From Bacteroidia bacterium (GTDB lineage: Bacteria > Bacteroidota > Bacteroidia > B-17B0 > Aurantibacillaceae): DNA of 64,000 nucleotides. Positions 1-64,000 of the stretch are shown in pieces (within the stretch, counting starts at the first letter, position 1; each line of letters starts with the position of its first letter). The translations under genes were made by a program, and so were the position numbers. A model generated the notes under the pieces. It searched no databases and was not told where the DNA came from. It saw nothing but the letters and a program-made list of their open reading frames with translations. Where the stretch lies: contig JALHRL010000009.1 in NCBI GenBank assembly GCA_022841465.1, positions 62,001 to 126,000 of the forward strand, read 5' to 3'.

Positions 1-243
1 AAAACTGAAGATTTGGTAGATGCGTTGGAGAGCGGAAAAGTATTGGGCGCTTGTTTAGATGTATTGGAATACGAAGCTGTTTCATTTGAAGCTTTGGATG
101 CAACAACATTACCAAAGCCATTTGCTTATTTACTAACTAGTGATAAAGTAATTTTAACACCACATATTGCCGGCTGGACCCACGACAGCAATTATAAAAT
201 GAGTAAATGGATTGCAGAGAAAATGGTAAAGTGTATTGAATAG
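1..243 (+). CDS. D-2-hydroxyacid dehydrogenase, C-terminal end (partial)
   Basis: The reading frame is open from the first base, so the gene begins outside the window; only about 80 C-terminal residues are present. The fragment reads ALESGKVLGACLDVLEYEA and later VILTPHIAGWTHDSN, which match the end of the NAD-binding domain of D-isomer-specific 2-hydroxyacid dehydrogenases (phosphoglycerate/lactate/glycerate dehydrogenase family). The His of the TPHIAG segment corresponds to the family's catalytic acid. The substrate cannot be told from this fragment. It ends at a TAG just before a strong bidirectional terminator shared with the convergent kelch gene. Confidence 0.85.
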   Translation, partial: KTEDLVDALESGKVLGACLDVLEYEAVSFEALDATTLPKPFAYLLTSDKVILTPHIAGWTHDSNYKMSKWIAEKMVKCIE

Positions 244-283
244 AATTATTTATTTAGAAAAAAAACGAACTAAAATTTGATAA

Positions 284-315
284 AAAAAGGTTGGGATATT
301 TTTCCCAACCTTTTT
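284..315. terminator. Bidirectional rho-independent terminator
   Basis: A perfect 13-bp stem (aaaaaggttggga / tcccaaccttttt) closes a 6-nt loop. It has a T-run on one side and an A-run on the other, so it can end transcription from both directions between the convergent dehydrogenase and kelch genes. Confidence 0.9.
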
Positions 316-338
316 AGTTTAAACAAAAACATAATAAA

Positions 339-2207
339 TTACTCCACCACCAATTTCCCTGTTTTAATTTTTAAACCTTTTTCTAAAATTGAATAGTGAT
401 AAATGCCTTTAGCAACATTTACTTCAATGTAATTTTTAAAATCAATTTCTTGCTTTAAAATTTCTTGTCCTATTGCGTTATACATTACAAAAGTGGCATT
501 TTTTAAATTTGTTATTACATTAAACGTTCCATTGTTGGGGTTAGGATATAATCCGAATTCAAAAATTCCATTTTCAAGAGAGTTTAAATTAGTACATGCT
601 GCAACGGAAACAATAATAGGAGTTCTAATGGTACACGGTGTTGCCTCTGCATAAAAAGTGTACGTTCCGGTTGTAAGTGTTGGTGTGGTAAAAGCTGTTC
701 CAGTTGCTAAAGATACGGTTGATGAAAGAGAGTTATACCAATTTACGGTGCCGGCACTTGCTGTAGTTACAGTTAACATAGTAGAGTTGCCATTACAAAT
801 GGTTAATGCAGTTGCATTGGTAACACTTGTTGGAGCACAGGTTGCAACTTTGTATTTCCACATATCATTCATGTTTTCAAAAACGCTAACTGAAGGATGT
901 CCGTAACTTCCAAAAATCCACATGTCTCCATTTGCATCAGCCCATCCAATATTATAATATCTACCTCCGGGATTATTTGCAGGGGCGCTTACTCCCATGG
1001 TTCCGTAAATTCCATTTTGATTAATACCGTTAAATCCTTTCATCCAGGTCCATTCATCGGAACTTATTTTGTATTTCCATAATTCATTTAACCTGCCAAC
1101 TCCGGTTGTACCCGGGTAACCAAAACCTCCAAAAAACCATAAATCGCCTGCTAAATCTGTAATTGCAAAAGCACTATTTCTTCCTCCAGGATTGTTTGTA
1201 GTAGAAGCAACGGCAATTGTTCCGTTATTTCCCATTTGGTTAGATTGCATTGATCCACCTGCATAAGTCCACATGCCGCTTGTTGGATTAAATTGCCATA
1301 AATCATTTAAATATCCTGGTGATGCAGTTGAAGGATATCCACTACCGCCAAACATCCAAAAGTTTCCATTCAGATCTTTTGTAAATGCCGGAAATTCTCT
1401 TCCGCCCGGTGCGTTTGAAGGTAATGCAACTCCTTTTGGTCCGTATACTCCAACTTGATTGGTAGCAGTGCTTCCTAACATGTGAGCCCAATCGCCTGTA
1501 GTAATATCGTATTTCCATAAATCATCTAAGTAACCCGGAGGGCCTGCGGCAGGATAACCGTTACCTCCAAACAGCCATAAATTATTGTTGTTGTCTGTCC
1601 ATGCAGCACCACCACGGCGAGAACCGGGTTTGCCAAAGGGTACGGGAACCGCAAGCGGACCATAAACACCAATTTGATTAATGGTATTATCGCCTTTCAT
1701 CCAGGTCCATTGATTTGTAATTGGATCGTATTTCCATAAATCATTCAGTGATCCCCAAGAGCCAACGGCATCAAAACCTTCACCGCCAAATAACCAAAAA
1801 TTTCCATTATTATCTTTCCACCACGTTGGAAATTCACGTGCACCCGGCTCGTTGGTTGGTGCAGCAACACCCATGGTTCCATAATTCCCAAATTGGTCAA
1901 CGGTGTTTGAACCACGCACCCATGTCCATTGATTGGTTGCAGGGTTATATTTCCACAAATCATTTAACCAACCAAATGTTGGAGTAGAGGCGTAACCTTC
2001 ACCGCCAAATTGCCATAAGTTTCCGTTGTTATCTGTCCAGCATGCTGCGCCATGGCGTCCACCCGGATCGTTTGTTGCAGCTGCAACTCCCATAGAACCA
2101 TAAGTTGCAACAATACTTCCGGTGTTGCTACCACGCATCCATGTCCAATCTTGAGATGAAATGGTTAGTGTAAGTAATGTGAATAGAGAAAATATATATT
2201 TTTTCAT
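339..2207 (-). CDS. Secreted kelch-repeat protein with T9SS sorting domain
   Basis: This 622-residue protein has a signal peptide (MKKYIFSLFTLLTLTISSQ) followed by six kelch-like repeats of about 62 residues (roughly residues 20-465). Each repeat carries a WTWM/V-x-G-S/D-N strand, an NQxGxYG-xxGV turn, PGGR-like loops and LWLFGG/NDLWKY blades, so a six-bladed beta-propeller is expected. An Ig-like T9SS linker follows (about 465-545, with Cys at both ends), and then a type A C-terminal sorting domain starting at FGLYPNPNNGTFNV and ending KTGKLVVE. It should be exported by Sec and then T9SS to the cell surface or medium. The ligand is unknown. The repeats are very similar to one another at DNA level, which suggests recent internal duplication. 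Confidence 0.88.
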   Translation of the reverse strand: MKKYIFSLFTLLTLTISSQDWTWMRGSNTGSIVATYGSMGVAAATNDPGGRHGAACWTDNNGNLWQFGGEGYASTPTFGWLNDLWKYNPATNQWTWVRGSNTVDQFGNYGTMGVAAPTNEPGAREFPTWWKDNNGNFWLFGGEGFDAVGSWGSLNDLWKYDPITNQWTWMKGDNTINQIGVYGPLAVPVPFGKPGSRRGGAAWTDNNNNLWLFGGNGYPAAGPPGYLDDLWKYDITTGDWAHMLGSTATNQVGVYGPKGVALPSNAPGGREFPAFTKDLNGNFWMFGGSGYPSTASPGYLNDLWQFNPTSGMWTYAGGSMQSNQMGNNGTIAVASTTNNPGGRNSAFAITDLAGDLWFFGGFGYPGTTGVGRLNELWKYKISSDEWTWMKGFNGINQNGIYGTMGVSAPANNPGGRYYNIGWADANGDMWIFGSYGHPSVSVFENMNDMWKYKVATCAPTSVTNATALTICNGNSTMLTVTTASAGTVNWYNSLSSTVSLATGTAFTTPTLTTGTYTFYAEATPCTIRTPIIVSVAACTNLNSLENGIFEFGLYPNPNNGTFNVITNLKNATFVMYNAIGQEILKQEIDFKNYIEVNVAKGIYHYSILEKGLKIKTGKLVVE

Positions 2208-2299
2208 AATGAATTTTGTTTACTATAAATTGAATCAATTTTTTTGAGTTAAGCAAAAAAATTATTCCATAGAATGAATTCTTATAAAGATTTTCTGAA

Positions 2300-2460
2300 T
2301 TTTTTGGGCGCCTTTACAAGCTATCACTTCAAGCTTGTTTGTACTTTGCTATGTTTGTCGCGCTGCGGGGTCTCAGCTTTAGAAGCTGAGCCTCCTTGCT
2401 GCGCAAACATTACGCAAATTACCAAACAAGGCTTTTCGTTCTATCTTGGGCGCGGCATTC
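2300..2460. repeat. Intergenic long imperfect palindrome (Bacteroidota repeat type)
   Basis: The 330-bp gap between the lipoprotein and the kelch gene holds no convincing gene. It holds a GC-richer palindrome whose arms, 2332-2379 and 2383-2433, pair along almost 50 bp with a few mismatches. The core is ctcagctt-tag-aagctgag at 2372-2390. The unit is flanked by two direct copies of ttgggcgc, near 2304 and 2446. The layout (GGGCGC edge, long hairpin, then aaggcttttcgttctatcttgggcgc) resembles the palindromic intergenic repeats I know from other Bacteroidota genomes. It may also stop transcription of the guaB-def operon. No second copy is visible in this window. Confidence 0.6.
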
Positions 2461-2537
2461 AGGTTTTGTTCTCAGATAAAAAGATCTGTTTTTTATTGAT
2501 CGTAGGAAAAAGTGAAATTGATAGCGTTTAAAGCGAA

Positions 2538-3125
2538 TTACTTCCCTTTGTTTTTCTTTTTAAATTCTTCAAGAATTTGTTCATCGGTTTTACCGATTAA
2601 TTGTAGGGCGGCTTTGGCACTTGCTGCCCAATCGCTTTTTGGATAATCGTAAACAATTTGTTCGTATAATTTTCTGGCTTCAGCTTCATCATTCAGCATT
2701 CGAGGCTCATCATATAATTGGGCCAATAAAAAAAGTGCGGCAGGTTTATTTTTAAATCGCGGGTAATTATTAATACATCTGTCTAAAACAATACGAGCCT
2801 GTTCGGTATTATTAATACTCATGGCAACTTGCGCTGCTTTTATAAGGTAAACAGGGCTCATGGTATCGCTTTCGCAGTAAAAAGCAAAGTCAACAAAGGT
2901 ACGTAATGCTTCTGATGCGGTGTTGTTTTCAATTTCTAAGCTTTTTAATAAAATGCTATCCATTTTGGCTGCTGCTTTATAATAGGCTGCACAATCTCTT
3001 ACGGTATCATTTATTAACTGATCTTTAAAGCCCGATTCTGTGGTAGTTTGAACTTGTTTTGTTTCCGATTCGTTTTTACAAGAAACAAATGTTAGAATAG
3101 AAAGTATTAGAATAAAATAACGCAT
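2538..3125 (-). CDS. TPR-containing lipoprotein
   Basis: This is a 195-residue protein with a lipoprotein signal (MRYFILILSILTFVSC; Cys16 is the likely lipidated residue). The mature part is helical, with TPR-like segments: about residues 78-112 (FAFYCESDTMSPVYLIKAAQ) and 115-185 (QARIVLDRCINNYPRFKNK, EARKLYEQIVYDYPKSDWAASA). The last repeat resembles the BamD/YbgF outer-membrane TPR family. It starts 6 bp after def on the same strand, so it is probably co-transcribed with guaB-def. A role as an outer-membrane or periplasmic scaffold is inferred; the exact function is unknown. Confidence 0.75.
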   Translation of the reverse strand: MRYFILILSILTFVSCKNESETKQVQTTTESGFKDQLINDTVRDCAAYYKAAAKMDSILLKSLEIENNTASEALRTFVDFAFYCESDTMSPVYLIKAAQVAMSINNTEQARIVLDRCINNYPRFKNKPAALFLLAQLYDEPRMLNDEAEARKLYEQIVYDYPKSDWAASAKAALQLIGKTDEQILEEFKKKNKGK

Positions 3126-3131
3126 GAATAA

Positions 3132-3731
3132 TTATTTCCCTTTGTATACTTTTATTTTATAATCGGCTCCAATTTTTCCTTTACTTATATCTGATAATTT
3201 ACCGGCAATTAATTTTCTTTTAAACGGACTAACCTTATCGGTAAATAAAACACCTTCTATATGATCGTATTCGTGCTGAATAACTCGGGCAATTAGCCCA
3301 TCGTATGTTTCTTTGTGTTTCACAAAATTTTCGTCAACATATTCAATAGTAACATTTGGTTTTCTTGAAACATCTTCTCTAATTTTTGGAATACTTAAGC
3401 AACCTTCTTTAAACGCCCATTCGTTTCCTTCTTCTTCAATAATTTGAGCATTTATAAATATTTTTTTAAAAGCTGCCAGTTGTTTTCTTTCTTCCGGAGT
3501 AAATTCATCATCGTCTTCATCCCCCTCATCTTCAACAAACGGATGTGTATCTACAATAAATAAACGAATAGCTTTCCCAATTTGCGGTGCTGCCAAACCT
3601 ACGCCGCTAGCTTGATACATGGTTTCAAACATATCGGCAATTAATTGTTTAAGGTTGGGATAATCTTTATCAATATCAACAGCCTTCTTTCTTAAAACAG
3701 GATCTCCGTATACAACAATTGGTAAAATCAT
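3132..3731 (-). CDS. def: Peptide deformylase
   Basis: This enzyme removes the formyl group from N-terminal formyl-Met of nascent proteins, using a metal ion. All three family motifs are present: GVGLAAPQIG (residues 43-52), EGCLSIP (motif II, metal-binding Cys) and QHEYDHIEG (motif III, HExxH-type with the catalytic Glu). At 199 residues it is longer than E. coli Def (about 169), because of an acidic insertion (EDEGDEDDDEFTPEERKQ) before motif II that is typical of Bacteroidota enzymes. It lies between guaB (77 bp upstream) and the TPR lipoprotein (6 bp downstream), so the three probably form one transcript. Confidence 0.96.
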   Translation of the reverse strand: MILPIVVYGDPVLRKKAVDIDKDYPNLKQLIADMFETMYQASGVGLAAPQIGKAIRLFIVDTHPFVEDEGDEDDDEFTPEERKQLAAFKKIFINAQIIEEEGNEWAFKEGCLSIPKIREDVSRKPNVTIEYVDENFVKHKETYDGLIARVIQHEYDHIEGVLFTDKVSPFKRKLIAGKLSDISKGKIGADYKIKVYKGK

Positions 3732-3808
3732 TTTAAATTAAAAAGTTAAAATTTGAGAAGGTTTAAAGTAGTTCCATTCATAATTCATCATTCTAAATTC
3801 ATAATTCT

Positions 3809-5287
3809 TTAACGACTATAATTTGGTGCTTCGCGTGTAATTACCACATCGTGTGGATGACTTTCTTTAACGCCTGCAGCGGTTATTCTAATGAACTTAG
3901 CTTTTTGCAAGGCATCAATATTTTTTGCACCGGTATAACCCATGCCTGCTCTTAAACCACCAATAATTTGATAAACAATTTCAGTTAAACTTCCCTTATA
4001 AGGAACTCTACCACTAATACCTTCTGGCACCAGTTTTTTAATATCGTCTTCTGCATCCTGAAAATAACGATCTTTACTGCCTTTTTGCATGGCTTCTAAA
4101 GAGCCCATTCCGCGGTAAGATTTAAACTTTCTTCCTTCAAAAATAATTGTTTCTCCGGGGCTTTCTTCTGTACCTGCAAACATTCCACCCATCATTACTG
4201 TTCCGGCACCTGCGGCTAATGCTTTAACAACATCACCGGTAAAACGAATTCCGCCATCTGCAATGATAGGGCAATTTTTACCTTTTAATGCTTCGGCTAC
4301 TTCTAAAATAGCAGAAAGTTGTGGTACACCAACACCTGCAATTACGCGGGTTGTACAAATAGAACCCGGACCTATTCCAACTTTTACAGCATCGGCACCG
4401 GCTTTGTATAAATCTAGTGCAGCTTTTCCGGTTGCAATGTTGCCCACAATAACATCTACGTTTTTATATTTACGTTTTACTTCTTTTAATTTTTCAATTA
4501 CTCCTTTACTATGCCCGTGTGCAGTATCAATAATAATTGCATCAACACCCGCAGCAACTAAAGCATCTACACGTTCCATGGTATCTGCTGTAACACCAAC
4601 TGCGGCGGCAACGCGCAAACGGCCCATGGCATCTTTGCAGGCGTTAGGACGAACTTTAATTTTAATAATATCCTTGTAAGTAATTAAACCAACCAGTTTA
4701 TCGTTTTTATCTACAATAGGTAACTTTTCAATTTTATTATCTTGTAAAATTTCTTCGGCTTGTTTAAGTGTAATACCTTGTTTAGCAACAACCAGGTTTT
4801 TGCGATGCGTCATTATTTGTTTAACCGGTTTTTTCATGTTTTTTTCAAAACGTAAATCGCGGTTGGTGATAATTCCGGTGAGTTTATTGCTTTTGTCAAC
4901 TACAGGTATACCGCCAATTTTGTGTTCGCTCATTAAACTTAAAGCATCTTCAATGGTAGCGGTTTCGTTTAATGTTACAGGGTCAACAATCATACCACTT
5001 TCACTACGCTTTACCTTTCTCACTTGCATGGCTTGTTCTTCTGCCGTCATGTTTTTATGTAACACGCCAATACCACCTTCTTGCGCCATGGTAATTGCCA
5101 TTTTATGTTCGGTTACGGTATCCATTGCAGCCGAAACAATTGGGGTGTTTAATTTTATATTTTTTGAAAAGAAAGAAGAGGTATTTACTTCGCGCGGTAA
5201 AACTTCAGAATATCCCGGAACCAATAATACATCATCGTAAGTTAATCCCTCGAGAACAAACTTGTCTGCATAAACTTTAGACGCCAT
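3809..5287 (-). CDS. guaB: IMP dehydrogenase
   Basis: This enzyme oxidises IMP to XMP with NAD+, the committed step to guanine nucleotides. The 492-residue length is typical. The N-terminal TIM-barrel segment (LTYDDVLLVPGYSEVLP) is followed by two CBS domains (about residues 95-205), the IMP/K+ loop GPGSICTTRVIAGVGVPQ with the catalytic Cys, the ADGGIRFTGDVVKALAAGA phosphate-binding segment and the flap motif (KSYRGMGSLEAM). The ATG at 5287 follows an SD-like AACTCCT and a good Bacteroidota promoter at 5319-5349. It is the first gene of the guaB-def-TPR operon. Confidence 0.97.
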   Translation of the reverse strand: MASKVYADKFVLEGLTYDDVLLVPGYSEVLPREVNTSSFFSKNIKLNTPIVSAAMDTVTEHKMAITMAQEGGIGVLHKNMTAEEQAMQVRKVKRSESGMIVDPVTLNETATIEDALSLMSEHKIGGIPVVDKSNKLTGIITNRDLRFEKNMKKPVKQIMTHRKNLVVAKQGITLKQAEEILQDNKIEKLPIVDKNDKLVGLITYKDIIKIKVRPNACKDAMGRLRVAAAVGVTADTMERVDALVAAGVDAIIIDTAHGHSKGVIEKLKEVKRKYKNVDVIVGNIATGKAALDLYKAGADAVKVGIGPGSICTTRVIAGVGVPQLSAILEVAEALKGKNCPIIADGGIRFTGDVVKALAAGAGTVMMGGMFAGTEESPGETIIFEGRKFKSYRGMGSLEAMQKGSKDRYFQDAEDDIKKLVPEGISGRVPYKGSLTEIVYQIIGGLRAGMGYTGAKNIDALQKAKFIRITAAGVKESHPHDVVITREAPNYSR

Positions 5288-5318
5288 AGGAGTTGAATTT
5301 TAGATTTTAAAATTCGGG

Positions 5319-5349
5319 CAAATATAGGAATTATTTGGCGTTTTTCAAA
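5319..5349 (-). promoter_or_regulatory. guaB promoter (Bacteroidota -33/-7 type)
   Basis: Read on the minus strand, TTTG (5349-5346) is followed by 19 nt and then TATATTTG (5326-5319). This is an exact match to the TTTG-N19-21-TAnnTTTG consensus of the Bacteroidota primary sigma factor. It gives a leader of roughly 25 nt before the guaB ATG. Confidence 0.65.
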
Positions 5350-5467
5350 GGGAAGGTTATAATGAACAACAACACCTCTATTTCTTTTTAAAAACCTATT
5401 AACATTGTGCCTTGTTTAACAAAATATTCAACAAATTTGTATCCCGAAAAACCACTTTCTAAAAACT

Positions 5468-6598
5468 ATGAATTTGAAATACCAAACTACCCCAAAGGCA
5501 ATACTGATGCTGGAAGACGGGAAAGTGTTTGAAGGAAAAGCCGCAGGAGCCATAGGCACCACTACCGGCGAAATTTGTTTTAATACCGGCATGACCGGCT
5601 ATCAGGAAATATTTACAGACCCCTCTTACTTTGGACAGGTAGTTGTAATGGCCAATACGCATGTGGGGAACTACGGAGTAGAGGATGCTGAGGTAGAAAG
5701 TGACAGCATTAAAATTTCAGGCATGGTTTGCAAGAAGTTTAACCGTGGTTTTTCTAGAGCCCGCGGAACAGACAGTTTGCAAAACTATTTTGAGAAACAA
5801 AAAATTGTAGCAATCAGCGATGTGGATACCCGTGCCATTGTGCGTTACATTCGTGATAAAGGCGCCATGAATTGCATCATCTCATCGGAAACACTGGATG
5901 TAGCTGTTTTAAAGGAGAAATTAGCTAAAGTTCCTTCCATGGCCGGATTAGAATTGTCATCGAAAGTAGCCACTAAAAGTCCGTTTGAGTTTGGAAATAA
6001 AGATGCCAAACACAAAGTAGCGGTAATTGATTTTGGTGTAAAGAAAAATATTTTACGTTCATTAGCAGAAAGAGGCTGTTATTTAAAAGTGTTTCCTCAC
6101 ACGGCTTCATTAAAAGAAATTCAGGAGTTTAAGCCTGATGGTTATATGTTAAGCAATGGCCCCGGCGACCCCGGCGTTATGAAATATGAAATTGGTTTGG
6201 TGAATGAAATTGTGAATGCTTCTAAACCGGTTTTTGGAATATGTTTAGGACATCAATTATTGGCAGAATCACAAGGGATTTCAACTTATAAAATGCACGC
6301 CGGACACAGAGGAATAAACCATCCGGTAAAAAATTTAATTTCGGGCAAATGTGAAATTACCTCGCAAAACCATGGTTTTAGTGTGAAAGCAGAAGATGTT
6401 GCGAATAATAAAAATATAGAAATTACACACGTTAATTTGAACGATGAAACCATTGAAGGTATTCGTTTGAAAGACAAACCGGTATTTTCAGTTCAGTATC
6501 ATCCGGAGGCTTGTCCGGGCCCATACGATTCTCGTTACTTATTTGATGAATTTGTGATGAATATTGAAAAGTCAAAAAAATTGGTTGCATCCAATTAA
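5468..6598 (+). CDS. carA: Carbamoyl-phosphate synthase small subunit (glutaminase)
   Basis: This subunit hydrolyses glutamine and passes ammonia to CarB for carbamoyl phosphate (pyrimidine and arginine synthesis). The 376-residue protein has the CPSase small-chain N-terminal domain (about 1-150: FEGKAAGAIGTTTGEICFNTGMTGYQEI) and a class I glutamine amidotransferase domain. The latter shows SNGPGDPG (oxyanion region), PVFGICLGHQLLA with the nucleophilic Cys, and the catalytic His-x-Glu in VQYHPEACPGP. It is monocistronic here: carB is not adjacent and a strong terminator follows at once. It is transcribed divergently from guaB. Confidence 0.97.
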   Translation: MNLKYQTTPKAILMLEDGKVFEGKAAGAIGTTTGEICFNTGMTGYQEIFTDPSYFGQVVVMANTHVGNYGVEDAEVESDSIKISGMVCKKFNRGFSRARGTDSLQNYFEKQKIVAISDVDTRAIVRYIRDKGAMNCIISSETLDVAVLKEKLAKVPSMAGLELSSKVATKSPFEFGNKDAKHKVAVIDFGVKKNILRSLAERGCYLKVFPHTASLKEIQEFKPDGYMLSNGPGDPGVMKYEIGLVNEIVNASKPVFGICLGHQLLAESQGISTYKMHAGHRGINHPVKNLISGKCEITSQNHGFSVKAEDVANNKNIEITHVNLNDETIEGIRLKDKPVFSVQYHPEACPGPYDSRYLFDEFVMNIEKSKKLVASN

Positions 6599-6624
6599 AA
6601 AAGGCGGCTCTGGGCCGCCTTTTT
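6598..6624. terminator. Bidirectional rho-independent terminator
   Basis: The stem is aaaaaggcggc / gccgccttttt (11 bp) with a 5-nt loop, starting at the last base of the carA stop codon. It serves carA on the plus strand and the convergent T9SS gene on the minus strand. Confidence 0.92.
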
Positions 6625-6631
6625 GTTTAAA

Positions 6632-7672
6632 TTACTCTAGCTTGTATATCGGATAATAAACTTCTTTCCCTTTCAATTCAAGCTTAATAAAGTACATGCC
6701 CGATTTAAGCGATTTAATATCAATATAAATTTCGTTGTTTTTAAAATTAAATTTAACAGCATTTTCAGTATTTAAAGTTTGACCCAATGTAGAAGTTATG
6801 TTTACCTTGATGTTTTCATCAATGGAATTTTCAAATTTGATATTAAATCTTTCTGAAGAAGGATTCGGATAAACATAAAACGAATTATTTAAAGTATTTT
6901 CTGTTAAGCTACCGGTAATATAGGCAAAAGAACAAGAATCACTTTTATAATTCCAGGTATTGCTTACGTAAGTACAGGATTGATATTGTTTTTTGTTTTT
7001 GTTATGCTTACAGGCTAAACCAAATTCCCATAAATGTTTACAGGTTGGAGAAATGTTGATTGGTACAAATGAGCTACTTAAATTTTGCTGAAAAAGATAA
7101 GCGAAATGATAGGTGTTTCCAATTCCTTCTATGTGATCAAAATAATAGAATTGATGATTAGAATTATTCACATGCTTCCTTAAATAAAAGTGTTTTCTGG
7201 GGCCCGCTACTTCGTTTTTTACTTTTATTGAATCTACACGATAATAACCATTCAAAGAAGGATTTAAAGGGAAATTTAAAAATGTGGAATCGTTTAAGTT
7301 TAAGCTAAAATCATAAAGTAAAATATCATTGGAACTAAGGTTTTCGCGATAAAAAACTTTTTTAGCAATAGTGTCTTCGCGCAAATATCCGAATAGCACT
7401 TTTCCGGGATAATAAATTGGATTAGCCCATGTTGATACTTCATATAGTTTTTTATATAAAAAAGAGCCAATTGTAATTGTATCAATTGCAGCAAACGAAT
7501 TTAAGCTAACGTTTGGCAATGTTAATACTTCCGATGATTTTACACCATACATAAAACCAAAATGTTGCCAGGTAGTAGTGTCTTTATCCAGCATTTTTAC
7601 ATAGCTTGTTTGGGCTTTCAGGTTGGTTGCGTACAAACAAACCAACAATAAAATGATGCTTATTTTTTTCAT
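6632..7672 (-). CDS. Secreted hypothetical protein with T9SS sorting domain
   Basis: This is a 346-residue protein with a clear signal peptide (MKKISIILLLVCLYATNLKAQ). The middle (residues 22-265) matches no family I recognise; it is rich in aromatic residues and beta-strand-like segments and has a Cys cluster (about 205-250: PTCKHLWEFGLACKH, YQSCTY, DSCSFAY). The C-terminus is a type A T9SS sorting domain beginning FYVYPNPSSERFNIKF and ending with SGMYFIKLELKGKEV. It is therefore expected on the cell surface or secreted. It lies between two terminators, so it is probably monocistronic. Confidence 0.8.
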   Translation of the reverse strand: MKKISIILLLVCLYATNLKAQTSYVKMLDKDTTTWQHFGFMYGVKSSEVLTLPNVSLNSFAAIDTITIGSFLYKKLYEVSTWANPIYYPGKVLFGYLREDTIAKKVFYRENLSSNDILLYDFSLNLNDSTFLNFPLNPSLNGYYRVDSIKVKNEVAGPRKHFYLRKHVNNSNHQFYYFDHIEGIGNTYHFAYLFQQNLSSSFVPINISPTCKHLWEFGLACKHNKNKKQYQSCTYVSNTWNYKSDSCSFAYITGSLTENTLNNSFYVYPNPSSERFNIKFENSIDENIKVNITSTLGQTLNTENAVKFNFKNNEIYIDIKSLKSGMYFIKLELKGKEVYYPIYKLE

Positions 7673-7699
7673 GGTTATAATATTAACATAAAGTTAAAC

Positions 7700-7728
7700 A
7701 AAAAAGCCTCACCAAAAAATGGTGAGGC
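7700..7728 (-). terminator. Rho-independent terminator (minus strand)
   Basis: On the minus strand gcctcacca-ttttt-tggtgaggc forms a perfect 9-bp stem followed by six T residues. It lies 30 bp after the stop of the oxidoreductase gene and ends that transcript, possibly the whole cobalamin-riboswitch operon. Confidence 0.88.
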
Positions 7729-7758
7729 GGACAAGTGTGTTATAACATATTGTGTTTT

Positions 7759-8403
7759 TTATTTCTTCAATAATTTAAAAGCATGGCTCCATTGGTTTTT
7801 TTGAAAACCCGGAATGCACCAAAGCATACATAAAGGTTCAATGGCACGGGCGCTTTCTGCATCGCCCATGTCTTCGGTTTCCCATCCAAACAGCGTTAAA
7901 ATATCGGTAACGGTTTTTTTAGCAGTTGCATTGTTTCCACAAATAAACATACTGGGTTTTATTCCGCCAAAATCAGGGTTCACCATAAATGCGCTTCCAA
8001 CAGAATTAAATGCTTTTACAAAATGCGCATCCGGAAAATGTTTTTGCAATTGCTCCATGTATGAATTTTTTAAATCGGTAAAAAAGTTAAGCACTCCTTT
8101 AACCGGTGGGGTAGCTTCAATAGGATTGGTGGCATCTATAATGGTTTTATCTTTTAAATTATTTGCACCTGCTAATTCCAATGCTTCTTTTCCAACAGTT
8201 CCTTTAACGGCCAAAACAATTAATTCTCCAAAAGCTGCTGTTTCTGCAAAGGTTCCAATTTTTGCCTGTGGATTTTGTTTGGCAAAGTCGGCCAGCTTAT
8301 TGGAATCTCTTGTGCCCAGCATAACTGAGTAACCGTTTTTTAAAAAGCCTGTTGCTAAAACTTTTGCAACGGCGCCTGAACCTAAAATACCTACTGTTTT
8401 CAT
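7759..8403 (-). CDS. NADPH-dependent F420 reductase-like dinucleotide-binding protein
   Basis: This is a 214-residue protein of the COG2085 'predicted dinucleotide-binding enzyme' family. It starts with a Rossmann motif, GILGSGAVAKVLATGF (GxGxxA type), followed by TRDSNKLADFA, which fits NADP(H) phosphate binding at TRD. Later segments (LIVLAVKG, IIDATNP, FVKAFNSVGS) are standard for the family. The coenzyme partner cannot be F420 with any certainty, because most Bacteroidota lack F420; an NADPH-dependent oxidoreductase is the safer name. It starts 37 bp after the DUF4465 gene and may be read through from the B12 operon. Confidence 0.8.
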   Translation of the reverse strand: MKTVGILGSGAVAKVLATGFLKNGYSVMLGTRDSNKLADFAKQNPQAKIGTFAETAAFGELIVLAVKGTVGKEALELAGANNLKDKTIIDATNPIEATPPVKGVLNFFTDLKNSYMEQLQKHFPDAHFVKAFNSVGSAFMVNPDFGGIKPSMFICGNNATAKKTVTDILTLFGWETEDMGDAESARAIEPLCMLWCIPGFQKNQWSHAFKLLKK

Positions 8404-8440
8404 AATTTTTTATTAAAGGTAATTGTTTTGATGATTAAAA

Positions 8441-9397
8441 CTAATACTTCACAATTTTCTTAACAGAACTTTTACCGTTAAGTCTTAGTTTAATAAAGTA
8501 AATTCCTTCTTCTAAATCACTAAGGTTAATTTCATTTTGTAATTCACTAATTACATCTGCATTTATTAATTTACCATTAATAGAGAAAATTTCGTAGCTC
8601 AATTTTAAATTATCAGTATTTTTTATGGTGAATTTATTTTCAAATGGATTAGGGTAAATACTTAAATTATTTAAATAGGCAACTTCATTAAGTCCCACTT
8701 GTTGCGATGTTGTAACATTATCAACCGCAAAAAATGCAGGTGTATTCATTCCAAATGCACCATTATCGCTAGAGTATAAATAAAAGCGAATGCTATCAAC
8801 TACTCCAAGACTTGAAGTGTTTACCCATTGCCAATTATCAACTATATAATCTAATGCATTGTTTGAGAAACGAAAATCGGCCAGGTAAAACTCAACACTG
8901 TCGTTTTTCATTACACCTGCGTGGTATGCTCTTATGGTAACTTTAAAAAAGTCGGGATCGTTACCACTTGTACCTCCAAATTTTTTGGCAAAGGCATCTC
9001 CTAGTAACATTGATTTGTAAGCATAGGTAGTATTAGTGATATAAAAACCGTCTATTGCATTGGTAGGCGAAATGGTTTTTATTAAACTGCGTTGTTGACC
9101 AACAGCAAACATATTAGAACTGTTATATCCGTTTAAAGCTTTTACGCCGTATAAATTACTAAAACCTGCAGTTGCAGAATCTTTAATGTTGGTGTAGGCA
9201 AAACCTCCGCTCCAAAAACTAAAGGAGGTGTCGTATTTGTGCTCAAAATAAGTGCCTGCGGTTTGAAAGCCAATGCTATTGGTGTTAGAGTAGGCGGAGT
9301 TAGCAGTTAGCATAAAGCTTTCAAAATCGGCAACATTTGTTTGGGCCGATGCAATTATTGAAAATGCTATACTTAAAAGGGTAATTGTTTTTTTCAT
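8441..9397 (-). CDS. DUF4465 surface protein with T9SS sorting domain (putative cobalamin-binding partner)
   Basis: This is a 318-residue protein with signal peptide MKKTITLLSIAFSIIASAQ, then a DUF4465-type domain (about 20-235) showing the family pattern SFWSGGFAYTNIKDS, SNMFAVG, GLYITNTTYAYKSM-like and DSVEFYLADFR. A T9SS sorting domain follows (SIYPNPFENKFTIKN to EEGIYFIKLRLNGKSS). The ATG overlaps the stop of the BtuB-like receptor (ATGA), so translation is coupled, and the pair sits behind a cobalamin riboswitch. From memory, DUF4465 includes the BtuH surface B12-binding proteins of gut Bacteroides; that, plus the context, suggests a B12-capture protein. The gut versions are lipoproteins, whereas this one uses T9SS. 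The function is inferred. Confidence 0.78.
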   Translation of the reverse strand: MKKTITLLSIAFSIIASAQTNVADFESFMLTANSAYSNTNSIGFQTAGTYFEHKYDTSFSFWSGGFAYTNIKDSATAGFSNLYGVKALNGYNSSNMFAVGQQRSLIKTISPTNAIDGFYITNTTYAYKSMLLGDAFAKKFGGTSGNDPDFFKVTIRAYHAGVMKNDSVEFYLADFRFSNNALDYIVDNWQWVNTSSLGVVDSIRFYLYSSDNGAFGMNTPAFFAVDNVTTSQQVGLNEVAYLNNLSIYPNPFENKFTIKNTDNLKLSYEIFSINGKLINADVISELQNEINLSDLEEGIYFIKLRLNGKSSVKKIVKY

Positions 9398-11355
9398 GAT
9401 TTGTTTGGGTTTATAAAGTTAATAGAAATTCCGAATTCAACATTTTGTAATGGCATAGGGCGGTTATTAATTACTTGATAATTTGCATTTAGTAAATTAT
9501 TTAAATTGGCAAATATACCTAAGCGAATATTTTTTAACTGATGATGATACATGCCGCGTAAGGTAACATAATGGTAAGGCTCTAACCACTCGCTGTTATC
9601 GCTTGTGGTAAAACGGTAGCCTACATATTGATGAAAAATAGAGATTACAAAATTTTGATAACGTACGTTGAGGTTGGTGTTGTAATTGTAACGAGGGGTA
9701 TAAATTAATTGTTTATCAATTGAATTATCGTTTTCTAACTGTGTTTTTCGGGGTGTAGAAATAACGTAGCCGGAGACAAATTTTAGTTGCGCTAAAAATT
9801 TATTTTGTTTAAATGTTAATTGGAAACTTGTTTCAGATCCTCGGCTCCAAACACGTTGTATGTTTTTTGGGGTAGCTATTCCTCCCGGTTCGGGTACCCA
9901 TAATATCCAATTAGTAATTACTTTATCAAAAGCGCTTGCAGAAACGAGTAAATTAATTTCATGATATTGTTTTTCAAATTCAATAGTGCCGTCGGTAGAG
10001 TAACCTTCTTCCGGTTTTAGGTTTATATTTCCTCCGGGGTTCCAGTATAAATCATTTAATGTAGGTAAACGATAAAGTTTGGCGCCATTTATTTTTAAGG
10101 TTAAATTTTTTACAGGCGCATATTCTATTCCTGAATTATATGTGTAAGGCATTTGTCCGGTGCTTGTTTTTTCTATTCTAAATGCAGCTTTGTAAATTAA
10201 TTTATTTTTTAAGTAAGTTCCTTTGTTGCCAATAATAGCGGCCAATCGTCCTAAGTCTTTTGTGTCGGAATAATTGTTGGTTACTGCCTGATTGTAGGTG
10301 TAATTGCATCCAAAATTCATCACCTGATTTTTTCTCCAGTTATAAAAAAAATCATTTTCAAGAATGTAATTACTCATTTTACTTCGGGAATCAATTTTTG
10401 TAATGCTGTCTTTATAATTTAATTCATCTAATAAAGCTGCGGCCTTTACGGTTGATGTAAATTTGTTTTTATAATAACTCCAGTTTAAACTAACTCTATT
10501 ATTGGCATCTGTTTGAGTGGCTTTGTAATTGCCAATACTCGGAAAATTTCTATTGTTTTTTGCAAACCAGGTTGACAGTGTTAGCGAATGGTTTTGGTTA
10601 ATTAGGTATTTTATCTCGGGAATTATCTGAAAATTTTCGTAAGCCGATTGTTTTTGTGTTTTATAGGTTTCTGAATAAATATCATAATAATTAAAATGAT
10701 TGTTGTTTCGAATGGCAAATGAATTTAGCTTAATGCTTAATTTATTTTTACTGTATGAAAAATGCGGAGAAACAGAATTTAAGCCGGTGTTACCATACAT
10801 ATATTGTATTCCGGTTTTTATACCTTCGTTCATTACATGTTTATTATTTAAGTGAATACTTCCGCCCACAGAACCGGAACCCCAGGTACTGCCTGAGCCA
10901 CCGTGTTCAATTAGCAAATCGTTAAATAAATTATTGGTAACACTGCTTAAATCAAACTGGCCCAACATGCTGTTTTGAATGTTTAATCCATTCCAAAGAA
11001 TGGCTGTTTGTTGCGCATTACCTCCCCTGAAAGAAGTGGTGCTAATGGAACCGGGACCATAATTTTTAATAAAAACCGGCGAGTTAAGGCTAATTAAATC
11101 AGCAAGCGTTTGATTAGAAAATAATTCGCGTGTTAATGAATCAATTGCTTGAACTTTTTTGCCAATACCTTCTGTATTTAATTTAACAACATTAATATTT
11201 ACTTCATATAATTGTAGAGTATCTTTGAATTGAGCATAGCCAACATTTGTACTTGCAAAAAGGCAAATAATTAAACGCAATAGAGCATTTACTTTTTTAT
11301 AAATATTTTTGTTCAATTTTTTTTGTTTTTTGATAACCTCAGGTCCCGAAAGCAT
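9394..11355 (-). CDS. BtuB-like TonB-dependent receptor (cobalamin uptake)
   Basis: This is an outer-membrane receptor of about 653 residues. A plug domain (about 60-190) has TLADLISLNSPVFIKNYG, TTSFRGGNAQQTAILWNG and GSGSVGGSIHLNN; a 22-strand barrel region follows to the C-terminus. It lacks the N-terminal carboxypeptidase-regulatory domain seen in SusC-type receptors, as BtuB does. A TTG lies at 11358, but the ATG at 11355 is the better start. The signal peptide (KKVNALLRLIICLFASTNVGYAQ) begins only about 20 residues in, so a still later start is possible. It is governed by the cobalamin riboswitch immediately upstream, which supports vitamin B12/corrinoid as the ligand. Confidence 0.88.
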   Translation of the reverse strand: MLSGPEVIKKQKKLNKNIYKKVNALLRLIICLFASTNVGYAQFKDTLQLYEVNINVVKLNTEGIGKKVQAIDSLTRELFSNQTLADLISLNSPVFIKNYGPGSISTTSFRGGNAQQTAILWNGLNIQNSMLGQFDLSSVTNNLFNDLLIEHGGSGSTWGSGSVGGSIHLNNKHVMNEGIKTGIQYMYGNTGLNSVSPHFSYSKNKLSIKLNSFAIRNNNHFNYYDIYSETYKTQKQSAYENFQIIPEIKYLINQNHSLTLSTWFAKNNRNFPSIGNYKATQTDANNRVSLNWSYYKNKFTSTVKAAALLDELNYKDSITKIDSRSKMSNYILENDFFYNWRKNQVMNFGCNYTYNQAVTNNYSDTKDLGRLAAIIGNKGTYLKNKLIYKAAFRIEKTSTGQMPYTYNSGIEYAPVKNLTLKINGAKLYRLPTLNDLYWNPGGNINLKPEEGYSTDGTIEFEKQYHEINLLVSASAFDKVITNWILWVPEPGGIATPKNIQRVWSRGSETSFQLTFKQNKFLAQLKFVSGYVISTPRKTQLENDNSIDKQLIYTPRYNYNTNLNVRYQNFVISIFHQYVGYRFTTSDNSEWLEPYHYVTLRGMYHHQLKNIRLGIFANLNNLLNANYQVINNRPMPLQNVEFGISINFINPNKS

Positions 11356-11370
11356 CAAAATTATTGTTAT

Positions 11371-11510
11371 GGCAGGTCTTCTGACTTATCTCTTCCTGTT
11401 CGCCTTCCCGTAAAAATACAGTGGCATTGGATTGAACAGGTTTTTAAAGAGATTTACAGCAGCGGGTACTGTCAGCGATTTTCACACTGTTCCCTATTAA
11501 TCTTCCTTTA
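11371..11510 (-). ncRNA. Cobalamin riboswitch
   Basis: On the minus strand the core reads cagtgtgaaaatcgctgac, agtacccgctgctgtaaa, then ccactgta and gggaagg, and ends with the B12 box agtcagaagacctgcc. These are the conserved parts of the cobalamin riboswitch in the right order and spacing. It ends about 15 nt before the receptor ATG, which fits control of translation initiation when adenosyl- or other cobalamin binds. The 5' boundary is approximate. Confidence 0.94.
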
Positions 11511-11538
11511 TAATTAAAGAAAAGAACCAATAACACAT

Positions 11539-11546
11539 CAAATATA
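11539..11546 (-). promoter_or_regulatory. -7 element for the cobalamin riboswitch operon
   Basis: TATATTTG on the minus strand is an exact match to TAnnTTTG. It sits between the phhA stop codon and the riboswitch, placing the start of transcription about 25 nt before the aptamer. I do not see a clear -33 TTTG at the usual distance. Confidence 0.5.
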
Positions 11547-11551
11547 AGTAA

Positions 11552-12316
11552 TTATTTTAATTCATCGGAAACAAGTTTTGTGTTACAGTTAATTACTTGC
11601 TCTATCATTGGCAAGCTTTTATACAATTGATTAAATGATTCAATTACAAAGTATTTATCTTGTATTTTATCATTATCAAAAGGAGTATGCATAATTGTTT
11701 TAGCATCAAAAGGCAAATGCAGCGGTTGTTCGCTAACCGAATATTTGCTTTCGCCATGCGAGGAAAGGATGCCGGCACCGTAAATATTTAACTTGTTTTC
11801 GTTTTTAATTAAACCAAATTCAATAGTAAACCAATAAATTCGTCCAAGCATTTGAACTATTTCAGAATTATTTTTATGTTTTACTCCAAGCTTTCCAAAG
11901 GCTTCAAAAAATGCACTGAACTTTGGTTCTATTAATAATGGTACGTGTCCAAATACATCATGAAACATATCCGGTTCCGGTAAATAATCTAGCTCATTCA
12001 ATTTTCTTAGCCACGTTGTTGCCGGAAATTTTTTTTGAGAAAGCAACTGAAAAAAATCAGATTCATTTATAATTCCTTCAACAACTTCCAGTTGCCATCC
12101 TGTGGTTTTACTTAAAACTTCGTTCGTAATTCTAAAATCCGGAATTTTACATGCTGTAAATCCAATTTTTTCCAGGGCCAATAAATACTCTTGTGCAGCA
12201 AGATTTTCAAGTAATGCTAATTGGCGGTTAAATAGTATTTCCCATACGGTAAAGTCTTCTTTTGTGTAATTTTCATAAACCTGCTTAAGGTTTTGTTTTA
12301 ATTGATACGTTTTCAT
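11552..12316 (-). CDS. phhA: Phenylalanine 4-monooxygenase (phenylalanine hydroxylase)
   Basis: This is a pterin- and Fe(II)-dependent enzyme that hydroxylates phenylalanine to tyrosine. From the ATG at 12316 (MKTYQLKQNLKQVYENYTKEDFTVW) the protein is 254 residues, the usual size of the monomeric bacterial enzyme. A longer open frame exists upstream but runs through the attenuator, so the internal ATG is preferred. The iron-binding motif PDMFHDVFGHVPLL (two His) and the third ligand Glu in YWFTIEFGLI are present, as is the pterin-site segment DYLPEPDMFHD. It is preceded by a Tyr-rich leader peptide and terminator (12404-12522), which implies that its product tyrosine controls it. Confidence 0.95.
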   Translation of the reverse strand: MKTYQLKQNLKQVYENYTKEDFTVWEILFNRQLALLENLAAQEYLLALEKIGFTACKIPDFRITNEVLSKTTGWQLEVVEGIINESDFFQLLSQKKFPATTWLRKLNELDYLPEPDMFHDVFGHVPLLIEPKFSAFFEAFGKLGVKHKNNSEIVQMLGRIYWFTIEFGLIKNENKLNIYGAGILSSHGESKYSVSEQPLHLPFDAKTIMHTPFDNDKIQDKYFVIESFNQLYKSLPMIEQVINCNTKLVSDELK

Positions 12317-12403
12317 TTGTTTTTTTGTTTTAATTATATAGTTTATGTTATTTTCATTTTTGTTGACGCTCACTGCAACAGGGCTTTTAAAGTGTAATAA
12401 AAT

Positions 12404-12426
12404 AAAAAACCCGGCTGCGAACCGGG
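12404..12426 (-). terminator. Attenuator terminator upstream of phhA
   Basis: On the minus strand cccggtt-cgc-agccggg forms a 7-bp stem (one G-U pair), followed by TTTTTTATTTT. It lies 31 bp after the leader-peptide stop and about 90 bp before the phhA ATG, so it would stop transcription before phhA. Its 5' arm can instead pair with the leader-peptide segment (12466-12476): GAACCGG/CCGGTTC is 7 bp perfect, and TATG/CATA adds 4 bp across a 3-nt bulge. This gives a mutually exclusive antiterminator. Confidence 0.82.
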
Positions 12427-12456
12427 CGTATGATATTTTATAAAATAAGAATATTA

Positions 12457-12522
12457 TCAATAATGCATACCGGTTCCTTGCGATTTAGGATACCAATAAT
12501 AATATGCGTTCTTAATTAACAT
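12457..12522 (-). CDS. Tyr-rich leader peptide of the phhA attenuator
   Basis: This is a 21-codon open frame beginning MLIKNAYYYWYP and ending GMHY-stop. Four of its five Tyr codons (all TAT) fall at codons 7, 8, 9 and 11, with a Trp at 10; there is no Phe codon. It lies upstream of a terminator/antiterminator pair and phhA. A ribosome stalled at codons 7-11 would leave codons 16-19 (the antiterminator arm) free, so phhA would be read. A ribosome reaching the stop would cover that arm and allow termination. This is the classical logic of ribosome-mediated attenuation, here tuned to tyrosyl-tRNA. The peptide itself probably has no other job. Confidence 0.8.
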   Translation of the reverse strand: MLIKNAYYYWYPKSQGTGMHY

Positions 12523-12621
12523 TGCGCTAAATTAAACAATTTTTGGCAATTAAAAATTAACTGTTTAAAACATTGGTGCCATTTTTGAAATAAACCTTTA
12601 TATAACAAGTAATTTTAAAGA

Positions 12622-15552
12622 ATGCATTTACGTAAAGTTTCTATATTTTTTGTTTTATTTATTGTTGTTTTTTCTTCTTTTCAAATTAAGAACGAGCCCG
12701 ATTTTATTAAAATTCAAAGCAAGTGGGTTGATTCTGTTTTTAAAACCTTAACGCCTCGCCAGAGAATAGCGCAATTGTTTATGGTTGCAGCATATAGTAA
12801 CCGCGATGTAAAACACGTAAAAGAAATTCGTGAATTAATAGAGAATTATAATATTGGCGGTTTAATTTGGATGCAGGGCGGACCGGTAAGGCAAGCTAAA
12901 TTGGCTAATTATTATCAATTTCATGCTAAAACACCTTTAATGTATAGTATTGACGGTGAGTGGGGTTTATCTATGCGATTAGACAGTACTCCCCAATATC
13001 CAAAACAAATGACTTTAGGTGCCATTCAAAACGATAGTCTTTTGTTTTACATGGGCAGACAAATTGCAAAAGAATGTAAGCGGTTAAAAATTCACGTAAA
13101 CTTTGCGCCGGTGGCAGACATAAATAATAATGCAGCTAATCCTGTAATTGGCATGCGTAGTTTTGGCGAAAACAAATATAAAGTTGCAGAGAAAGCAGCC
13201 ATGTATATGCTGGGAATGCAATACGAACATGTGATGGCAAACGGAAAGCATTTTCCGGGTCATGGAGACACGGATGTGGATTCACATAAGGGATTGCCTA
13301 TTATTCATCACAGTAAAGAACGATTGGATACTTTGGAGTTGTTTCCATTCCGTTATTTGTTTGATAAGGGTTTAGCAAGTATAATGGTTGCACATTTAAA
13401 TATCCCTGTTTTAGATACAACAAAAAACTTGGCCTCTACGCTTTCTCCAAAAGTGGTAAACGAATTATTAAAGACAGAAATGGGATTTAGCGGGTTGATA
13501 TTTACCGACGCCTTAAATATGAAAGGAGTATCTAAGTTTTTTGAACCCGGAAAAGTAGATGTAAAAGCCTTGTTGGCAGGAAACGATGTTTTATTGTTTA
13601 GCGAAAATGTTGGTAAAGCAATTGATGCCATTGAACTTGCAGTTAGGAATAACGAAATAACACAAGAAGAAATTGATAGTAGATGCAAAAAAATATTACA
13701 AGCGAAATTTTGGTGCGGTTTAAACGAAAAACAGGAAATACCTTCACGTAATATTTATAGAGATTTAAACACAAAAGAAAGCCTTGAACTGAATAAACAA
13801 CTGGCCAATGCAGCAATAACTGTTTTAAAAAACGAAAATAATATTTTACCATTAAAAAGCACTGATACTTTAAAAGTTGCTGAAGTTTCTTTTGGAATTG
13901 AAAAGGCAAATGGGTTAAATGCTGTTTTAAAAAACGCCATGTATGTTGAACATTTTGGTTTAACGCACGATGCAAATTCTGAAAGCATAAATGAAATGCT
14001 AAAGGGTATTGCCGATAAAAATTTGGTGGTAATACAAATAAACAAATCAACAATGAAGGCGGCGGGTAATTATGGAATTAGTAATACAACACTGCGTTTA
14101 ATAGATTCGATTGCTGAAGTAAAACCCACAATTTTGGTATTGTTCACAAATCCTTATTTAATAAATGGTTTAAATTCTGTAAAAAAGTTTAAATCAATAA
14201 TTATTGCTTACGAAAATTTACCATCGTTAGTAACTGCAAGTGGTGAAGCAATATTAGGGTATTATTCAGCTAATGGGAGATTACCAGTAACTACAAAACA
14301 TTTCCCTTATAATTCCGGAATTACTACAAACCCCATACTTACAGAGGCAATTATAAATAGTGCAGAATTTAATAGAAGAAAGTTTGGAAAGGTGGATAGT
14401 ATAGCCTTGTTAGGGATAAATGAAAAAGCGTATCCGGGTTGTCAAATTGTTGCCATGCAAAACGGAAAAGTTATTTACAACAAATGTTTTGGAAAACACA
14501 CCTATGCTAATGATGCAAGAAAAGTAGACGAAGCGACAATTTACGATTTAGCAAGTTTAACCAAAATAACTGCCAGCGCCTTAGCAGCAATGAAACTAAC
14601 AGAAGAAAAAAAGTTTGATTATAAAAAAACACTGGGCGATTATTTACCTTACCTAAAAGGTACAGATAAAGAAAATATGGTTTTAGAAGAGGTATTAACT
14701 CATCAAGCAGGTTTGTTTTCCTGGATTCCTTTTTTTCTAAAAACCATGGATAAAAAAGGAAATTATAAGCCCGGTTATTATTCAAATAAAATGAGCGATG
14801 ATTACCCTACACGTGTTGCCAATAAGCTTTATGTTGTAAAAACTTTTAACGACACTATTTATAAACGAATAGTTGCAAGTAAAATTGAAACTCCCGGAAA
14901 ATATCTATACAGTGATTTAGGATATTATTTTTTGAAACAAATTATAGAAGATACTACCAAAACAAAATTAGAAGATTATGTTGCAGGATTTTATACTAAA
15001 ATGGGACTTGCTTTAACCTATAATCCATTACGGAAATTTCCTCTTCAAAACATTGCACCAACAGAAAACGATACCAAGTTCAGAAAACAAATTATTCATG
15101 GGCATGTGCACGACCAAGGTGCTGCATTAATGGGTGGAGTAGGTGGGCACGCCGGATTATTTGGTAACGCTTTAGATGTGGCTAAATTAATGACGATGTA
15201 CGTTAATTATGGCGTATTAGACGGAAGAAGGTTTTTAGACAGTGCAGTTGTGGCAGATTATATTGCGTGTAGGTTTTGCCCCAAAAACCGCCGTGCTTTA
15301 TGTTTTGAAAAACCGGAAGTTGATTCCTCTAAAGATAGTCCTGTTGTATCGGATTGCAGTTCTGAAAGTTTTGGTCACACAGGATTTACCGGAACATTTG
15401 CTTGGGCCGATCCAAAGAATAAATTAGTGGTAGTGTTTTTAAGTAATCGTGTTTTTCCGGATGCGGAAGAAAATCGTTTAGCAAAGCTTGGTATTCGCGG
15501 AAAAATTCATAAAGCCTTTTACGAAGCCATTAAAAACGAAACGCAGAATTAA
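12622..15552 (+). CDS. GH3 beta-N-acetylglucosaminidase / serine beta-lactamase-type hydrolase fusion
   Basis: This is a 976-residue exported protein (hydrophobic N-terminus, residues 1-22). Residues about 30-370 form a glycoside hydrolase family 3 domain of NagZ type: KHFPGHGDTDVDSH (about 208-221, with the catalytic His-Asp dyad) and the nucleophile Asp in GLIFTDALNMKGV (about 296). A GH3 C-terminal-like region reaches about 560. Residues about 590-970 form a beta-lactamase/transpeptidase-like domain with SLTK (SxxK, about 645) and YSDLGYY in the Y-x-N position, and HTGFTGT near the end. The family cleaves GlcNAc-containing muropeptides; the second domain may act on the peptide part. Such fusions occur in other Bacteroidota. 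Peptidoglycan turnover in the periplasm is inferred. Confidence 0.9.
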   Translation: MHLRKVSIFFVLFIVVFSSFQIKNEPDFIKIQSKWVDSVFKTLTPRQRIAQLFMVAAYSNRDVKHVKEIRELIENYNIGGLIWMQGGPVRQAKLANYYQFHAKTPLMYSIDGEWGLSMRLDSTPQYPKQMTLGAIQNDSLLFYMGRQIAKECKRLKIHVNFAPVADINNNAANPVIGMRSFGENKYKVAEKAAMYMLGMQYEHVMANGKHFPGHGDTDVDSHKGLPIIHHSKERLDTLELFPFRYLFDKGLASIMVAHLNIPVLDTTKNLASTLSPKVVNELLKTEMGFSGLIFTDALNMKGVSKFFEPGKVDVKALLAGNDVLLFSENVGKAIDAIELAVRNNEITQEEIDSRCKKILQAKFWCGLNEKQEIPSRNIYRDLNTKESLELNKQLANAAITVLKNENNILPLKSTDTLKVAEVSFGIEKANGLNAVLKNAMYVEHFGLTHDANSESINEMLKGIADKNLVVIQINKSTMKAAGNYGISNTTLRLIDSIAEVKPTILVLFTNPYLINGLNSVKKFKSIIIAYENLPSLVTASGEAILGYYSANGRLPVTTKHFPYNSGITTNPILTEAIINSAEFNRRKFGKVDSIALLGINEKAYPGCQIVAMQNGKVIYNKCFGKHTYANDARKVDEATIYDLASLTKITASALAAMKLTEEKKFDYKKTLGDYLPYLKGTDKENMVLEEVLTHQAGLFSWIPFFLKTMDKKGNYKPGYYSNKMSDDYPTRVANKLYVVKTFNDTIYKRIVASKIETPGKYLYSDLGYYFLKQIIEDTTKTKLEDYVAGFYTKMGLALTYNPLRKFPLQNIAPTENDTKFRKQIIHGHVHDQGAALMGGVGGHAGLFGNALDVAKLMTMYVNYGVLDGRRFLDSAVVADYIACRFCPKNRRALCFEKPEVDSSKDSPVVSDCSSESFGHTGFTGTFAWADPKNKLVVVFLSNRVFPDAEENRLAKLGIRGKIHKAFYEAIKNETQN

Positions 15553-15585
15553 GGCGGTTTGGGTTTATTTCCTACTTTTGTTGCG

Positions 15586-16698
15586 TTGAAAAGGTTTTCA
15601 ATTATATTTCTTTTTGGTATTTCAAAACTAATTGCACAGTTAGATAATGCTGCTTTGTACTTAGGTCATGGCGATACTATACCTGAAAAAACGGCTTATT
15701 TTAAAATTTTAAATTTTAATTATTTTAAAAACAACGAGTATTTCGGGCCAATTGCAGACGGTTATACTTTGTTTGGAACACAATTAAATCCCCAATTAGG
15801 AGTTCAAATTTCTAAAAATGTTTCCTTAGAAGCAGGAATTTTTTTACAAAAAGACTTTGGAAATAATCAATTTGAATTGGTATTGCCAACTTTCTCGTTC
15901 CGATACGAGAAGGAGAAATTTAAAATGATTTTTGGAAATATTGATGGAAGCTTAAACCATCAGTTAATTGAACCGGTTTATAATTTTGAAAGAGTGATTA
16001 CCAATCGATTAGAAAATGGCGCACAGTTTTTATATAATCATAAATATTTTGATTTTGATACTTGGGTTGATTGGCAAAGTATGATTTATAAATACAGTAA
16101 TAAAAAAGAACAATTATGGGGAGGGTTTAGCGGAAATATTTTAAAATTAGGAAGCGATTCATTACAAGTACGAATTCCGGTGCAGTTTACTGCAAAGCAT
16201 GTGGGCGGCCAAATAGACACAGCACAAGGTCCTTCGTATACCAATGTTACTTTTAATACGGGTTTAGCTTTTAGTATAAAGTTTCATTCAAAATTTTTGT
16301 CGGAAATATATGCAGATCTGAGATATGTTGCAAAACGAACAAACTCATTTGATACAACATTAGTTCCAAATATTGGCACAGGATTTATGGCAAATGCGGG
16401 TGTAAAATTATTTAAAACAGATTTTATGCTTAGCTATTGGAGCGGAAATCATTTTAATACTGATTTTGGCGGTTATTTATACGCAAGCGAATCAAGCTCA
16501 GTAAGGTTTGCGGGCACTTATCAAAATAAAAGAAATTTATTGATACTTAGAATTACCAAAACATTTCCATTGGCAAAAAATGTTTCACTTAGTTTAAGAG
16601 CCGAACCAAATTATGATTTAGGTTTTGGGAGATTTGATTATTCTTACGGTTTGTACATAAATATTAATGAACGTATTGCATTAAAGAAAAAGAAATAA
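15586..16698 (+). CDS. Outer-membrane beta-barrel-like hypothetical protein
   Basis: This is a protein of about 370 residues. The frame is open from 15559 (TTG), but the TTG at 15586 gives a clean signal peptide, KRFSIIFLFGISKLIAQ, so I prefer it. An exact -7-like TACTTTTG lies at 15573-15580, just upstream, which would leave almost no leader. The mature part alternates hydrophobic and polar residues in short strands with many aromatics (FELVLPTFSFRYEKEKFKMIFGNIDGSL, YGLYININERIALKKK), as in outer-membrane barrels. No specific family is recognised. It follows the GH3 fusion by about 33 bp and may be co-transcribed. Confidence 0.7.
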   Translation: MKRFSIIFLFGISKLIAQLDNAALYLGHGDTIPEKTAYFKILNFNYFKNNEYFGPIADGYTLFGTQLNPQLGVQISKNVSLEAGIFLQKDFGNNQFELVLPTFSFRYEKEKFKMIFGNIDGSLNHQLIEPVYNFERVITNRLENGAQFLYNHKYFDFDTWVDWQSMIYKYSNKKEQLWGGFSGNILKLGSDSLQVRIPVQFTAKHVGGQIDTAQGPSYTNVTFNTGLAFSIKFHSKFLSEIYADLRYVAKRTNSFDTTLVPNIGTGFMANAGVKLFKTDFMLSYWSGNHFNTDFGGYLYASESSSVRFAGTYQNKRNLLILRITKTFPLAKNVSLSLRAEPNYDLGFGRFDYSYGLYININERIALKKKK

Positions 16699-17196
16699 TT
16701 ATTTTCTTATTGCGTACACAAATTCATCTAGTAACTCACCATTTTTACAAACAGTTTTTTCAAATTTAGCTTCCAATTTAAATCCTGTTTTTTCTGCAAG
16801 TTTTAAAGAGGCTTTATTGTTGCTGAAGATTCGTAAGAAAATTCTGGAAATTTTAAAATTCCTAAAAACGTAGTCAATCATTAGTTTTAAAGCTTGGTTT
16901 GCATATCCTTTTTCCCAATATTCTTCTCCAAGCCAATAACCAAGCTCCGCATTAAAGGAAAAAACATCTTCCATTGGATGAACGCCAATTGCACCAATAA
17001 ATTTTCCGTTTAAGTCAATTACCATTAATTGCGCAGGATTATGCGTTAATGCAAGATTAATAAATTCAATACCTTTTTCTTTGGTGTATGGGTGCGGAAA
17101 TCGATTCATCATAAACATCGCAATATTAGAATTGTCGCCTAATTTCACTAATTCGTCTAAATCATTTAATGTATATTTCCTTAGCGTTATTGTCAT
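16699..17196 (-). CDS. GNAT family N-acetyltransferase (RimJ/RimL type)
   Basis: This is a 165-residue single-domain acetyl-CoA-dependent acetyltransferase. The RimJ/RimL-like pattern is clear: TITLRKYTLNDLDELVKLGDN at the N-terminus, IGAIGVHPMEDVFSFNAELGYWLGEEYWEKGYANQAL (motif A with the acetyl-CoA loop), and FLRIFSNNKASLKLAEKTGFKLEAKFEKTV (motif B). The substrate is unknown; family members acetylate protein N-termini or small molecules. It is convergent with the barrel gene, with directly abutting stop codons, and divergent from the PP2C sensor gene. Confidence 0.88.
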   Translation of the reverse strand: MTITLRKYTLNDLDELVKLGDNSNIAMFMMNRFPHPYTKEKGIEFINLALTHNPAQLMVIDLNGKFIGAIGVHPMEDVFSFNAELGYWLGEEYWEKGYANQALKLMIDYVFRNFKISRIFLRIFSNNKASLKLAEKTGFKLEAKFEKTVCKNGELLDEFVYAIRK

Positions 17197-17275
17197 TGAT
17201 TAAAATTAGATAATTATGTTTTAATTACTGAATTTAATTATTAAATTAACAACAAAATTAAAACCTTTGTAATTA

Positions 17276-19414
17276 ATGAAATGTAAACTTAAATACACAC
17301 TTTTATTTTTTACACTTTTATTTTTTTTTATTAATTCTAAAGCTGAAACTACACCAAAGCAAATAGATAGTTTGTTGGCGGTTGTGAAAACCAAAATTCA
17401 TGATACTTTAAAAATGGATGCATACAATACTTTAATTAACAAGTATTGGAAAATTGACATGAAACAAGCTTTGGTTTTTGCCAAAACAAATGTTTCGTTA
17501 GCGTTAAGAAATAAAAACAGCCGTTACCTTGCTAATGCGTATCATTTAATGGCTGGTACCTATTATTTTGATGGCGATTATCAAAATGCATTATTGTATA
17601 ATTTAAAAACCTTAAATGTTAGAATAGAGGAAGATAAAAAAAATCCTTCAGACGCATTAAAAAAGAAAATTGCAAGTGCTTATAATAATATAGCTTCCTT
17701 GTATTTGAATTTATCAAATTACTCAAAATGTATAGAGGCAAATTTAAAAGCCTTGGAGTTAAGAGAAAAAATAAAAGATAGTTTGGGAATTGCGCGGTCT
17801 TTAACCAACATTGGTAATGTATATGAAACAATTAGTAATTATAAAATGGCTTTAGAGTTTCAAATGAAGGCATTGGATATGATGAACAAATTGGATAATC
17901 AACATGGAGTAGGGGCGTGTTATAACAACATAGGAAATATTTATTTAAAAGAAGGTAATTACATAAAATCTCGTTTAGCATTTGAGAAAGCGATTGATGT
18001 TAGACGAAAAATTGAGGATGAAGAAGGGTTGCACACATCCTACAACAACATTGCAAATTTATTTTTGGAACAGAAAAAGTATTCTGAAGCAAAAAAGTAT
18101 TTAGAACTTGCTTGGGCTTATTTTAAAGACGTAACCGATCCTGTTTTTAAAGCAACTTTGTTGGTTAATTTGGGTGAAATTAGCAGGTTTATGAATGATG
18201 CCGTAAAGGGCGAAGATTATTTTTCTCAAGCTATTGCAATAGCACAAAAAAACAAATTGCCCGACATGGAGAAGCAGTGCTATGAATCGTTAGCTAAATT
18301 ATTTTCTAAAAGAAAAGATTTTGAAAAGGCATATTATTACATAACCAAGCATAATGTAATTAATGATACTTTATTTAAAATAGAAACGTCAAAGAAAATT
18401 GCTGAAATGCAAGTGAAGTATGAGGATGTGTATAAGTCTAATCAAATTGAATCCTTAAAAAAGGAAAAAATGGAAACCGAATTAGAAGCTTCGAAAAAAG
18501 AATTGGAGTTACAAAAGCAACGTAATTTTAGAAACACATTGTTAATAGGCTTAATTGTGGTAATAATATTTGGTTTCTTATTATACAATCGATATACATT
18601 AAAAAGTAAATTGAATGATAAGTTAGAAAAGCAAAATCATGAAATTGCCGAAAAAAATAATGATATAACCAATAGTATTACATACGCTAAACGTATTCAG
18701 GATGCAATATTACCAAGTAAAAAGTATGTAAATAAGTACTTGCCTAGTAGTTTTGTTTTATATAAACCCAAAGACATTGTAGCCGGAGATTTTTTTTGGT
18801 TTGAACATGTAAACGGCATTTCCTTCATTGCTGCTGCAGATTGCACCGGGCATGGTGTGCCTGGAGCATTAGTAAGTGTAGTTTGCAGTAATGCCTTAAA
18901 CAGAGCAGTTTTAGAGTTTGGATTAACAGATACTGGAAAAATTTTAGATAAAACCCGTGAATTGGTTTTAGAAACTTTTAGCAGAAGTGATGAAGATGTA
19001 AAAGATGGTATGGATATTTCTTTGTGTGGTATAAAGTATTCTATTGATAGTAATGTTGAAATTTCATGGTCTGGTGCTAACAACCCACTTTGGTATATTG
19101 ATAAAGAAGAAATGAAAGAAATTAAAGCGCATAAACAACCCATTGGCAAAACTGAAAGTCCGGAACCGTTTCCTACCAATAAGTTAAACTTAAAAAAGCA
19201 GGATACCATTTACTTGTTTACTGATGGGTATGCCGATCAATTTGGTGGTGAGAAAGGAAAGAAATTTAAATATAAACAGCTCCAAGAATTAATATTCAAG
19301 AACTCATCATTATCTCCTGAAATTCAATTACAAAAGTTGGATGAAACTTTTGAAACATGGCGCGGACCGCTAGAGCAGGTAGATGACGTATGCGTCATAG
19401 GCATTCGTCTGTAA
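17276..19414 (+). CDS. TPR sensor - SpoIIE-type PP2C phosphatase
   Basis: This is a 712-residue membrane protein. A signal peptide (residues 1-24) is followed by TPR repeats (about 55-385; e.g. SAYNNIASLYLNLSNYSKC, GACYNNIGNIYLKEGNYIKS) in the periplasm. A transmembrane helix (LLIGLIVVIIFGFLLY, about 420-436), a short coiled coil (about 440-470) and a cytoplasmic PP2C/SpoIIE domain (about 490-712) follow. The phosphatase domain shows KPKDIVAGDFFWF, AADCTGHGVPGA and DGYADQFGGEKGKKF, with the metal-binding Asp residues retained. It presumably dephosphorylates a Ser/Thr-phosphorylated partner such as an anti-sigma antagonist; no partner is encoded nearby. Two other proteins in the window share the output domain. 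Confidence 0.9.
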   Translation: MKCKLKYTLLFFTLLFFFINSKAETTPKQIDSLLAVVKTKIHDTLKMDAYNTLINKYWKIDMKQALVFAKTNVSLALRNKNSRYLANAYHLMAGTYYFDGDYQNALLYNLKTLNVRIEEDKKNPSDALKKKIASAYNNIASLYLNLSNYSKCIEANLKALELREKIKDSLGIARSLTNIGNVYETISNYKMALEFQMKALDMMNKLDNQHGVGACYNNIGNIYLKEGNYIKSRLAFEKAIDVRRKIEDEEGLHTSYNNIANLFLEQKKYSEAKKYLELAWAYFKDVTDPVFKATLLVNLGEISRFMNDAVKGEDYFSQAIAIAQKNKLPDMEKQCYESLAKLFSKRKDFEKAYYYITKHNVINDTLFKIETSKKIAEMQVKYEDVYKSNQIESLKKEKMETELEASKKELELQKQRNFRNTLLIGLIVVIIFGFLLYNRYTLKSKLNDKLEKQNHEIAEKNNDITNSITYAKRIQDAILPSKKYVNKYLPSSFVLYKPKDIVAGDFFWFEHVNGISFIAAADCTGHGVPGALVSVVCSNALNRAVLEFGLTDTGKILDKTRELVLETFSRSDEDVKDGMDISLCGIKYSIDSNVEISWSGANNPLWYIDKEEMKEIKAHKQPIGKTESPEPFPTNKLNLKKQDTIYLFTDGYADQFGGEKGKKFKYKQLQELIFKNSSLSPEIQLQKLDETFETWRGPLEQVDDVCVIGIRL

Positions 19415-19829
19415 CGCAAAGCTTACTATAACGCCAAACTTTGTTTCTTCGCTCATTGATGATGTTTGAATCAATAACTTTCGCCAATTATTTTCAAAGT
19501 TGAAAATGCAGAAGGGATTGTTGGTTTTACGATTTTAGCAAGGCAATGCGTTCGTCTCTATTAGAAGAGGTTCTTTTTTTGTTTATAATTGATTTTAAAT
19601 TTTATTTTAAACTAACTATTAATTAACAAATTCAGAGATTTTTCTTTAATAAGAAGTTTTCTTAATGTTTTATTAATATTTATTATATGGTTTAATAGAA
19701 CTATCATCTGATTGATAATTTTTAGCCACTAAATACTTGAATTCGGCGATTAAAACAATTTAGATTCAACTTTTGATTTTATTTTTTGTTAATTTTGATA
19801 GAAGTTTTTCTTTTTAATGAATTAACGTC
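19415..19829. other. 415-bp AT-rich gap, no gene seen
   Basis: No credible reading frame or structured RNA is visible. A weak hairpin (ctct-attaga-agag, near 19554-19569) followed by ttcttttttt (to about 19580) may end the phosphatase transcript. An exact -7-type TAATTTTG at 19790-19797 lies 32 bp before the next ATG and probably belongs to the promoter of the large T9SS gene; no clear -33 element is seen. Confidence 0.5.
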
Positions 19830-22800
19830 ATGAAAATAAATTTATACAAGTTAATGTTTATCGGTATTTTCTTTTTGAAAGTATTTAGTTTAAATTCTCA
19901 AACTAAAATTTCTACCGGCAATGGTAATTGGAATAATCCTGGTACTTGGTCACCATCAGGGGTACCTACGACTACTGATAATGTATTAATTACAGCTAAT
20001 CATCGAGTTGATATTACTTCAAACGGGGCTTGTAATTCTTTAACAATTGGTACGGGTGGAAACGCTCAGTTAAGATTTAGCAGTGGAACAGATAGAGTTT
20101 TAACTGTTAATAATGATATTATAATTGCAACTAATGCCAGATTTAGAGTTCGTCAACAAAACGCTACCCATACACTTAGTCTAGGTGGCAATATTACAAA
20201 TAGTGGAAGTATAGAATTTTATTCTTCAGCAAATAGAAATGTGGAATTAATTTTAACTAGAAACGGAAATCAAACAATTAGTGGGGGTGGTATATTAAGT
20301 AGGTTTCACCTGATTAAATTAAACATGGGTACCACTTTTAATAATATCGCTGAATTCAGTACCTCCTCATTTGTTGTTGGTAACGATTTTTTAAGAATTA
20401 CAAATGGAACATTTAAACTTTCAACACCAACTGCCATAAACATTGTGCCATTTACTAACGCCACAACTTTAAGTTCAACATCAGGATTATGGATGAATGC
20501 TGCTTTAAGCACTATGACAGTGCCTGCTAATTTAACCGTTTCAGGTAAGCTCACTGTTTCAAATGGAACAATGGTTGTGGGGAATGCAAATAATGAAAAC
20601 TTATTGTATTCATCAGGAACTTTAAGTGTAACCGGTGGTGTATTAAATGTTGCCGGAAGGTTTTGTGGTTCTACTATTTTTAGCACTTGTAACTTTAACA
20701 TGTCGGGCGGGACCATTAATGTTCCTACTTTTCAATCCAATAATTCATTATTCAATGAAGCACCATTTCAAATTGGAACAGCTGGTTCTACTTTTAATAT
20801 GAGTGGAGGTGCTATTTTAATTAATAAAGAGGGTAGTGCTTTCTTATCATCTGATTTAGGTTATGTTAATTTGGCAGGCTCAGGAACCGTTACAGATGGA
20901 ACCTTACAAATTGGTTCTGCAACTTCACCAGTGGGGCAAATCATGAAAATTAATTCAACTGCTTCTATAGGAAATTTATTAATAAATAATGCTACCGCCA
21001 CAGCAAGCATAATTACTAACTCGCTTAATGTAGTAAAAAACATAATTATAAATTCCGGCAGCCTTAACGCAAATAATTTAAACATTACACTTGGTGGCAA
21101 CTGGCAAAATAATGGAGGTACTTTTACTCCTGGAACAGCAATAGTTCATTTTAATTCTAATCTTTCTCAAAGTATTTTCAAAACTGGAGGCGAAACGTTC
21201 AATCATCTTTTATTTAGTGGTACTGGTATAAAAACGTTTTCTTCTGCCGTAAATACAACCTCAAATTTTTCAATTAATACAAGCGCAAGTGTAGATGTTA
21301 GCTCTTCTAATCATCAATTAACAGTAAGAGGAAATTTTTTTAATAATGGAAATTTTAATGCACAAAATGGATTGGTTTTTCTTACCGGAACAAATGCTCA
21401 AAATATCTCTGGGTCAAGTACAACCAGCTTTTATAATTTAACTGTGAACAAAACATCAAATAATGTAACATTATTAGCTCCGGCTAATTTAATTAATGCA
21501 TTGAATTTAAATAATGGAACTTTTAATACCAACGGGCAAGTTTTTACAATAGTATCAACCGCAACAAATACTGCAAGAATTGACCCTATAACAGGTACCG
21601 GTGATATTGTTGGAAATGTTACTGTTCAAAGATTTGCGCCGGGAGGAGCTACCGGTTGGGCATTGTTAGGAACACCAATTACTTCCGGTTTAACTTTAAA
21701 TGATTGGGATGATGACATTTATATTTCTTGTCCTACTTGCCCAGATGGCAGTGCATCCGGATTTCTTTCAATATACACTTATGATGAAAGTGCAGCCGGT
21801 TCTTATTCGGAAGCAATTTCGTATATCCCCTTAAGCACTATTAATGATGCAATTGTTTCGAATAAGGGGTATTGGGTTTATTTGGGGGATGGTCAATTCA
21901 CCACAAATCCAATCACGATTGATGTATCCGGGCCAGTTAGAAAAGGTAATCAAACAATTCCATTAAGTATAACAAGTAACAGTTCAATAGCCGATATTGG
22001 CTGGAACTTGATTCATAATCCTTATCCCGCACCAATTAGTTGGGCTGCTTTAAAAGGTATAACAACAAATATTGATGATGCAATTTATGTTTACAATGCT
22101 GATTTAAATAGTGGAACTGGCGGAAATGCCGCTTATGTAAATGGGATGAGCAGCCCTGCTATTGGTTCAGGAGGTATTGGCGATGTTATTCCTATGTGTC
22201 AAGGATTTTATGTTCATTCTACCGGAGCAACAGCTTTATCGGTGAGCGAGAATATAAAGGCAACTTTTAATCAAACTTTTTTAAAATCAAATACTAGTTC
22301 TAATAATCAACTCGTAAGATTAAAACTTAACGGACCATATCAGTTTAATGATGAATGTTTAGTGTATATCGATAATGGTTCAACCATTAATTTTGATGCT
22401 AAATACGATGCAATAAAAATGGCCGGACAAAATCCTTATGCTCCAACCATTAGTAACTTGGTTAATAATTCACTAATTCAAATCAATGGAATTCCCCCTA
22501 TTTCAGGAACTTTTACCACCCCTATTCATGTGGTTACTGGTTACAATGGGTCGTATACAATAAGCGCAAGTGATTATGCAAGTTTTCCTATTGGAACTTG
22601 CTTTAATTTATATGATAAATTTACTTCTACTTCATTTGATTTAACCAACGGAAATTATGTTTTTAATTTGTCAGATACAACAACAGTTTCTCGCTTTATC
22701 TTATCTATATCATTAAACAGCTTGCAAGCATCAACGCTTTTAACTCAGCCAACTTGTCAATCAGCAAATAGTGGCTCAATTACTGCAGTTGGCCAAAATG

Positions 22801-23504
22801 CAGGCCCTTGGAATTATTATTGGAAAGATGTTTCAAACACTATAATAAAAACTTCGCTTAATAAAAGTAGTGCAGATACTCTTTTAAATTTATCTGCCGG
22901 TTTTTATAATTTAGATATTACAACTGTGGGGCAATGCGACAACAACCATTCTTCTTATCAAATTATTGAGAAACTACCCGTAGCAGCAAGTTTTTACATG
23001 ATAGATACTTGTTATTTAAATCAAGATCCAAAAATTCCGTTTTTAAATTTTTCAACCAATGTAAGTGCAAGCACTTGGGATTTTGGCGATAACTCTCCAT
23101 TATCTTCTGTCTTTGCTCCAACTCATACCTATACCTCCCCAGGTAGTTTTATTGTAAAATACACTGGTACAAGTTCAACAGGTTGCACTGATTCATTAAG
23201 CAAAATTATTATCGTAAAAAATAAACCGGTTGGTTTAGATGAAAATCAACTTTCAGCAAATGGTATTTCAGTAAAAAATTTAGGCGTAAATTATTATATT
23301 ATTGAAGGAACACTTGCCGGTGAACAAACCGTAAACTATAAAGTAATGGATATTAACGGAAAGATAATAATTGACAAGAAAGAAAATGTTACAAATAAGC
23401 TAAGCTTAAACCTGAATTTAAACGAATATGCCAATGGTATTTATTTATTGGATTTAATGATTAGTTCTAAAAAATCGGTAATTAAACTTCCTGTAACAAA
23501 CTAA
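19830..23504 (+). CDS. Large secreted T9SS adhesin-like protein with PKD domain
   Basis: This is a 1224-residue protein with signal peptide [24 protein letters not shown]. The N-terminal half (about 25-600) opens with [21 protein letters not shown] and is made of short N/S/T/G-rich beta repeats ([37 protein letters not shown]), as in parallel beta-helix surface proteins. A region with [11 protein letters not shown] and [15 protein letters not shown] (about 600-830) is common in Bacteroidota extracellular proteins. A PKD domain follows at about 1070-1130 ([25 protein letters not shown]), then a C-terminal sorting domain (about 1145-1224, [27 protein letters not shown]). A role in adhesion or matrix formation is an inference. 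Confidence 0.82.
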
Positions 23505-24583
23505 TTATTTTGATTTACTTTCTGTAGCAAAAGGTAATCCATAATTATCATGGCCGCCATACTTTCCACAATTGGAACTGCGCGCGGTAAAACACAAGGG
23601 TCGTGCCGGCCTTCAACCGATAATTTTATTTCTTCACCGGAAGTATTTACGCTGTCTTGAATTTTTTTAATAGACGAAGTTGGTTTAAACGCCACATTAA
23701 AATAAATGGGCATACCATTGCTTATACCTCCTTGAATTCCTCCGCTGTGATTACTTTTAGTAATAATTTTTTCATTCTTTATTTCAAAGGCATCATTCAT
23801 TTCAGAACCTTTAAGCTTTACGCTTTCAAACCCGCTGCCAATATCAAAACCTTTTACCGCATTAATGCTTAACATGGCTTTGCCTAATTCTGCATGTAAT
23901 TTATCAAAAACAGGCTCACCCAAGCCAATAGGTGTATTTAAAATAACACATTGAATAATTCCTCCACAACTATCTCCTTCTACTTTTAATTTCTCTATAT
24001 AGGAAATCATTTCTTTTGCTTTTTCTGCATCAGGACAACGAACACTGTTTCTTTCTGATTCATTTAAATTATGTTTTGTATAATCCCCATCTATAGAAAT
24101 AGAGCCAATTTGTTTTACAAAAGCTTGTATACTTATATTGTGTTGTTTTAAATAAAGTTTTGCAATAGCGCCTGCAACAACTCTGCTAATGGTTTCGCGG
24201 GCACTACTTCTACCACCGCCACGCACATCTCTTACTCCAAATTTCTTTTCAAAAACAAAATCAGCATGCCCCGGTCTGTATACATCTTTTAATTTATCGT
24301 AATCTTTACTTTGCTGATTTTTATTTTTAATTATAAAACCAATGGGTGTTCCTAAAGTTTCATCATTTAATATTCCGGAAAGAAATTCTATTTTATCATC
24401 TTCTGTTCTGGGTGTGGAAATATTTGATTGTCCGGGCCTGCGTCTGTTTAATTCATTTTGAATAAAATCAAGATCAAGCTTCAATCCGGCAGGGCAACCA
24501 TCAATAATTCCGCCAATAGCCTCACCATGACTTTCGCCAAAAGAAGTAAGTTTAAATAAGTGTCCGAATGAATTCCCAGCCAT
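23501..24583 (-). CDS. aroC: Chorismate synthase
   Basis: This enzyme converts 5-enolpyruvylshikimate-3-phosphate to chorismate with reduced FMN, the last shared step to aromatic amino acids. The 360-residue protein has the family signatures: [23 protein letters not shown] (1), [30 protein letters not shown] (2) and [17 protein letters not shown] (3). Its stop codon overlaps that of the convergent T9SS gene by 4 bp. A -7-like TATCTTTG at 24595-24588 lies only 4 nt before the ATG, so the mRNA may have almost no leader. It is divergent from hutI. Confidence 0.97.
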
Positions 24584-24587
24584 AAAG

Positions 24588-24634
24588 CAAAGATAAGAAT
24601 ACTATGCAATTATCATTTATAATTTTTAGCTTTG
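24588..24634. promoter_or_regulatory. Divergent -7 elements for aroC and hutI
   Basis: Within the 58-bp gap there are two exact TAnnTTTG matches: TATCTTTG on the minus strand (24595-24588) towards aroC, and TAGCTTTG on the plus strand (24627-24634) towards hutI. They lie 4 and 7 nt from the respective ATGs. No -33 TTTG at the standard distance is seen for either, so both calls are tentative. Confidence 0.4.
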
Positions 24635-24641
24635 CATTACT

Positions 24642-25898
24642 ATGGGCAAAAAACTATTGCTTAAAAATATTAAAACCTTAGTTCAGGTTAGAGATACCGC
24701 GGTTGAGTGGGTTGCGGGTGCTGATATGAAACAATTACCTAGCATAGAAAACGCTTGGTTGGCTTGTGATGATGGATTAATTGCCGATTATGGCAGTATG
24801 GAAGACTTTCCGGGCATAACAGATTGGAAAGATTTAGAGGTTATTGATTGCACTGGAAAAATTGTTATGCCTTCTTATGCCGATAGCCACACCCACATTG
24901 TATATGCCGGCAACAGAGAAGGAGAATTTGTAGATAGAATTAAGGGATTGACTTACGAAGAAATTGCAAGCAAAGGAGGAGGCATTTTAAATTCTGCTCA
25001 ACTATTAAATAAAACTTCTGAAGACAATTTGTTTCAGCAATCACTTAATAGGTTTCACGAAGTAATTGCGCACGGTACCGGAGCTATTGAAATTAAAAGT
25101 GGTTATGGTTTATCTTTAGAAAGCGAACTAAAAATGCTTCGTGTTATTAAAAGATTAAAAGAACTAAATTTAATACCGATTAAAGCAACTTTTTTAGGTG
25201 CGCATGCTGTACCAAAAGAGTTTAAAGAAAACAAAGAAGGTTACATCCGTTTAATTATTGATGAAATGTTGCCAGCAATAGCGAGTGAAAAGTTGGCAGA
25301 TTACATTGATGTTTTTTGTGAGAAAGGTTATTTTACAGCAGCAGAAACACAGCGAATTTTAGAAGCCGGATTAAAACAAGGTTTAATTCCTAAGGTACAT
25401 GCAGAGCAATTAAGCCATTCTAACGGAATTAAAACTGCAGTTAATTGTAATGCAATAAGTGTTGATCATTTAGAATTTTGTAGCGATGATGACATTGCTT
25501 TATTGAAAAAAAGTAAAACCATGCCAACTATTTTACCGGGAGCCGCCTATTTTTTAAATTTACCTTTACCTCCTGCACGAAAAATGATTGATGCAGGTTT
25601 GCCTGTTGCTTTTGCAAGTGATTACAACCCTGGTAGCTCACCCAGCGGTAATATGAATTTTGTGTTAAGTATGGCCTGTATTCAATATAAATTAACTCCT
25701 GAAGAGGCAATTAATGCTGCAACAATAAACTCTGCTTACGCCATGCATTTAAGCGGTAATGTGGGTAGTATTACACCCGGTAAAAGGGCTAATTTTTTCA
25801 TCACAAAAGAAATAAATAGCTATTCGTTTATACCGTATTCATTTGCAAATCATTTAATTGAAGAAGTTTTTCTAAATGGTTGTAAATATACAAGGTAA
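24642..25898 (+). CDS. hutI: Imidazolonepropionase
   Basis: This is an amidohydrolase that opens imidazolone-propionate to formiminoglutamate in histidine breakdown. The 418-residue protein has the metal-binding DSHTHIVYAGNREGEF motif, the family-specific GGGILNSA and TGAIEIKSGYGLS segments, HAEQLSHSNG, and the metal-site Asp in FASDYNPGSSPSGNM. No hutH, hutU or hutG lies next to it, so the pathway is split in this genome. It is followed 53 bp later by the CBS/CNNM gene, and a shared transcript is possible but not obvious. Confidence 0.95.
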   Translation: MGKKLLLKNIKTLVQVRDTAVEWVAGADMKQLPSIENAWLACDDGLIADYGSMEDFPGITDWKDLEVIDCTGKIVMPSYADSHTHIVYAGNREGEFVDRIKGLTYEEIASKGGGILNSAQLLNKTSEDNLFQQSLNRFHEVIAHGTGAIEIKSGYGLSLESELKMLRVIKRLKELNLIPIKATFLGAHAVPKEFKENKEGYIRLIIDEMLPAIASEKLADYIDVFCEKGYFTAAETQRILEAGLKQGLIPKVHAEQLSHSNGIKTAVNCNAISVDHLEFCSDDDIALLKKSKTMPTILPGAAYFLNLPLPPARKMIDAGLPVAFASDYNPGSSPSGNMNFVLSMACIQYKLTPEEAINAATINSAYAMHLSGNVGSITPGKRANFFITKEINSYSFIPYSFANHLIEEVFLNGCKYTR

Positions 25899-25951
25899 GG
25901 CCGCCTTTCGTATCTGCGTATAAATCTTATCTTTGTATTTAATAATTAATT

Positions 25952-27244
25952 ATGTTAGGTCAACTCCTGTTTACTTTTTTTCTGGTACTTTTAAATGGAT
26001 TTTTTGTAGCGGCTGAATTTGCACTGGTTAAAGTGCGCGCTTCTCAATTAGATATAAAAATTCAAAAAGGCAGTACACGTGCCAAGCTTACCAAAACACT
26101 TATAGAAAATTTAGATGCTTATTTGTCTGCTTCACAATTAGGAATTACACTTGCAAGTTTAGGTTTAGGTTGGGTTGGTGAAGAGGTTTTTGCACACTTA
26201 GTAAAAAGTTTCTTTTTAAAAATTGGATTTAGCCTAGAAAGTTTCGCTATTCATAGTATATCTGTACCTATTGCTTTTGCTTGTATTACTTTTTTACACA
26301 TTACTTTAGGAGAGCAAATTCCTAAAATGATTGGTATTAAATTTTCTATGGCAACAGCATTAGCTATTAGTTGGCCAATGCGTATTTTTTATTTAGTGTG
26401 CGCTCCGTTTATTTGGATTTTAAATAATTTCTCTAGTTTATTTTTAAAAATGATTGGAATTAAAAAATTTGGAGAAGAAGAAGTACATACCGAAGAAGAA
26501 TTACGATTAATACTTACTGAAAGTGAGGAAGGCGGAGCCATTAAGCCAAGTGAAAATGAATTAATTCAAAATGTTTTTGATTTTGACGACCGTATTGTGA
26601 AGCAAGTAATGGTACCTCAATCGCGTATTTCTGCAATTGATGTTGAGTTAGGAAGAGATCAGGTGAGTAAGTTTGTTATTGACGAAGGTTTTTCGCGTTT
26701 ACCGGTTTATTTAGGAGACATAGATAATATAATTGGTGTGGCACATACCAAAGATTTATTAAAAGCATTAATTGAAAATAAATACAGAAGCGTAAAGGAT
26801 ATTATGCGACCTGCTCATTTTATCCCCGAAAGCATGAAGATTAATGAGCTGTTACGTGATTTTCAAAAGCATCATATACAAATGGCAATCGTTACCAATG
26901 AGTTTGGCTCTACTGCGGGAATTGTTACCATGGAAGATATTATTGAAGAATTAGTTGGAGAGATACAAGACGAACATGATGAAGAAAAACCAAACGTAGA
27001 AAAGAAAAGTGAAACAGAATATATTGTAAATGCACAGGCAGGTATTGATGATGTAAATGAAATGTTACCAATTGCATTGCCAATAAACCCTCATTACGAA
27101 ACCGTTTCAGGTTATATTAATTTTGTTTATGGCAGAATTCCGGCAGTAAACGATAAAAGAACTTCTGATGGTTATGAAATAACTGTTTTAAAAAGAAACA
27201 GACAAAGTGTAGATACCATTAAATTAAAAGTTGTAGAAGTATGA
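25952..27244 (+). CDS. CNNM/CBS-domain membrane protein (CorC/HlyC family)
   Basis: This is a 430-residue protein. Residues 1-190 form the DUF21/CNNM transmembrane domain, with three or four hydrophobic helices (GQLLFTFFLVLLNGFFVAAEFALVKVR; FACITFLHITLGEQIPKMIG; ALAISWPMRIFYLVCAPFIWIL). Two CBS domains follow (about 205-330: VMVPQSRISAIDVELG, IMRPAHFIPESMKINELL, TAGIVTMEDIIEELVGEI). A C-terminal CorC/HlyC transporter-associated domain is at about 345-428. The family is linked to magnesium or cobalt efflux; older annotations say hemolysin. It overlaps the next gene by 4 bp (ATGA), indicating an operon. Confidence 0.92.
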   Translation: MLGQLLFTFFLVLLNGFFVAAEFALVKVRASQLDIKIQKGSTRAKLTKTLIENLDAYLSASQLGITLASLGLGWVGEEVFAHLVKSFFLKIGFSLESFAIHSISVPIAFACITFLHITLGEQIPKMIGIKFSMATALAISWPMRIFYLVCAPFIWILNNFSSLFLKMIGIKKFGEEEVHTEEELRLILTESEEGGAIKPSENELIQNVFDFDDRIVKQVMVPQSRISAIDVELGRDQVSKFVIDEGFSRLPVYLGDIDNIIGVAHTKDLLKALIENKYRSVKDIMRPAHFIPESMKINELLRDFQKHHIQMAIVTNEFGSTAGIVTMEDIIEELVGEIQDEHDEEKPNVEKKSETEYIVNAQAGIDDVNEMLPIALPINPHYETVSGYINFVYGRIPAVNDKRTSDGYEITVLKRNRQSVDTIKLKVVEV

Positions 27245-27831
27245 ATTTAGAATTAAATGATAATTACTGGAACCAGCGCTATCAAAGCAAAGAAGTTGGT
27301 TGGGATATTGGTGAAATTTCTACCCCTCTAAAAAATTATTTCGATCAATTAAAAGATAAAAGTATAAAAATACTTATTCCGGGCGCCGGAAACTCATACG
27401 AAGCCGAATACTTATTTAAGAACGGATTTAAAAACGTTTTTATTTGCGATTTTGCTGAAGAACCTTTGCGAAATTTTGCAAAGCGCGTAATTGATTTTCC
27501 TAAACAGCAATTAATTAAATCAGATTTTTTTAAGCTAAATGAAGATGAATTTGATTTAATTATTGAGCAAACTTTTTTTTGCGCCATTCAACCTTCATTA
27601 AGAGGAAGATATTTTGAAAAAATGAATCAGCTTTTAAAAAGCAAAGGGAAGCTGGTAGGCGTTTTGTTTAATGATGTTTTGAATACAGACAAACCACCCT
27701 TTGGCGGTAATAAGTTAGAATATTACAGTTATTTTAAAGGACTATTTAATATTATAACCTTCGAAACCTGCTATCAGTCAATTCTACCCAGAGCAGGGCG
27801 CGAGTTGTTTATTAATTTGCAGAAAAAGTAA
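27241..27831 (+). CDS. TPMT-family S-adenosylmethionine methyltransferase
   Basis: This is a 196-residue protein with the thiopurine S-methyltransferase pattern: YWNQRYQSKEVGWDIGEISTPL at the N-terminus, the SAM-binding ILIPGAGNSYEAEYLFKNG, FICDFAEEPLRNF, and IIEQTFFCAIQPSLRGRY. The family methylates thiol, selenium or halide acceptors; the natural substrate here is unknown. It overlaps the CBS gene by 4 bp and the aminotransferase by 1 bp (TAATG), so translation is coupled. Confidence 0.88.
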   Translation: MNLELNDNYWNQRYQSKEVGWDIGEISTPLKNYFDQLKDKSIKILIPGAGNSYEAEYLFKNGFKNVFICDFAEEPLRNFAKRVIDFPKQQLIKSDFFKLNEDEFDLIIEQTFFCAIQPSLRGRYFEKMNQLLKSKGKLVGVLFNDVLNTDKPPFGGNKLEYYSYFKGLFNIITFETCYQSILPRAGRELFINLQKK

Positions 27832-29030
27832 TGGATGCAATTACCCAACGCCAATTGTTTTTGGCTCATGTTGCTCAAACAAGCGACATGCCAATGATGG
27901 GTATTGATTTGAATATTGTAAAAGCAGAAGGTGTTAAACTTACAGATATTAATGGGAAAGAATACATTGATTTAATTAGTGGTATTTCTGTAAGCAATGT
28001 CGGGCATTGTCATCCTCATGTGGTTAATGCAATTTACGAACAATCAAAAAAATTTATGCACCTGATGGTGTATGGCGAATTTAATCAATCGCCGCAGGTA
28101 CACTATGCAAAATTACTTACATCGCACTTACCCGAAAGTTTAAATTGCGTTTACTATACCACAGGAGGCAGTGAGGCAATAGAAGGAGCAATGAAGCTTG
28201 CAAAGAGAGCAACAGGACGGAGTAATTTTGTTTCTTTTAAAAACTCTTACCACGGAAGTACACAAGGTGCTTTAAGTTTAATGAGCGACGAGGGTTTTAC
28301 AAATGCCTACAGGCCATTAATACCGGGAGTTAAGCATTTAGAGTATAACAACGTAAACCAGTTAAATGAAATTGATGAAACTACTGCTGCGGTAATTATT
28401 GAACCTTTGCAAGCAGAAGCAGGCGTTATTGTAGCCAATGAAATTTTTTTAAACGCTTTACGCAAACGTTGTAACGAAACGGGAGCACTTTTAATTTTTG
28501 ATGAAATACAAACGGGTTTCGGACGCAGTGGTAAATTGTTTGCCTTTCAAAGATACAACATACTGCCAGATGTAATTTGTATGGCAAAGGGAATGGGTGG
28601 AGGATTGCCAATAGGTGCATTTGTGGCTTCTACAAAATTAATGTCTGTTTTAAGTAATAATCCAATTCTTGGGCATATTAATACTTTTGGTGGTAATGCG
28701 GTTACTGTATCGGCTGCAAAAGCAACATTAGAATTAATTTTAAAAGATGATTTGTGTAATAGGGCAGAACAAATTGAAAAAATATTGAAAGAGCATTTAA
28801 AGCATTCAATTATTAAAGAATTGAGAACGTTTGGTGCTTTGTGTGCCATTGATTTAAAAGATCAAGGATTAAATTTTAAAATTTGCAGAAAACTAATTGA
28901 AAACGGAATTATTACCGATTGGTTTTTATTTTGTCCAACAGCATTGCGCATTGCCCCTCCGTTAATTATTAGTGATAAGGAATTGATTACAGCTTGTGAA
29001 AAAATTGTAAAGGTTTTAAATGAAGTATAG
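27831..29030 (+). CDS. Class-III PLP-dependent aminotransferase
   Basis: This is a 399-residue protein of the acetylornithine/ornithine aminotransferase family. It shows LISGISVSNVGHCHPHVVNAI, YYTTGGSEAIEGAMKLAKRATGR (PLP phosphate loop), LLIFDEIQTGFGRSGKLFAFQ with the Asp that pairs with the pyridine nitrogen, and MAKGMGGGLPIGAFVAS with the Schiff-base Lys (about residue 252). The C-terminus carries TALRIAPPLIISDKEL. ArgD is one possibility, but no arginine genes are adjacent, so the exact substrate is left open. It is the last gene of the CBS-TPMT-aminotransferase cluster. Confidence 0.92.
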   Translation: MDAITQRQLFLAHVAQTSDMPMMGIDLNIVKAEGVKLTDINGKEYIDLISGISVSNVGHCHPHVVNAIYEQSKKFMHLMVYGEFNQSPQVHYAKLLTSHLPESLNCVYYTTGGSEAIEGAMKLAKRATGRSNFVSFKNSYHGSTQGALSLMSDEGFTNAYRPLIPGVKHLEYNNVNQLNEIDETTAAVIIEPLQAEAGVIVANEIFLNALRKRCNETGALLIFDEIQTGFGRSGKLFAFQRYNILPDVICMAKGMGGGLPIGAFVASTKLMSVLSNNPILGHINTFGGNAVTVSAAKATLELILKDDLCNRAEQIEKILKEHLKHSIIKELRTFGALCAIDLKDQGLNFKICRKLIENGIITDWFLFCPTALRIAPPLIISDKELITACEKIVKVLNEV

Positions 29031-29031
29031 T

Positions 29032-31491
29032 TTAAAAACTATTGCTAAATCCAATTAAAAACCCATTTCCCATTTTGTTATCTTCTTTAAACGATATCAC
29101 ATAATCTATTCTAATAAATTTAAAAATGTTTTTTAAGGCAAAGTTTACTTCAAAGTATCTATCCGTTTTATCATTCACTAACATATGAAAACCTACTACC
29201 TCTTGAATAAACAGTTTTTTTACTAGGGGTATTTTATTAATTAAAAAACCATTAAAATGATGTTCGGTATGTAGTTCGCCATACCAGTTTTTGGTGCTTA
29301 AACCGTAATAAGGTAAAATTTTAAAAGAGTTCATGTAATCAGTATTTGCTATAAGGGTTTGATTCCCACTAAAATGTTTATAGTCCATGTAATAAATCTT
29401 ATTCAAACGCACATAATAACCTCCCTTTACATTAAACTGAAATTCACCTAATAATCCTAAGTCAATATTATCATACACGCTTAAAGCTAACAAATCAAAA
29501 TCGGCAGATTGTTTGTTTAATGGTATAGCTCTTCTGTATAATAATTGAATTCGTGGATATTTATTTTCCGCATAAAAGCGTTCACCTGCTACTTTATAAT
29601 AACGTTGTTTAAATCTGAAACCTATGGTTACGTCAAATAAAAAAACGTTATTTCTAACAAATACCGAATCTTCTGTGGTTTTGTGCAGGGGGTCGTTAGA
29701 AGTAAATAATTTTTTCGGATTATCAATCAATAATAAATTGGTTGTGTTAACTAAAGGCTGTCTGTCAATAAATTTTAAATCTAATCGGGTATTAATTCCT
29801 TTTGCCAATTCTGTTCTGTAATAAACCCCGGCTCCAGTTTCTCTGAAAATTTTCATATAGTTTTCATTCATCAGCAAGGTGTACAAACTGTTTACAATTT
29901 GATTAATGGGGTTACGATTGTTATATTGCTCTACAATACTTTTTGCGCTTATACCAAAGCTTCTGAATTTGTTGTGATTAAATAAATAACGCCAATCTAT
30001 TTCACCACCTATTAATTTATTGCTGAAACCATAACGGGCTCTTCCGTTTAGTTGATGCATACGCAAATCCTCGTAGCTTTTAGTGAGGTTAAAATTGTAG
30101 CTTAAATTTAGTCCTTCAACGGTATTGTACTGTATTCCTGCATCGGCTATGCCGGGCATATTAATGCTTAATCTTTTATTTCTTTTTTGGTAAGAATAAC
30201 CGCTCACTAAATCTTGAATTTTAAATTTATTATTCTTTCTATCAACCGAATCTATATACCGCGGATTTTCTTTAATGGTTGCTATACTATCTTTTTTCTT
30301 ATAATCACGTTTTTCTTCATCCGTTAAAGGTATAGGTCTGTTTTGTTCCCAGTAGCTACTATCTTTTTTATTGGCACCTTTTTCAATAACTACAATTTCG
30401 GTTTTAAAAAAATCTTTACTGTAATTTGGGTTTAAGTTATAATTATATAAAACGGTATTAAAATATCCATTTCCATGAAATCCAAAAATATTAAATGAAA
30501 AACCCATATTGCTTGATTGTGGCAGCCAAATGCTATCGCCGGCCACAGGAGTAAACAATTGTTGTATAGTTATAGTATCAACAAAGTTTATTTTGTTTTG
30601 CTTGGTTAAATACAAGTTAATACCCGTTATACGCCAAGTGTTTTCTTGTATGTAAATAATTCCGCTAAATACCGGATCGGTAGGGCGCTTAGGTAAAACT
30701 TCTATTTTATTAATTTCTTTACCGTCTTCAAAAAACGAACCCAATAGTTTGTAATTGTAGTAAAAAAATGCATTTTCGTTAACGGGTGAAATAAACGGAC
30801 GTTTACTTACGTCTTTCATTTCAACTAAATTTTCATAAAAATTATAATTTAAATAACGGTATTGGTTAAAACTAAATGCCCTGCTGGAGCCACTTACTTT
30901 ACTGCTTAGCATCACTTCTTTATATTCCTTTGGGTAATTGAAATAAAATTCGCTCTGACTTTCCGATAAATACACTACACCTATTAACGAGCTGGAATCT
31001 TTAATTTCTTTATCAGCCATTTTTATCAATTTCATCATGTTTTTAGAAATGTGATTTAAACGTTGTAATCCTTTAATATAGGTGTTACACGAGTAATCCT
31101 TCACTTGATTTAAATGGTATTTTCTTTTTTTAATTGCTTTTCGCATAATAATATCTGCAGGGTTTTCGTTGGCGTTTATAACAACTTCTTTTAGTTTAAC
31201 ACCCTCGTTATCCAAAGAAATATTTAAGGTTTTATTTTCAGAAATATTAACGGCAACTTCTTTGCGGGCATAACCTACATATTGAAAAACAATGGTGTAT
31301 TTTCCCGGTTCCAATTTTAAAGTGTAATTCCCTTCTTCATTTGCACTGGTGCCTATACTTGTTCCTTTAATGTAAATATTGGTGAACGGAAGTGCTTCGT
31401 TATTGGGGTCGGTTATTTTCCCGCTCAATAAAACAGATTGTGCAGGGATTATTTGAATTAATAAACTAAATAGAATAAAAAAAAATCTCAC
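29032..31491 (-). CDS. DUF5686 / carboxypeptidase-regulatory-like outer-membrane protein
   Basis: This is an 819-residue protein with a GTG start that follows the DUF4159 stop by 3 bp. A signal peptide (residues 1-20) is followed by a carboxypeptidase-D regulatory-like domain (about 22-108: LSGKITDPNNEALPFTNIYIKGT, NYTLKLEPGKYTIVFQYVGYARKE). The long DUF5686 region comes next (INANENPADIIMRKAIKKRKYHLNQVKDYSCNTYIKG), ending in barrel-like strands and a C-terminal Phe (GFLIGFSNSF). The family is widespread in Bacteroidota outer membranes and of unknown function. It is the last gene of a folP-DUF4159-DUF5686 operon. Confidence 0.85.
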   Translation of the reverse strand: MRFFFILFSLLIQIIPAQSVLLSGKITDPNNEALPFTNIYIKGTSIGTSANEEGNYTLKLEPGKYTIVFQYVGYARKEVAVNISENKTLNISLDNEGVKLKEVVINANENPADIIMRKAIKKRKYHLNQVKDYSCNTYIKGLQRLNHISKNMMKLIKMADKEIKDSSSLIGVVYLSESQSEFYFNYPKEYKEVMLSSKVSGSSRAFSFNQYRYLNYNFYENLVEMKDVSKRPFISPVNENAFFYYNYKLLGSFFEDGKEINKIEVLPKRPTDPVFSGIIYIQENTWRITGINLYLTKQNKINFVDTITIQQLFTPVAGDSIWLPQSSNMGFSFNIFGFHGNGYFNTVLYNYNLNPNYSKDFFKTEIVVIEKGANKKDSSYWEQNRPIPLTDEEKRDYKKKDSIATIKENPRYIDSVDRKNNKFKIQDLVSGYSYQKRNKRLSINMPGIADAGIQYNTVEGLNLSYNFNLTKSYEDLRMHQLNGRARYGFSNKLIGGEIDWRYLFNHNKFRSFGISAKSIVEQYNNRNPINQIVNSLYTLLMNENYMKIFRETGAGVYYRTELAKGINTRLDLKFIDRQPLVNTTNLLLIDNPKKLFTSNDPLHKTTEDSVFVRNNVFLFDVTIGFRFKQRYYKVAGERFYAENKYPRIQLLYRRAIPLNKQSADFDLLALSVYDNIDLGLLGEFQFNVKGGYYVRLNKIYYMDYKHFSGNQTLIANTDYMNSFKILPYYGLSTKNWYGELHTEHHFNGFLINKIPLVKKLFIQEVVGFHMLVNDKTDRYFEVNFALKNIFKFIRIDYVISFKEDNKMGNGFLIGFSNSF

Positions 31492-31494
31492 AGC

Positions 31495-32190
31495 TTATTG
31501 TTTCTTTTCGTATAAGGTAAAGGCGTACGACACAATGTTAGCGCCCATTTTTAAAGCTTTTAATCGGGTTTCTTCGCTATTGTTATGTATTTCCTGGTTT
31601 TCCCAGCCATCACCTAAATCACATTCAACATCGTAAAAGCAAACTAAACGGCCATTGTAAATTAAACCATATCCTTTGGCAATTTTATTGTCGTGCTCAT
31701 GAATTTTTGGTAAACCACTGGCAAAATCAAATTTTTGATGATAAATAGGGTGGTTAAAAGGCAATTCCACAAAATCTAATTCCGGAAAAACTTTTTTCAT
31801 TTGTGGTTTAATAAAAGGATCCATTCCGTAGTTATCGCTAATGTGTAAAAATCCTCCGGCAATTAAATATTTGCGCAAATTTTCTGCTTCTTGTAAATTA
31901 AAAATTACGTTACCGTGGCCGGTCATGTGTACCAATGGATATTTATAAATGTCTGAGCTTCCCACCTCCACTATAGCTTGTTCGGGGTTGATGTTTGTTT
32001 TTAATTCTTTATTACAAAACTTAATTAAATTAGGTAAAGATGTTTCCAGGTTAGCATACCAATCTCCACCTCCATTGTATTTTAGTAAAGCTATTTGATA
32101 GGTAGGAGCACTTTTTTTAAATGAAAATAAAATTAACGCCAGAAAAAGAAGAGGTACAAATAAAAACGATTTTGATTTTAGATTGCGCAT
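31495..32190 (-). CDS. DUF4159 exported protein
   Basis: This is a 231-residue protein with one N-terminal hydrophobic helix (residues 8-26, signal or anchor). The rest is a DUF4159 domain: QIALLKYNGGGDWYANLETSLPNLIKFC, YPLVHMTGHGNVIF, LRKYLIAGGFLHISDNYGMDPF and FDFASGLPKIHEHD. The fold is related to ThuA/glutamine-amidotransferase-like domains, but no catalytic Cys is obvious, and no function is known. It starts 8 bp after folP and is followed 3 bp later by the DUF5686 gene. Confidence 0.85.
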   Translation of the reverse strand: MRNLKSKSFLFVPLLFLALILFSFKKSAPTYQIALLKYNGGGDWYANLETSLPNLIKFCNKELKTNINPEQAIVEVGSSDIYKYPLVHMTGHGNVIFNLQEAENLRKYLIAGGFLHISDNYGMDPFIKPQMKKVFPELDFVELPFNHPIYHQKFDFASGLPKIHEHDNKIAKGYGLIYNGRLVCFYDVECDLGDGWENQEIHNNSEETRLKALKMGANIVSYAFTLYEKKQ

Positions 32191-32198
32191 AACTAAAA

Positions 32199-33026
32199 TT
32201 ACAAATTATTATAATACTGAACAATTTCAATGGCTTGTTTGGCTTCTGTTACATCATGCACCCTTAATATTTTAGCGCCATTTAATAATGCAATGGTGTT
32301 TACTATGGTGGTTCCGTTTAAAGAAGTAACAGGGTTTGTTTTTAAAACAGCATTTATCATGCTTTTTCTTGAAATACCGGCAAGTACCGGAAAACCTAAT
32401 TCACAAAAACTATGTAGGTTTTTAAGTAAGGTGTAATTGTGTTCGGTGGTTTTTCCGAACCCAAAACCGGGATCAATAATTATTTTTTTAAATCCTTTTG
32501 ATTCCAGAAAACTAATTTTGTTTTTAAACTCGGTAATTATCTCTTTTGTTACATTTGTGTAAACGGGATTTTGCTGCATGGTTTTTGGGGTTCCTTGCAT
32601 GTGCATCATCACGTAGGGAATGTTTAAGGCAATTATAGTTTCAAGCATGTTTTTATCTGCATTACCACCCGAAATGTCATTTATAGTATCGGCACCGTTT
32701 ATAACGGCTTTTTTTGCAATTTCAGACCGATACGTATCTACCGATATTACCGTTTTAGGAAATTTTTCTCTTATTTCCTGTAATGGCTTTTCCAGTCTTT
32801 TCCATTCTTCATCCATGCTTATTTCTTCAGAACCTGGCCTGGAGCTTGCCGCGCCCAAATCAATAATATCGGCACCTGATTTAATTTTTTGTTCTACATC
32901 TGCTAAAACGTCAGATAAAGAATCAAACTTACCCCCATCATAAAAACTATCGGGGGTTAGGTTAACAATAGCCATTACTAGGGCTTTTTCAAAATTTATT
33001 TCTTTTCCGTTGGCTTGGTAAATCAT
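32199..33026 (-). CDS. folP: Dihydropteroate synthase
   Basis: This enzyme condenses p-aminobenzoate with dihydropterin pyrophosphate in folate synthesis and is the target of sulfonamides. The 275-residue protein has the expected motifs: VMAIVNLTPDSFYDGGKFDS, ADIIDLGAASSRPGSEEIS, INDISGGNADKNML, YVMMHMQGTPKTMQQNP, IIIDPGFGFGKTTEHNYTLL, and LAGISRKSMI near the end. It heads the folP-DUF4159-DUF5686 operon. The gap to the divergent DUF1599 gene is only 20 bp. Confidence 0.97.
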   Translation of the reverse strand: MIYQANGKEINFEKALVMAIVNLTPDSFYDGGKFDSLSDVLADVEQKIKSGADIIDLGAASSRPGSEEISMDEEWKRLEKPLQEIREKFPKTVISVDTYRSEIAKKAVINGADTINDISGGNADKNMLETIIALNIPYVMMHMQGTPKTMQQNPVYTNVTKEIITEFKNKISFLESKGFKKIIIDPGFGFGKTTEHNYTLLKNLHSFCELGFPVLAGISRKSMINAVLKTNPVTSLNGTTIVNTIALLNGAKILRVHDVTEAKQAIEIVQYYNNL

Positions 33027-33046
33027 TATTCTTAATTTTAGGCTTT

Positions 33047-33583
33047 ATGCAAAATACATCTCAACAATATGATGCGGCCATAAAACAGTGCAAAGATATC
33101 TTTTTAAAGAAAATGAAAGATTACGGTACTGCATGGCGTAATTTAAGGCCTACTTCCTTAACTGATCAAATTTTTATAAAAGCCCAGCGAATTAAAAGTA
33201 TAGAAGAAAAAGGAACACAAAAAGTGCTTGATGATATAAAGGGAGAATACATTGGAATTATTAACTACTGTGTAATTGCTTTGATTCAAATAGAACTGGA
33301 GCACGATACACGTTTGGAACTTCCTTATGAAGAGGTGGAAGGCTTATACAACAAGTATGTTGCCCAAACCAAAAAATTAATGGAGGATAAGAATCATGAT
33401 TACGGGGAAGCATGGCGTGATATGCGTTTAAGCAGCCTTACCGATTTAATTTTAATGAAAATATTTAGAGTAAAGCAAATAGAAGACAACAAAGGCCAAA
33501 CCATAATAAGCGAAGGTATTGATGCCAATTATATGGATATGTTAAATTATAGCGTTTTTTCACTCATAAAATTAAATGGCTAG
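33047..33583 (+). CDS. DUF1599 (nucleotide-modification-associated domain) protein
   Basis: This is a 178-residue protein made of two copies of the DUF1599 unit. Copy 1 is at about 13-85 (KKMKDYGTAWRNLRPTSLTDQIFIKAQRIKSIEE) and copy 2 at about 107-177 (EDKNHDYGEAWRDMRLSSLTDLILMKIFRVKQIEDN). Each copy carries a D-YG-AWR-R-SLTD-I--K--R signature. The domain is also called nucleotide modification associated domain 1, but its biochemical role is unproven. It is divergent from folP across 20 bp. Confidence 0.85.
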   Translation: MQNTSQQYDAAIKQCKDIFLKKMKDYGTAWRNLRPTSLTDQIFIKAQRIKSIEEKGTQKVLDDIKGEYIGIINYCVIALIQIELEHDTRLELPYEEVEGLYNKYVAQTKKLMEDKNHDYGEAWRDMRLSSLTDLILMKIFRVKQIEDNKGQTIISEGIDANYMDMLNYSVFSLIKLNG

Positions 33584-33660
33584 ACTCTAGTCCTTATCTT
33601 ATTGAAGAAATTAGTTTTTTTATTTTGTTTTGCTTAAATTAGTACAACCAAAATTTCAAC

Positions 33661-35934
33661 ATGAAAAAATTAATTATTTCTTCTCTTATTTTTTTGTCGT
33701 TTATCCTAAATGCAAAAAACGAAATTAAAATCATTCATTCAGATGTTAACTCAGTAACCTTAGAATATAATTTCTCTGGTTTGCAAACTGCTGAGCAATT
33801 TATTAACGGAAATAAATTTTATAATCTTTCAGCCGAAGCTTGTGTAGCCATGCTTAACAAAGGGATGCCGCAAATGCTGAGAAATACCGTTTCCTTAGCT
33901 GTTCCTTATCATTCTCAGGCAAGGTTAGAGGTGATTGCTTCGGAATTTACCGAAATGAACGACATTTCTGTTATCCCTTCTAAAGGAAGCTTAACAAGAA
34001 ACATCAATCCAAACAATGTACCGTTTGAATTTGGAAACGCTTATTTTAAAAATGCATTTTACCCTGCTGTAAATGTTGAGGCAACTGCAAATTATTTATT
34101 TCGTGGTCAGCAAGGGATTACTTTAAGTTTTTACCCGGTGCAAACAAATCCGGTAACTAAAAAACTTAAAATTATTACCAAGTTTGTTGTAAAAGTAACG
34201 TATGTAAACTCTAATAATCAACCGCTTTCTTTTGAGATGCCTGAATTTAAATCGGGTGAAGAAAAAGAAATGTTTATGCATCGTTTTTTAAACATTAAGC
34301 ATGCAAGCACTGCTTCTAAAACTAATTACACGCAATTAAATGAATTTGGAGATATGTTGATTATTTATCACCCTGCATTTTATAACCAAATGAAACCTTT
34401 GGCGGATTGGAAAATTCAGAAAGGAATGAACACGGAAATGGTTTCTACTGCTTTAACCGGTACAACCGGAAGCGCTATTCAAAGTTACGTGCAAGGTTAT
34501 TACAATGCTCATCCAAATTTATTATACGTTTTATTGGTTGGCGATCATCAGCAAATAAATGCATTTAACGCCGGGCCCGCAGGTTCTGAAACAAAGTGGA
34601 GTGATAGTTACTACGCATTTGTAAGTGGATTAGATAAATACCCTGACATTATGGTGGGTAGATTTTCATCTGCTGATACAAATGATATTATTACCATGGT
34701 GAATCGCACTTTAGAGTATGAAAAAAATCCTGCAATAGGAAGTTGGTATAATTTGGCTTTAGGAATTGGGTCGGATGAAGGTGCAGGTATTGGTGATGAA
34801 AATGAAGCAGATTGGCAGCATTTAAGAAACATCGGTAACAAACTTACTACGGGTGGTGGTTATTCCTATTTTCATGAGTTTTTTGATGGTTCTCAAGGCG
34901 GAAACGATGCAACAGGTAACCCTTCTCAATCAATGGTTTCAACAGCCGTTAATGATGGCGTTTCAATTTTTATGTACACAGGACACGGTTCTCAAAACGC
35001 ATGTGCAACCAGTAATTATAATATAACATCCATAAATACCTGTACTAATAATGGAAAATATCCTTTCTCCGTTCAGGTAGCATGTAACAACGGTACTTTT
35101 ATAAATGGTACTTGTTTTAGCGAAGCTTTTTTGCGTGCTAAAAATGCAAACGGACCAACAGGCGCCATTGCTTCTGTTGGCTCATCTATTTTAATGGCTT
35201 GGGCAGAGCCAATGGATACGCAAGATGAAATTGGCGATATTATGTCGAATATTTATGCCAACAATAAAAAATACACCATTGGAGGCTTATTTTATAATGG
35301 ACAAATGCATATGTTAGACATGTACCCAACCGCAACAGGAGAAGAAGTAATGGAAACTTGGGTTATGTTTGGCGATCCATCAGCCATGATACGTACTCAA
35401 ACACCAACAAATCTTTCTTCAAGTTATTACCATTGTGTTTTAGATTATGCAACATCTTTTTCAATTACTTCAAGCGCAGGACCAAATGCATTTGCTTGTT
35501 TAACGCAAAACGGACAAATTATTGGTTCAGGCCCTTTAAACAATACTACAACAAGTATTGCACTTACAAACACATTTAGTGTATCGCAAGATGTTATTTT
35601 AACGATAACTGAATTTAATAAAATTCCTGTAATTGATACAATTCCTGTTTGTATTACTACTTCTGTAAAAAAACAATCAAACATCGAGAATTTCTACATT
35701 AAAAATCCGGTGCAAAATAATCAGTTAGAATTATTTTATAAAAATGTAACGCCTGGTGAAATAACTATAAAAATATTTAATCTTCAAGGTAAACTGGTAT
35801 TCAACAGCCCAATATACATTAACACTAATGGCAGTAGTGTTCTTGATATTGAAAATTTAGAACCATCTGTTTACATGGTACAAGTGGTAAATTCTAGTAA
35901 CCACAAAACAAATTTTAAAATTGTAAAAGAATAA
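33661..35934 (+). CDS. C25 family (gingipain-like) cysteine peptidase with T9SS sorting domain
   Basis: This is a 757-residue secreted protease. It has a signal peptide (residues 1-18), then a C25 propeptide-like region (about 20-210). The peptidase C25 domain (about 220-580) has DMLIIYHPAFYNQMKPLADWKIQKGMNT, LLYVLLVGDHQQI, the catalytic His in MYTGHGSQNACAT (about 441) and the catalytic Cys in VQVACNNGTFIN (about 475). A sorting domain ends the protein (FYIKNPVQNNQLELFYKN to PSVYMVQVVNSSNHKTNFKIVKE). Arg or Lys preference cannot be read from the sequence. It is monocistronic, followed by a strong terminator. Confidence 0.92.
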   Translation: MKKLIISSLIFLSFILNAKNEIKIIHSDVNSVTLEYNFSGLQTAEQFINGNKFYNLSAEACVAMLNKGMPQMLRNTVSLAVPYHSQARLEVIASEFTEMNDISVIPSKGSLTRNINPNNVPFEFGNAYFKNAFYPAVNVEATANYLFRGQQGITLSFYPVQTNPVTKKLKIITKFVVKVTYVNSNNQPLSFEMPEFKSGEEKEMFMHRFLNIKHASTASKTNYTQLNEFGDMLIIYHPAFYNQMKPLADWKIQKGMNTEMVSTALTGTTGSAIQSYVQGYYNAHPNLLYVLLVGDHQQINAFNAGPAGSETKWSDSYYAFVSGLDKYPDIMVGRFSSADTNDIITMVNRTLEYEKNPAIGSWYNLALGIGSDEGAGIGDENEADWQHLRNIGNKLTTGGGYSYFHEFFDGSQGGNDATGNPSQSMVSTAVNDGVSIFMYTGHGSQNACATSNYNITSINTCTNNGKYPFSVQVACNNGTFINGTCFSEAFLRAKNANGPTGAIASVGSSILMAWAEPMDTQDEIGDIMSNIYANNKKYTIGGLFYNGQMHMLDMYPTATGEEVMETWVMFGDPSAMIRTQTPTNLSSSYYHCVLDYATSFSITSSAGPNAFACLTQNGQIIGSGPLNNTTTSIALTNTFSVSQDVILTITEFNKIPVIDTIPVCITTSVKKQSNIENFYIKNPVQNNQLELFYKNVTPGEITIKIFNLQGKLVFNSPIYINTNGSSVLDIENLEPSVYMVQVVNSSNHKTNFKIVKE

Positions 35935-35956
35935 ATGTTTTTTTAATACAAAATTT

Positions 35957-35980
35957 AAGGGGCTTTAGGCCCCTTTTTTT
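35957..35980 (+). terminator. Rho-independent terminator of the C25 peptidase gene
   Basis: aaggggc-tttag-gcccctt is a 7-bp stem followed by seven T residues, 23 bp after the stop codon. Confidence 0.9.
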
Positions 35981-36010
35981 ATGTGTTTTGTAAATCAAGC
36001 AACGGTTTGA

Positions 36011-36041
36011 TTTGGGGGATTTTAAAAAAATATTACATTTA
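36011..36041 (+). promoter_or_regulatory. Promoter of the TonB receptor gene
   Basis: TTTG (36011-36014), 19 nt, then TACATTTA (36034-36041) matches TTTG-N19-TAnnTTTG with one mismatch. It leaves about an 11-nt leader before the ATG at 36059. Confidence 0.5.
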
Positions 36042-36058
36042 TACTCTTAAACTTAACC

Positions 36059-38509
36059 ATGATAAAATTTAAATTAACCGCTATCTTAAGCATAATTTGT
36101 GTGTTTTCATTTGCACAAATTACTCAAACGGTAAAAGGAAAAATAGTTGATAAGGCCACAGGAATTGGTTTACCCGGTGTTATTGTAAAAGTTAAAAACG
36201 CACCTGATGCTTTATTGGGCGCAAGTTCAGATGATAATGGAAATTACAAAATTACCGGTGTTCCGGTTGGTCGTGTTACCCTTGTTTTTACTTTAATGGG
36301 TTTTAAGCCACGTGTAGTTACCGATCAAATTGTTACTTCAGGAAAAGAAGTTGTTTTGGATATTGAATTGGATGAAAGCACTGCTGAATTGTCGGAAGTA
36401 GAAGTGATAGCAGATAAAAGCGATGATGTACTTACAATGCAATCCATTAACGTTAAGTCGTTTAATTTAGAGGAAACAGAACGTTATCCGGGTTCGCGAC
36501 AAGACCCCGCGCGTGCTGCGCAAAATTTTGCGGGTGTGCAAGGAAATAACGATGCCCGTAATGATATTGTAGTACGTGGAAACAGCCCCTCTGGTTTATT
36601 ATGGCGCTTAGAGGAAGTAGATATCCCTAACCCAAATCACTTTGCAGTTGCGGGTTCTGCAGGTGGCCCACAAAGTTTAATTAATAATAAATATTTAGCC
36701 AATAGCGATTTTTACACCGGTGCTTTTCCTGCAAATTATGGAAATGCTCTAGGTGGCGTGTTTGATTTAAAAATGCGTAATGGAAATAATGAAAAGCATG
36801 AGCGCACTTTTCAATTTGGTTTTTTGGGAACAGAGTTGGCTTTAGAAGGCCCTTTAAGTAAAAAAACAGGAGCCAGTTATTTAATTACCTATCGTTACTC
36901 TACTTTAAAATTATTTTCGGCTATTAATTTTAAATTAGGAACCAGTGCAGTGCCTGCATATCAGGATTTGGGGTTTAGATTTAATTTTCCTACAAAAAAA
37001 GCCGGAGTTTTTAGTATAAGCGGAATTGGTGGTTTAAGTGCAATAGATATTGTATTAAGTAAAGATACGGTTAGGCCAAGAGAATTGTATGGAGATTTAA
37101 ACCGCGACCAATATTTTAGAACCAATATGGGTGTTGGAATTTTAAGTCATGTTTATTCATTTAATTCAAAAACCTTAATGAAAACTACACTTGCTTTATC
37201 GGGGCAACAGGTTTTTTCAAGGCATTTTCAGGTGTTACGACATCCTAGCTTTAAACCAAAAGATACATTGCCTCAAATATTAGATTATAATTTTAATGAA
37301 ATAAAGGCAACATTATCATGGTTTATTAAGCATAAGATTAATTCAAAAAACAGTATTAAAACAGGTTTATTTGCCAATCAATACAATATTGATTTTGTTG
37401 ACCTTATAAAAGTAAATTCATTATTAGATACTATTCCAACTGTTATTAATAGTAAGCCATTTAAACAACGTGTAGATGCCAAAGAAAGTTTTTATTTAAT
37501 ACAACCTTACTTTTGTTTCATACATAAATTTAACGATAAGCTTACTTTAAATGCCGGCGTTTTTGCGCAGTATTTAACGCTGAACAATAAATATAGTGTT
37601 GAACCGCGAGCCAGTATTAAATATGATTTTAAAAACAATCAATCAATTAGTTTAGCCTATGGCTTGCACAGCCAAATGCAACCTACTTATATTTACTTTA
37701 CTATTCCGGATAGCAATGTTGTAAATAACACTTTGGTACCAAACTCTAAACGCGAAGAAACAAATCGTGATTTAGATTTTTCTAAGAGCCAACATGTTGT
37801 TTTAGGATACGATGTTTTTGCAGGCAAATATTTTAGGTTTAAAACAGAATTATATTACCAGTATTTATGGAATGTGCCTGTTTATGCAGTGCCTTCTAGT
37901 GTTTCACTTTTAAACAGAGGAGCCACTTTTACCCGATTTTTCCCTTTATACAATATGATAAATATTGGTACAGGTTACAATTACGGTGTTGAGTTAACAA
38001 TTGAAAAATTATTTCACAAACATTATTTTGTAATGTACAGTGCCAGTTTATTTGAAAGTAAATACACCGGAAGTAATGGTTTGGTTCACAATACCGATTT
38101 TAATGGTAATTACATAATGAATTTGTTGGCAGGGGTAGAGTATGGTGTAGGTAAACAAAAGAAAAACTCAGTAAGTGCCGGAACTAAATTTACTTACGGT
38201 GGAGGAAGAAGATATTCTCCTGTAAATTTAGCAGCAAGCAATAGTGTTATGGATGTAATTCCGCAAGATGATAAAATAAATACTTTGCAATTTGAACCGT
38301 ACAATAGATTAGATTTACGTGTTTCCTATAAAATAAACGGTAAACGTGTAGCTACAGAGTTAGCATTAGATTTATTAAATGTATTAAGTGCAAAAAACAT
38401 TTTGGCTTTAAGTTATGCCCCGGATCCGGCAGACTTAACAAAAGATCCTTTGGTTAGAAATTACCAATTAGGTTTTTTACCTTTGTTTTACGTGAAGGTT
38501 GATTTTTAA
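36059..38509 (+). CDS. TonB-dependent receptor with carboxypeptidase-regulatory-like domain
   Basis: This is an 816-residue outer-membrane protein. The signal peptide (residues 1-19) is followed by a regulatory-like beta-sandwich (about 23-110: VKGKIVDKATGIGLPGVIVKVKN, DDNGNYKITGVPVGRVTLVFTLMGFK). The plug comes next (about 135-250: ERYPGSRQDPARAAQNFAGVQGNNDARNDIVVRGNSP, GAFPANYGNALGGVFDLKMRNG) and then a barrel ending in YVKVDF. No SusD partner is next to it, so a glycan role is not supported and the ligand is unknown. It is convergent with asnB, with overlapping stop codons. Confidence 0.9.
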   Translation: MIKFKLTAILSIICVFSFAQITQTVKGKIVDKATGIGLPGVIVKVKNAPDALLGASSDDNGNYKITGVPVGRVTLVFTLMGFKPRVVTDQIVTSGKEVVLDIELDESTAELSEVEVIADKSDDVLTMQSINVKSFNLEETERYPGSRQDPARAAQNFAGVQGNNDARNDIVVRGNSPSGLLWRLEEVDIPNPNHFAVAGSAGGPQSLINNKYLANSDFYTGAFPANYGNALGGVFDLKMRNGNNEKHERTFQFGFLGTELALEGPLSKKTGASYLITYRYSTLKLFSAINFKLGTSAVPAYQDLGFRFNFPTKKAGVFSISGIGGLSAIDIVLSKDTVRPRELYGDLNRDQYFRTNMGVGILSHVYSFNSKTLMKTTLALSGQQVFSRHFQVLRHPSFKPKDTLPQILDYNFNEIKATLSWFIKHKINSKNSIKTGLFANQYNIDFVDLIKVNSLLDTIPTVINSKPFKQRVDAKESFYLIQPYFCFIHKFNDKLTLNAGVFAQYLTLNNKYSVEPRASIKYDFKNNQSISLAYGLHSQMQPTYIYFTIPDSNVVNNTLVPNSKREETNRDLDFSKSQHVVLGYDVFAGKYFRFKTELYYQYLWNVPVYAVPSSVSLLNRGATFTRFFPLYNMINIGTGYNYGVELTIEKLFHKHYFVMYSASLFESKYTGSNGLVHNTDFNGNYIMNLLAGVEYGVGKQKKNSVSAGTKFTYGGGRRYSPVNLAASNSVMDVIPQDDKINTLQFEPYNRLDLRVSYKINGKRVATELALDLLNVLSAKNILALSYAPDPADLTKDPLVRNYQLGFLPLFYVKVDF

Positions 38510-40422
38510 GAGAAAACTTTTTTCCAAGTGTTTAGCACATGAAGTTTTAAAAGCAGTTTATTGTGCATTAAGTTATTGGCATTATAAGCGCTTTTAAAAT
38601 TGTTTAAGTTTAAATACGGAAAATCATTCGCGTTTAACGATTCGAAAATTTGTGGCGAAAGTTTCCCCAACCATTCATTCATAGGGGTTTCAAATCCTAC
38701 TTTATCTTTTCGGTTATAAATTTCTGCAGGTAAAACATGTTTACTTGCTTCTCTTAAAAAGTATTTTGATACTCCATTTTTTATTTTTCTTTTCCCGTTA
38801 AAACTAAACAGCAAATTAATAAGTTCAATATCATCACTAAACGGTGTTCTGCTTTCTACGCCATGCCACATACCACAACGGTCTTCGCATCGTAAAAACG
38901 ATTTTAGTCGTTTGTAACCCACATCATCTAATAATTGTTTGTTTACATTGCTATATAATTTATTGGATGGTATTGTTTCAAAAGAGGAGACAAAATCGGA
39001 TTTAAAAAACGAGTTTCTATTTTTCTGAAGAAAAGGAAAAGTATTTTTGAGTTCTTGTTTTATCCAGAATTTTAATGGAGAAGAGATGGTGTTGCTGCTT
39101 TTATTTGCTTCTGCAATTGCACTAAACAAACCCTGTTCTTTTTTAATTTGTTTCCATTGAGCTAAATAATGATGATGATATCCTGCAAAAAGTTCATCAG
39201 CTCCTTGGCCATCTAAAACCACTTTAATTTTATTTTCAGCAGCCAATTGCATTACTCTAAATTGCGAGTAGGTGCTACTGTCCCAAATGGGTGCGTCTAA
39301 AGCATATATTAAATTTTCAAAATCTTTTTCAAAACCATTTAAATCAGGGTATGTTTTAAAATGTTTCGAATTATTTTTTTTACTTACACTTTCTGCAAAT
39401 TTTTCTTCGTTAGTGGCACCATGTTTGTAAACGGAAGTAAAAGCAAACACCGGTTTATTTACTGCCTCTGTTATTAAACCAACTAAAGCACTGCTGTCAA
39501 TTCCACCGCTTAAACAGCTGCCAACTTCTACATCGCTTCTTAAGCGAATTTTAACTGCATGGGTAAGTTTCTCCTTAATTCTTTGTGTAAGTTCCTCATC
39601 ACTTAAGGTATCATTTACCAAATTTACGTTTTCGTTTAAATTGTAATACCTTTCTGTTTTCAGTTCGTTTGTTGCGGCATTGTAAATTAAATTTGTTCCC
39701 GGCCAAAGTTCGTAAACTTCTTTAAAAAAATTAGCAGTTTCAAATTCTAAGGTGTCGTTAATTAAATAATGATGTAATGCTTTTTCGTTTATTTGGGGTT
39801 TAATTAATCGGCTTTTAATAAAGGCTTTTTGTTCGCTGGAAAAGGCTAAAAAACTTTGGTTGTTAAGGTAATAAAAGGGTTTTACACCTAAACGGTCTCG
39901 CGAAGCAAAATATATTTGGTTGGCAGAATCGTAAATACAAAAAGCCCACATTCCGTTAAATTTCTCAACGCAGTTTTTCCCCCAATGTTTGTAGGCATTT
40001 AAAACAACCTCGGTATCTGTTTCGGAAACAAAACCATAACCTTTATTTTTTAATTCCTCTTTTAATTCAATGTAATTGTAAATTTCCCCGTTAAATGTTA
40101 TCCATATTTTAGCGTCTTTGCAACACATGGGTTGGTGTCCGGCTTCACTTAAATCAATAATTGACAACCTACGGTGGGCAAAAGCTGCGGTACAATTGTT
40201 TTCAGATAAATTTAAATTTTGTTTTGGAATGTAGTTGCTTAAGGTGTTGCTAAAGGAAGGACTATGATCGGTTTTATATGAAGTAATTTGTGTAGGAGAA
40301 ATAGTAATTACACCTTCTCCATCCGGGCCACGATGTTTAATAGCGCGACTTAATTTTAGTACTGTTTCAGGAATATTTAAATCAGACTTTTGTTTTAATA
40401 TAATACCGGCTATTCCACACAT
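38506..40422 (-). CDS. asnB: Asparagine synthase (glutamine-hydrolysing)
   Basis: This is a 638-residue protein. The N-terminal class II glutaminase domain begins MCGIAGII, with Cys2 as the nucleophile, and includes AFAHRRLSIIDLSEAGHQPM and ITFNGEIYNYIELKEEL. The synthetase domain (about 255-630) has the PP-loop SCLSGGIDSSALVGL, VVLDGQGADELFAGYHHHYL and RTPFSDDIELINLLFS. The domain order fits the AsnB family that makes asparagine or amidates surface-sugar precursors; free asparagine synthesis is the default reading. It is the last gene of a BatA - dihydroorotase-like - TM2 - asnB run, 27 bp after the TM2 gene. Confidence 0.92.
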   Translation of the reverse strand: MCGIAGIILKQKSDLNIPETVLKLSRAIKHRGPDGEGVITISPTQITSYKTDHSPSFSNTLSNYIPKQNLNLSENNCTAAFAHRRLSIIDLSEAGHQPMCCKDAKIWITFNGEIYNYIELKEELKNKGYGFVSETDTEVVLNAYKHWGKNCVEKFNGMWAFCIYDSANQIYFASRDRLGVKPFYYLNNQSFLAFSSEQKAFIKSRLIKPQINEKALHHYLINDTLEFETANFFKEVYELWPGTNLIYNAATNELKTERYYNLNENVNLVNDTLSDEELTQRIKEKLTHAVKIRLRSDVEVGSCLSGGIDSSALVGLITEAVNKPVFAFTSVYKHGATNEEKFAESVSKKNNSKHFKTYPDLNGFEKDFENLIYALDAPIWDSSTYSQFRVMQLAAENKIKVVLDGQGADELFAGYHHHYLAQWKQIKKEQGLFSAIAEANKSSNTISSPLKFWIKQELKNTFPFLQKNRNSFFKSDFVSSFETIPSNKLYSNVNKQLLDDVGYKRLKSFLRCEDRCGMWHGVESRTPFSDDIELINLLFSFNGKRKIKNGVSKYFLREASKHVLPAEIYNRKDKVGFETPMNEWLGKLSPQIFESLNANDFPYLNLNNFKSAYNANNLMHNKLLLKLHVLNTWKKVFS

Positions 40423-40449
40423 AATTCCTTTGGTTTATGTTTTGTTCAT

Positions 40450-40881
40450 TTAATCATTAATCCACATAAATACTTTTTTATTATTGTTGTAACGGTCAAA
40501 ATCTTTATCTAATACAATTACGCAAAAATCTATAAAAGGTAAAATACCAAAAATACCTCCTAAGGAAGCAATGTACACAACAGGAACATAAGGTGCAGTG
40601 CCTAAATAAATTCTATGTAAACCAACAATACCAAACGGAAATGGAAAGGCAAGAATTGCCGCCATTACTTTTTTATTTTTCTTTTGTTTATTAGAAAGCC
40701 AATGTAAAATTGGATTAGGTCGTTTGTTTTTTACTTTATAAAAAAGTTCGTTTGCTTTTTTATAATCAGATGAATTTAAAGAAACAACAAGGGTGTCAAT
40801 TTTAGGTTGATTTAAAGGATTAAGGCCATTTGCAAAAGAAGAGAGAAGTGCTACAATTATAAAGGCAAGTGTATAACGCAT
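40450..40881 (-). CDS. TM2-domain membrane protein
   Basis: This is a 143-residue protein with a signal-like N-terminus (residues 1-19, then NGLNPLNQPKID). A TM2 domain (about 65-130) has two hydrophobic helices around the family turn GIVGLHRIYLGTAPYVPVVYIASLGGIFGILPFIDFCVIVLDKD, with the DRF/GLHRFYLG-type motif present as GLHRIYLG. The function is unknown. It starts 1 bp after the dihydroorotase-like gene on the same strand. Confidence 0.8.
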   Translation of the reverse strand: MRYTLAFIIVALLSSFANGLNPLNQPKIDTLVVSLNSSDYKKANELFYKVKNKRPNPILHWLSNKQKKNKKVMAAILAFPFPFGIVGLHRIYLGTAPYVPVVYIASLGGIFGILPFIDFCVIVLDKDFDRYNNNKKVFMWIND

Positions 40882-40882
40882 T

Positions 40883-42145
40883 TTAATTAAACAAAGATTT
40901 GCTACCGTTAATTATTCCAATAACTTTTCCTTGAAGTTCTTTTCCGAAGAAAGGAGAGTTTTTAGATTTAGATTCGTTGTCTTTTTCAATAAAAATGTTT
41001 TTTTGATTTAAATTAAAAAGGGTAAGGCAAGCATCTTCATCTTCCTTTATTTCCGGCACAGGAAGGTTAAGTATTTTACGTGGGTTTATACTTAAGGCGT
41101 TAATAGCAGCTTCTATGCTTTTTTCTTTAAACGATTCTGCAACGCAGTTAAAGGCCGTTTGTAAATTAATAATTCCAAAATCTGCCAAATCAAATTCTAA
41201 ATCTTTGCACTCAATATCTTGTGGGAAATGGTCGCTTACAATTACATCTATTATGCCGTTTTCTACTGCTTTTCTTAAAGCTTCCACATCTTTTTTGGTT
41301 CTTAAAGGCGGATCAACTTTGTAATTGGTGTCAAATTCTTTTAGAACCGAATCATCTAACAATAAATTAATGGCGGCAACACCAACAGTAATATTCAAAC
41401 CTTTTGATTTTGCTTTTTTAACCAGCTCTATACTGCCTGCCGAAGTTATAGTTGGTATGTGTATTTTGGCACCTGTATATTCCAGTAAAAAAATATTTCT
41501 TTCAAGCATTAATTCTTCGGCAATAGCGGGCATTCCTTTAAGGCCAAGCGAGGTGGATGTATTGCCTTCATTCATTTGTCCACCGTGCGAAATTTGAGTA
41601 TCATTACAATGTGCTACAACAAAAGAGTTGATGCCATTCGCATATTGCAATGCTCTTAACATAACGCCTGAATGCATAATGGGGTTTTTGTAATCGCTAA
41701 AACCGCTAGCTCCGGCCAACTTCATATCATACATTTCTGAGATATCTTTTCCTTCTGTTTTTTGTGTAACAGAGCCAAAAGGATATACATTTACTAATTT
41801 ATCGGCCTTATTTAAAATATATTCTATGGTAGCTTTGTTGTTTATGGCAAACTGGTTATAACCATGCATGCATACGCCAACAAATCCACCGCGCGCAGCA
41901 GCTTTTAAACCGCTTTCAATTGTTTCTTTGTGCTCATAAGCTGGTTCACAAAATGCAGCCTGAAAATCTATCCAACCGGCTGATACGCATAAACCATCTG
42001 CTTCAATAGTTTTATAATGAGGTTTGGTAGCAATGCTTTTTTTTATTTCAACAATTTTACCGGCTTCAACTAAAATATCTACTTTTTTATTAAAGTGTAC
42101 ACTGTTAGAAGCTAAAACGAGGGCTTGTTTAATTAATATTGTCAT
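40883..42145 (-). CDS. Dihydroorotase-like protein, metal site degenerate
   Basis: This is a 420-residue amidohydrolase of the class I dihydroorotase group: GLKAAARGGFVGVCMHGYNQ, HCNDTQISHGGQMNEGNTSTSLGLKGMPAIAEE, KVDPPLRTKKDVEAL and IDVIVSDHFPQ. However, the metal-binding HxH after the first strand is replaced (GWIDFQAAFCEPAYEH), and the HxxH segment reads HIPTITSAG, with the second His lost. The Asp of SDH remains. Similar degenerate proteins are common in Flavobacteria, probably beside a second, active PyrC. A catalytic role in pyrimidine synthesis is therefore doubtful; a structural or regulatory role is more likely. Confidence 0.85.
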   Translation of the reverse strand: MTILIKQALVLASNSVHFNKKVDILVEAGKIVEIKKSIATKPHYKTIEADGLCVSAGWIDFQAAFCEPAYEHKETIESGLKAAARGGFVGVCMHGYNQFAINNKATIEYILNKADKLVNVYPFGSVTQKTEGKDISEMYDMKLAGASGFSDYKNPIMHSGVMLRALQYANGINSFVVAHCNDTQISHGGQMNEGNTSTSLGLKGMPAIAEELMLERNIFLLEYTGAKIHIPTITSAGSIELVKKAKSKGLNITVGVAAINLLLDDSVLKEFDTNYKVDPPLRTKKDVEALRKAVENGIIDVIVSDHFPQDIECKDLEFDLADFGIINLQTAFNCVAESFKEKSIEAAINALSINPRKILNLPVPEIKEDEDACLTLFNLNQKNIFIEKDNESKSKNSPFFGKELQGKVIGIINGSKSLFN

Positions 42146-42151
42146 TTTTTA

Positions 42152-44203
42152 TTATTTAAGAAAACGAATTAAACTTATTTCTATTGCAATAAACAGTAAA
42201 GATAATATAATTAACCATTTCCAGAGTTTAATTCCTGTAGCACCCATTTGAATGGTTTTTGTGATATCACCTTCTTGTGCGTTTTCAATAATTTTGTATT
42301 TTGAAAGTTGATTATCGGTAAAAATTTTATTTAATTCATCGGTATTGTAAAGGTTAGTTATTGATTCAGCGCGGTTATAATTAAAGGCAATGTTTTGTTT
42401 TACTTCTTTTTGCCATACTACATCATAGAAACCTGCTTCGTTTATTAAATCGCCGGTAAATAAGGCCAAATTGCCATTAGCAATTTTTATTTCCGGAATA
42501 ACATCAGTTTTGTTTGATTTACCAATTATATGAGGCGGATTTTCGGCAAAGCTATTTTCGGGTTTTAATAAAAGTGCATTTGCTGAATTAATGGTATAGT
42601 AAATGGGCTGGGGTTTAATACTGTTTACTGCAAAACGTATAAAGGTTGGTACAAATAACGCATGTTTACAAAAGTTACTTTGTTTGCTGCTAAACGATGA
42701 GGCGAATGCGAAGAACTGAGCATTAGTAAAAGTGTTTTTTATTAAAAAAGGGTTTGCATTAACCAAAGAGTATATTGTTTGCGCATTGCTTAAGGTGTTT
42801 TTTTGCATTACCAAATGCTGGTTAATTAAAGGTAAATTCATTTGCGGGTCTATTTTTTCAAATACTCCTTCAAAAAACGGATTATTCATTTCCGGTTTAT
42901 TTAATTTTACAACTTGTGTATCTATATTATTTATTATGGGCAAATTAAAATTGGCAAAAGCGTTGTTGTAATTGTTTAAATCAATTTTAGCAGGAGGTAT
43001 AATAACCACACAACCGCCTTTTAATGCGAATTTTTTTAACTCTTCTAATAAACCACCGGAAATATTTGAAAGCTCGTTTAAGATCACTAAATCTGCGTTT
43101 TTAAGTTTAGAAAAATCTATCGCGTTTTCAGAAAGTTCGGTAAATAAAAACATGCTGTCATTAGCAAAAAGCGAATTAAAATAATTTTGTGTTTCGTTTT
43201 CTTTTCCATTAATGATGAGTGCGTTGATTGAGATTTTGGTGTTAAATGCCAAATGCATTTCATCGTCGAATGTAATTGGATAATCATCAATTTTTACGGT
43301 AGCATAATTAAAGCCAAAGTTTTTACTGGTAAACGAAAGAACCATTTCTTTTTTATCATTACTTTCAACGCTATATGATCCAATAGAAACCTGTGTTCCG
43401 TTTAGCATTAAACGAGAGGTTCCGGCTTCAATTGTTTTGTCTGAATTATTTTTTATAATAACATGTAATTTTTGTACGATGTCTTTTTGCTGAATAGGAG
43501 TTTCAAACCAGCAAGAATCAATGAAAACATTTTTTATTTCGGCACCAAATACTGGTACAATGGTTACTTTAGTAAGAGAATCATTTTTAATATCTGCAAT
43601 GTTAAACGTTGATTTTTGCGCATCTGTAATTGCATATAACTGAATGTTGCTGCTTTCTTGTTTTAAAAACTCATTTTGACGCGTTAATACATCACTGTAT
43701 TTGCGGGTAACAGGACTGATTTTTATTTCAGCAATTTCTTGTAAAACATCATCTTTACTTAAAACGCGTTGGTGTTTTCCCTTAAATTCATTCGTTATAA
43801 GATGAAATTTATCGTTGTTCTTAAATGCGTTAACAATGTTTCTCGCTAAAATTTTTGCGTTTTCTAATAAAGGACCTTGTTTATTAACGGCCTCCATGCT
43901 AAAGGAGTTATCAATATAAATACCAACGGTTTTCTGGCTTAAATTACTTTTATCGGCTGCTTTATCAATTAGTACCGGTTGCGCAAAGGCTAAAACCAAA
44001 GCGGTTATTGTTAAAATTCTTGCTAATAAAATTAAAAGCTCTTTTAATCTTGATTTAGATTGGCTTTCTAATTGCAGTTCTTTTAAAAACCGAACATTGG
44101 TAAAATAAACTTTTTTATACCTTTTGAAATTAAAAAGATGAATGATGATTGGAACGGAAATTGCGGTAAGTGCCCACAAAAAGGCCGGGTATACAAACAT
44201 CAT
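42152..44203 (-). CDS. BatA-type membrane protein with VWA-like domain
   Basis: This is about 683 residues from the ATG at 44203; a TTG twelve codons earlier is a weaker start. The N-terminus is the double-transmembrane BatA module (FVYPAFLWALTAISVPIIIHLFNFKRYKKVYFTNVRFL, then ARILTITALVLAFAQPVL). A VWA-like domain follows (TVGIYIDNSFSMEAVNKQGPLLENAK, with the DxSxS metal site as DNSFS). A long beta-rich region and one C-terminal helix (LWKWLIILSLLFIAIEISLIRFL) complete it. The family is tied to Bacteroides aerotolerance (Bat) operons, but no bat genes are adjacent. It is 6 bp upstream of the dihydroorotase-like gene. Confidence 0.85.
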   Translation of the reverse strand: MMFVYPAFLWALTAISVPIIIHLFNFKRYKKVYFTNVRFLKELQLESQSKSRLKELLILLARILTITALVLAFAQPVLIDKAADKSNLSQKTVGIYIDNSFSMEAVNKQGPLLENAKILARNIVNAFKNNDKFHLITNEFKGKHQRVLSKDDVLQEIAEIKISPVTRKYSDVLTRQNEFLKQESSNIQLYAITDAQKSTFNIADIKNDSLTKVTIVPVFGAEIKNVFIDSCWFETPIQQKDIVQKLHVIIKNNSDKTIEAGTSRLMLNGTQVSIGSYSVESNDKKEMVLSFTSKNFGFNYATVKIDDYPITFDDEMHLAFNTKISINALIINGKENETQNYFNSLFANDSMFLFTELSENAIDFSKLKNADLVILNELSNISGGLLEELKKFALKGGCVVIIPPAKIDLNNYNNAFANFNLPIINNIDTQVVKLNKPEMNNPFFEGVFEKIDPQMNLPLINQHLVMQKNTLSNAQTIYSLVNANPFLIKNTFTNAQFFAFASSFSSKQSNFCKHALFVPTFIRFAVNSIKPQPIYYTINSANALLLKPENSFAENPPHIIGKSNKTDVIPEIKIANGNLALFTGDLINEAGFYDVVWQKEVKQNIAFNYNRAESITNLYNTDELNKIFTDNQLSKYKIIENAQEGDITKTIQMGATGIKLWKWLIILSLLFIAIEISLIRFLK

Positions 44204-44335
44204 GTTTTTAAAGTTAGCAATTGTAATGAGATTGAACAAGAAAGAAAATATAATTTTTTATTAGGTTTTTCACAGGCAGAACTGTATTAATGCTAACAAA
44301 TTCATTAATTGTTTGTTACTTTGCAAAGCTAAACA

Positions 44336-44992
44336 ATGAAATCTGTACAAATTACCTTAATTAAAACTTTGCTTTTAGTTGCCTTACTGGTTCTAACCAT
44401 GTTAAGCTTTTTTAATGCTGTTTTTTCTTGGCAAGATTTACTTCTTATTCAAACAATTATTGGTGTTTTGTTTGTTTTTTTAAGTTGTTACGAGTATTTA
44501 AGCGCCTCTTATAAAGCTGATTTACCTGTACAGAGATACCCTTATTTCCCTTACAGCTTTGTTATGTTTAAGGTGTTAAGAGCCTTTGCGTTTTATAGTT
44601 TTGCAATAATGTTATATACCTCTGGAACGCGTGTTAAATACCTTTTCCCAATATGTGTTATTATTGCAACTACCGAATTAATTGTTTTGTTTTTACGGTA
44701 TCGCAAAAATTTGTGCTTTATTTCTATTTATGCCAACTATATCTTGTTTTCAAAAAACTCCATTTATAAAATTTTTGCATCGGAAATTGAGCGGATGGAG
44801 TTTAGACACGATATTTTTTATATAATCAGAAAAAACGGTAAAAGTGAGGACGTTAGAATGGTAAATATTACCGACAAAACCCCGTTTATTTCCCACCTAA
44901 TTTCATGGATTGAAAAGAACAATATTCAGATGGGCGAGGAGTCTAAATTACGTTTAGCTGAATTAACAATTAACATTTCGAAGGCAAGCTAG
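44336..44992 (+). CDS. Hypothetical membrane protein
   Basis: This is a 218-residue protein with four hydrophobic helices (about 9-27, 34-51, 79-97, 103-121: LLLVALLVLTMLSFFNAVF, LLIQTIIGVLFVFLSCYEYL, AFAFYSFAIMLYTSG, LFPICVIIATTELIVLFL). A soluble C-terminal part (about 125-218: ISIYANYILFSKNSIYKIFASEIERMEFRHDIFYIIRKNGKSE) has the strand pattern of a PH-like domain. I recognise no family. It stands alone between divergent BatA and the desaturase. Confidence 0.7.
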   Translation: MKSVQITLIKTLLLVALLVLTMLSFFNAVFSWQDLLLIQTIIGVLFVFLSCYEYLSASYKADLPVQRYPYFPYSFVMFKVLRAFAFYSFAIMLYTSGTRVKYLFPICVIIATTELIVLFLRYRKNLCFISIYANYILFSKNSIYKIFASEIERMEFRHDIFYIIRKNGKSEDVRMVNITDKTPFISHLISWIEKNNIQMGEESKLRLAELTINISKAS

Positions 44993-45132
44993 TATTTTTT
45001 TTATCTCTTTAAATAATTTTTTATTTTAGCTAAAAAAAAGCGGTGTTATTTACACATTACTTGTTAATACATTTCTCAAAATCAGGCATTTATTGTAATT
45101 AATATCGTAACTTTACGCAAATTTTAGTACCA

Positions 45133-46227
45133 ATGGAACAAATCATTAAATTCAATCAATCAAACCGTCAATTCTTTAATACATTAAGAGCAAGAGTTGA
45201 CAATTATTTTAAAACAAATAACCTTTCTCGCAACGCAAATTCTAAAATGGTAATTAAAACAATTGCCATGCTTTCTATCTATCTTGTACCTTACTTTTTA
45301 ATGGTGTTTAACGTAGTTACATTTAGCCCACTTATGATTTTTGCCATGTACATTTTAATGGGAGTAGGTATGGCCGGTGTTGGGTTTTCTATTATGCACG
45401 ATGCAAATCATGGTAGTTATTCTAAAAACCCGAAAGTAAATAAAATCATGTCGTTTACCATGTATATGTTAGGTGGGAGTCCACTTAATTGGCAAATACA
45501 ACACAATGTTTTACATCATACGTTTACGAATATAAGTGGTAAAGATGAAGATATTGATGCACCGGTTTGGTTGTTACGTTTTTCGCCTCATAGTCCGCAT
45601 TACAAAGTACAACGCTTTCAGCATATTTATGCATGGGGTTTTTATAGTTTAATTACCATTATGTGGTCTATTACCAAAGATTTTAATCAATTAAAGCGTT
45701 ACGAAGAAATGGGAATGCTTAAAACAAAGCAAACTTCGTATAAAAAAGAAATTGGAAAATTAATTCTTGCAAAAGTATTTTACTATACTTTTGCTTTAAT
45801 AGTTCCTTTAATATTTGTAAATGCATCTTGGTGGATTATTTTATTAGCATATATTTCTATGCATTTAGTTTGTGGTGTTATCATTTCAACTGTTTTTCAA
45901 TGCGCGCACGTTGTTCCGGAAATGAAATTCCCTTTACCCGATTCGAGTGGAAATATGGAAGAAGATTGGGCTGTTCATCAATTACAAACTACAGCAAACT
46001 TTGCCCGTAATAATCGTATTTTAAGTTGGTTTGTTGGTGGTTTAAATCATCAAATTGAGCATCATTTGTTTCCTCATATTTGTCATATTCATTATAAGGA
46101 TATTTCTAAAATTGTGAAAGAAACTGCTAATGAGTTTAATGTAACTTATATGGAAATTCCTTCGTTTAGAAAGGCAATTAGCTTACATACACAAGAACTT
46201 AAAATGCTTGGTCGTAACGCTGCTTAA
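45133..46227 (+). CDS. Membrane fatty acid desaturase
   Basis: This is a 364-residue di-iron acyl-lipid or acyl-CoA desaturase. The three His boxes are HDANH (about 89-93), HNVLHH (about 124-129) and HQIEHH (about 306-311), with Q-I-E-HH typical of front-end/linoleoyl-type enzymes. Hydrophobic helices flank the boxes (IKTIAMLSIYLVPYFLMVFNVV, MIFAMYILMGVGMAGVGFSI, ILLAYISMHLVCGVIISTVF). There is no cytochrome b5 domain. A -7-like TAACTTTA at 45108-45115 precedes the ATG by 17 nt. The probable role is membrane-lipid unsaturation. Confidence 0.93.
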   Translation: MEQIIKFNQSNRQFFNTLRARVDNYFKTNNLSRNANSKMVIKTIAMLSIYLVPYFLMVFNVVTFSPLMIFAMYILMGVGMAGVGFSIMHDANHGSYSKNPKVNKIMSFTMYMLGGSPLNWQIQHNVLHHTFTNISGKDEDIDAPVWLLRFSPHSPHYKVQRFQHIYAWGFYSLITIMWSITKDFNQLKRYEEMGMLKTKQTSYKKEIGKLILAKVFYYTFALIVPLIFVNASWWIILLAYISMHLVCGVIISTVFQCAHVVPEMKFPLPDSSGNMEEDWAVHQLQTTANFARNNRILSWFVGGLNHQIEHHLFPHICHIHYKDISKIVKETANEFNVTYMEIPSFRKAISLHTQELKMLGRNAA

Positions 46228-46259
46228 TTCACTAATTGGTTCCATAATAGTTTTGTTTT

Positions 46260-46964
46260 ATGGACGAAATTTATAATAATAAAGTTTATTTAAGCAACAA
46301 TCCTGATTGGCATGCAGAAGATGCCCCTCAAAAAGCTGCTAATGTTTATTCTTTACTAAAACAAAATAACATCCCTTTTAAAAGTGTGTGCGAAGTTGGC
46401 TGTGGCGTTGGAGAGATTTTGGTTCAGTTAGATAAATTAGTAAACGATAAAAACATAAACTATTTTGGGTTTGATATTTCGCAAGACGCCATTGGCATTG
46501 CTTCTAAAAAGCAAAGTAACAACATACAGTTTGAGTTAAAAGATATTTCCAAATCTAATAATACGGATCAATATGATGTTCTTTTAGTAATTGATATTTT
46601 AGAACATTTAAAAGATTACTTCAGCTTTTTACAAGGCTTATCTAAAAAGGCAAAGTATACTGTTTTTCATATTCCATTGGATATGTTTGTATGGTCGTTG
46701 TTTAAAGAAAAAATGCTCATTGAATCAAAGAGCAGAGTAGGGCACATACATAATTTTAGTGAAGATTTTATTTTAAGTGTACTAAATGATTATGGCTATA
46801 CCGTAATAAATAAAAAGTACACAAACCCCGATTATACATCTGCTTCATTTAAACAATCGGTAATAAATTCATTTAAAAAGTTTTTAGCAGCAATTAGTCC
46901 GCGTTTTTGCAGTAAAACACTGGGAGGTTTTTCTTTAATGGTACTTTGTAAAAATCCCGAGTAA
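46260..46964 (+). CDS. Class I SAM-dependent methyltransferase
   Basis: This is a 234-residue protein with a Methyltransf-23-like core: SVCEVGCGVGEILVQLDKL (SAM loop), YFGFDISQDAIGIASKKQ, YDVLLVIDILEHLKDYFSFL and AKYTVFHIPLDMFVW. The substrate is unknown; relatives act in cell-surface sugar or lipid pathways. It starts 32 bp after the desaturase gene and ends directly against the convergent rhomboid gene. Confidence 0.87.
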   Translation: MDEIYNNKVYLSNNPDWHAEDAPQKAANVYSLLKQNNIPFKSVCEVGCGVGEILVQLDKLVNDKNINYFGFDISQDAIGIASKKQSNNIQFELKDISKSNNTDQYDVLLVIDILEHLKDYFSFLQGLSKKAKYTVFHIPLDMFVWSLFKEKMLIESKSRVGHIHNFSEDFILSVLNDYGYTVINKKYTNPDYTSASFKQSVINSFKKFLAAISPRFCSKTLGGFSLMVLCKNPE

Positions 46965-47789
46965 TTATTTCTTTTTTTGAGAAAGCTTGAAGAGCGTGTC
47001 TTTTTCGGCTTTGGTTAAACTATCGTAACCACTTTTACTTATTTTATCAAGCAAATAATTCATGGTTGCTTCTTCGTCTTTTATTTTGGGAGAACTACCT
47101 GCACTGGGGTTATAGCTTACCACTTTTAATTTACTTTTTCCCTTTTTAAAGAAAGCAAAATCAAATAAGTCAACACCTTTTTTTAATTGAAATCCATAAA
47201 TAACACCAAATAATGCGCCGCCAATATGTGCAATTTTTCCTCCGGTGTTAACTGATAAATCAATAATAGTACTCACTCCAAAAATAAAAAGGTAAAAGTA
47301 TTTATAAGGCAATTGAATTATGCCCCACAAAAAAACTTGGTAATTTGGCGCATAAATTGCCATTACAGCTGCTACGCCTAGCACAGACGCAGATGCGCCA
47401 AGTAAAATTGCATTACCAAATTCGTTCGGGAAAACCATTCCTAAGAGAAGCACCAAAGCCCCGCCGCTTAAGCCACTCATTACATAAACATAAAGTAGTT
47501 TAGATTGCCCAAGAATGGTGAAGAAAATTTGCGCGGTGAAATAAAACAAAATCATATTCCAAAAAACATGACCAAAATTGGCATGCGTAAACATGTAGGT
47601 AAAAAGCGTCCAGAATTTTAAAACAAAATCGTATCCGCCAATGGGTAGTGCTAAATAATACAATAAGGGCAAATGAGAAAGGTTGCCAATTAAATTAACG
47701 GTTAAGAAAACAACAGCATTAATAATAATAAGCTGCGTTAATACACCTTGTTGCTGAAAATTACTTTTTATTTTTTGAAGAAAATTCAT
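46965..47789 (-). CDS. Rhomboid-family intramembrane serine protease
   Basis: This is a 274-residue membrane protein with six or more helices. The catalytic Ser is in LLGASASVLGVAAV (GxSx motif), and the partner His is in KIAHIGGALFGVIYGF. The TM2-like segment FTHANFGHVFWNMILFYF shows the conserved HxxxN. A soluble tail of about 70 residues (LKKGVDLFDFAFFKKGKSKLK to LFKLSQKKK) follows and is absent from the neighbouring paralogue. It lies 2 bp downstream of that second rhomboid gene, in a mutL-rhomboid-rhomboid operon. Confidence 0.9.
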   Translation of the reverse strand: MNFLQKIKSNFQQQGVLTQLIIINAVVFLTVNLIGNLSHLPLLYYLALPIGGYDFVLKFWTLFTYMFTHANFGHVFWNMILFYFTAQIFFTILGQSKLLYVYVMSGLSGGALVLLLGMVFPNEFGNAILLGASASVLGVAAVMAIYAPNYQVFLWGIIQLPYKYFYLFIFGVSTIIDLSVNTGGKIAHIGGALFGVIYGFQLKKGVDLFDFAFFKKGKSKLKVVSYNPSAGSSPKIKDEEATMNYLLDKISKSGYDSLTKAEKDTLFKLSQKKK

Positions 47790-47791
47790 AA

Positions 47792-48523
47792 TTAATAAAA
47801 ATGATTTCTATCCCTCTTCCAAATAATTACAATTATTAAACCTACGGCAAGTCCTCCTAAATGTGCAAAGTGTGCAACGTTGTCAGCCGGGTTATTAGAA
47901 ATTCCGGAGAATAATTCAATTAACCCGTAACCTATAACCAACCACTTTGCTTTAACCGGAATAAAGAAATATAAATAAAGCAATCTGTTCGGGAACAACA
48001 TGCCAAAAGCGCCTAGCAAACCAAATAAGGAGCCAGAGGCACCTATTATAATATTATTATTAAGGTATTCATACTTCAAATTAATATAGTACGCGCGTGC
48101 TTCAGCGGTTAACTCTTGCATTTCAAGTTCTTGATTAAGCGCCGTTAAAAACTTAGTAATTTCAAAATGATTAATTATATACTGTGTTAGCGCAGCCCCT
48201 AAGCCTGTTAATATGTAAAAAATTAAATATCTTTTGGGTCCCCAGGCGTTTTCTAATACTTGTCCGAAAATAAAAACACCAAACATATTAAAAAACAAAT
48301 GAGATAAACCTCCGTGCATAAACAGGTAAGTTATAAATTGATGTGGTTTAAAATCTTCTGCTAAATGATAGTGTAAGCCTAAGTAATTGTTTAAATTAAT
48401 GTTTTGGGTACTTTGTAAAAAATAAGTAAGTACAAAAAGTAACACATTAACAATAATAATGTTTTTTGTTACAGGTGGTAAAAAGTTAAATCCACTTGGG
48501 CGGTAGTGATTGTCGTAGTTCAT
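47792..48523 (-). CDS. Rhomboid-family intramembrane serine protease
   Basis: This is a 243-residue membrane protease. FMHGGLSHLFFNMFGVFIFG provides the family H..N signature, the catalytic Ser is in IIGASGSLFGLLGAFG, and the catalytic His is in VAHFAHLGGLAVGLII. An insert of about 40 polar residues (NHFEITKFLTALNQELEMQE...) sits between helices. It overlaps mutL by 4 bp (ATGA) and precedes the second rhomboid by 2 bp. Confidence 0.9.
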   Translation of the reverse strand: MNYDNHYRPSGFNFLPPVTKNIIIVNVLLFVLTYFLQSTQNINLNNYLGLHYHLAEDFKPHQFITYLFMHGGLSHLFFNMFGVFIFGQVLENAWGPKRYLIFYILTGLGAALTQYIINHFEITKFLTALNQELEMQELTAEARAYYINLKYEYLNNNIIIGASGSLFGLLGAFGMLFPNRLLYLYFFIPVKAKWLVIGYGLIELFSGISNNPADNVAHFAHLGGLAVGLIIVIIWKRDRNHFY

Positions 48524-50331
48524 TGTTTCTTAAAATGTTTATCTATCTGATCTTTTTCTACCTGCATAAAAATAGTTTTACCATCGGGAGTAAAACTAAA
48601 GTTTTCGCAATGCATTAAATGGCTAACTAAAAGTTGCATTTCGTTGTCATCTAATATTTTTCCATTTTTTATAGAAGTATTTTTCGCCAATGCTCTGCAA
48701 ACATTGTCGTGTACATCCATTTTAGTATCAATGGTGTTAAGTTTGTAAGATTCTATAATGTTTTCAATAGTGTTTAATACATTTAAATTTTCTAGTTCAC
48801 CGGGAACACCGTTAACTACAATGCTGTTTTTGCCAAATATTTCAATATCAAAACCTAAAATTTTTAACTCCGGTAAAATATTTTCTACTAATTGAAAGTC
48901 TTTCATGGTTAATTCTATTTGTTCTGGAAATAGAATTTGTTGAGTTGGTAATGGTGTTTGTTGTTTGGTTTTATAATAATGCTCATACAAAATACGTTCG
49001 TGAGCTCTTTGTTGGTCGATAATCAGCAGACTTTCCTCTGTATTACAAATAATATATCTGTTAAATAATTGGAATGTTTTATAAACGATGCTTTCATTTT
49101 TTGCGGAAGTAATTTCTTCCTGATGCGCCGTTTCTGTTTCAATATTTCCTTTAAAGCCTTCAAACAAGGTTTCCCAATGTTTCACATTGCTTTCGTCTTT
49201 AGTGCTAGAAAAACTTCCGCTACTAGTTTTAAACGGATTATAATCGGGGTTATATGAAACCGTTGGTTGTACCGGAATTCTTTCTTTACTATAGCTTGCC
49301 TCTGTAATAGCTTCTGTATCAAAATCAATAGAAGGAGCTAAATTTGCTTTTCCAAGTGCACGTTTTATAATACTCATTAAAGTAATGAAAACAGTTTTGT
49401 CATCCATAAACTTTATTTCCGTTTTTGTAGGATGAATGTTTACATCTATTTGCTTTGGGTCAATATCAATGTACAAATACCAGGCAGGATGGGCATCTAT
49501 TGAAATTAAATCTTTATACGCTTCGTATATTGCCGCATTTAAATAAGGACTTTTAATAAACCGGTTATTAATAAAAAAGTACTGATCTTTTTTTGATTTA
49601 CGTGCAATTTCCGGTTTTCCTACATAACCACTTACTTTAATGTAAGGGGTTGCTTCATCAACGGCCACTAATTTTTGATTGTAGTAGTTTCCAAACAAAC
49701 CCATAATTCTTTGCATTAAAGGGGCAGCTGGCAAATTATACAATTGATTATTGTTACTGTGTAAAGTAAAATGAATATTGTGATGTGGTAATGCAACGCG
49801 CTCAAACTCTGTTATAATGTGTTTTAATTCGGTGCTATCGTCTTTTAAAAAATTTCGGCGTGCAGGAATATTAAAAAACAAATTCTTCACCATAAAATTA
49901 GAGCCGGTAGTACTTTGGCAATTTTCTTGCGAAATAAACTGCCCTCCTTCAATAATTATTTGCTGTCCAACTTCGTCGTTTTGTTGTTTTGTTTTTAATT
50001 CTACTTGCGCAACGGCAGCAAAACTGGCTAAAGCTTCTCCTCTAAACCCTTTGGTGCTTAAATTAAATAAATCGTCGGCTGATTTTATTTTTGATGTTGC
50101 ATGGCGCTCAAAAGCTAGGCGGGCATCAAAAGGGCTCATTCCTTTACCGTTATCAATAACTTGAATAAGCGTTTTTCCTGCATCTTTAATGATAAGTTTT
50201 ATTTCAGATGCTCCTGCGTCAATAGCATTTTCCAGCAGTTCTTTTACAACACTTGCGGGCCTTTGCACTACTTCTCCTGCCGCAATTTGGTTGGCCACAT
50301 GTTCAGGAAGTAAAGAAATAATATCGCTCAT
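48520..50331 (-). CDS. mutL: DNA mismatch repair protein MutL
   Basis: This is about 603 residues from the ATG at 50331 (MSDIISLLPEHVANQIAAGEVVQRP); a TTG two codons earlier is possible. The GHKL ATPase domain is complete: motif I VVKELLENAIDAGA, motif II DNGKGM, motif III TKGFRGEALAS. The C-terminal dimerisation domain is present. However, the metal-binding endonuclease motif DQHAxxExxxxE reads DQQRAHERILYE, and the CPHGRP region reads TPDGKTIF. Nicking activity is therefore doubtful. Two rhomboid genes follow with coupled translation. Confidence 0.95.
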   Translation of the reverse strand: MSDIISLLPEHVANQIAAGEVVQRPASVVKELLENAIDAGASEIKLIIKDAGKTLIQVIDNGKGMSPFDARLAFERHATSKIKSADDLFNLSTKGFRGEALASFAAVAQVELKTKQQNDEVGQQIIIEGGQFISQENCQSTTGSNFMVKNLFFNIPARRNFLKDDSTELKHIITEFERVALPHHNIHFTLHSNNNQLYNLPAAPLMQRIMGLFGNYYNQKLVAVDEATPYIKVSGYVGKPEIARKSKKDQYFFINNRFIKSPYLNAAIYEAYKDLISIDAHPAWYLYIDIDPKQIDVNIHPTKTEIKFMDDKTVFITLMSIIKRALGKANLAPSIDFDTEAITEASYSKERIPVQPTVSYNPDYNPFKTSSGSFSSTKDESNVKHWETLFEGFKGNIETETAHQEEITSAKNESIVYKTFQLFNRYIICNTEESLLIIDQQRAHERILYEHYYKTKQQTPLPTQQILFPEQIELTMKDFQLVENILPELKILGFDIEIFGKNSIVVNGVPGELENLNVLNTIENIIESYKLNTIDTKMDVHDNVCRALAKNTSIKNGKILDDNEMQLLVSHLMHCENFSFTPDGKTIFMQVEKDQIDKHFKKQ

Positions 50332-50373
50332 AATCAACTACAAATTTAATGTATTTGTAGTAAAAAATGCAGT

Positions 50374-51498
50374 TTATTGCGGTTGGTAACTTAATTTATA
50401 AGTTGAGTAAGGCGAGTACTCGTTAGATTTGAAGCATTTGAGTGTTTTTAAAAAGTTTTCAAGTTCTTTTAACTCCGATTTTTTAAATATTTTTTTGTTC
50501 TCAAAAACCACTTCTTCTACCTGATTAGATACGTTAATGGTTAATGTGCAAACAAATGCTTTTTTGTAGGATTTATCTTTAAAAAATTTTTCAAGTTTTG
50601 CGTTTAAATCGTTTTGTGATATGGTTAATGTTGCAAAACCAATATTGCTTTTTTCAAAGGTTCCTTCAATTTCGCTAGGTGTTTTTTGTGCAGGTGCTGC
50701 TGCCGATTCAGGAGCTGCCTCACTTTTTGATTTTGATTTTTCTTTTTTAATTAATCTTGGTTTTGGTTCAGATTTAGATTCTTCTTTTCTTTCCGAATCT
50801 TCCATTGCCTTATCAGCATCTTTTGTTTTTGAGCTTTCGCCAAGAGCACCACCGGACGCAAGGCTGTTTGTGGTTGTAATTTTTTTAGAATCAGCACTAC
50901 CCGGGCCTTGCTTTGCAAATTCATCAGCAGGAGCAGGGGGTGGGCTTGATTGGCTTTGTTCATCTGCTTTTGAACGCGCATTAACAGGACTGTTTTTATT
51001 GATATCATCTACTTCACTTTCTTCTTCAGGTTTTGAATTTCTTGAATCAGTTTTTAGATTTCCCCCACTTACTACTTCTTTATTACCGGAGGTTTTCTCG
51101 GAAGAGATTTGGTCTTCTGCAATAATGGCTTCTGGTTTTTTTAAATCACCACTTGGAATTTCTGTAACCTCTGTGTTTTCAGCAGTTTCGTTTAGGGCTA
51201 AATTTTGTTTATCTGTTGATAAAGTACTTTTAAATACCACAAAAATACCAACTAATAAAAGAATGCTAGCGGCGGCGGCCCAATAAATAACAAAGGGCTT
51301 TTTTTTCTTTTCTAAAATTTCACTTTCAAAACGCTTATCAAGCTTATTTTTTAAACGCAAAACCTCATCATCATTTTCTAATGAAGCAAAACCTTCCAAG
51401 GCCTCTTGTTCAAAGGCATCTATACTATTGCCGGAATTAATATTTTGTTTTAATAATTCCTCAAGGCTTTTGGTTTCTTTATTTATGCGCTTGCTCAT
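50374..51498 (-). CDS. Putative membrane-anchored anti-sigma factor
   Basis: This is a 374-residue protein. A cytoplasmic N-terminal part (1-66: SLEELLKQNINSGNSIDAFEQEALEGFASLENDDEVLRLKNKLDKRFE) is followed by one transmembrane helix (VIYWAAAASILLLVGIFVVF, about 69-88). A long, low-complexity linker rich in S, K, E and P (about 95-280) and a folded C-terminal domain (about 285-374: FATLTISQNDLNAKLEKFFKDKSYKKAFVC) complete it. The gene overlaps the upstream ECF sigma factor by 20 bp, so it is most likely its anti-sigma factor. No classical zinc-binding (ZAS) motif is present. Confidence 0.72.
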   Translation of the reverse strand: MSKRINKETKSLEELLKQNINSGNSIDAFEQEALEGFASLENDDEVLRLKNKLDKRFESEILEKKKKPFVIYWAAAASILLLVGIFVVFKSTLSTDKQNLALNETAENTEVTEIPSGDLKKPEAIIAEDQISSEKTSGNKEVVSGGNLKTDSRNSKPEEESEVDDINKNSPVNARSKADEQSQSSPPPAPADEFAKQGPGSADSKKITTTNSLASGGALGESSKTKDADKAMEDSERKEESKSEPKPRLIKKEKSKSKSEAAPESAAAPAQKTPSEIEGTFEKSNIGFATLTISQNDLNAKLEKFFKDKSYKKAFVCTLTINVSNQVEEVVFENKKIFKKSELKELENFLKTLKCFKSNEYSPYSTYKLSYQPQ

Positions 51499-52066
51499 TA
51501 ATTTTAGATTCCATTTTTAGTTTCAAATTTCTTTTACCGTTTTGTATATGGCTCTTTACCTCATTATTGCTAAAACCAGTAATTTCTACTATTTCAGAAT
51601 AAGATTTCTGACTTAAGTAAAAGAGTTCTAAACAGGTTTTTTGCTCTTTGTTCAGCTCATTTAAAGCCATTTGCATAATAGTAATTTGTTGTTCTTTTTC
51701 ATTTAGATGCTCAATAGAGTTATAATCCATAAGAAATATTTCATTTTCTTTAATTTCTAACTCTTTCTTAAGCTGCGACTGCTTTTTGCGCAATTGCATT
51801 AAGCAATAATTCTTGCTGTAGGTATATAACCAGCTTTTAAAAAACTCTATTCTGTGTTTTTTTAGGTCATTTAACAATTGCCCAAAAATGCTCATTACAG
51901 CATCTTCTGCATTGTCTTTATCTTTTAAATACTTAATACATAAACCTAATACCAAGTGGCCGTAACGTTTGTACAATTCTCCTACGCAACTATTATCGTT
52001 GTTTTGTAAAAAAATGTTAATCAACTCGTTATCGGAACAATCTTTGTATTTAATGGATGTACTCAA
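51479..52066 (-). CDS. ECF (RpoE-like) sigma factor
   Basis: This is a 195-residue sigma-70 family protein. Region 2 (about 25-95: SCVGELYKRYGHLVLGLCIKYLKDKDNAEDAVMSIFGQLL, FFKSWLYTYSKNYCL) and region 4 (about 130-185: LNELNKEQKTCLELFYLSQKSYSEIVEITGFSNNEVKSHIQNGKRNLK) are both clear. It has a TTG start; no in-frame ATG exists before the preceding stop. It is followed by the overlapping putative anti-sigma gene and is divergent from the YfiR-TPR-phosphatase operon. Confidence 0.9.
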   Translation of the reverse strand: MSTSIKYKDCSDNELINIFLQNNDNSCVGELYKRYGHLVLGLCIKYLKDKDNAEDAVMSIFGQLLNDLKKHRIEFFKSWLYTYSKNYCLMQLRKKQSQLKKELEIKENEIFLMDYNSIEHLNEKEQQITIMQMALNELNKEQKTCLELFYLSQKSYSEIVEITGFSNNEVKSHIQNGKRNLKLKMESKINEQAHK

Positions 52067-52101
52067 CTTAAAACGCTTACGTAAATGTATAAATTTATTG
52101 G

Positions 52102-52131
52102 TTGCGAATATGGCCTAAAAATGTATATTTG
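52102..52131 (+). promoter_or_regulatory. Promoter of the YfiR-TPR-PP2C operon
   Basis: TTG (52102-52104), 19 nt, then TATATTTG (52124-52131, exact TAnnTTTG). The start of transcription would fall near 52137. Confidence 0.55.
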
Positions 52132-52199
52132 TAAGTTAATAACAAATTTTAATACTGAAGCTAAACGCTAAATATTTACTGCTTTTAAGCCTTTTTTTT

Positions 52200-52682
52200 G
52201 TGCTTGGTTTTCAACAACCCAACACATTTGATACAAATGCTAAAATTAAGGCAGTTTTTATATACAATTTCACAAAGTATTTTGAGTGGCCCAGCAATAA
52301 AAAAACCGGCAATTTTTTAATTTATATTGTTGGAAAAAACGATAATTTATTAAATGAAATTAAGGCCTTAGCAGCCCGTAAAAAGGTTGGTAATCAAGAT
52401 ATTGCTGTTACAAACACACCTGAGTTTGATCCCAGTGTGAGTGCGAATATAATTTATTTGTTACCAGATTTATCAAAATCAATTGCAAATGTAAACGGAA
52501 AAGCAAAAAGCAAAGGTGTTTTAGTAATTACAGAAACAAATAACGGTGCCAAAGCAGGGGCCGCCATAAATTTTGTTGTACAAGAAAATAAACCAAAGTT
52601 TGAATATAGTAAATCCAATGCGGTAAAAGCAGGATTAAAAGCAAATGATGATTTTAAAGCACTAGCAATAAACATTGATTAA
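52200..52682 (+). CDS. YfiR-family (DUF4154) periplasmic protein
   Basis: This is a DUF4154/YfiR-type protein: DTNAKIKAVFIYNFTKYFEWPSNKK, FLIYIVGKNDNLLNEI, IIYLLPDLSKSI, GVLVITETNNGAKAGAAINFVVQENKPKFEYSKSNA. From the GTG at 52200 it is 160 residues but lacks a signal peptide. The frame is open back to 52143, and starting at CTG 52155 would add the excellent signal sequence KLNAKYLLLLSLFFVLG, so the real start is probably there. In Pseudomonas, YfiR is a periplasmic inhibitor of a diguanylate cyclase. Here the likely partner is the HAMP-PP2C protein two genes down. Confidence 0.82.
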   Translation: MLGFQQPNTFDTNAKIKAVFIYNFTKYFEWPSNKKTGNFLIYIVGKNDNLLNEIKALAARKKVGNQDIAVTNTPEFDPSVSANIIYLLPDLSKSIANVNGKAKSKGVLVITETNNGAKAGAAINFVVQENKPKFEYSKSNAVKAGLKANDDFKALAINID

Positions 52683-52690
52683 CATAAGAA

Positions 52691-53599
52691 ATGAATGACT
52701 TGTGTAAACATATAAAACAATTAATACTTATTAGCCTAATGCTAACGGGTGTTTTTGGTAGTGCACAAATTAATAAGGTGTACAGAGCGCAATCGCTATT
52801 AACCGAGAAAAAGGTGGAAGCGGCAAAACTGTGCATAGATAGTGCAATTACAGATGCTGAGGTAAAGAAAATGCCTGAAGCTTTTACAATAAGAGCATTT
52901 ATTTATTTTGAGATATACAAACAAACCGATAAACTAAAATTAAATTCAGCATTACGCGATACCATTTTAAATTCTGTACGAATATCCAATTCATTAAACC
53001 CTGATGCCGATTATAAGTCTAATAACAACAGGGTTTTAGGAAGTATTGCCGGAAACTATTATAATATTTCTAAAATCTTATTACAAGATTCGGTGAACTA
53101 CGAAACAAGTTTAATAGCGTTTAACAAGTTTAAAGAGTTAATGAGTTTATCTGACCCTAATTTTAATGTTATTGAAAAAGATAAAGAATATTATTTGGCG
53201 GTAGGCTCTATTTATTCTCAAATATATAATAACAATAATAAAGATACCAAGGCGAACGAAATAGCAAAAGTAGCTTTATTAAAAGTATTAGAAATTCAAC
53301 CCGACGATCCTTCTGCAAATATGAATCTTGGGCTTATGTATTTAAATACTTCTGCAAACATGGTTCAGAATATGGATGATGTTGTTGATTTTAAGGAACT
53401 GGATGTGGTAATAGATAATTACATTAAATTGGCTAAGCAAGCAGAACAGTTTATTTTAAAGGTGTATGAGAAAAACAACAAAAACCCTAAATCTGTTGAA
53501 GCCTTATATTATGTGTATAGAATTTTGAGCGATAATCCCAAAATTGCAGAGTTCCGCAACAAATGTAAAGAAATGAATATTCAAATTTCCGATAATTAA
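52691..53599 (+). CDS. Exported TPR-like protein
   Basis: This is a 302-residue protein with a signal peptide (about 1-26, ending GVFGSAQ). Helical repeats resemble TPR: about 28-95 (YRAQSLLTEKKVEAAKLCIDSAITDAEVKKMPEAFTIRAFIYFEI), 180-230 (NEIAKVALLKVLEIQPDDPSANMNLGLMYLNTSANMV) and 240-295. It starts 8 bp after the YfiR-like gene and ends 12 bp before the phosphatase gene, so the three form an operon. It probably acts in the periplasm in the same sensing pathway; this is inference from position only. Confidence 0.75.
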   Translation: MNDLCKHIKQLILISLMLTGVFGSAQINKVYRAQSLLTEKKVEAAKLCIDSAITDAEVKKMPEAFTIRAFIYFEIYKQTDKLKLNSALRDTILNSVRISNSLNPDADYKSNNNRVLGSIAGNYYNISKILLQDSVNYETSLIAFNKFKELMSLSDPNFNVIEKDKEYYLAVGSIYSQIYNNNNKDTKANEIAKVALLKVLEIQPDDPSANMNLGLMYLNTSANMVQNMDDVVDFKELDVVIDNYIKLAKQAEQFILKVYEKNNKNPKSVEALYYVYRILSDNPKIAEFRNKCKEMNIQISDN

Positions 53600-53611
53600 T
53601 TTTTTTAAAAA

Positions 53612-55390
53612 ATGAAGTTTACAATCGGAAAAAAAATAGGTGCTGGTTTTGCCGTATTAATTATACTAACATCCATTGCCTTTGTTTTAACCAATATTAC
53701 TTTAAACGACAGTAAAGGAAAAACCGATACTGTGGTGGGGCAATTAGCCCCCAGTGTTGCGGAATTAAAAGAACTTAATTTATTAATACAACGTTCAGGT
53801 ACAGATATTACCCAATGGATGTTTAATAGCTCAACCAGCAGCGATATTGCATTTAGAGAAGATTTATCTAAAATTATTGAAACAAAATATCCAAAACAAA
53901 AGGAAGTACTACAGGAAATTTCTAAAGACTGGAGTGAAGATGAAAAGAAAAGATTAAAAGGAATATTTTTACGAATCGAAAGCATTTTCAGGTTGTATAA
54001 AACAGATATTATGAGTCAGCTTTTACAGTCTGATGATTATCAAGATGCTTTAAAAACAAGTGTTGCCCGAATTTCTTACGAAGATAGCCAGGTAAGTTTA
54101 AACTCTCTTTACAAAGAACTTAATTCTTTAATTGACGTTAAACAAAATGCAGCCGAATCGGTAAAAAATGAAATGTTTGAATCATTTAATTTTTTACAGC
54201 ACTTTGTTCAGTTACTTGGTTTAACCTTGGTAATTGGTGGTATTTTTATTGCCTTATTTACAACGCAATCTATTACACGCCCCATTTCTAAACTTAAAAA
54301 AATGTTGCTTTCTATGGGGCGCGGTGTTTTGCCAAAAGAACGCATTAGAGCAAGTGGGGATGAGATAGGAGAAATGGGTAGTGCGTTAAACGAGCTTATA
54401 CAATCCATGCATCAAACCACTGAGTTTGCTCAAGAAACGGGTTCAGGAAATTTTGATGCTGTTTATAAACCATTAAGTGAAGAAGATACTTTAGGATACT
54501 CTTTAATAAAAATGCGTGATAATCTTGCAGAAAACGAACGTAGTTTAGAGAAAAAGGTGCAAGAACGAACAGAAGAAGTTGTTAGGCAAAAAGAAGAAAT
54601 TGAACATAAGAATAGTGAGTTAGAAATACTTTACAAGCAAGTTACCGATAGTATTTTGTATGCTAAACGAATTCAAGAAGCAATTTTACCGCCTGAAAAT
54701 ATTATAAAATCATTGGTACCAAAATCATTTGTATTATTTAAGCCAAAAGACATTGTATCAGGTGATTTTTATTGGTTCGATAAAAAAGGAAAAAACATTT
54801 ATTTCTCTGCGGTTGATTGCACCGGGCATGGTGTGCCGGGCGCATTTATGAGTTTAGTTGGGCACAATATTTTAAAAGATATTGTAATTAACACAAAATT
54901 AGATAAGCCGGGAGAAATGTTGAATAGAATGCGTGATGATGTTGTAAAAACACTACATGCAGATACTGATGAAAACAGAGCAAAGGACGGAATGGACATG
55001 ACCTTGTGTTCTATTAACTACGATACATTAGAATTGCAATACGCAGCGGCATATAATCCGCTTTATATAATTAGAAACGGTGAATTAAAGGAGTATCCTG
55101 CTAATAAATTTCCTATAGGTGCTTTTATTGGCGAAAAAAAATCATTCGATAATCACTCTATTCAATTAGAGAAAGGCGATATTATTTATGTATTTAGTGA
55201 TGGGTATGCCGATCAGTTCGGAGGAGAAAAAGGCAAGAAATTTATGGTTGGTAATTTCAGGAAACTTCTGTTAAAAATAAGTGCTTCGCCAATTGAAGAA
55301 CAAAAACACCTTTTAGACGAAGCCATGAAACAATGGCAAGGTTCGCATGAGCAGGTAGACGATGTTTTAATTATTGGCGTGCAAGTGTAG
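53612..55390 (+). CDS. HAMP-domain sensor with SpoIIE-type PP2C phosphatase
   Basis: This is a 592-residue membrane protein. TM1 is at about 9-29 (GAGFAVLIILTSIAFVLTNIT). A periplasmic helical sensor domain spans about 30-195 and TM2 about 198-218 (LLGLTLVIGGIFIALFTTQ). A HAMP domain (about 219-272: ITRPISKLKKMLLSMGRG), a coiled coil (about 305-350) and the phosphatase domain (about 360-592) follow. The last has KPKDIVSGDFYWF, AVDCTGHGVPGAFMSLVG and SDGYADQFGGEKGKKF. The topology is that of chemoreceptor/histidine-kinase sensors with PP2C as output. It is the last gene of the YfiR operon; its stop directly abuts the convergent propeller sensor gene. Confidence 0.9.
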   Translation: MKFTIGKKIGAGFAVLIILTSIAFVLTNITLNDSKGKTDTVVGQLAPSVAELKELNLLIQRSGTDITQWMFNSSTSSDIAFREDLSKIIETKYPKQKEVLQEISKDWSEDEKKRLKGIFLRIESIFRLYKTDIMSQLLQSDDYQDALKTSVARISYEDSQVSLNSLYKELNSLIDVKQNAAESVKNEMFESFNFLQHFVQLLGLTLVIGGIFIALFTTQSITRPISKLKKMLLSMGRGVLPKERIRASGDEIGEMGSALNELIQSMHQTTEFAQETGSGNFDAVYKPLSEEDTLGYSLIKMRDNLAENERSLEKKVQERTEEVVRQKEEIEHKNSELEILYKQVTDSILYAKRIQEAILPPENIIKSLVPKSFVLFKPKDIVSGDFYWFDKKGKNIYFSAVDCTGHGVPGAFMSLVGHNILKDIVINTKLDKPGEMLNRMRDDVVKTLHADTDENRAKDGMDMTLCSINYDTLELQYAAAYNPLYIIRNGELKEYPANKFPIGAFIGEKKSFDNHSIQLEKGDIIYVFSDGYADQFGGEKGKKFMVGNFRKLLLKISASPIEEQKHLLDEAMKQWQGSHEQVDDVLIIGVQV

Positions 55391-58300
55391 TTATATTTTA
55401 ATTCCTACAATACATACATCATCAATTTGTTCTAAATCACCTTTCCAATTTAAAAAACACTCATCTAATTTATCTTTTTGATAAGGCATTTGTAAATGAG
55501 AATTATCTATTAAAGCTTGATTTAATGTTTTATACTTGAACTTTTTTCCTTTTGGGCCGCCAAATTGATCTGGGTAACCATCTGTGTAAGAATAAATAGT
55601 ATCACCTTCTTTTAATTCCAATTCAAATTGATTAAAGGGCTTCAATGCGTCTCCATAAATACCAACCGGTTGTTTATTTCCGTAATGCTCAGTAAATTCT
55701 TTATTGTTTACAAGAATAAATCCATTATTAGCGGCAGCGTAGCTTAGCTTTTTGTTTTTAAGATCTATTCGCAAAATAACAATATCCATTCCGTCTTTAT
55801 TTTCTCCTTCTTTTCCAGTTTGTTTTAAAGTAGAAATTATTTTCTCTCGTAGTTTGTTTAAAATTTCTGCAGGTTCAGTTATGTTTTGTTCACCCGTAAT
55901 TTCATTTAATAAACCGCTACCCAACATTGTCATAAAACCACCAGGAACACCATGCCCTGTACAATCTGCAATTGCGCAAAACACAGTTCCTTTTTTTTCT
56001 GTTATCCAGTAGAAGTCGCCACTAACAATATCTTTTGGCTTGAAAAGCACAAATGAATTGGGTAGTAATTTTTTAAAATCGCTTTCAGTGGGAATAATTG
56101 ATTGTTGTATTTTTTGAGCGTAAAATATACTGTCTCTAATGTCATTATGGGCTTCTTCAACTTTTTGTTTTTCTAAATTTAATTCGTTTGTACGCTCATC
56201 TACTTTTTGTTCTAAAATCTTTTTTTCTTTCACTAACTTTTGTTCGCGGTATTTTATAAAGCCATAAATAGTAAAGATTCCAAGTAAAATGCAAACTGTG
56301 TAAAACCAGGTAGTTTTCCAAAATGGAGGCGTAATTGTAATGTTTAATTCTAATGGCTTAGTACACCAAACTCCTTGGTTATTGGCTCCTTTAATAAGCA
56401 AGGTATAATTTCCATGGTTTAGATTTGTAAAAGTAATTTGGTGTTGGTTGCCAATCTCAACCCAATCGTGGTTAAAACCAACCAACTTATACATAAACGT
56501 ATTTTCAGTTGGTTTAGAATAATTGGAAGCTGCAAATTCTATTGAAAAAAAGTATTCTTTATAATTTAATTTTATTTGGTTGGTATATGCAATATCGTTT
56601 TCTAGTTCGTAAGGTTTGTTTAAAACACTAAAGCCCGTAAGCATTACTTTGGGCGGATTAGATTTTTCGCTTACTTCATCAGGATTAAAGTAGTTAAATC
56701 CGTTCGTTCCACCTATTAAAAAATAACCATTCGGTAATTTTAAAACCGAGTTAAAATTAAATTCCTTTCCCTGGGCTCCATCAATGCTTTTAAAAATTTT
56801 AATTGTTTTATTATTAATACTGTATTTTACAATTCCTTCACGCGATGTAATCCAAATATTGTTTTTATTATCTTTTGTAATATTTAAATAATCTAATTGT
56901 AGCTGTTTATTATTTAATGTATGGTCTGTTATTTTGTATGTTTTACTGTTTATCTGTAATAATTTACCCATCCAACCCAACCAAACTTCTCCATTTTGGT
57001 CGCAATGGCTATTAAAAACAATTCCTTGTATTAAATTGTAATTTTGGTTGTTTTTAAATGGAGATGAGAATTTGTAGTTATCAGGATTTAGAATTAAAAC
57101 TCCTTTGTCGGAAGTATTTATCCAAATCTTTTTTTCTTTGTCTTCCATCATTGATACAATGCCGGGCGCATAAAACTCGTTTCCCGATTTATTTAAGAAG
57201 TGAGTAAAATTGTCTTGTTTTGCATTGTATAAATTTAATCCGCTGTTATAAGTTGATATCCAAATGTTGTTGTTTTTATCAAGCAAAAGCTGACTAATGG
57301 TTTGTTCTGAAATAGAGCCAGTATCATTGGCAGAGTAACTGTAATTTTTTATGAATGATTTTTCGGGAAAGTATCTATACACACCTGCGCCATTAGTGCC
57401 AAACCAATAAGAACCATCTGTATATTTGATTACAGAGGTAATGGTGGTTTTTTCGCTCATGGCATCTCCCTTTAGTTTTTGTAAATTGAAATCGGAAAAT
57501 GTTTTGGTGGTTAAATTAAAAAAACAGAAACTGCCGGCGGTTGCTACAATTATTTCGTTTTCATTGTATGGATAGAAACTTAGTACATTATTATTTACTA
57601 ATGTACTGGGTTTATTACTTTCGTGTTTTTGATGACCAAGTAACAAAGAGTTGGGATTAAATAAGTTTAATCCGTTTTTCCAAGTACCTGCCCAAATTAA
57701 ACCGGATTTATCTTCCAGTATACACAGAACATTATCATCACTAATTGATTCAGGATCATCCGGGTTATTTTTAAATGAAACTAATTGATTTGTTTTTTTA
57801 TTAAATTTCATTAAACCTTTTTCAGCGGTGCAAAACCATATGTTTTTATTGGCATCTTCATAAATGCTTGATACAAGTCCTACTGTGGTGTGAAAGGGTT
57901 TAAAGAAATTGGTAATGTTTAAATCACTATGAAATGTTTTGGTCGAAGGATCGTAAATAGCAAGATTAGAATTCCATAAGCTTATCCAAATTAGGCCATC
58001 ACTATCACAAAAAAGGTATCTTATCTTATTACCCGGTAAAAAATCTTTATGAGTACTTAAGGTGTACCTGATGTATTTATCTGATTCAGGAATATATTCG
58101 GTTAAACCAAAACCACTGTGTCCTAGCCAAAAATGACCGGTTTTATCTTTAATAATTGTTTTAATAGAATTGGAAAGCAAACTGTTTGCATTTTTATCAT
58201 CGTGATAAATATTATGGAATGTTTTAGATTTCTTATTAAATACACTTAAACCCTTATTGGTGGCAATATGCAAGTAACCGTCTTTTAACTCTTTAATATC

Positions 58301-58711
58301 GTTTATTAAATTGGAAGCAACTGCATTGGTGCCGATGGTATCTGTGTTGTATTGCGTTTTTTGATTTGTTGTAAGATTTATTTGAATAATTCCGCTTGAG
58401 TTTGTACCAACCCATAGATTATCCTCTTTATCTACATATAAACATTTTATTATTTCCATAGAAAGAATTGTATCTATGGTGGTTTTTGGTTCTTTTATGG
58501 TTGTAAATTTATACCCATCGTATTTATTTAAACCATTGTAAGTTCCAACCCAAATAAAACCTTTATTATCTTGAACAATACAGGAAACAGAATTGTAGGA
58601 TAAACCATTATCGGCATTTAAATGATTAAATCTTGCAACCTGTGAAAGAAACGTTTCTGAAAGAAGTATCAGGAATAAAAAATATTTTAACGACTTATAG
58701 TGTGCAAACAC
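55391..58711 (-). CDS. Two-component-regulator-propeller sensor with SpoIIE-type PP2C output
   Basis: This is an 1106-residue protein with a GTG start. A signal peptide (about 1-23) is followed by 14 or so propeller repeats (about 30-700) of the form DNKGFIWVGTYNGLNKYDG, DKEDNLWVGTNSSGI and DKSGLIWAGTWKNGLNLFN, making two seven-bladed propellers. A Y_Y_Y domain (about 715-800: LNYKEYFFSIEFAASNYSKP), one TM helix (TTWFYTVCILLGIFTIYGFI, about 808-828) and a coiled coil (about 830-870) come next. The PP2C domain (about 880-1106) has KPKDIVSGDFYWI, IADCTGHGVPGGF and DGYPDQFGGPKGKKF. In Bacteroides this sensor half is normally fused to a histidine kinase; here a phosphatase replaces it. The ligand is unknown. 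Confidence 0.9.
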   Translation of the reverse strand: MFAHYKSLKYFLFLILLSETFLSQVARFNHLNADNGLSYNSVSCIVQDNKGFIWVGTYNGLNKYDGYKFTTIKEPKTTIDTILSMEIIKCLYVDKEDNLWVGTNSSGIIQINLTTNQKTQYNTDTIGTNAVASNLINDIKELKDGYLHIATNKGLSVFNKKSKTFHNIYHDDKNANSLLSNSIKTIIKDKTGHFWLGHSGFGLTEYIPESDKYIRYTLSTHKDFLPGNKIRYLFCDSDGLIWISLWNSNLAIYDPSTKTFHSDLNITNFFKPFHTTVGLVSSIYEDANKNIWFCTAEKGLMKFNKKTNQLVSFKNNPDDPESISDDNVLCILEDKSGLIWAGTWKNGLNLFNPNSLLLGHQKHESNKPSTLVNNNVLSFYPYNENEIIVATAGSFCFFNLTTKTFSDFNLQKLKGDAMSEKTTITSVIKYTDGSYWFGTNGAGVYRYFPEKSFIKNYSYSANDTGSISEQTISQLLLDKNNNIWISTYNSGLNLYNAKQDNFTHFLNKSGNEFYAPGIVSMMEDKEKKIWINTSDKGVLILNPDNYKFSSPFKNNQNYNLIQGIVFNSHCDQNGEVWLGWMGKLLQINSKTYKITDHTLNNKQLQLDYLNITKDNKNNIWITSREGIVKYSINNKTIKIFKSIDGAQGKEFNFNSVLKLPNGYFLIGGTNGFNYFNPDEVSEKSNPPKVMLTGFSVLNKPYELENDIAYTNQIKLNYKEYFFSIEFAASNYSKPTENTFMYKLVGFNHDWVEIGNQHQITFTNLNHGNYTLLIKGANNQGVWCTKPLELNITITPPFWKTTWFYTVCILLGIFTIYGFIKYREQKLVKEKKILEQKVDERTNELNLEKQKVEEAHNDIRDSIFYAQKIQQSIIPTESDFKKLLPNSFVLFKPKDIVSGDFYWITEKKGTVFCAIADCTGHGVPGGFMTMLGSGLLNEITGEQNITEPAEILNKLREKIISTLKQTGKEGENKDGMDIVILRIDLKNKKLSYAAANNGFILVNNKEFTEHYGNKQPVGIYGDALKPFNQFELELKEGDTIYSYTDGYPDQFGGPKGKKFKYKTLNQALIDNSHLQMPYQKDKLDECFLNWKGDLEQIDDVCIVGIKI

Positions 58712-58715
58712 ACAT

Positions 58716-58745
58716 TAAAAATACAAAAACTGCTTACAATTGCAA
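58716..58745 (-). promoter_or_regulatory. Possible promoter of the propeller-PP2C gene
   Basis: On the minus strand TTG (58745-58743), 19 nt, then TATTTTTA (58723-58716). The predicted start of transcription nearly coincides with the GTG start codon, so the mRNA would be leaderless; the call is tentative. Confidence 0.35.
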
Positions 58746-58760
58746 GATTAACTTTGTATT

Positions 58761-59111
58761 TTATTTTGCTTTTTTAAGAAATTCAATAATCAACTCTGGT
58801 GGTCGGCCAATTACCGCCTTTTGTTTATTAATTAAAATAGGGCGCTCAATTAGTATGGGATTTTCGCTAAGAATTTTAAACCATTGAGCCTCTGTAAATT
58901 TTTTAGTGGCGTATTTTTCTATAAATAATGATTCTTTTTTTCTAACAATATCAATTGGTTTGCAATTTAAAGCCTTTACCAAATCTTTTAATTCTTTTAT
59001 GCTAGGAGGATTTTTTAAATATTCTTTTATTTCGAATTGTAAATTCTTGTTTTCAAGCAGTTGTATTGCTTCCCTGCTTTTAGAGCATCGTGGATTATGG
59101 AAAATAATCAT
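58761..59111 (-). CDS. arsC: ArsC/Spx-family arsenate reductase-like protein
   Basis: This is a 116-residue thioredoxin-fold protein. The N-terminus MIIFHNPRCSKSREAIQLLENK carries the CxxS-type active site (Cys10) of glutaredoxin-dependent arsenate reductases. The downstream NPILIERPILINKQKAVIGRPPE contains the Arg residues expected to bind arsenate. No ars efflux or regulator genes are nearby, so the arsenate role is a family-level inference. It follows the 78-residue unknown by 1 bp in a run that starts at the TonB receptor. Confidence 0.85.
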   Translation of the reverse strand: MIIFHNPRCSKSREAIQLLENKNLQFEIKEYLKNPPSIKELKDLVKALNCKPIDIVRKKESLFIEKYATKKFTEAQWFKILSENPILIERPILINKQKAVIGRPPELIIEFLKKAK

Positions 59112-59112
59112 T

Positions 59113-59349
59113 TTACTTTTTTATGGTATTTTTTAACTGAAGATACATTTCATTAAATCGTAATCGAACGGTTTCTATAAACTCTGAAGTAATTAGCGTT
59201 TTTAAATTTTCAACGCTAATAACCTCTTGCATACCAAATTTAAATAATTGCTCCATTGGGCCTGCTTCAAATTTTACAATGTATTTATCATTCATTTGAA
59301 AAATGCTGATAGTCATACTTACGTGCGGAATGGTATCAATTATCCTCAT
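59113..59349 (-). CDS. Small hypothetical protein (78 aa)
   Basis: I do not recognise a family. The sequence has a beta-hairpin-like N-terminus (SMTISIFQMNDKYIVKFEAGPMEQLFKFG) and a helical C-terminus (ENLKTLITSEFIETVRLRFNEMYLQLKNTIKK), with no signal peptide. It overlaps the upstream 154-residue gene by 14 bp and precedes arsC by 1 bp, which supports it as a real coupled gene. Confidence 0.65.
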   Translation of the reverse strand: MRIIDTIPHVSMTISIFQMNDKYIVKFEAGPMEQLFKFGMQEVISVENLKTLITSEFIETVRLRFNEMYLQLKNTIKK

Positions 59350-59800
59350 CTTTGTTTAATGCTTTTTTAAAAGCTTTTTTAAAGTTAAATACGTTTTGAA
59401 AAACAGCCCACGGACTAACATTTCTATCGCCATCTTCATGAATGCGTTGCTGAATGGCGTAAGCTAAACCAATGAAATGTCTTTTGTTTGCGCGTGCCAA
59501 AGCAGCTTCTGCTGAATCATCTCCATTTATAATATTTGCGCAAGCAGCCCAATCAAATGCTTTTTTATCTATTAATACTTTAAAAGCTTTTGAATCGTCC
59601 CAAATTGCATTTACAAACGCTGCCAATTCAAAGTATTTATTATCCATTAAAAATTTAAAGGCTTCTTTGTCATCTCTTATAGCATCTAATGTTGCCAATA
59701 GTTCTTTATAACCATTATTCACTAAATAATTAAAGCCAATTGTTTCCTTTTTTACATATCTGGCAAACATTTCTATCGTTTGTGGCGTATATTGTTTCAT
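59336..59800 (-). CDS. Hypothetical repeat protein (154 aa)
   Basis: This is a soluble, mostly helical protein with no signal peptide. Residues about 18-100 contain three degenerate copies of a unit of about 30 residues (FNYLVNNGYKELLATLDAIRDDKEA, FKFLMDNKYFELAAFVNAIWDDSKA, FKVLIDKKAFDWAACANIINGDDSA), each with a DxxA end, spaced like ankyrin-type repeats but lacking their signature. A basic C-terminus follows (FNFKKAFKKALNKDEDN). Its ATG overlaps the TonB receptor stop (TAATG). The function is unknown. Confidence 0.68.
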   Translation of the reverse strand: MKQYTPQTIEMFARYVKKETIGFNYLVNNGYKELLATLDAIRDDKEAFKFLMDNKYFELAAFVNAIWDDSKAFKVLIDKKAFDWAACANIINGDDSAEAALARANKRHFIGLAYAIQQRIHEDGDRNVSPWAVFQNVFNFKKAFKKALNKDEDN

Positions 59801-62301
59801 TAAAATCTTATTTGTAATCTAAGGTTTATTTGACGATTGGTTAAGTAGTTGGGCACAGCATATCTGTTACCTGTTACATCTTGAACCCATGTATAAGATA
59901 CGGTATTTTGAATTGCAAGCAAATTAAATACTTCAACAAAAAGCCACATATCATCTATATTGTTAAAAACATTTTTAGTTTTAAACGATCTTGTTTCTTG
60001 AAGTAAATTAAAAGCAAATCCCGCGTCTACTCTTCTGTATGGAGGCATACGAAGCGTTTGTTGGTAACGCTTATGGGTAGGAGGACCAAAAGGCAAACCC
60101 GTGCCAAATTGCATGTTTAAATTAAACTTACACCATGGTAATTTAGGAACATAATCTTGAAAAAATAAACCAAATGTAATTAGCTGGTCGGTAGGCCTTG
60201 GGATATAACCCGGATCAATTAAGGTGCTATCTGTTTTAATTTGATCAAAAGTATAGCCTTTAATTATTTCTTCGCCATCTTTATTAAAATATTTGTAATG
60301 GATATTGTCTGCAGAATATTCGTAGGTCCTTAAAAAACCAATATTGGCCCAGCTTTCAACGCCTTTTACAAACTCCCCGTTAATCCTAAAATCCCCACCG
60401 GTAACATATCCTTTTGCGTTATTATTGGCAAAGTAACGAATGCGTACATTATCAACTTCATAAGGAATAATACTTTTTAAATCCTTATAATACGCTGCCA
60501 TTATTAACTTAAAGGGTCTGTCCCACATGTAAAAATTATAATCGCTGGTAAACACTACCTGAAAAGATTGTTGTGCTTTAACTGATTTATTAATAACGCC
60601 GGAAACATCTCTTAACTCTCTGTAAAAAGGAGGTTGGTAATATAGCCCGCCCGAAAGTTTAAATAACCAATCTCTTTTCCAATTTGGTTTTAATGAAATG
60701 GTAACGCGTGGAGAAACCACGAGTTGATTATTCACCGTCCAATAATTGGCCCTTACACCTGCTGTTATGGAAAATACGGTAGAATCAAAAATGAAAGCAT
60801 TTTTATTATACTGGGTATAGGCTTGAATTCTTGTGCTTGGTAAAACTATTTTTGTTTTATATACATCAGTTAAATCAATGCTGGCAGGACTATACGGTAC
60901 AATAAATCCGGCAGAATCAACCATTTTCCACTCACTTAACTTATCTTCAATTTTTTCTACCTGGTATTTTAATCCCCATAATAACTCTGAATCAGTACTA
61001 ATGTATTTTGTTCCTTTATGTTCTGCATTTAATACCGTTGCATTTAAATAATTTCTTCCGTTATTAATAAAAGTACCAACGCCTCTATTAAAAGCAACCT
61101 GACCAAAAGTTTCTTTCCCTAAATCTGCCTCTAATTGATCTATCCAGTACTGGCCTTGTACTGTGTATAATTCTCGTTCATTTGCGCGGTAAGCAGATGC
61201 AATTAATTTTAATTTTAAATTGTTTTTAGGGCGGTAAGTTGTGCTTATACCTGCCATAAAAGTTTCGTACTGCATTAGTTCTTGCCCATCAAAATAAATG
61301 GTTAATCGCAAGGCATTGTTTACGGTACCAAAGTTGGTTTGCCTTGATGTAGGAATCACTAAAAATTTATTACTGGCAATATTTCCTAAAAATTCAATCT
61401 TTAATTTAGGATTTACATCCATGGTAATAAATGTTTGAAAATCTAATGCACTTGGTCTGTACTCACCTTGCGTATCAAATGTTTTTAATAAATAACTGTT
61501 TGTACGGTAGCGTGCACCAATGTTCCAGGCAACTAAACGGTTGTTTGAAATACCTTCTAATTGAATATTTCCGCCAAGAAAACTGGCAGAAGCATTACCG
61601 GCAAATTTTAAAGGTTTGCGATAGGTAATATCTAAAACACTGCTTAATTTATCGCCATATTTTGCCTCAAAACCACCGGCAGAAAAGTTGATGTTTTGTA
61701 CCATGTAGGGATTTGCAAAACTTAAACCTTCTTGTTGTCCGCTTCGTACCAGAAACGGACGATAAACTTCAATATCGTTTACATAAATTAAATTTTCATC
61801 AAAATTACCTCCGCGTACACTGTAACCACTGCTTAACTCGTTATTGCTACTTACACCAATTTGTGTTTTAATGATATCTTCTAAATTACCGGTTGGCGAT
61901 GGAAGTTGATTAAAAACTTTAGGATCTATTCTTATAATTTCTTCTGTGCGTGTTTTTTGATCTACAACTTCAACGCCAATAAGTTCGTTTTTAAATTTTA
62001 ATATTGGAGAAAAATTAACGATTTCACCTTCACTTATATTAAAAAGTTTGCTGTTGGTTACATGGCTAATTGAATTAATTATTAAAGTAATGGTAACGTT
62101 AGCAGGAACGGTTAAACTGTATTTTCCTTCTGAGTTTGAAACGGTAGAAATTTTTGAATCTTCCTTTATACCAATACTTGCATTTTCTACCGGATTACCG
62201 TCATTATCTTTTAAAATGCCATTTATTTTAGCAGTTTGACTTTGAAGCGTGAAGGCAAAAAAGCAAATAAAGAAGGTTAAATATGTTTGAAGCTTTAACA
62301 A
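59800..62301 (-). CDS. TonB-dependent receptor with regulatory-like domain
   Basis: This is an 833-residue outer-membrane receptor with a TTG start; no in-frame ATG lies before the upstream stop. The signal peptide (about 1-22, ending LQSQ) is followed by a carboxypeptidase-regulatory-like domain (about 25-105: INGILKDNDGNPVENASIGIKED, EGKYSLTVPANVTITLIINSISH). The plug (about 120-230: QLPSPTGNLEDIIKTQIGVSSNNELSSGYSVRGGNFDENLIYVND, GGFEAKYGDKLSSVLDI) and a barrel ending NRQINLRLQIRF complete it. No SusD is adjacent and the ligand is unknown. It is translationally coupled to the small gene downstream. Confidence 0.9.
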   Translation of the reverse strand: MLKLQTYLTFFICFFAFTLQSQTAKINGILKDNDGNPVENASIGIKEDSKISTVSNSEGKYSLTVPANVTITLIINSISHVTNSKLFNISEGEIVNFSPILKFKNELIGVEVVDQKTRTEEIIRIDPKVFNQLPSPTGNLEDIIKTQIGVSSNNELSSGYSVRGGNFDENLIYVNDIEVYRPFLVRSGQQEGLSFANPYMVQNINFSAGGFEAKYGDKLSSVLDITYRKPLKFAGNASASFLGGNIQLEGISNNRLVAWNIGARYRTNSYLLKTFDTQGEYRPSALDFQTFITMDVNPKLKIEFLGNIASNKFLVIPTSRQTNFGTVNNALRLTIYFDGQELMQYETFMAGISTTYRPKNNLKLKLIASAYRANERELYTVQGQYWIDQLEADLGKETFGQVAFNRGVGTFINNGRNYLNATVLNAEHKGTKYISTDSELLWGLKYQVEKIEDKLSEWKMVDSAGFIVPYSPASIDLTDVYKTKIVLPSTRIQAYTQYNKNAFIFDSTVFSITAGVRANYWTVNNQLVVSPRVTISLKPNWKRDWLFKLSGGLYYQPPFYRELRDVSGVINKSVKAQQSFQVVFTSDYNFYMWDRPFKLIMAAYYKDLKSIIPYEVDNVRIRYFANNNAKGYVTGGDFRINGEFVKGVESWANIGFLRTYEYSADNIHYKYFNKDGEEIIKGYTFDQIKTDSTLIDPGYIPRPTDQLITFGLFFQDYVPKLPWCKFNLNMQFGTGLPFGPPTHKRYQQTLRMPPYRRVDAGFAFNLLQETRSFKTKNVFNNIDDMWLFVEVFNLLAIQNTVSYTWVQDVTGNRYAVPNYLTNRQINLRLQIRF

Positions 62302-62328
62302 TTGTTTATTAACGAAAATACGTATATT

Positions 62329-64000
62329 TTATTTTATGCTGCATGCATTTTTAATAATGGAATTATGGTAAGTTTCAGTAAAGGCCTGAAACTGTAAAAC
62401 ATACTTTTGACTGTTAGTTGATTGTATAAGATTATTATGAAGCAAAGAATCTGTTTTGTAATTATAAACAGCGTTTAATTTGTAATTGGTAAAGTAAAAA
62501 ACCGATGAGTCGGTTGCTAGAAAATGTTGTCCATTAGAGTAATAGTTAACAGATCTATTTAAACTGTCTGTATACGGTTTACCAAAACTAAAAAATGGTT
62601 TATTGTAACCTATTTGTTTTAAAATGCTTGGCATTATATCTGTATGCTGAAAGACGTATTTATAATTACCTTTTAAAGCATTATTTGGTGTATAAAATAA
62701 AACGGGAATAGAAAAATGCCCCACGTCATTATAGTAGAAATGATCTTTGGTAATACTTCCATGATCGGAACATAATACAAATAAAGTGTTGCTAAACCAG
62801 GTTTGTTTCGATGCTTCTAGAAAAAATTGCTTTAATGCATAATCGGCATAACCTATACTTTCGTGTATTTCTAAATCGCCTTTTGGAAATTTATTTTTGT
62901 ATTTTTCTGGTATAACATAAGGGTGGTGGGAGCTAATGGTAAAAATAGAGCTATGAAAAGGCTCTTTAAGTTCGTTCATTTTTTTTATAGAATAATTTAA
63001 AAAGGGCTCATCAAAAATTCCCCAAAAACCATCAAATTCATTATCATTTCCAAACTCATTTCTACCATAATATTTTTCATATCCTGCTTGCGCGGCATAA
63101 CTGTCAAAATTCATAGTACCATTAATTCCGCCGTGAAAAAATGCGGTAGAATAACCTTCCTTTTTTAATAAGGAAGCTAATGAAGTGTATTGGTTATTAG
63201 AATAAGCACTATTAATAAATGGATTTTCCATTAAGGAGGGGATAGAGGATAAGATGGCAGGTACACCTTCAATAGATTTATTTCCGTTTGAAAAGGCGTT
63301 GCTAAAAACAAGTGAATGGTTAGATAAGCTATCAAAAAACGGAGTAAAACTCTTTCGGTTTCCTAAGCCGGTAAATTCTTTTGAAAAACTTTCTAAAATT
63401 AAAACAACAATATTATACTTACGCATCGAGTCGTTTTTAAAATTAAGGACAGGGGAAAAAAGATCCTCCATTTTTTTATCTTCATAATTAAAATGAATTT
63501 CTTGCAACTCATCTTTTTCCAACGATTTTATTAATGTAAAAGGGGTGTTTAATAGTAAATTAATGTTTTGTTGTTGTGCATATTTTCCGGCATCTACCAC
63601 ATCAATTGGTATGCGTTGCACACCACCCCTTACGCCAAGTACCATTATGCCACAAAAAATAGTAAATATTAGTAACTGTAGAGAAAAACCTTTTAAAGTA
63701 TAGGTATAGTTAACTACCGGTACTTTTATACGTTTGTAAAACTTATAAATAAGGTATAAAATAACGGCAAGAATAATTAATAAATACCAATACTCTTTAA
63801 TGTATTGAGGCAACAATTTACTTAAATCTGTTTGCCCTCCGGCCTGCTTTAAAATATCAGAGGTTGAACGTTTTTTTATGAACGGAAAATAAACAATATC
63901 TATTAAATTTAGGGTAATTGATATGCCGTTAGAAATTAAATACACCACAACTAATGTTTTCTGATAGGCATTAGAGCTATATGCATTAATAGGTAATGCG
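62329..64000 (-). CDS. Sulfatase-fold phosphoglycerol transferase-like membrane protein (5' end outside window)
   Basis: This belongs to the LTA synthase/MdoB-like alkaline-phosphatase superfamily. The frame is open to the window edge, so the start is missing; a GTG at 63948 is only internal. Helices are visible at the start and at YWYLLIILAVILYLIYKFY and GFSLQLLIFTIFCGIMVLGV. The catalytic domain shows NIVVLILESFSKEFTGLGN (metal site), NGNKSIEGVPAILSSIPSLM (nucleophile Ser/Thr position), AFFHGGINGTMNFDSY, and VLCSDHGSITKDHFYYNDVGHFSIPVLFYTP with DHG metal ligands. It would transfer phosphoglycerol or phosphoethanolamine-like groups to an envelope glycan or lipid; the acceptor is unknown. The 27-bp gap to the TonB receptor suggests co-transcription. 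Confidence 0.88.
   Translation of the reverse strand, partial: ALPINAYSSNAYQKTLVVVYLISNGISITLNLIDIVYFPFIKKRSTSDILKQAGGQTDLSKLLPQYIKEYWYLLIILAVILYLIYKFYKRIKVPVVNYTYTLKGFSLQLLIFTIFCGIMVLGVRGGVQRIPIDVVDAGKYAQQQNINLLLNTPFTLIKSLEKDELQEIHFNYEDKKMEDLFSPVLNFKNDSMRKYNIVVLILESFSKEFTGLGNRKSFTPFFDSLSNHSLVFSNAFSNGNKSIEGVPAILSSIPSLMENPFINSAYSNNQYTSLASLLKKEGYSTAFFHGGINGTMNFDSYAAQAGYEKYYGRNEFGNDNEFDGFWGIFDEPFLNYSIKKMNELKEPFHSSIFTISSHHPYVIPEKYKNKFPKGDLEIHESIGYADYALKQFFLEASKQTWFSNTLFVLCSDHGSITKDHFYYNDVGHFSIPVLFYTPNNALKGNYKYVFQHTDIMPSILKQIGYNKPFFSFGKPYTDSLNRSVNYYSNGQHFLATDSSVFYFTNYKLNAVYNYKTDSLLHNNLIQSTNSQKYVLQFQAFTETYHNSIIKNACSIK

Follow-up and report, generated by a model that had tools for sequence, protein, structure and literature searches.

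The gene for phenylalanine 4-monooxygenase (phhA) of this Bacteroidia bacterium lies behind a short, Tyr-rich open reading frame and a hairpin. This arrangement raises the question of whether an enzyme that makes tyrosine is itself controlled by tyrosine, and by what device. We analyzed the locus within a window of 64,000 nucleotides, the whole stretch of DNA under study, and compared it with phhA loci from across Bacteroidota. In all likelihood the element is a ribosome-mediated transcription attenuator, predicted to sense charged tRNA-Tyr and to control phhA.

Architecture of the phhA leader and its predicted switch

On the minus strand, the leader frame, an intrinsic terminator and phhA follow one another in that order (Table 1). 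As the neighboring gene upstream is divergent, the terminator can act only on transcripts running toward phhA. Rfam assigned no family to the leader element. No T-box or other riboswitch was recognized there, the sole Rfam match in the window being a cobalamin riboswitch (99 bits; 11354-11546, minus strand) directly 5' of a gene for a TonB-dependent receptor (9394-11358).

Table 1. Features of the phhA locus, in window coordinates
Feature	Position	Strand	Basis
Glycoside hydrolase family 3 fused to beta-lactamase-like domain	12622-15552	+	Divergent neighbor upstream of leader
-7 promoter box TAATTTAG, 7/8 to Bacteroidota sigma-A consensus TAnnTTTG	12527-12534	-	Sequence match
Leader ORF MLIKNAYYYWYPKSQGTGMHY (then stop), Tyr codons 7, 8, 9, 11, 21	12457-12522	-	Open frame ATG...TGA; counterparts in relatives
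Segment 1, Tyr-codon stretch, 5' side of preemptive hairpin	12487-12507	-	Fold
Segment 2 GGAACCGGTATGC, codons 16-19, partner of segment 1 or segment 3	12465-12478	-	Fold
Segment 3, CATA + CCGGTTC, at and just before terminator 5' arm	12419-12432	-	Pairing analysis
Intrinsic terminator stem-loop GCCCGGTTCGCAGCCGGGT, 8 bp	12409-12427	-	Fold; layout in relatives
T-rich tail TTTTTATTTT	12399-12408	-	Sequence 3' of stem
phhA, phenylalanine 4-monooxygenase, regulated gene	11552-12316	-	PF00351 and NF008877, both over cut-off

The first-pass annotation had described a 21-codon leader with its Tyr codons at the positions listed, and this frame was reproduced. The frame is short, and its repeated codons specify the amino acid that the pathway produces. 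A terminator stem between the leader and the first gene, also described, is present, although its spacer from the leader stop is 29 nt rather than the 31 claimed. The proposed alternative pairing proved real: a 7-bp helix (GAACCGG/CCGGTTC) and a 4-bp helix (TATG/CATA), separated by a 3-nt bulge, recruit the 5' arm of the terminator into an antiterminator. Beyond these earlier claims, segment 2 also folds back onto the Tyr-codon stretch. With this third helix, all three alternative helices of a full trp-type device are present. The preemptive hairpin exceeded its synonymous-codon shuffles in stability (mean z -1.1), and segment 2 was paired upstream with a probability of 0.73, compared to 0.52 in the shuffles.

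Folds were computed for the window locus. With no ribosome, the best fold contained the preemptive hairpin and the terminator. When a ribosome occupied codon 7, 8, 9 or 11 before synthesis of segment 4, the best fold was the 2:3 helix (-12.8 kcal/mol), a purely in silico result that assumes a ribosome edge 12 nt past the A-site codon. The earlier suggestion that stalling on these Tyr codons frees the antiterminator arm was thus borne out in silico. Once all of the RNA was out, the terminator-containing fold was the more stable even with the ribosome stalled (-16.3 versus -12.8 kcal/mol); antitermination must therefore depend on kinetics.

The promoter box provides a prediction for the transcript start. 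In 36 of 59 units, a sequence matching TAnnTTTG with at most one mismatch begins 12-14 nt upstream of the leader ATG, compared to 1-6 of 59 at control positions and two before phhA itself. A TTG peak at -35 (20 of 59 units) coincides with the expected place of the -33 element. One study places the Bacteroidota -7 box at -12 to -5 of the transcription start site (PMC9723704). With the box so positioned, a leaderless or nearly leaderless leader mRNA is expected. From the position of the box alone, we predict that the transcript starts at the leader ATG, hence upstream of 12426.

These parts and their complementarity, read directly from the DNA, suggest the following sequence of events. Transcription would begin at or a few bases from the leader AUG, and a ribosome would follow RNA polymerase along the leader. 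With ample Tyr-tRNA, the ribosome would run through. Segment 2 would be either covered or paired again with its 1:2 partner, the Tyr-codon stretch, segments 3 and 4 would pair, and transcription would end before phhA. With Tyr-tRNA scarce, stalling on codons 7-11 would melt 1:2 and free segment 2 to pair with newly made segment 3 (2:3). Terminator formation would be prevented, phhA would be transcribed, and tyrosine would be made from phenylalanine.

Recurrence across Bacteroidota

A first set comprised 60 relatives, including the genome itself, with full-length phhA in 13 genomes. All of these phhA loci except two (L006 and L008) have a short Tyr-rich frame with a terminator after it. We then added 80 loci from named genomes, 30 from a phylum-wide sample and 7 more. 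The Tyr or Tyr/His leader layout preceded phhA in 68 of 109 loci from class Bacteroidia versus none of 20 from other classes. No such leader was identified at the other 41 Bacteroidia loci by the criteria used. The layout was found in many Bacteroidota families, with different sequences. The first-pass annotation had made its reading depend on relatives, and in them Tyr frame, terminator and antiterminator pairing do recur together, in divergent Bacteroidota and in different letters.

To gauge chance, we used 103 non-redundant Bacteroidia phhA upstream regions, with expectations drawn from dinucleotide shuffles. Three or more Tyr in six codons of a short ATG frame were seen in 43 regions (1.9 expected), and four or more in 34 (0.17 expected). 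Counts this far above expectation indicate that the leader is not a chance occurrence. His runs were also raised (17 observed, 0.7 expected), and Phe runs were at expectation (6 observed, 7.9 expected). Across the whole genome, the Tyr-codon pattern was not richer than in a reversed control. The curated leaders use both Tyr codons (TAT 165, TAC 66).

The pairing with the terminator arm is specific to each locus. Among 55 Tyr/His units, pairing with the own terminator arm stood at -11.9 kcal/mol versus -8.8 with foreign arms (Wilcoxon p 1e-9, in counts that share ancestry among units). This comparison replaced a synonymous-shuffle test of the 2:3 helix, which was weak per unit (6 of 58 at 0.05) because the RNA sequence is for the most part dictated by the peptide. 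The 58 units contain 40 distinct pairing cores, which vary by lineage (e.g. GAACCGG, GGAATCGG, GGATTAGG, GGAATAGG and GAAACGG). Given this variation, the recurrent GTG/GIG near the peptide end is best read as the antiterminator translated into codons. From the opening codon of the run to the start of segment 2, the median distance is 30 nt (IQR 25.5-33), a spacing kept even in lineages where segment 2 lies past the leader stop codon.

The spacing of the hairpin bears on an alternative in which leader and hairpin act on translation: the ribosome's position would alter re-initiation or the accessibility of the phhA start, and the hairpin would be no terminator. In its favor, the distance from leader to phhA is short, and translation in Bacteroidota does not depend on Shine-Dalgarno pairing; such sequences are described as absent (PMC9723704). 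However, the units carry a T-rich tail after the hairpin. In the window, 29 nt separate the leader stop from the hairpin, and 92 nt separate the hairpin from phhA. At other loci, the gap between hairpin and phhA ranges over 4-114 nt, whereas the stop-to-stem distance stays within 17-41 nt (median 31 nt). We consider translational control improbable.

Still less credible is a functional small protein with an incidental terminator. Such a protein would fit the conservation of a frame encoding Tyr-rich peptides. Yet the peptides diverge among lineages: apart from the Tyr/His run and the positions dictated by RNA pairing, little is common to them, and their length varies from 13 to 34 aa. Neither Pfam nor NCBIfam assigns them to a family, and the pairing segment of some lineages is located past the stop codon. 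In a peptide search, the convincing matches were two phhA leaders only, from the genome itself (G000) and one other (G008); the five inspected weak matches with short frames were all in unrelated contexts. Attenuation of transcription remains the preferred reading. With leader and switchable terminator recurring across so many families, tyrosine-dependent switching is very probable, and the enzyme would very probably be switched on only when tyrosine is short.

Two sets of loci depart from the common form. One phhA match (L013, G027:C49:239713-240441) carries an in-frame TAA, with its leader and terminator still there. Three of the 41 Bacteroidia loci counted above as lacking a Tyr or Tyr/His leader (L129, L130 and L131) have phhA leaders with the alternative-helix layout and no Tyr/His run (e.g. 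MMNQTAKCFCLNIRPVVDGVGLYCRYGS); no amino-acid biosynthesis gene was recognized downstream of them.

Tyrosine supply and operon content

Phenylalanine hydroxylase in bacteria is usually regarded as catabolic. The control proposed here, which would extend over much of Bacteroidota, makes sense only for tyrosine synthesis. The first-pass annotation took the regulated enzyme to make tyrosine, and the equivalog match to NF008877 agrees: the gene behind the leader makes the amino acid that is putatively sensed. Prephenate dehydrogenase (TyrA, PF02153) had no match anywhere in the genome, which is rated 100% complete. In the absence of a detectable tyrA, PhhA is the sole tyrosine source recognized in the genome. 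Neither prephenate dehydratase nor the pterin-4a-carbinolamine dehydratase family was found in the genome, and chorismate synthase is present, in the window near 23528-24556. With TyrA and prephenate dehydratase missing and chorismate synthase in place, tyrosine probably comes from imported Phe via PhhA or from outside. Some phhA-bearing relatives gave weak PF02153 matches (20-28 bits), which are probably other Rossmann enzymes. Genetic data from the bacteroidote Echinicola vietnamensis show that the hydroxylase matters for growth without tyrosine (PMC7311316), and Echinicola loci in our set (L041, L072 and L083) have such leaders.

A pattern beyond the first-pass annotation emerged from the genes downstream. 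The genes hisH, hisA and hisF, named from translation resemblance and tblastn between loci rather than from a family scan, lie downstream of phhA in Cyclobacteriaceae, Roseivirga and some Marivirga. Leaders of these operons mix Tyr and His codons (e.g. MNPTPRTYVHHSYHFLQ). At least two His codons were present in 35 of 35 leaders with a his operon versus 3 of 28 with no his gene found downstream (Fisher 1e-14, a value inflated by the relatedness of the loci). Counting only His inside the codon run, the figures were 34 of 35 versus none. A PhhA tree indicated about four changes of operon type and only two well-supported independent pairs; independent pairs mostly agreed with the His rule and never ran opposite to it. 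Within Marivirga, two loci with a his operon (L081 and L087) have HYYYY leaders, and two with no his genes found downstream (L039 and L067) have TYYYYY leaders. In Fulvivirga (L057), a YYYYYYY leader precedes three consecutive genes: phhA, an aminotransferase gene and tyrA. Judged from these sequences, the codon run appears to track the products of the operon, Tyr alone or Tyr plus His. An attenuator responding to general translation slow-down (e.g. antibiotics) instead of tyrosine would open upon any stall inside the run, as this one would, but the specific enrichment of Tyr and the addition of His where his genes lie downstream make it the least credible reading of all.

The genome itself also holds a His leader. 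Its hisG (L154, G000:C25, 42696) is preceded by MNLKSHHHHISSNGKS, with an HHHH run and a terminator, and by TACATTTG at -12, a layout like that of the phhA attenuator. Among the sampled relatives with a hisG gene, most carry a short His-rich leader 5' of it. This second device, with run, box and terminator, is probably an instance of one general to the lineage. We consider it likely that Bacteroidia possess widespread, modular, leaderless attenuators whose run matches the operon: Tyr for phhA, His for his, and Tyr plus His for phhA-his, with one RNA sensing two amino acids. If so, a single RNA would sense two biosynthetically unrelated amino acids.

Comparison with known attenuators

Leader-peptide attenuation is classical. 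In the trp, his and phe attenuators of Proteobacteria, a control-codon run is likewise combined with mutually exclusive preemptive, antiterminator and terminator helices. The phhA device differs from these: it is predicted to sense Tyr (or Tyr plus His) and to act on a pterin-dependent hydroxylase, it is found in Bacteroidota, and its leader mRNA is apparently leaderless. In E. coli, the thr and ilv leaders carry codons for two or three amino acids in a single leader; the Tyr plus His leaders resemble them in this mixed run and differ in amino acids, genes and phylum.

The phhA leaders add to these a putative Tyr-sensing attenuator and a natural series of codon runs that follow operon content. 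The series offers a ready test of how attenuator specificity is gained or changed in bacteria that hardly use Shine-Dalgarno signals.

The leaderless form has a precedent in Sinorhizobium meliloti trpL/rnTrpL, whose transcript starts at the leader ATG (PMC7298713), as predicted for phhA. That attenuator differs in sensing Trp, in controlling trpE(G) and in belonging to an alphaproteobacterium. Within the phylum, leader-peptide attenuation was suggested for amino-acid biosynthesis operons of Flavobacterium psychrophilum, in passages that name neither phhA nor a Tyr leader (PMC9723704). A putative attenuator upstream of a Bacteroides pheA-tyrA operon is listed in PMC1173090. We found no published phhA attenuator in the literature searched, the scope of which excluded most subscription journals. 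The attenuator type is already known, the phhA/Tyr case is one for which we found no published account, and the Tyr/His hybrids are its most novel side.
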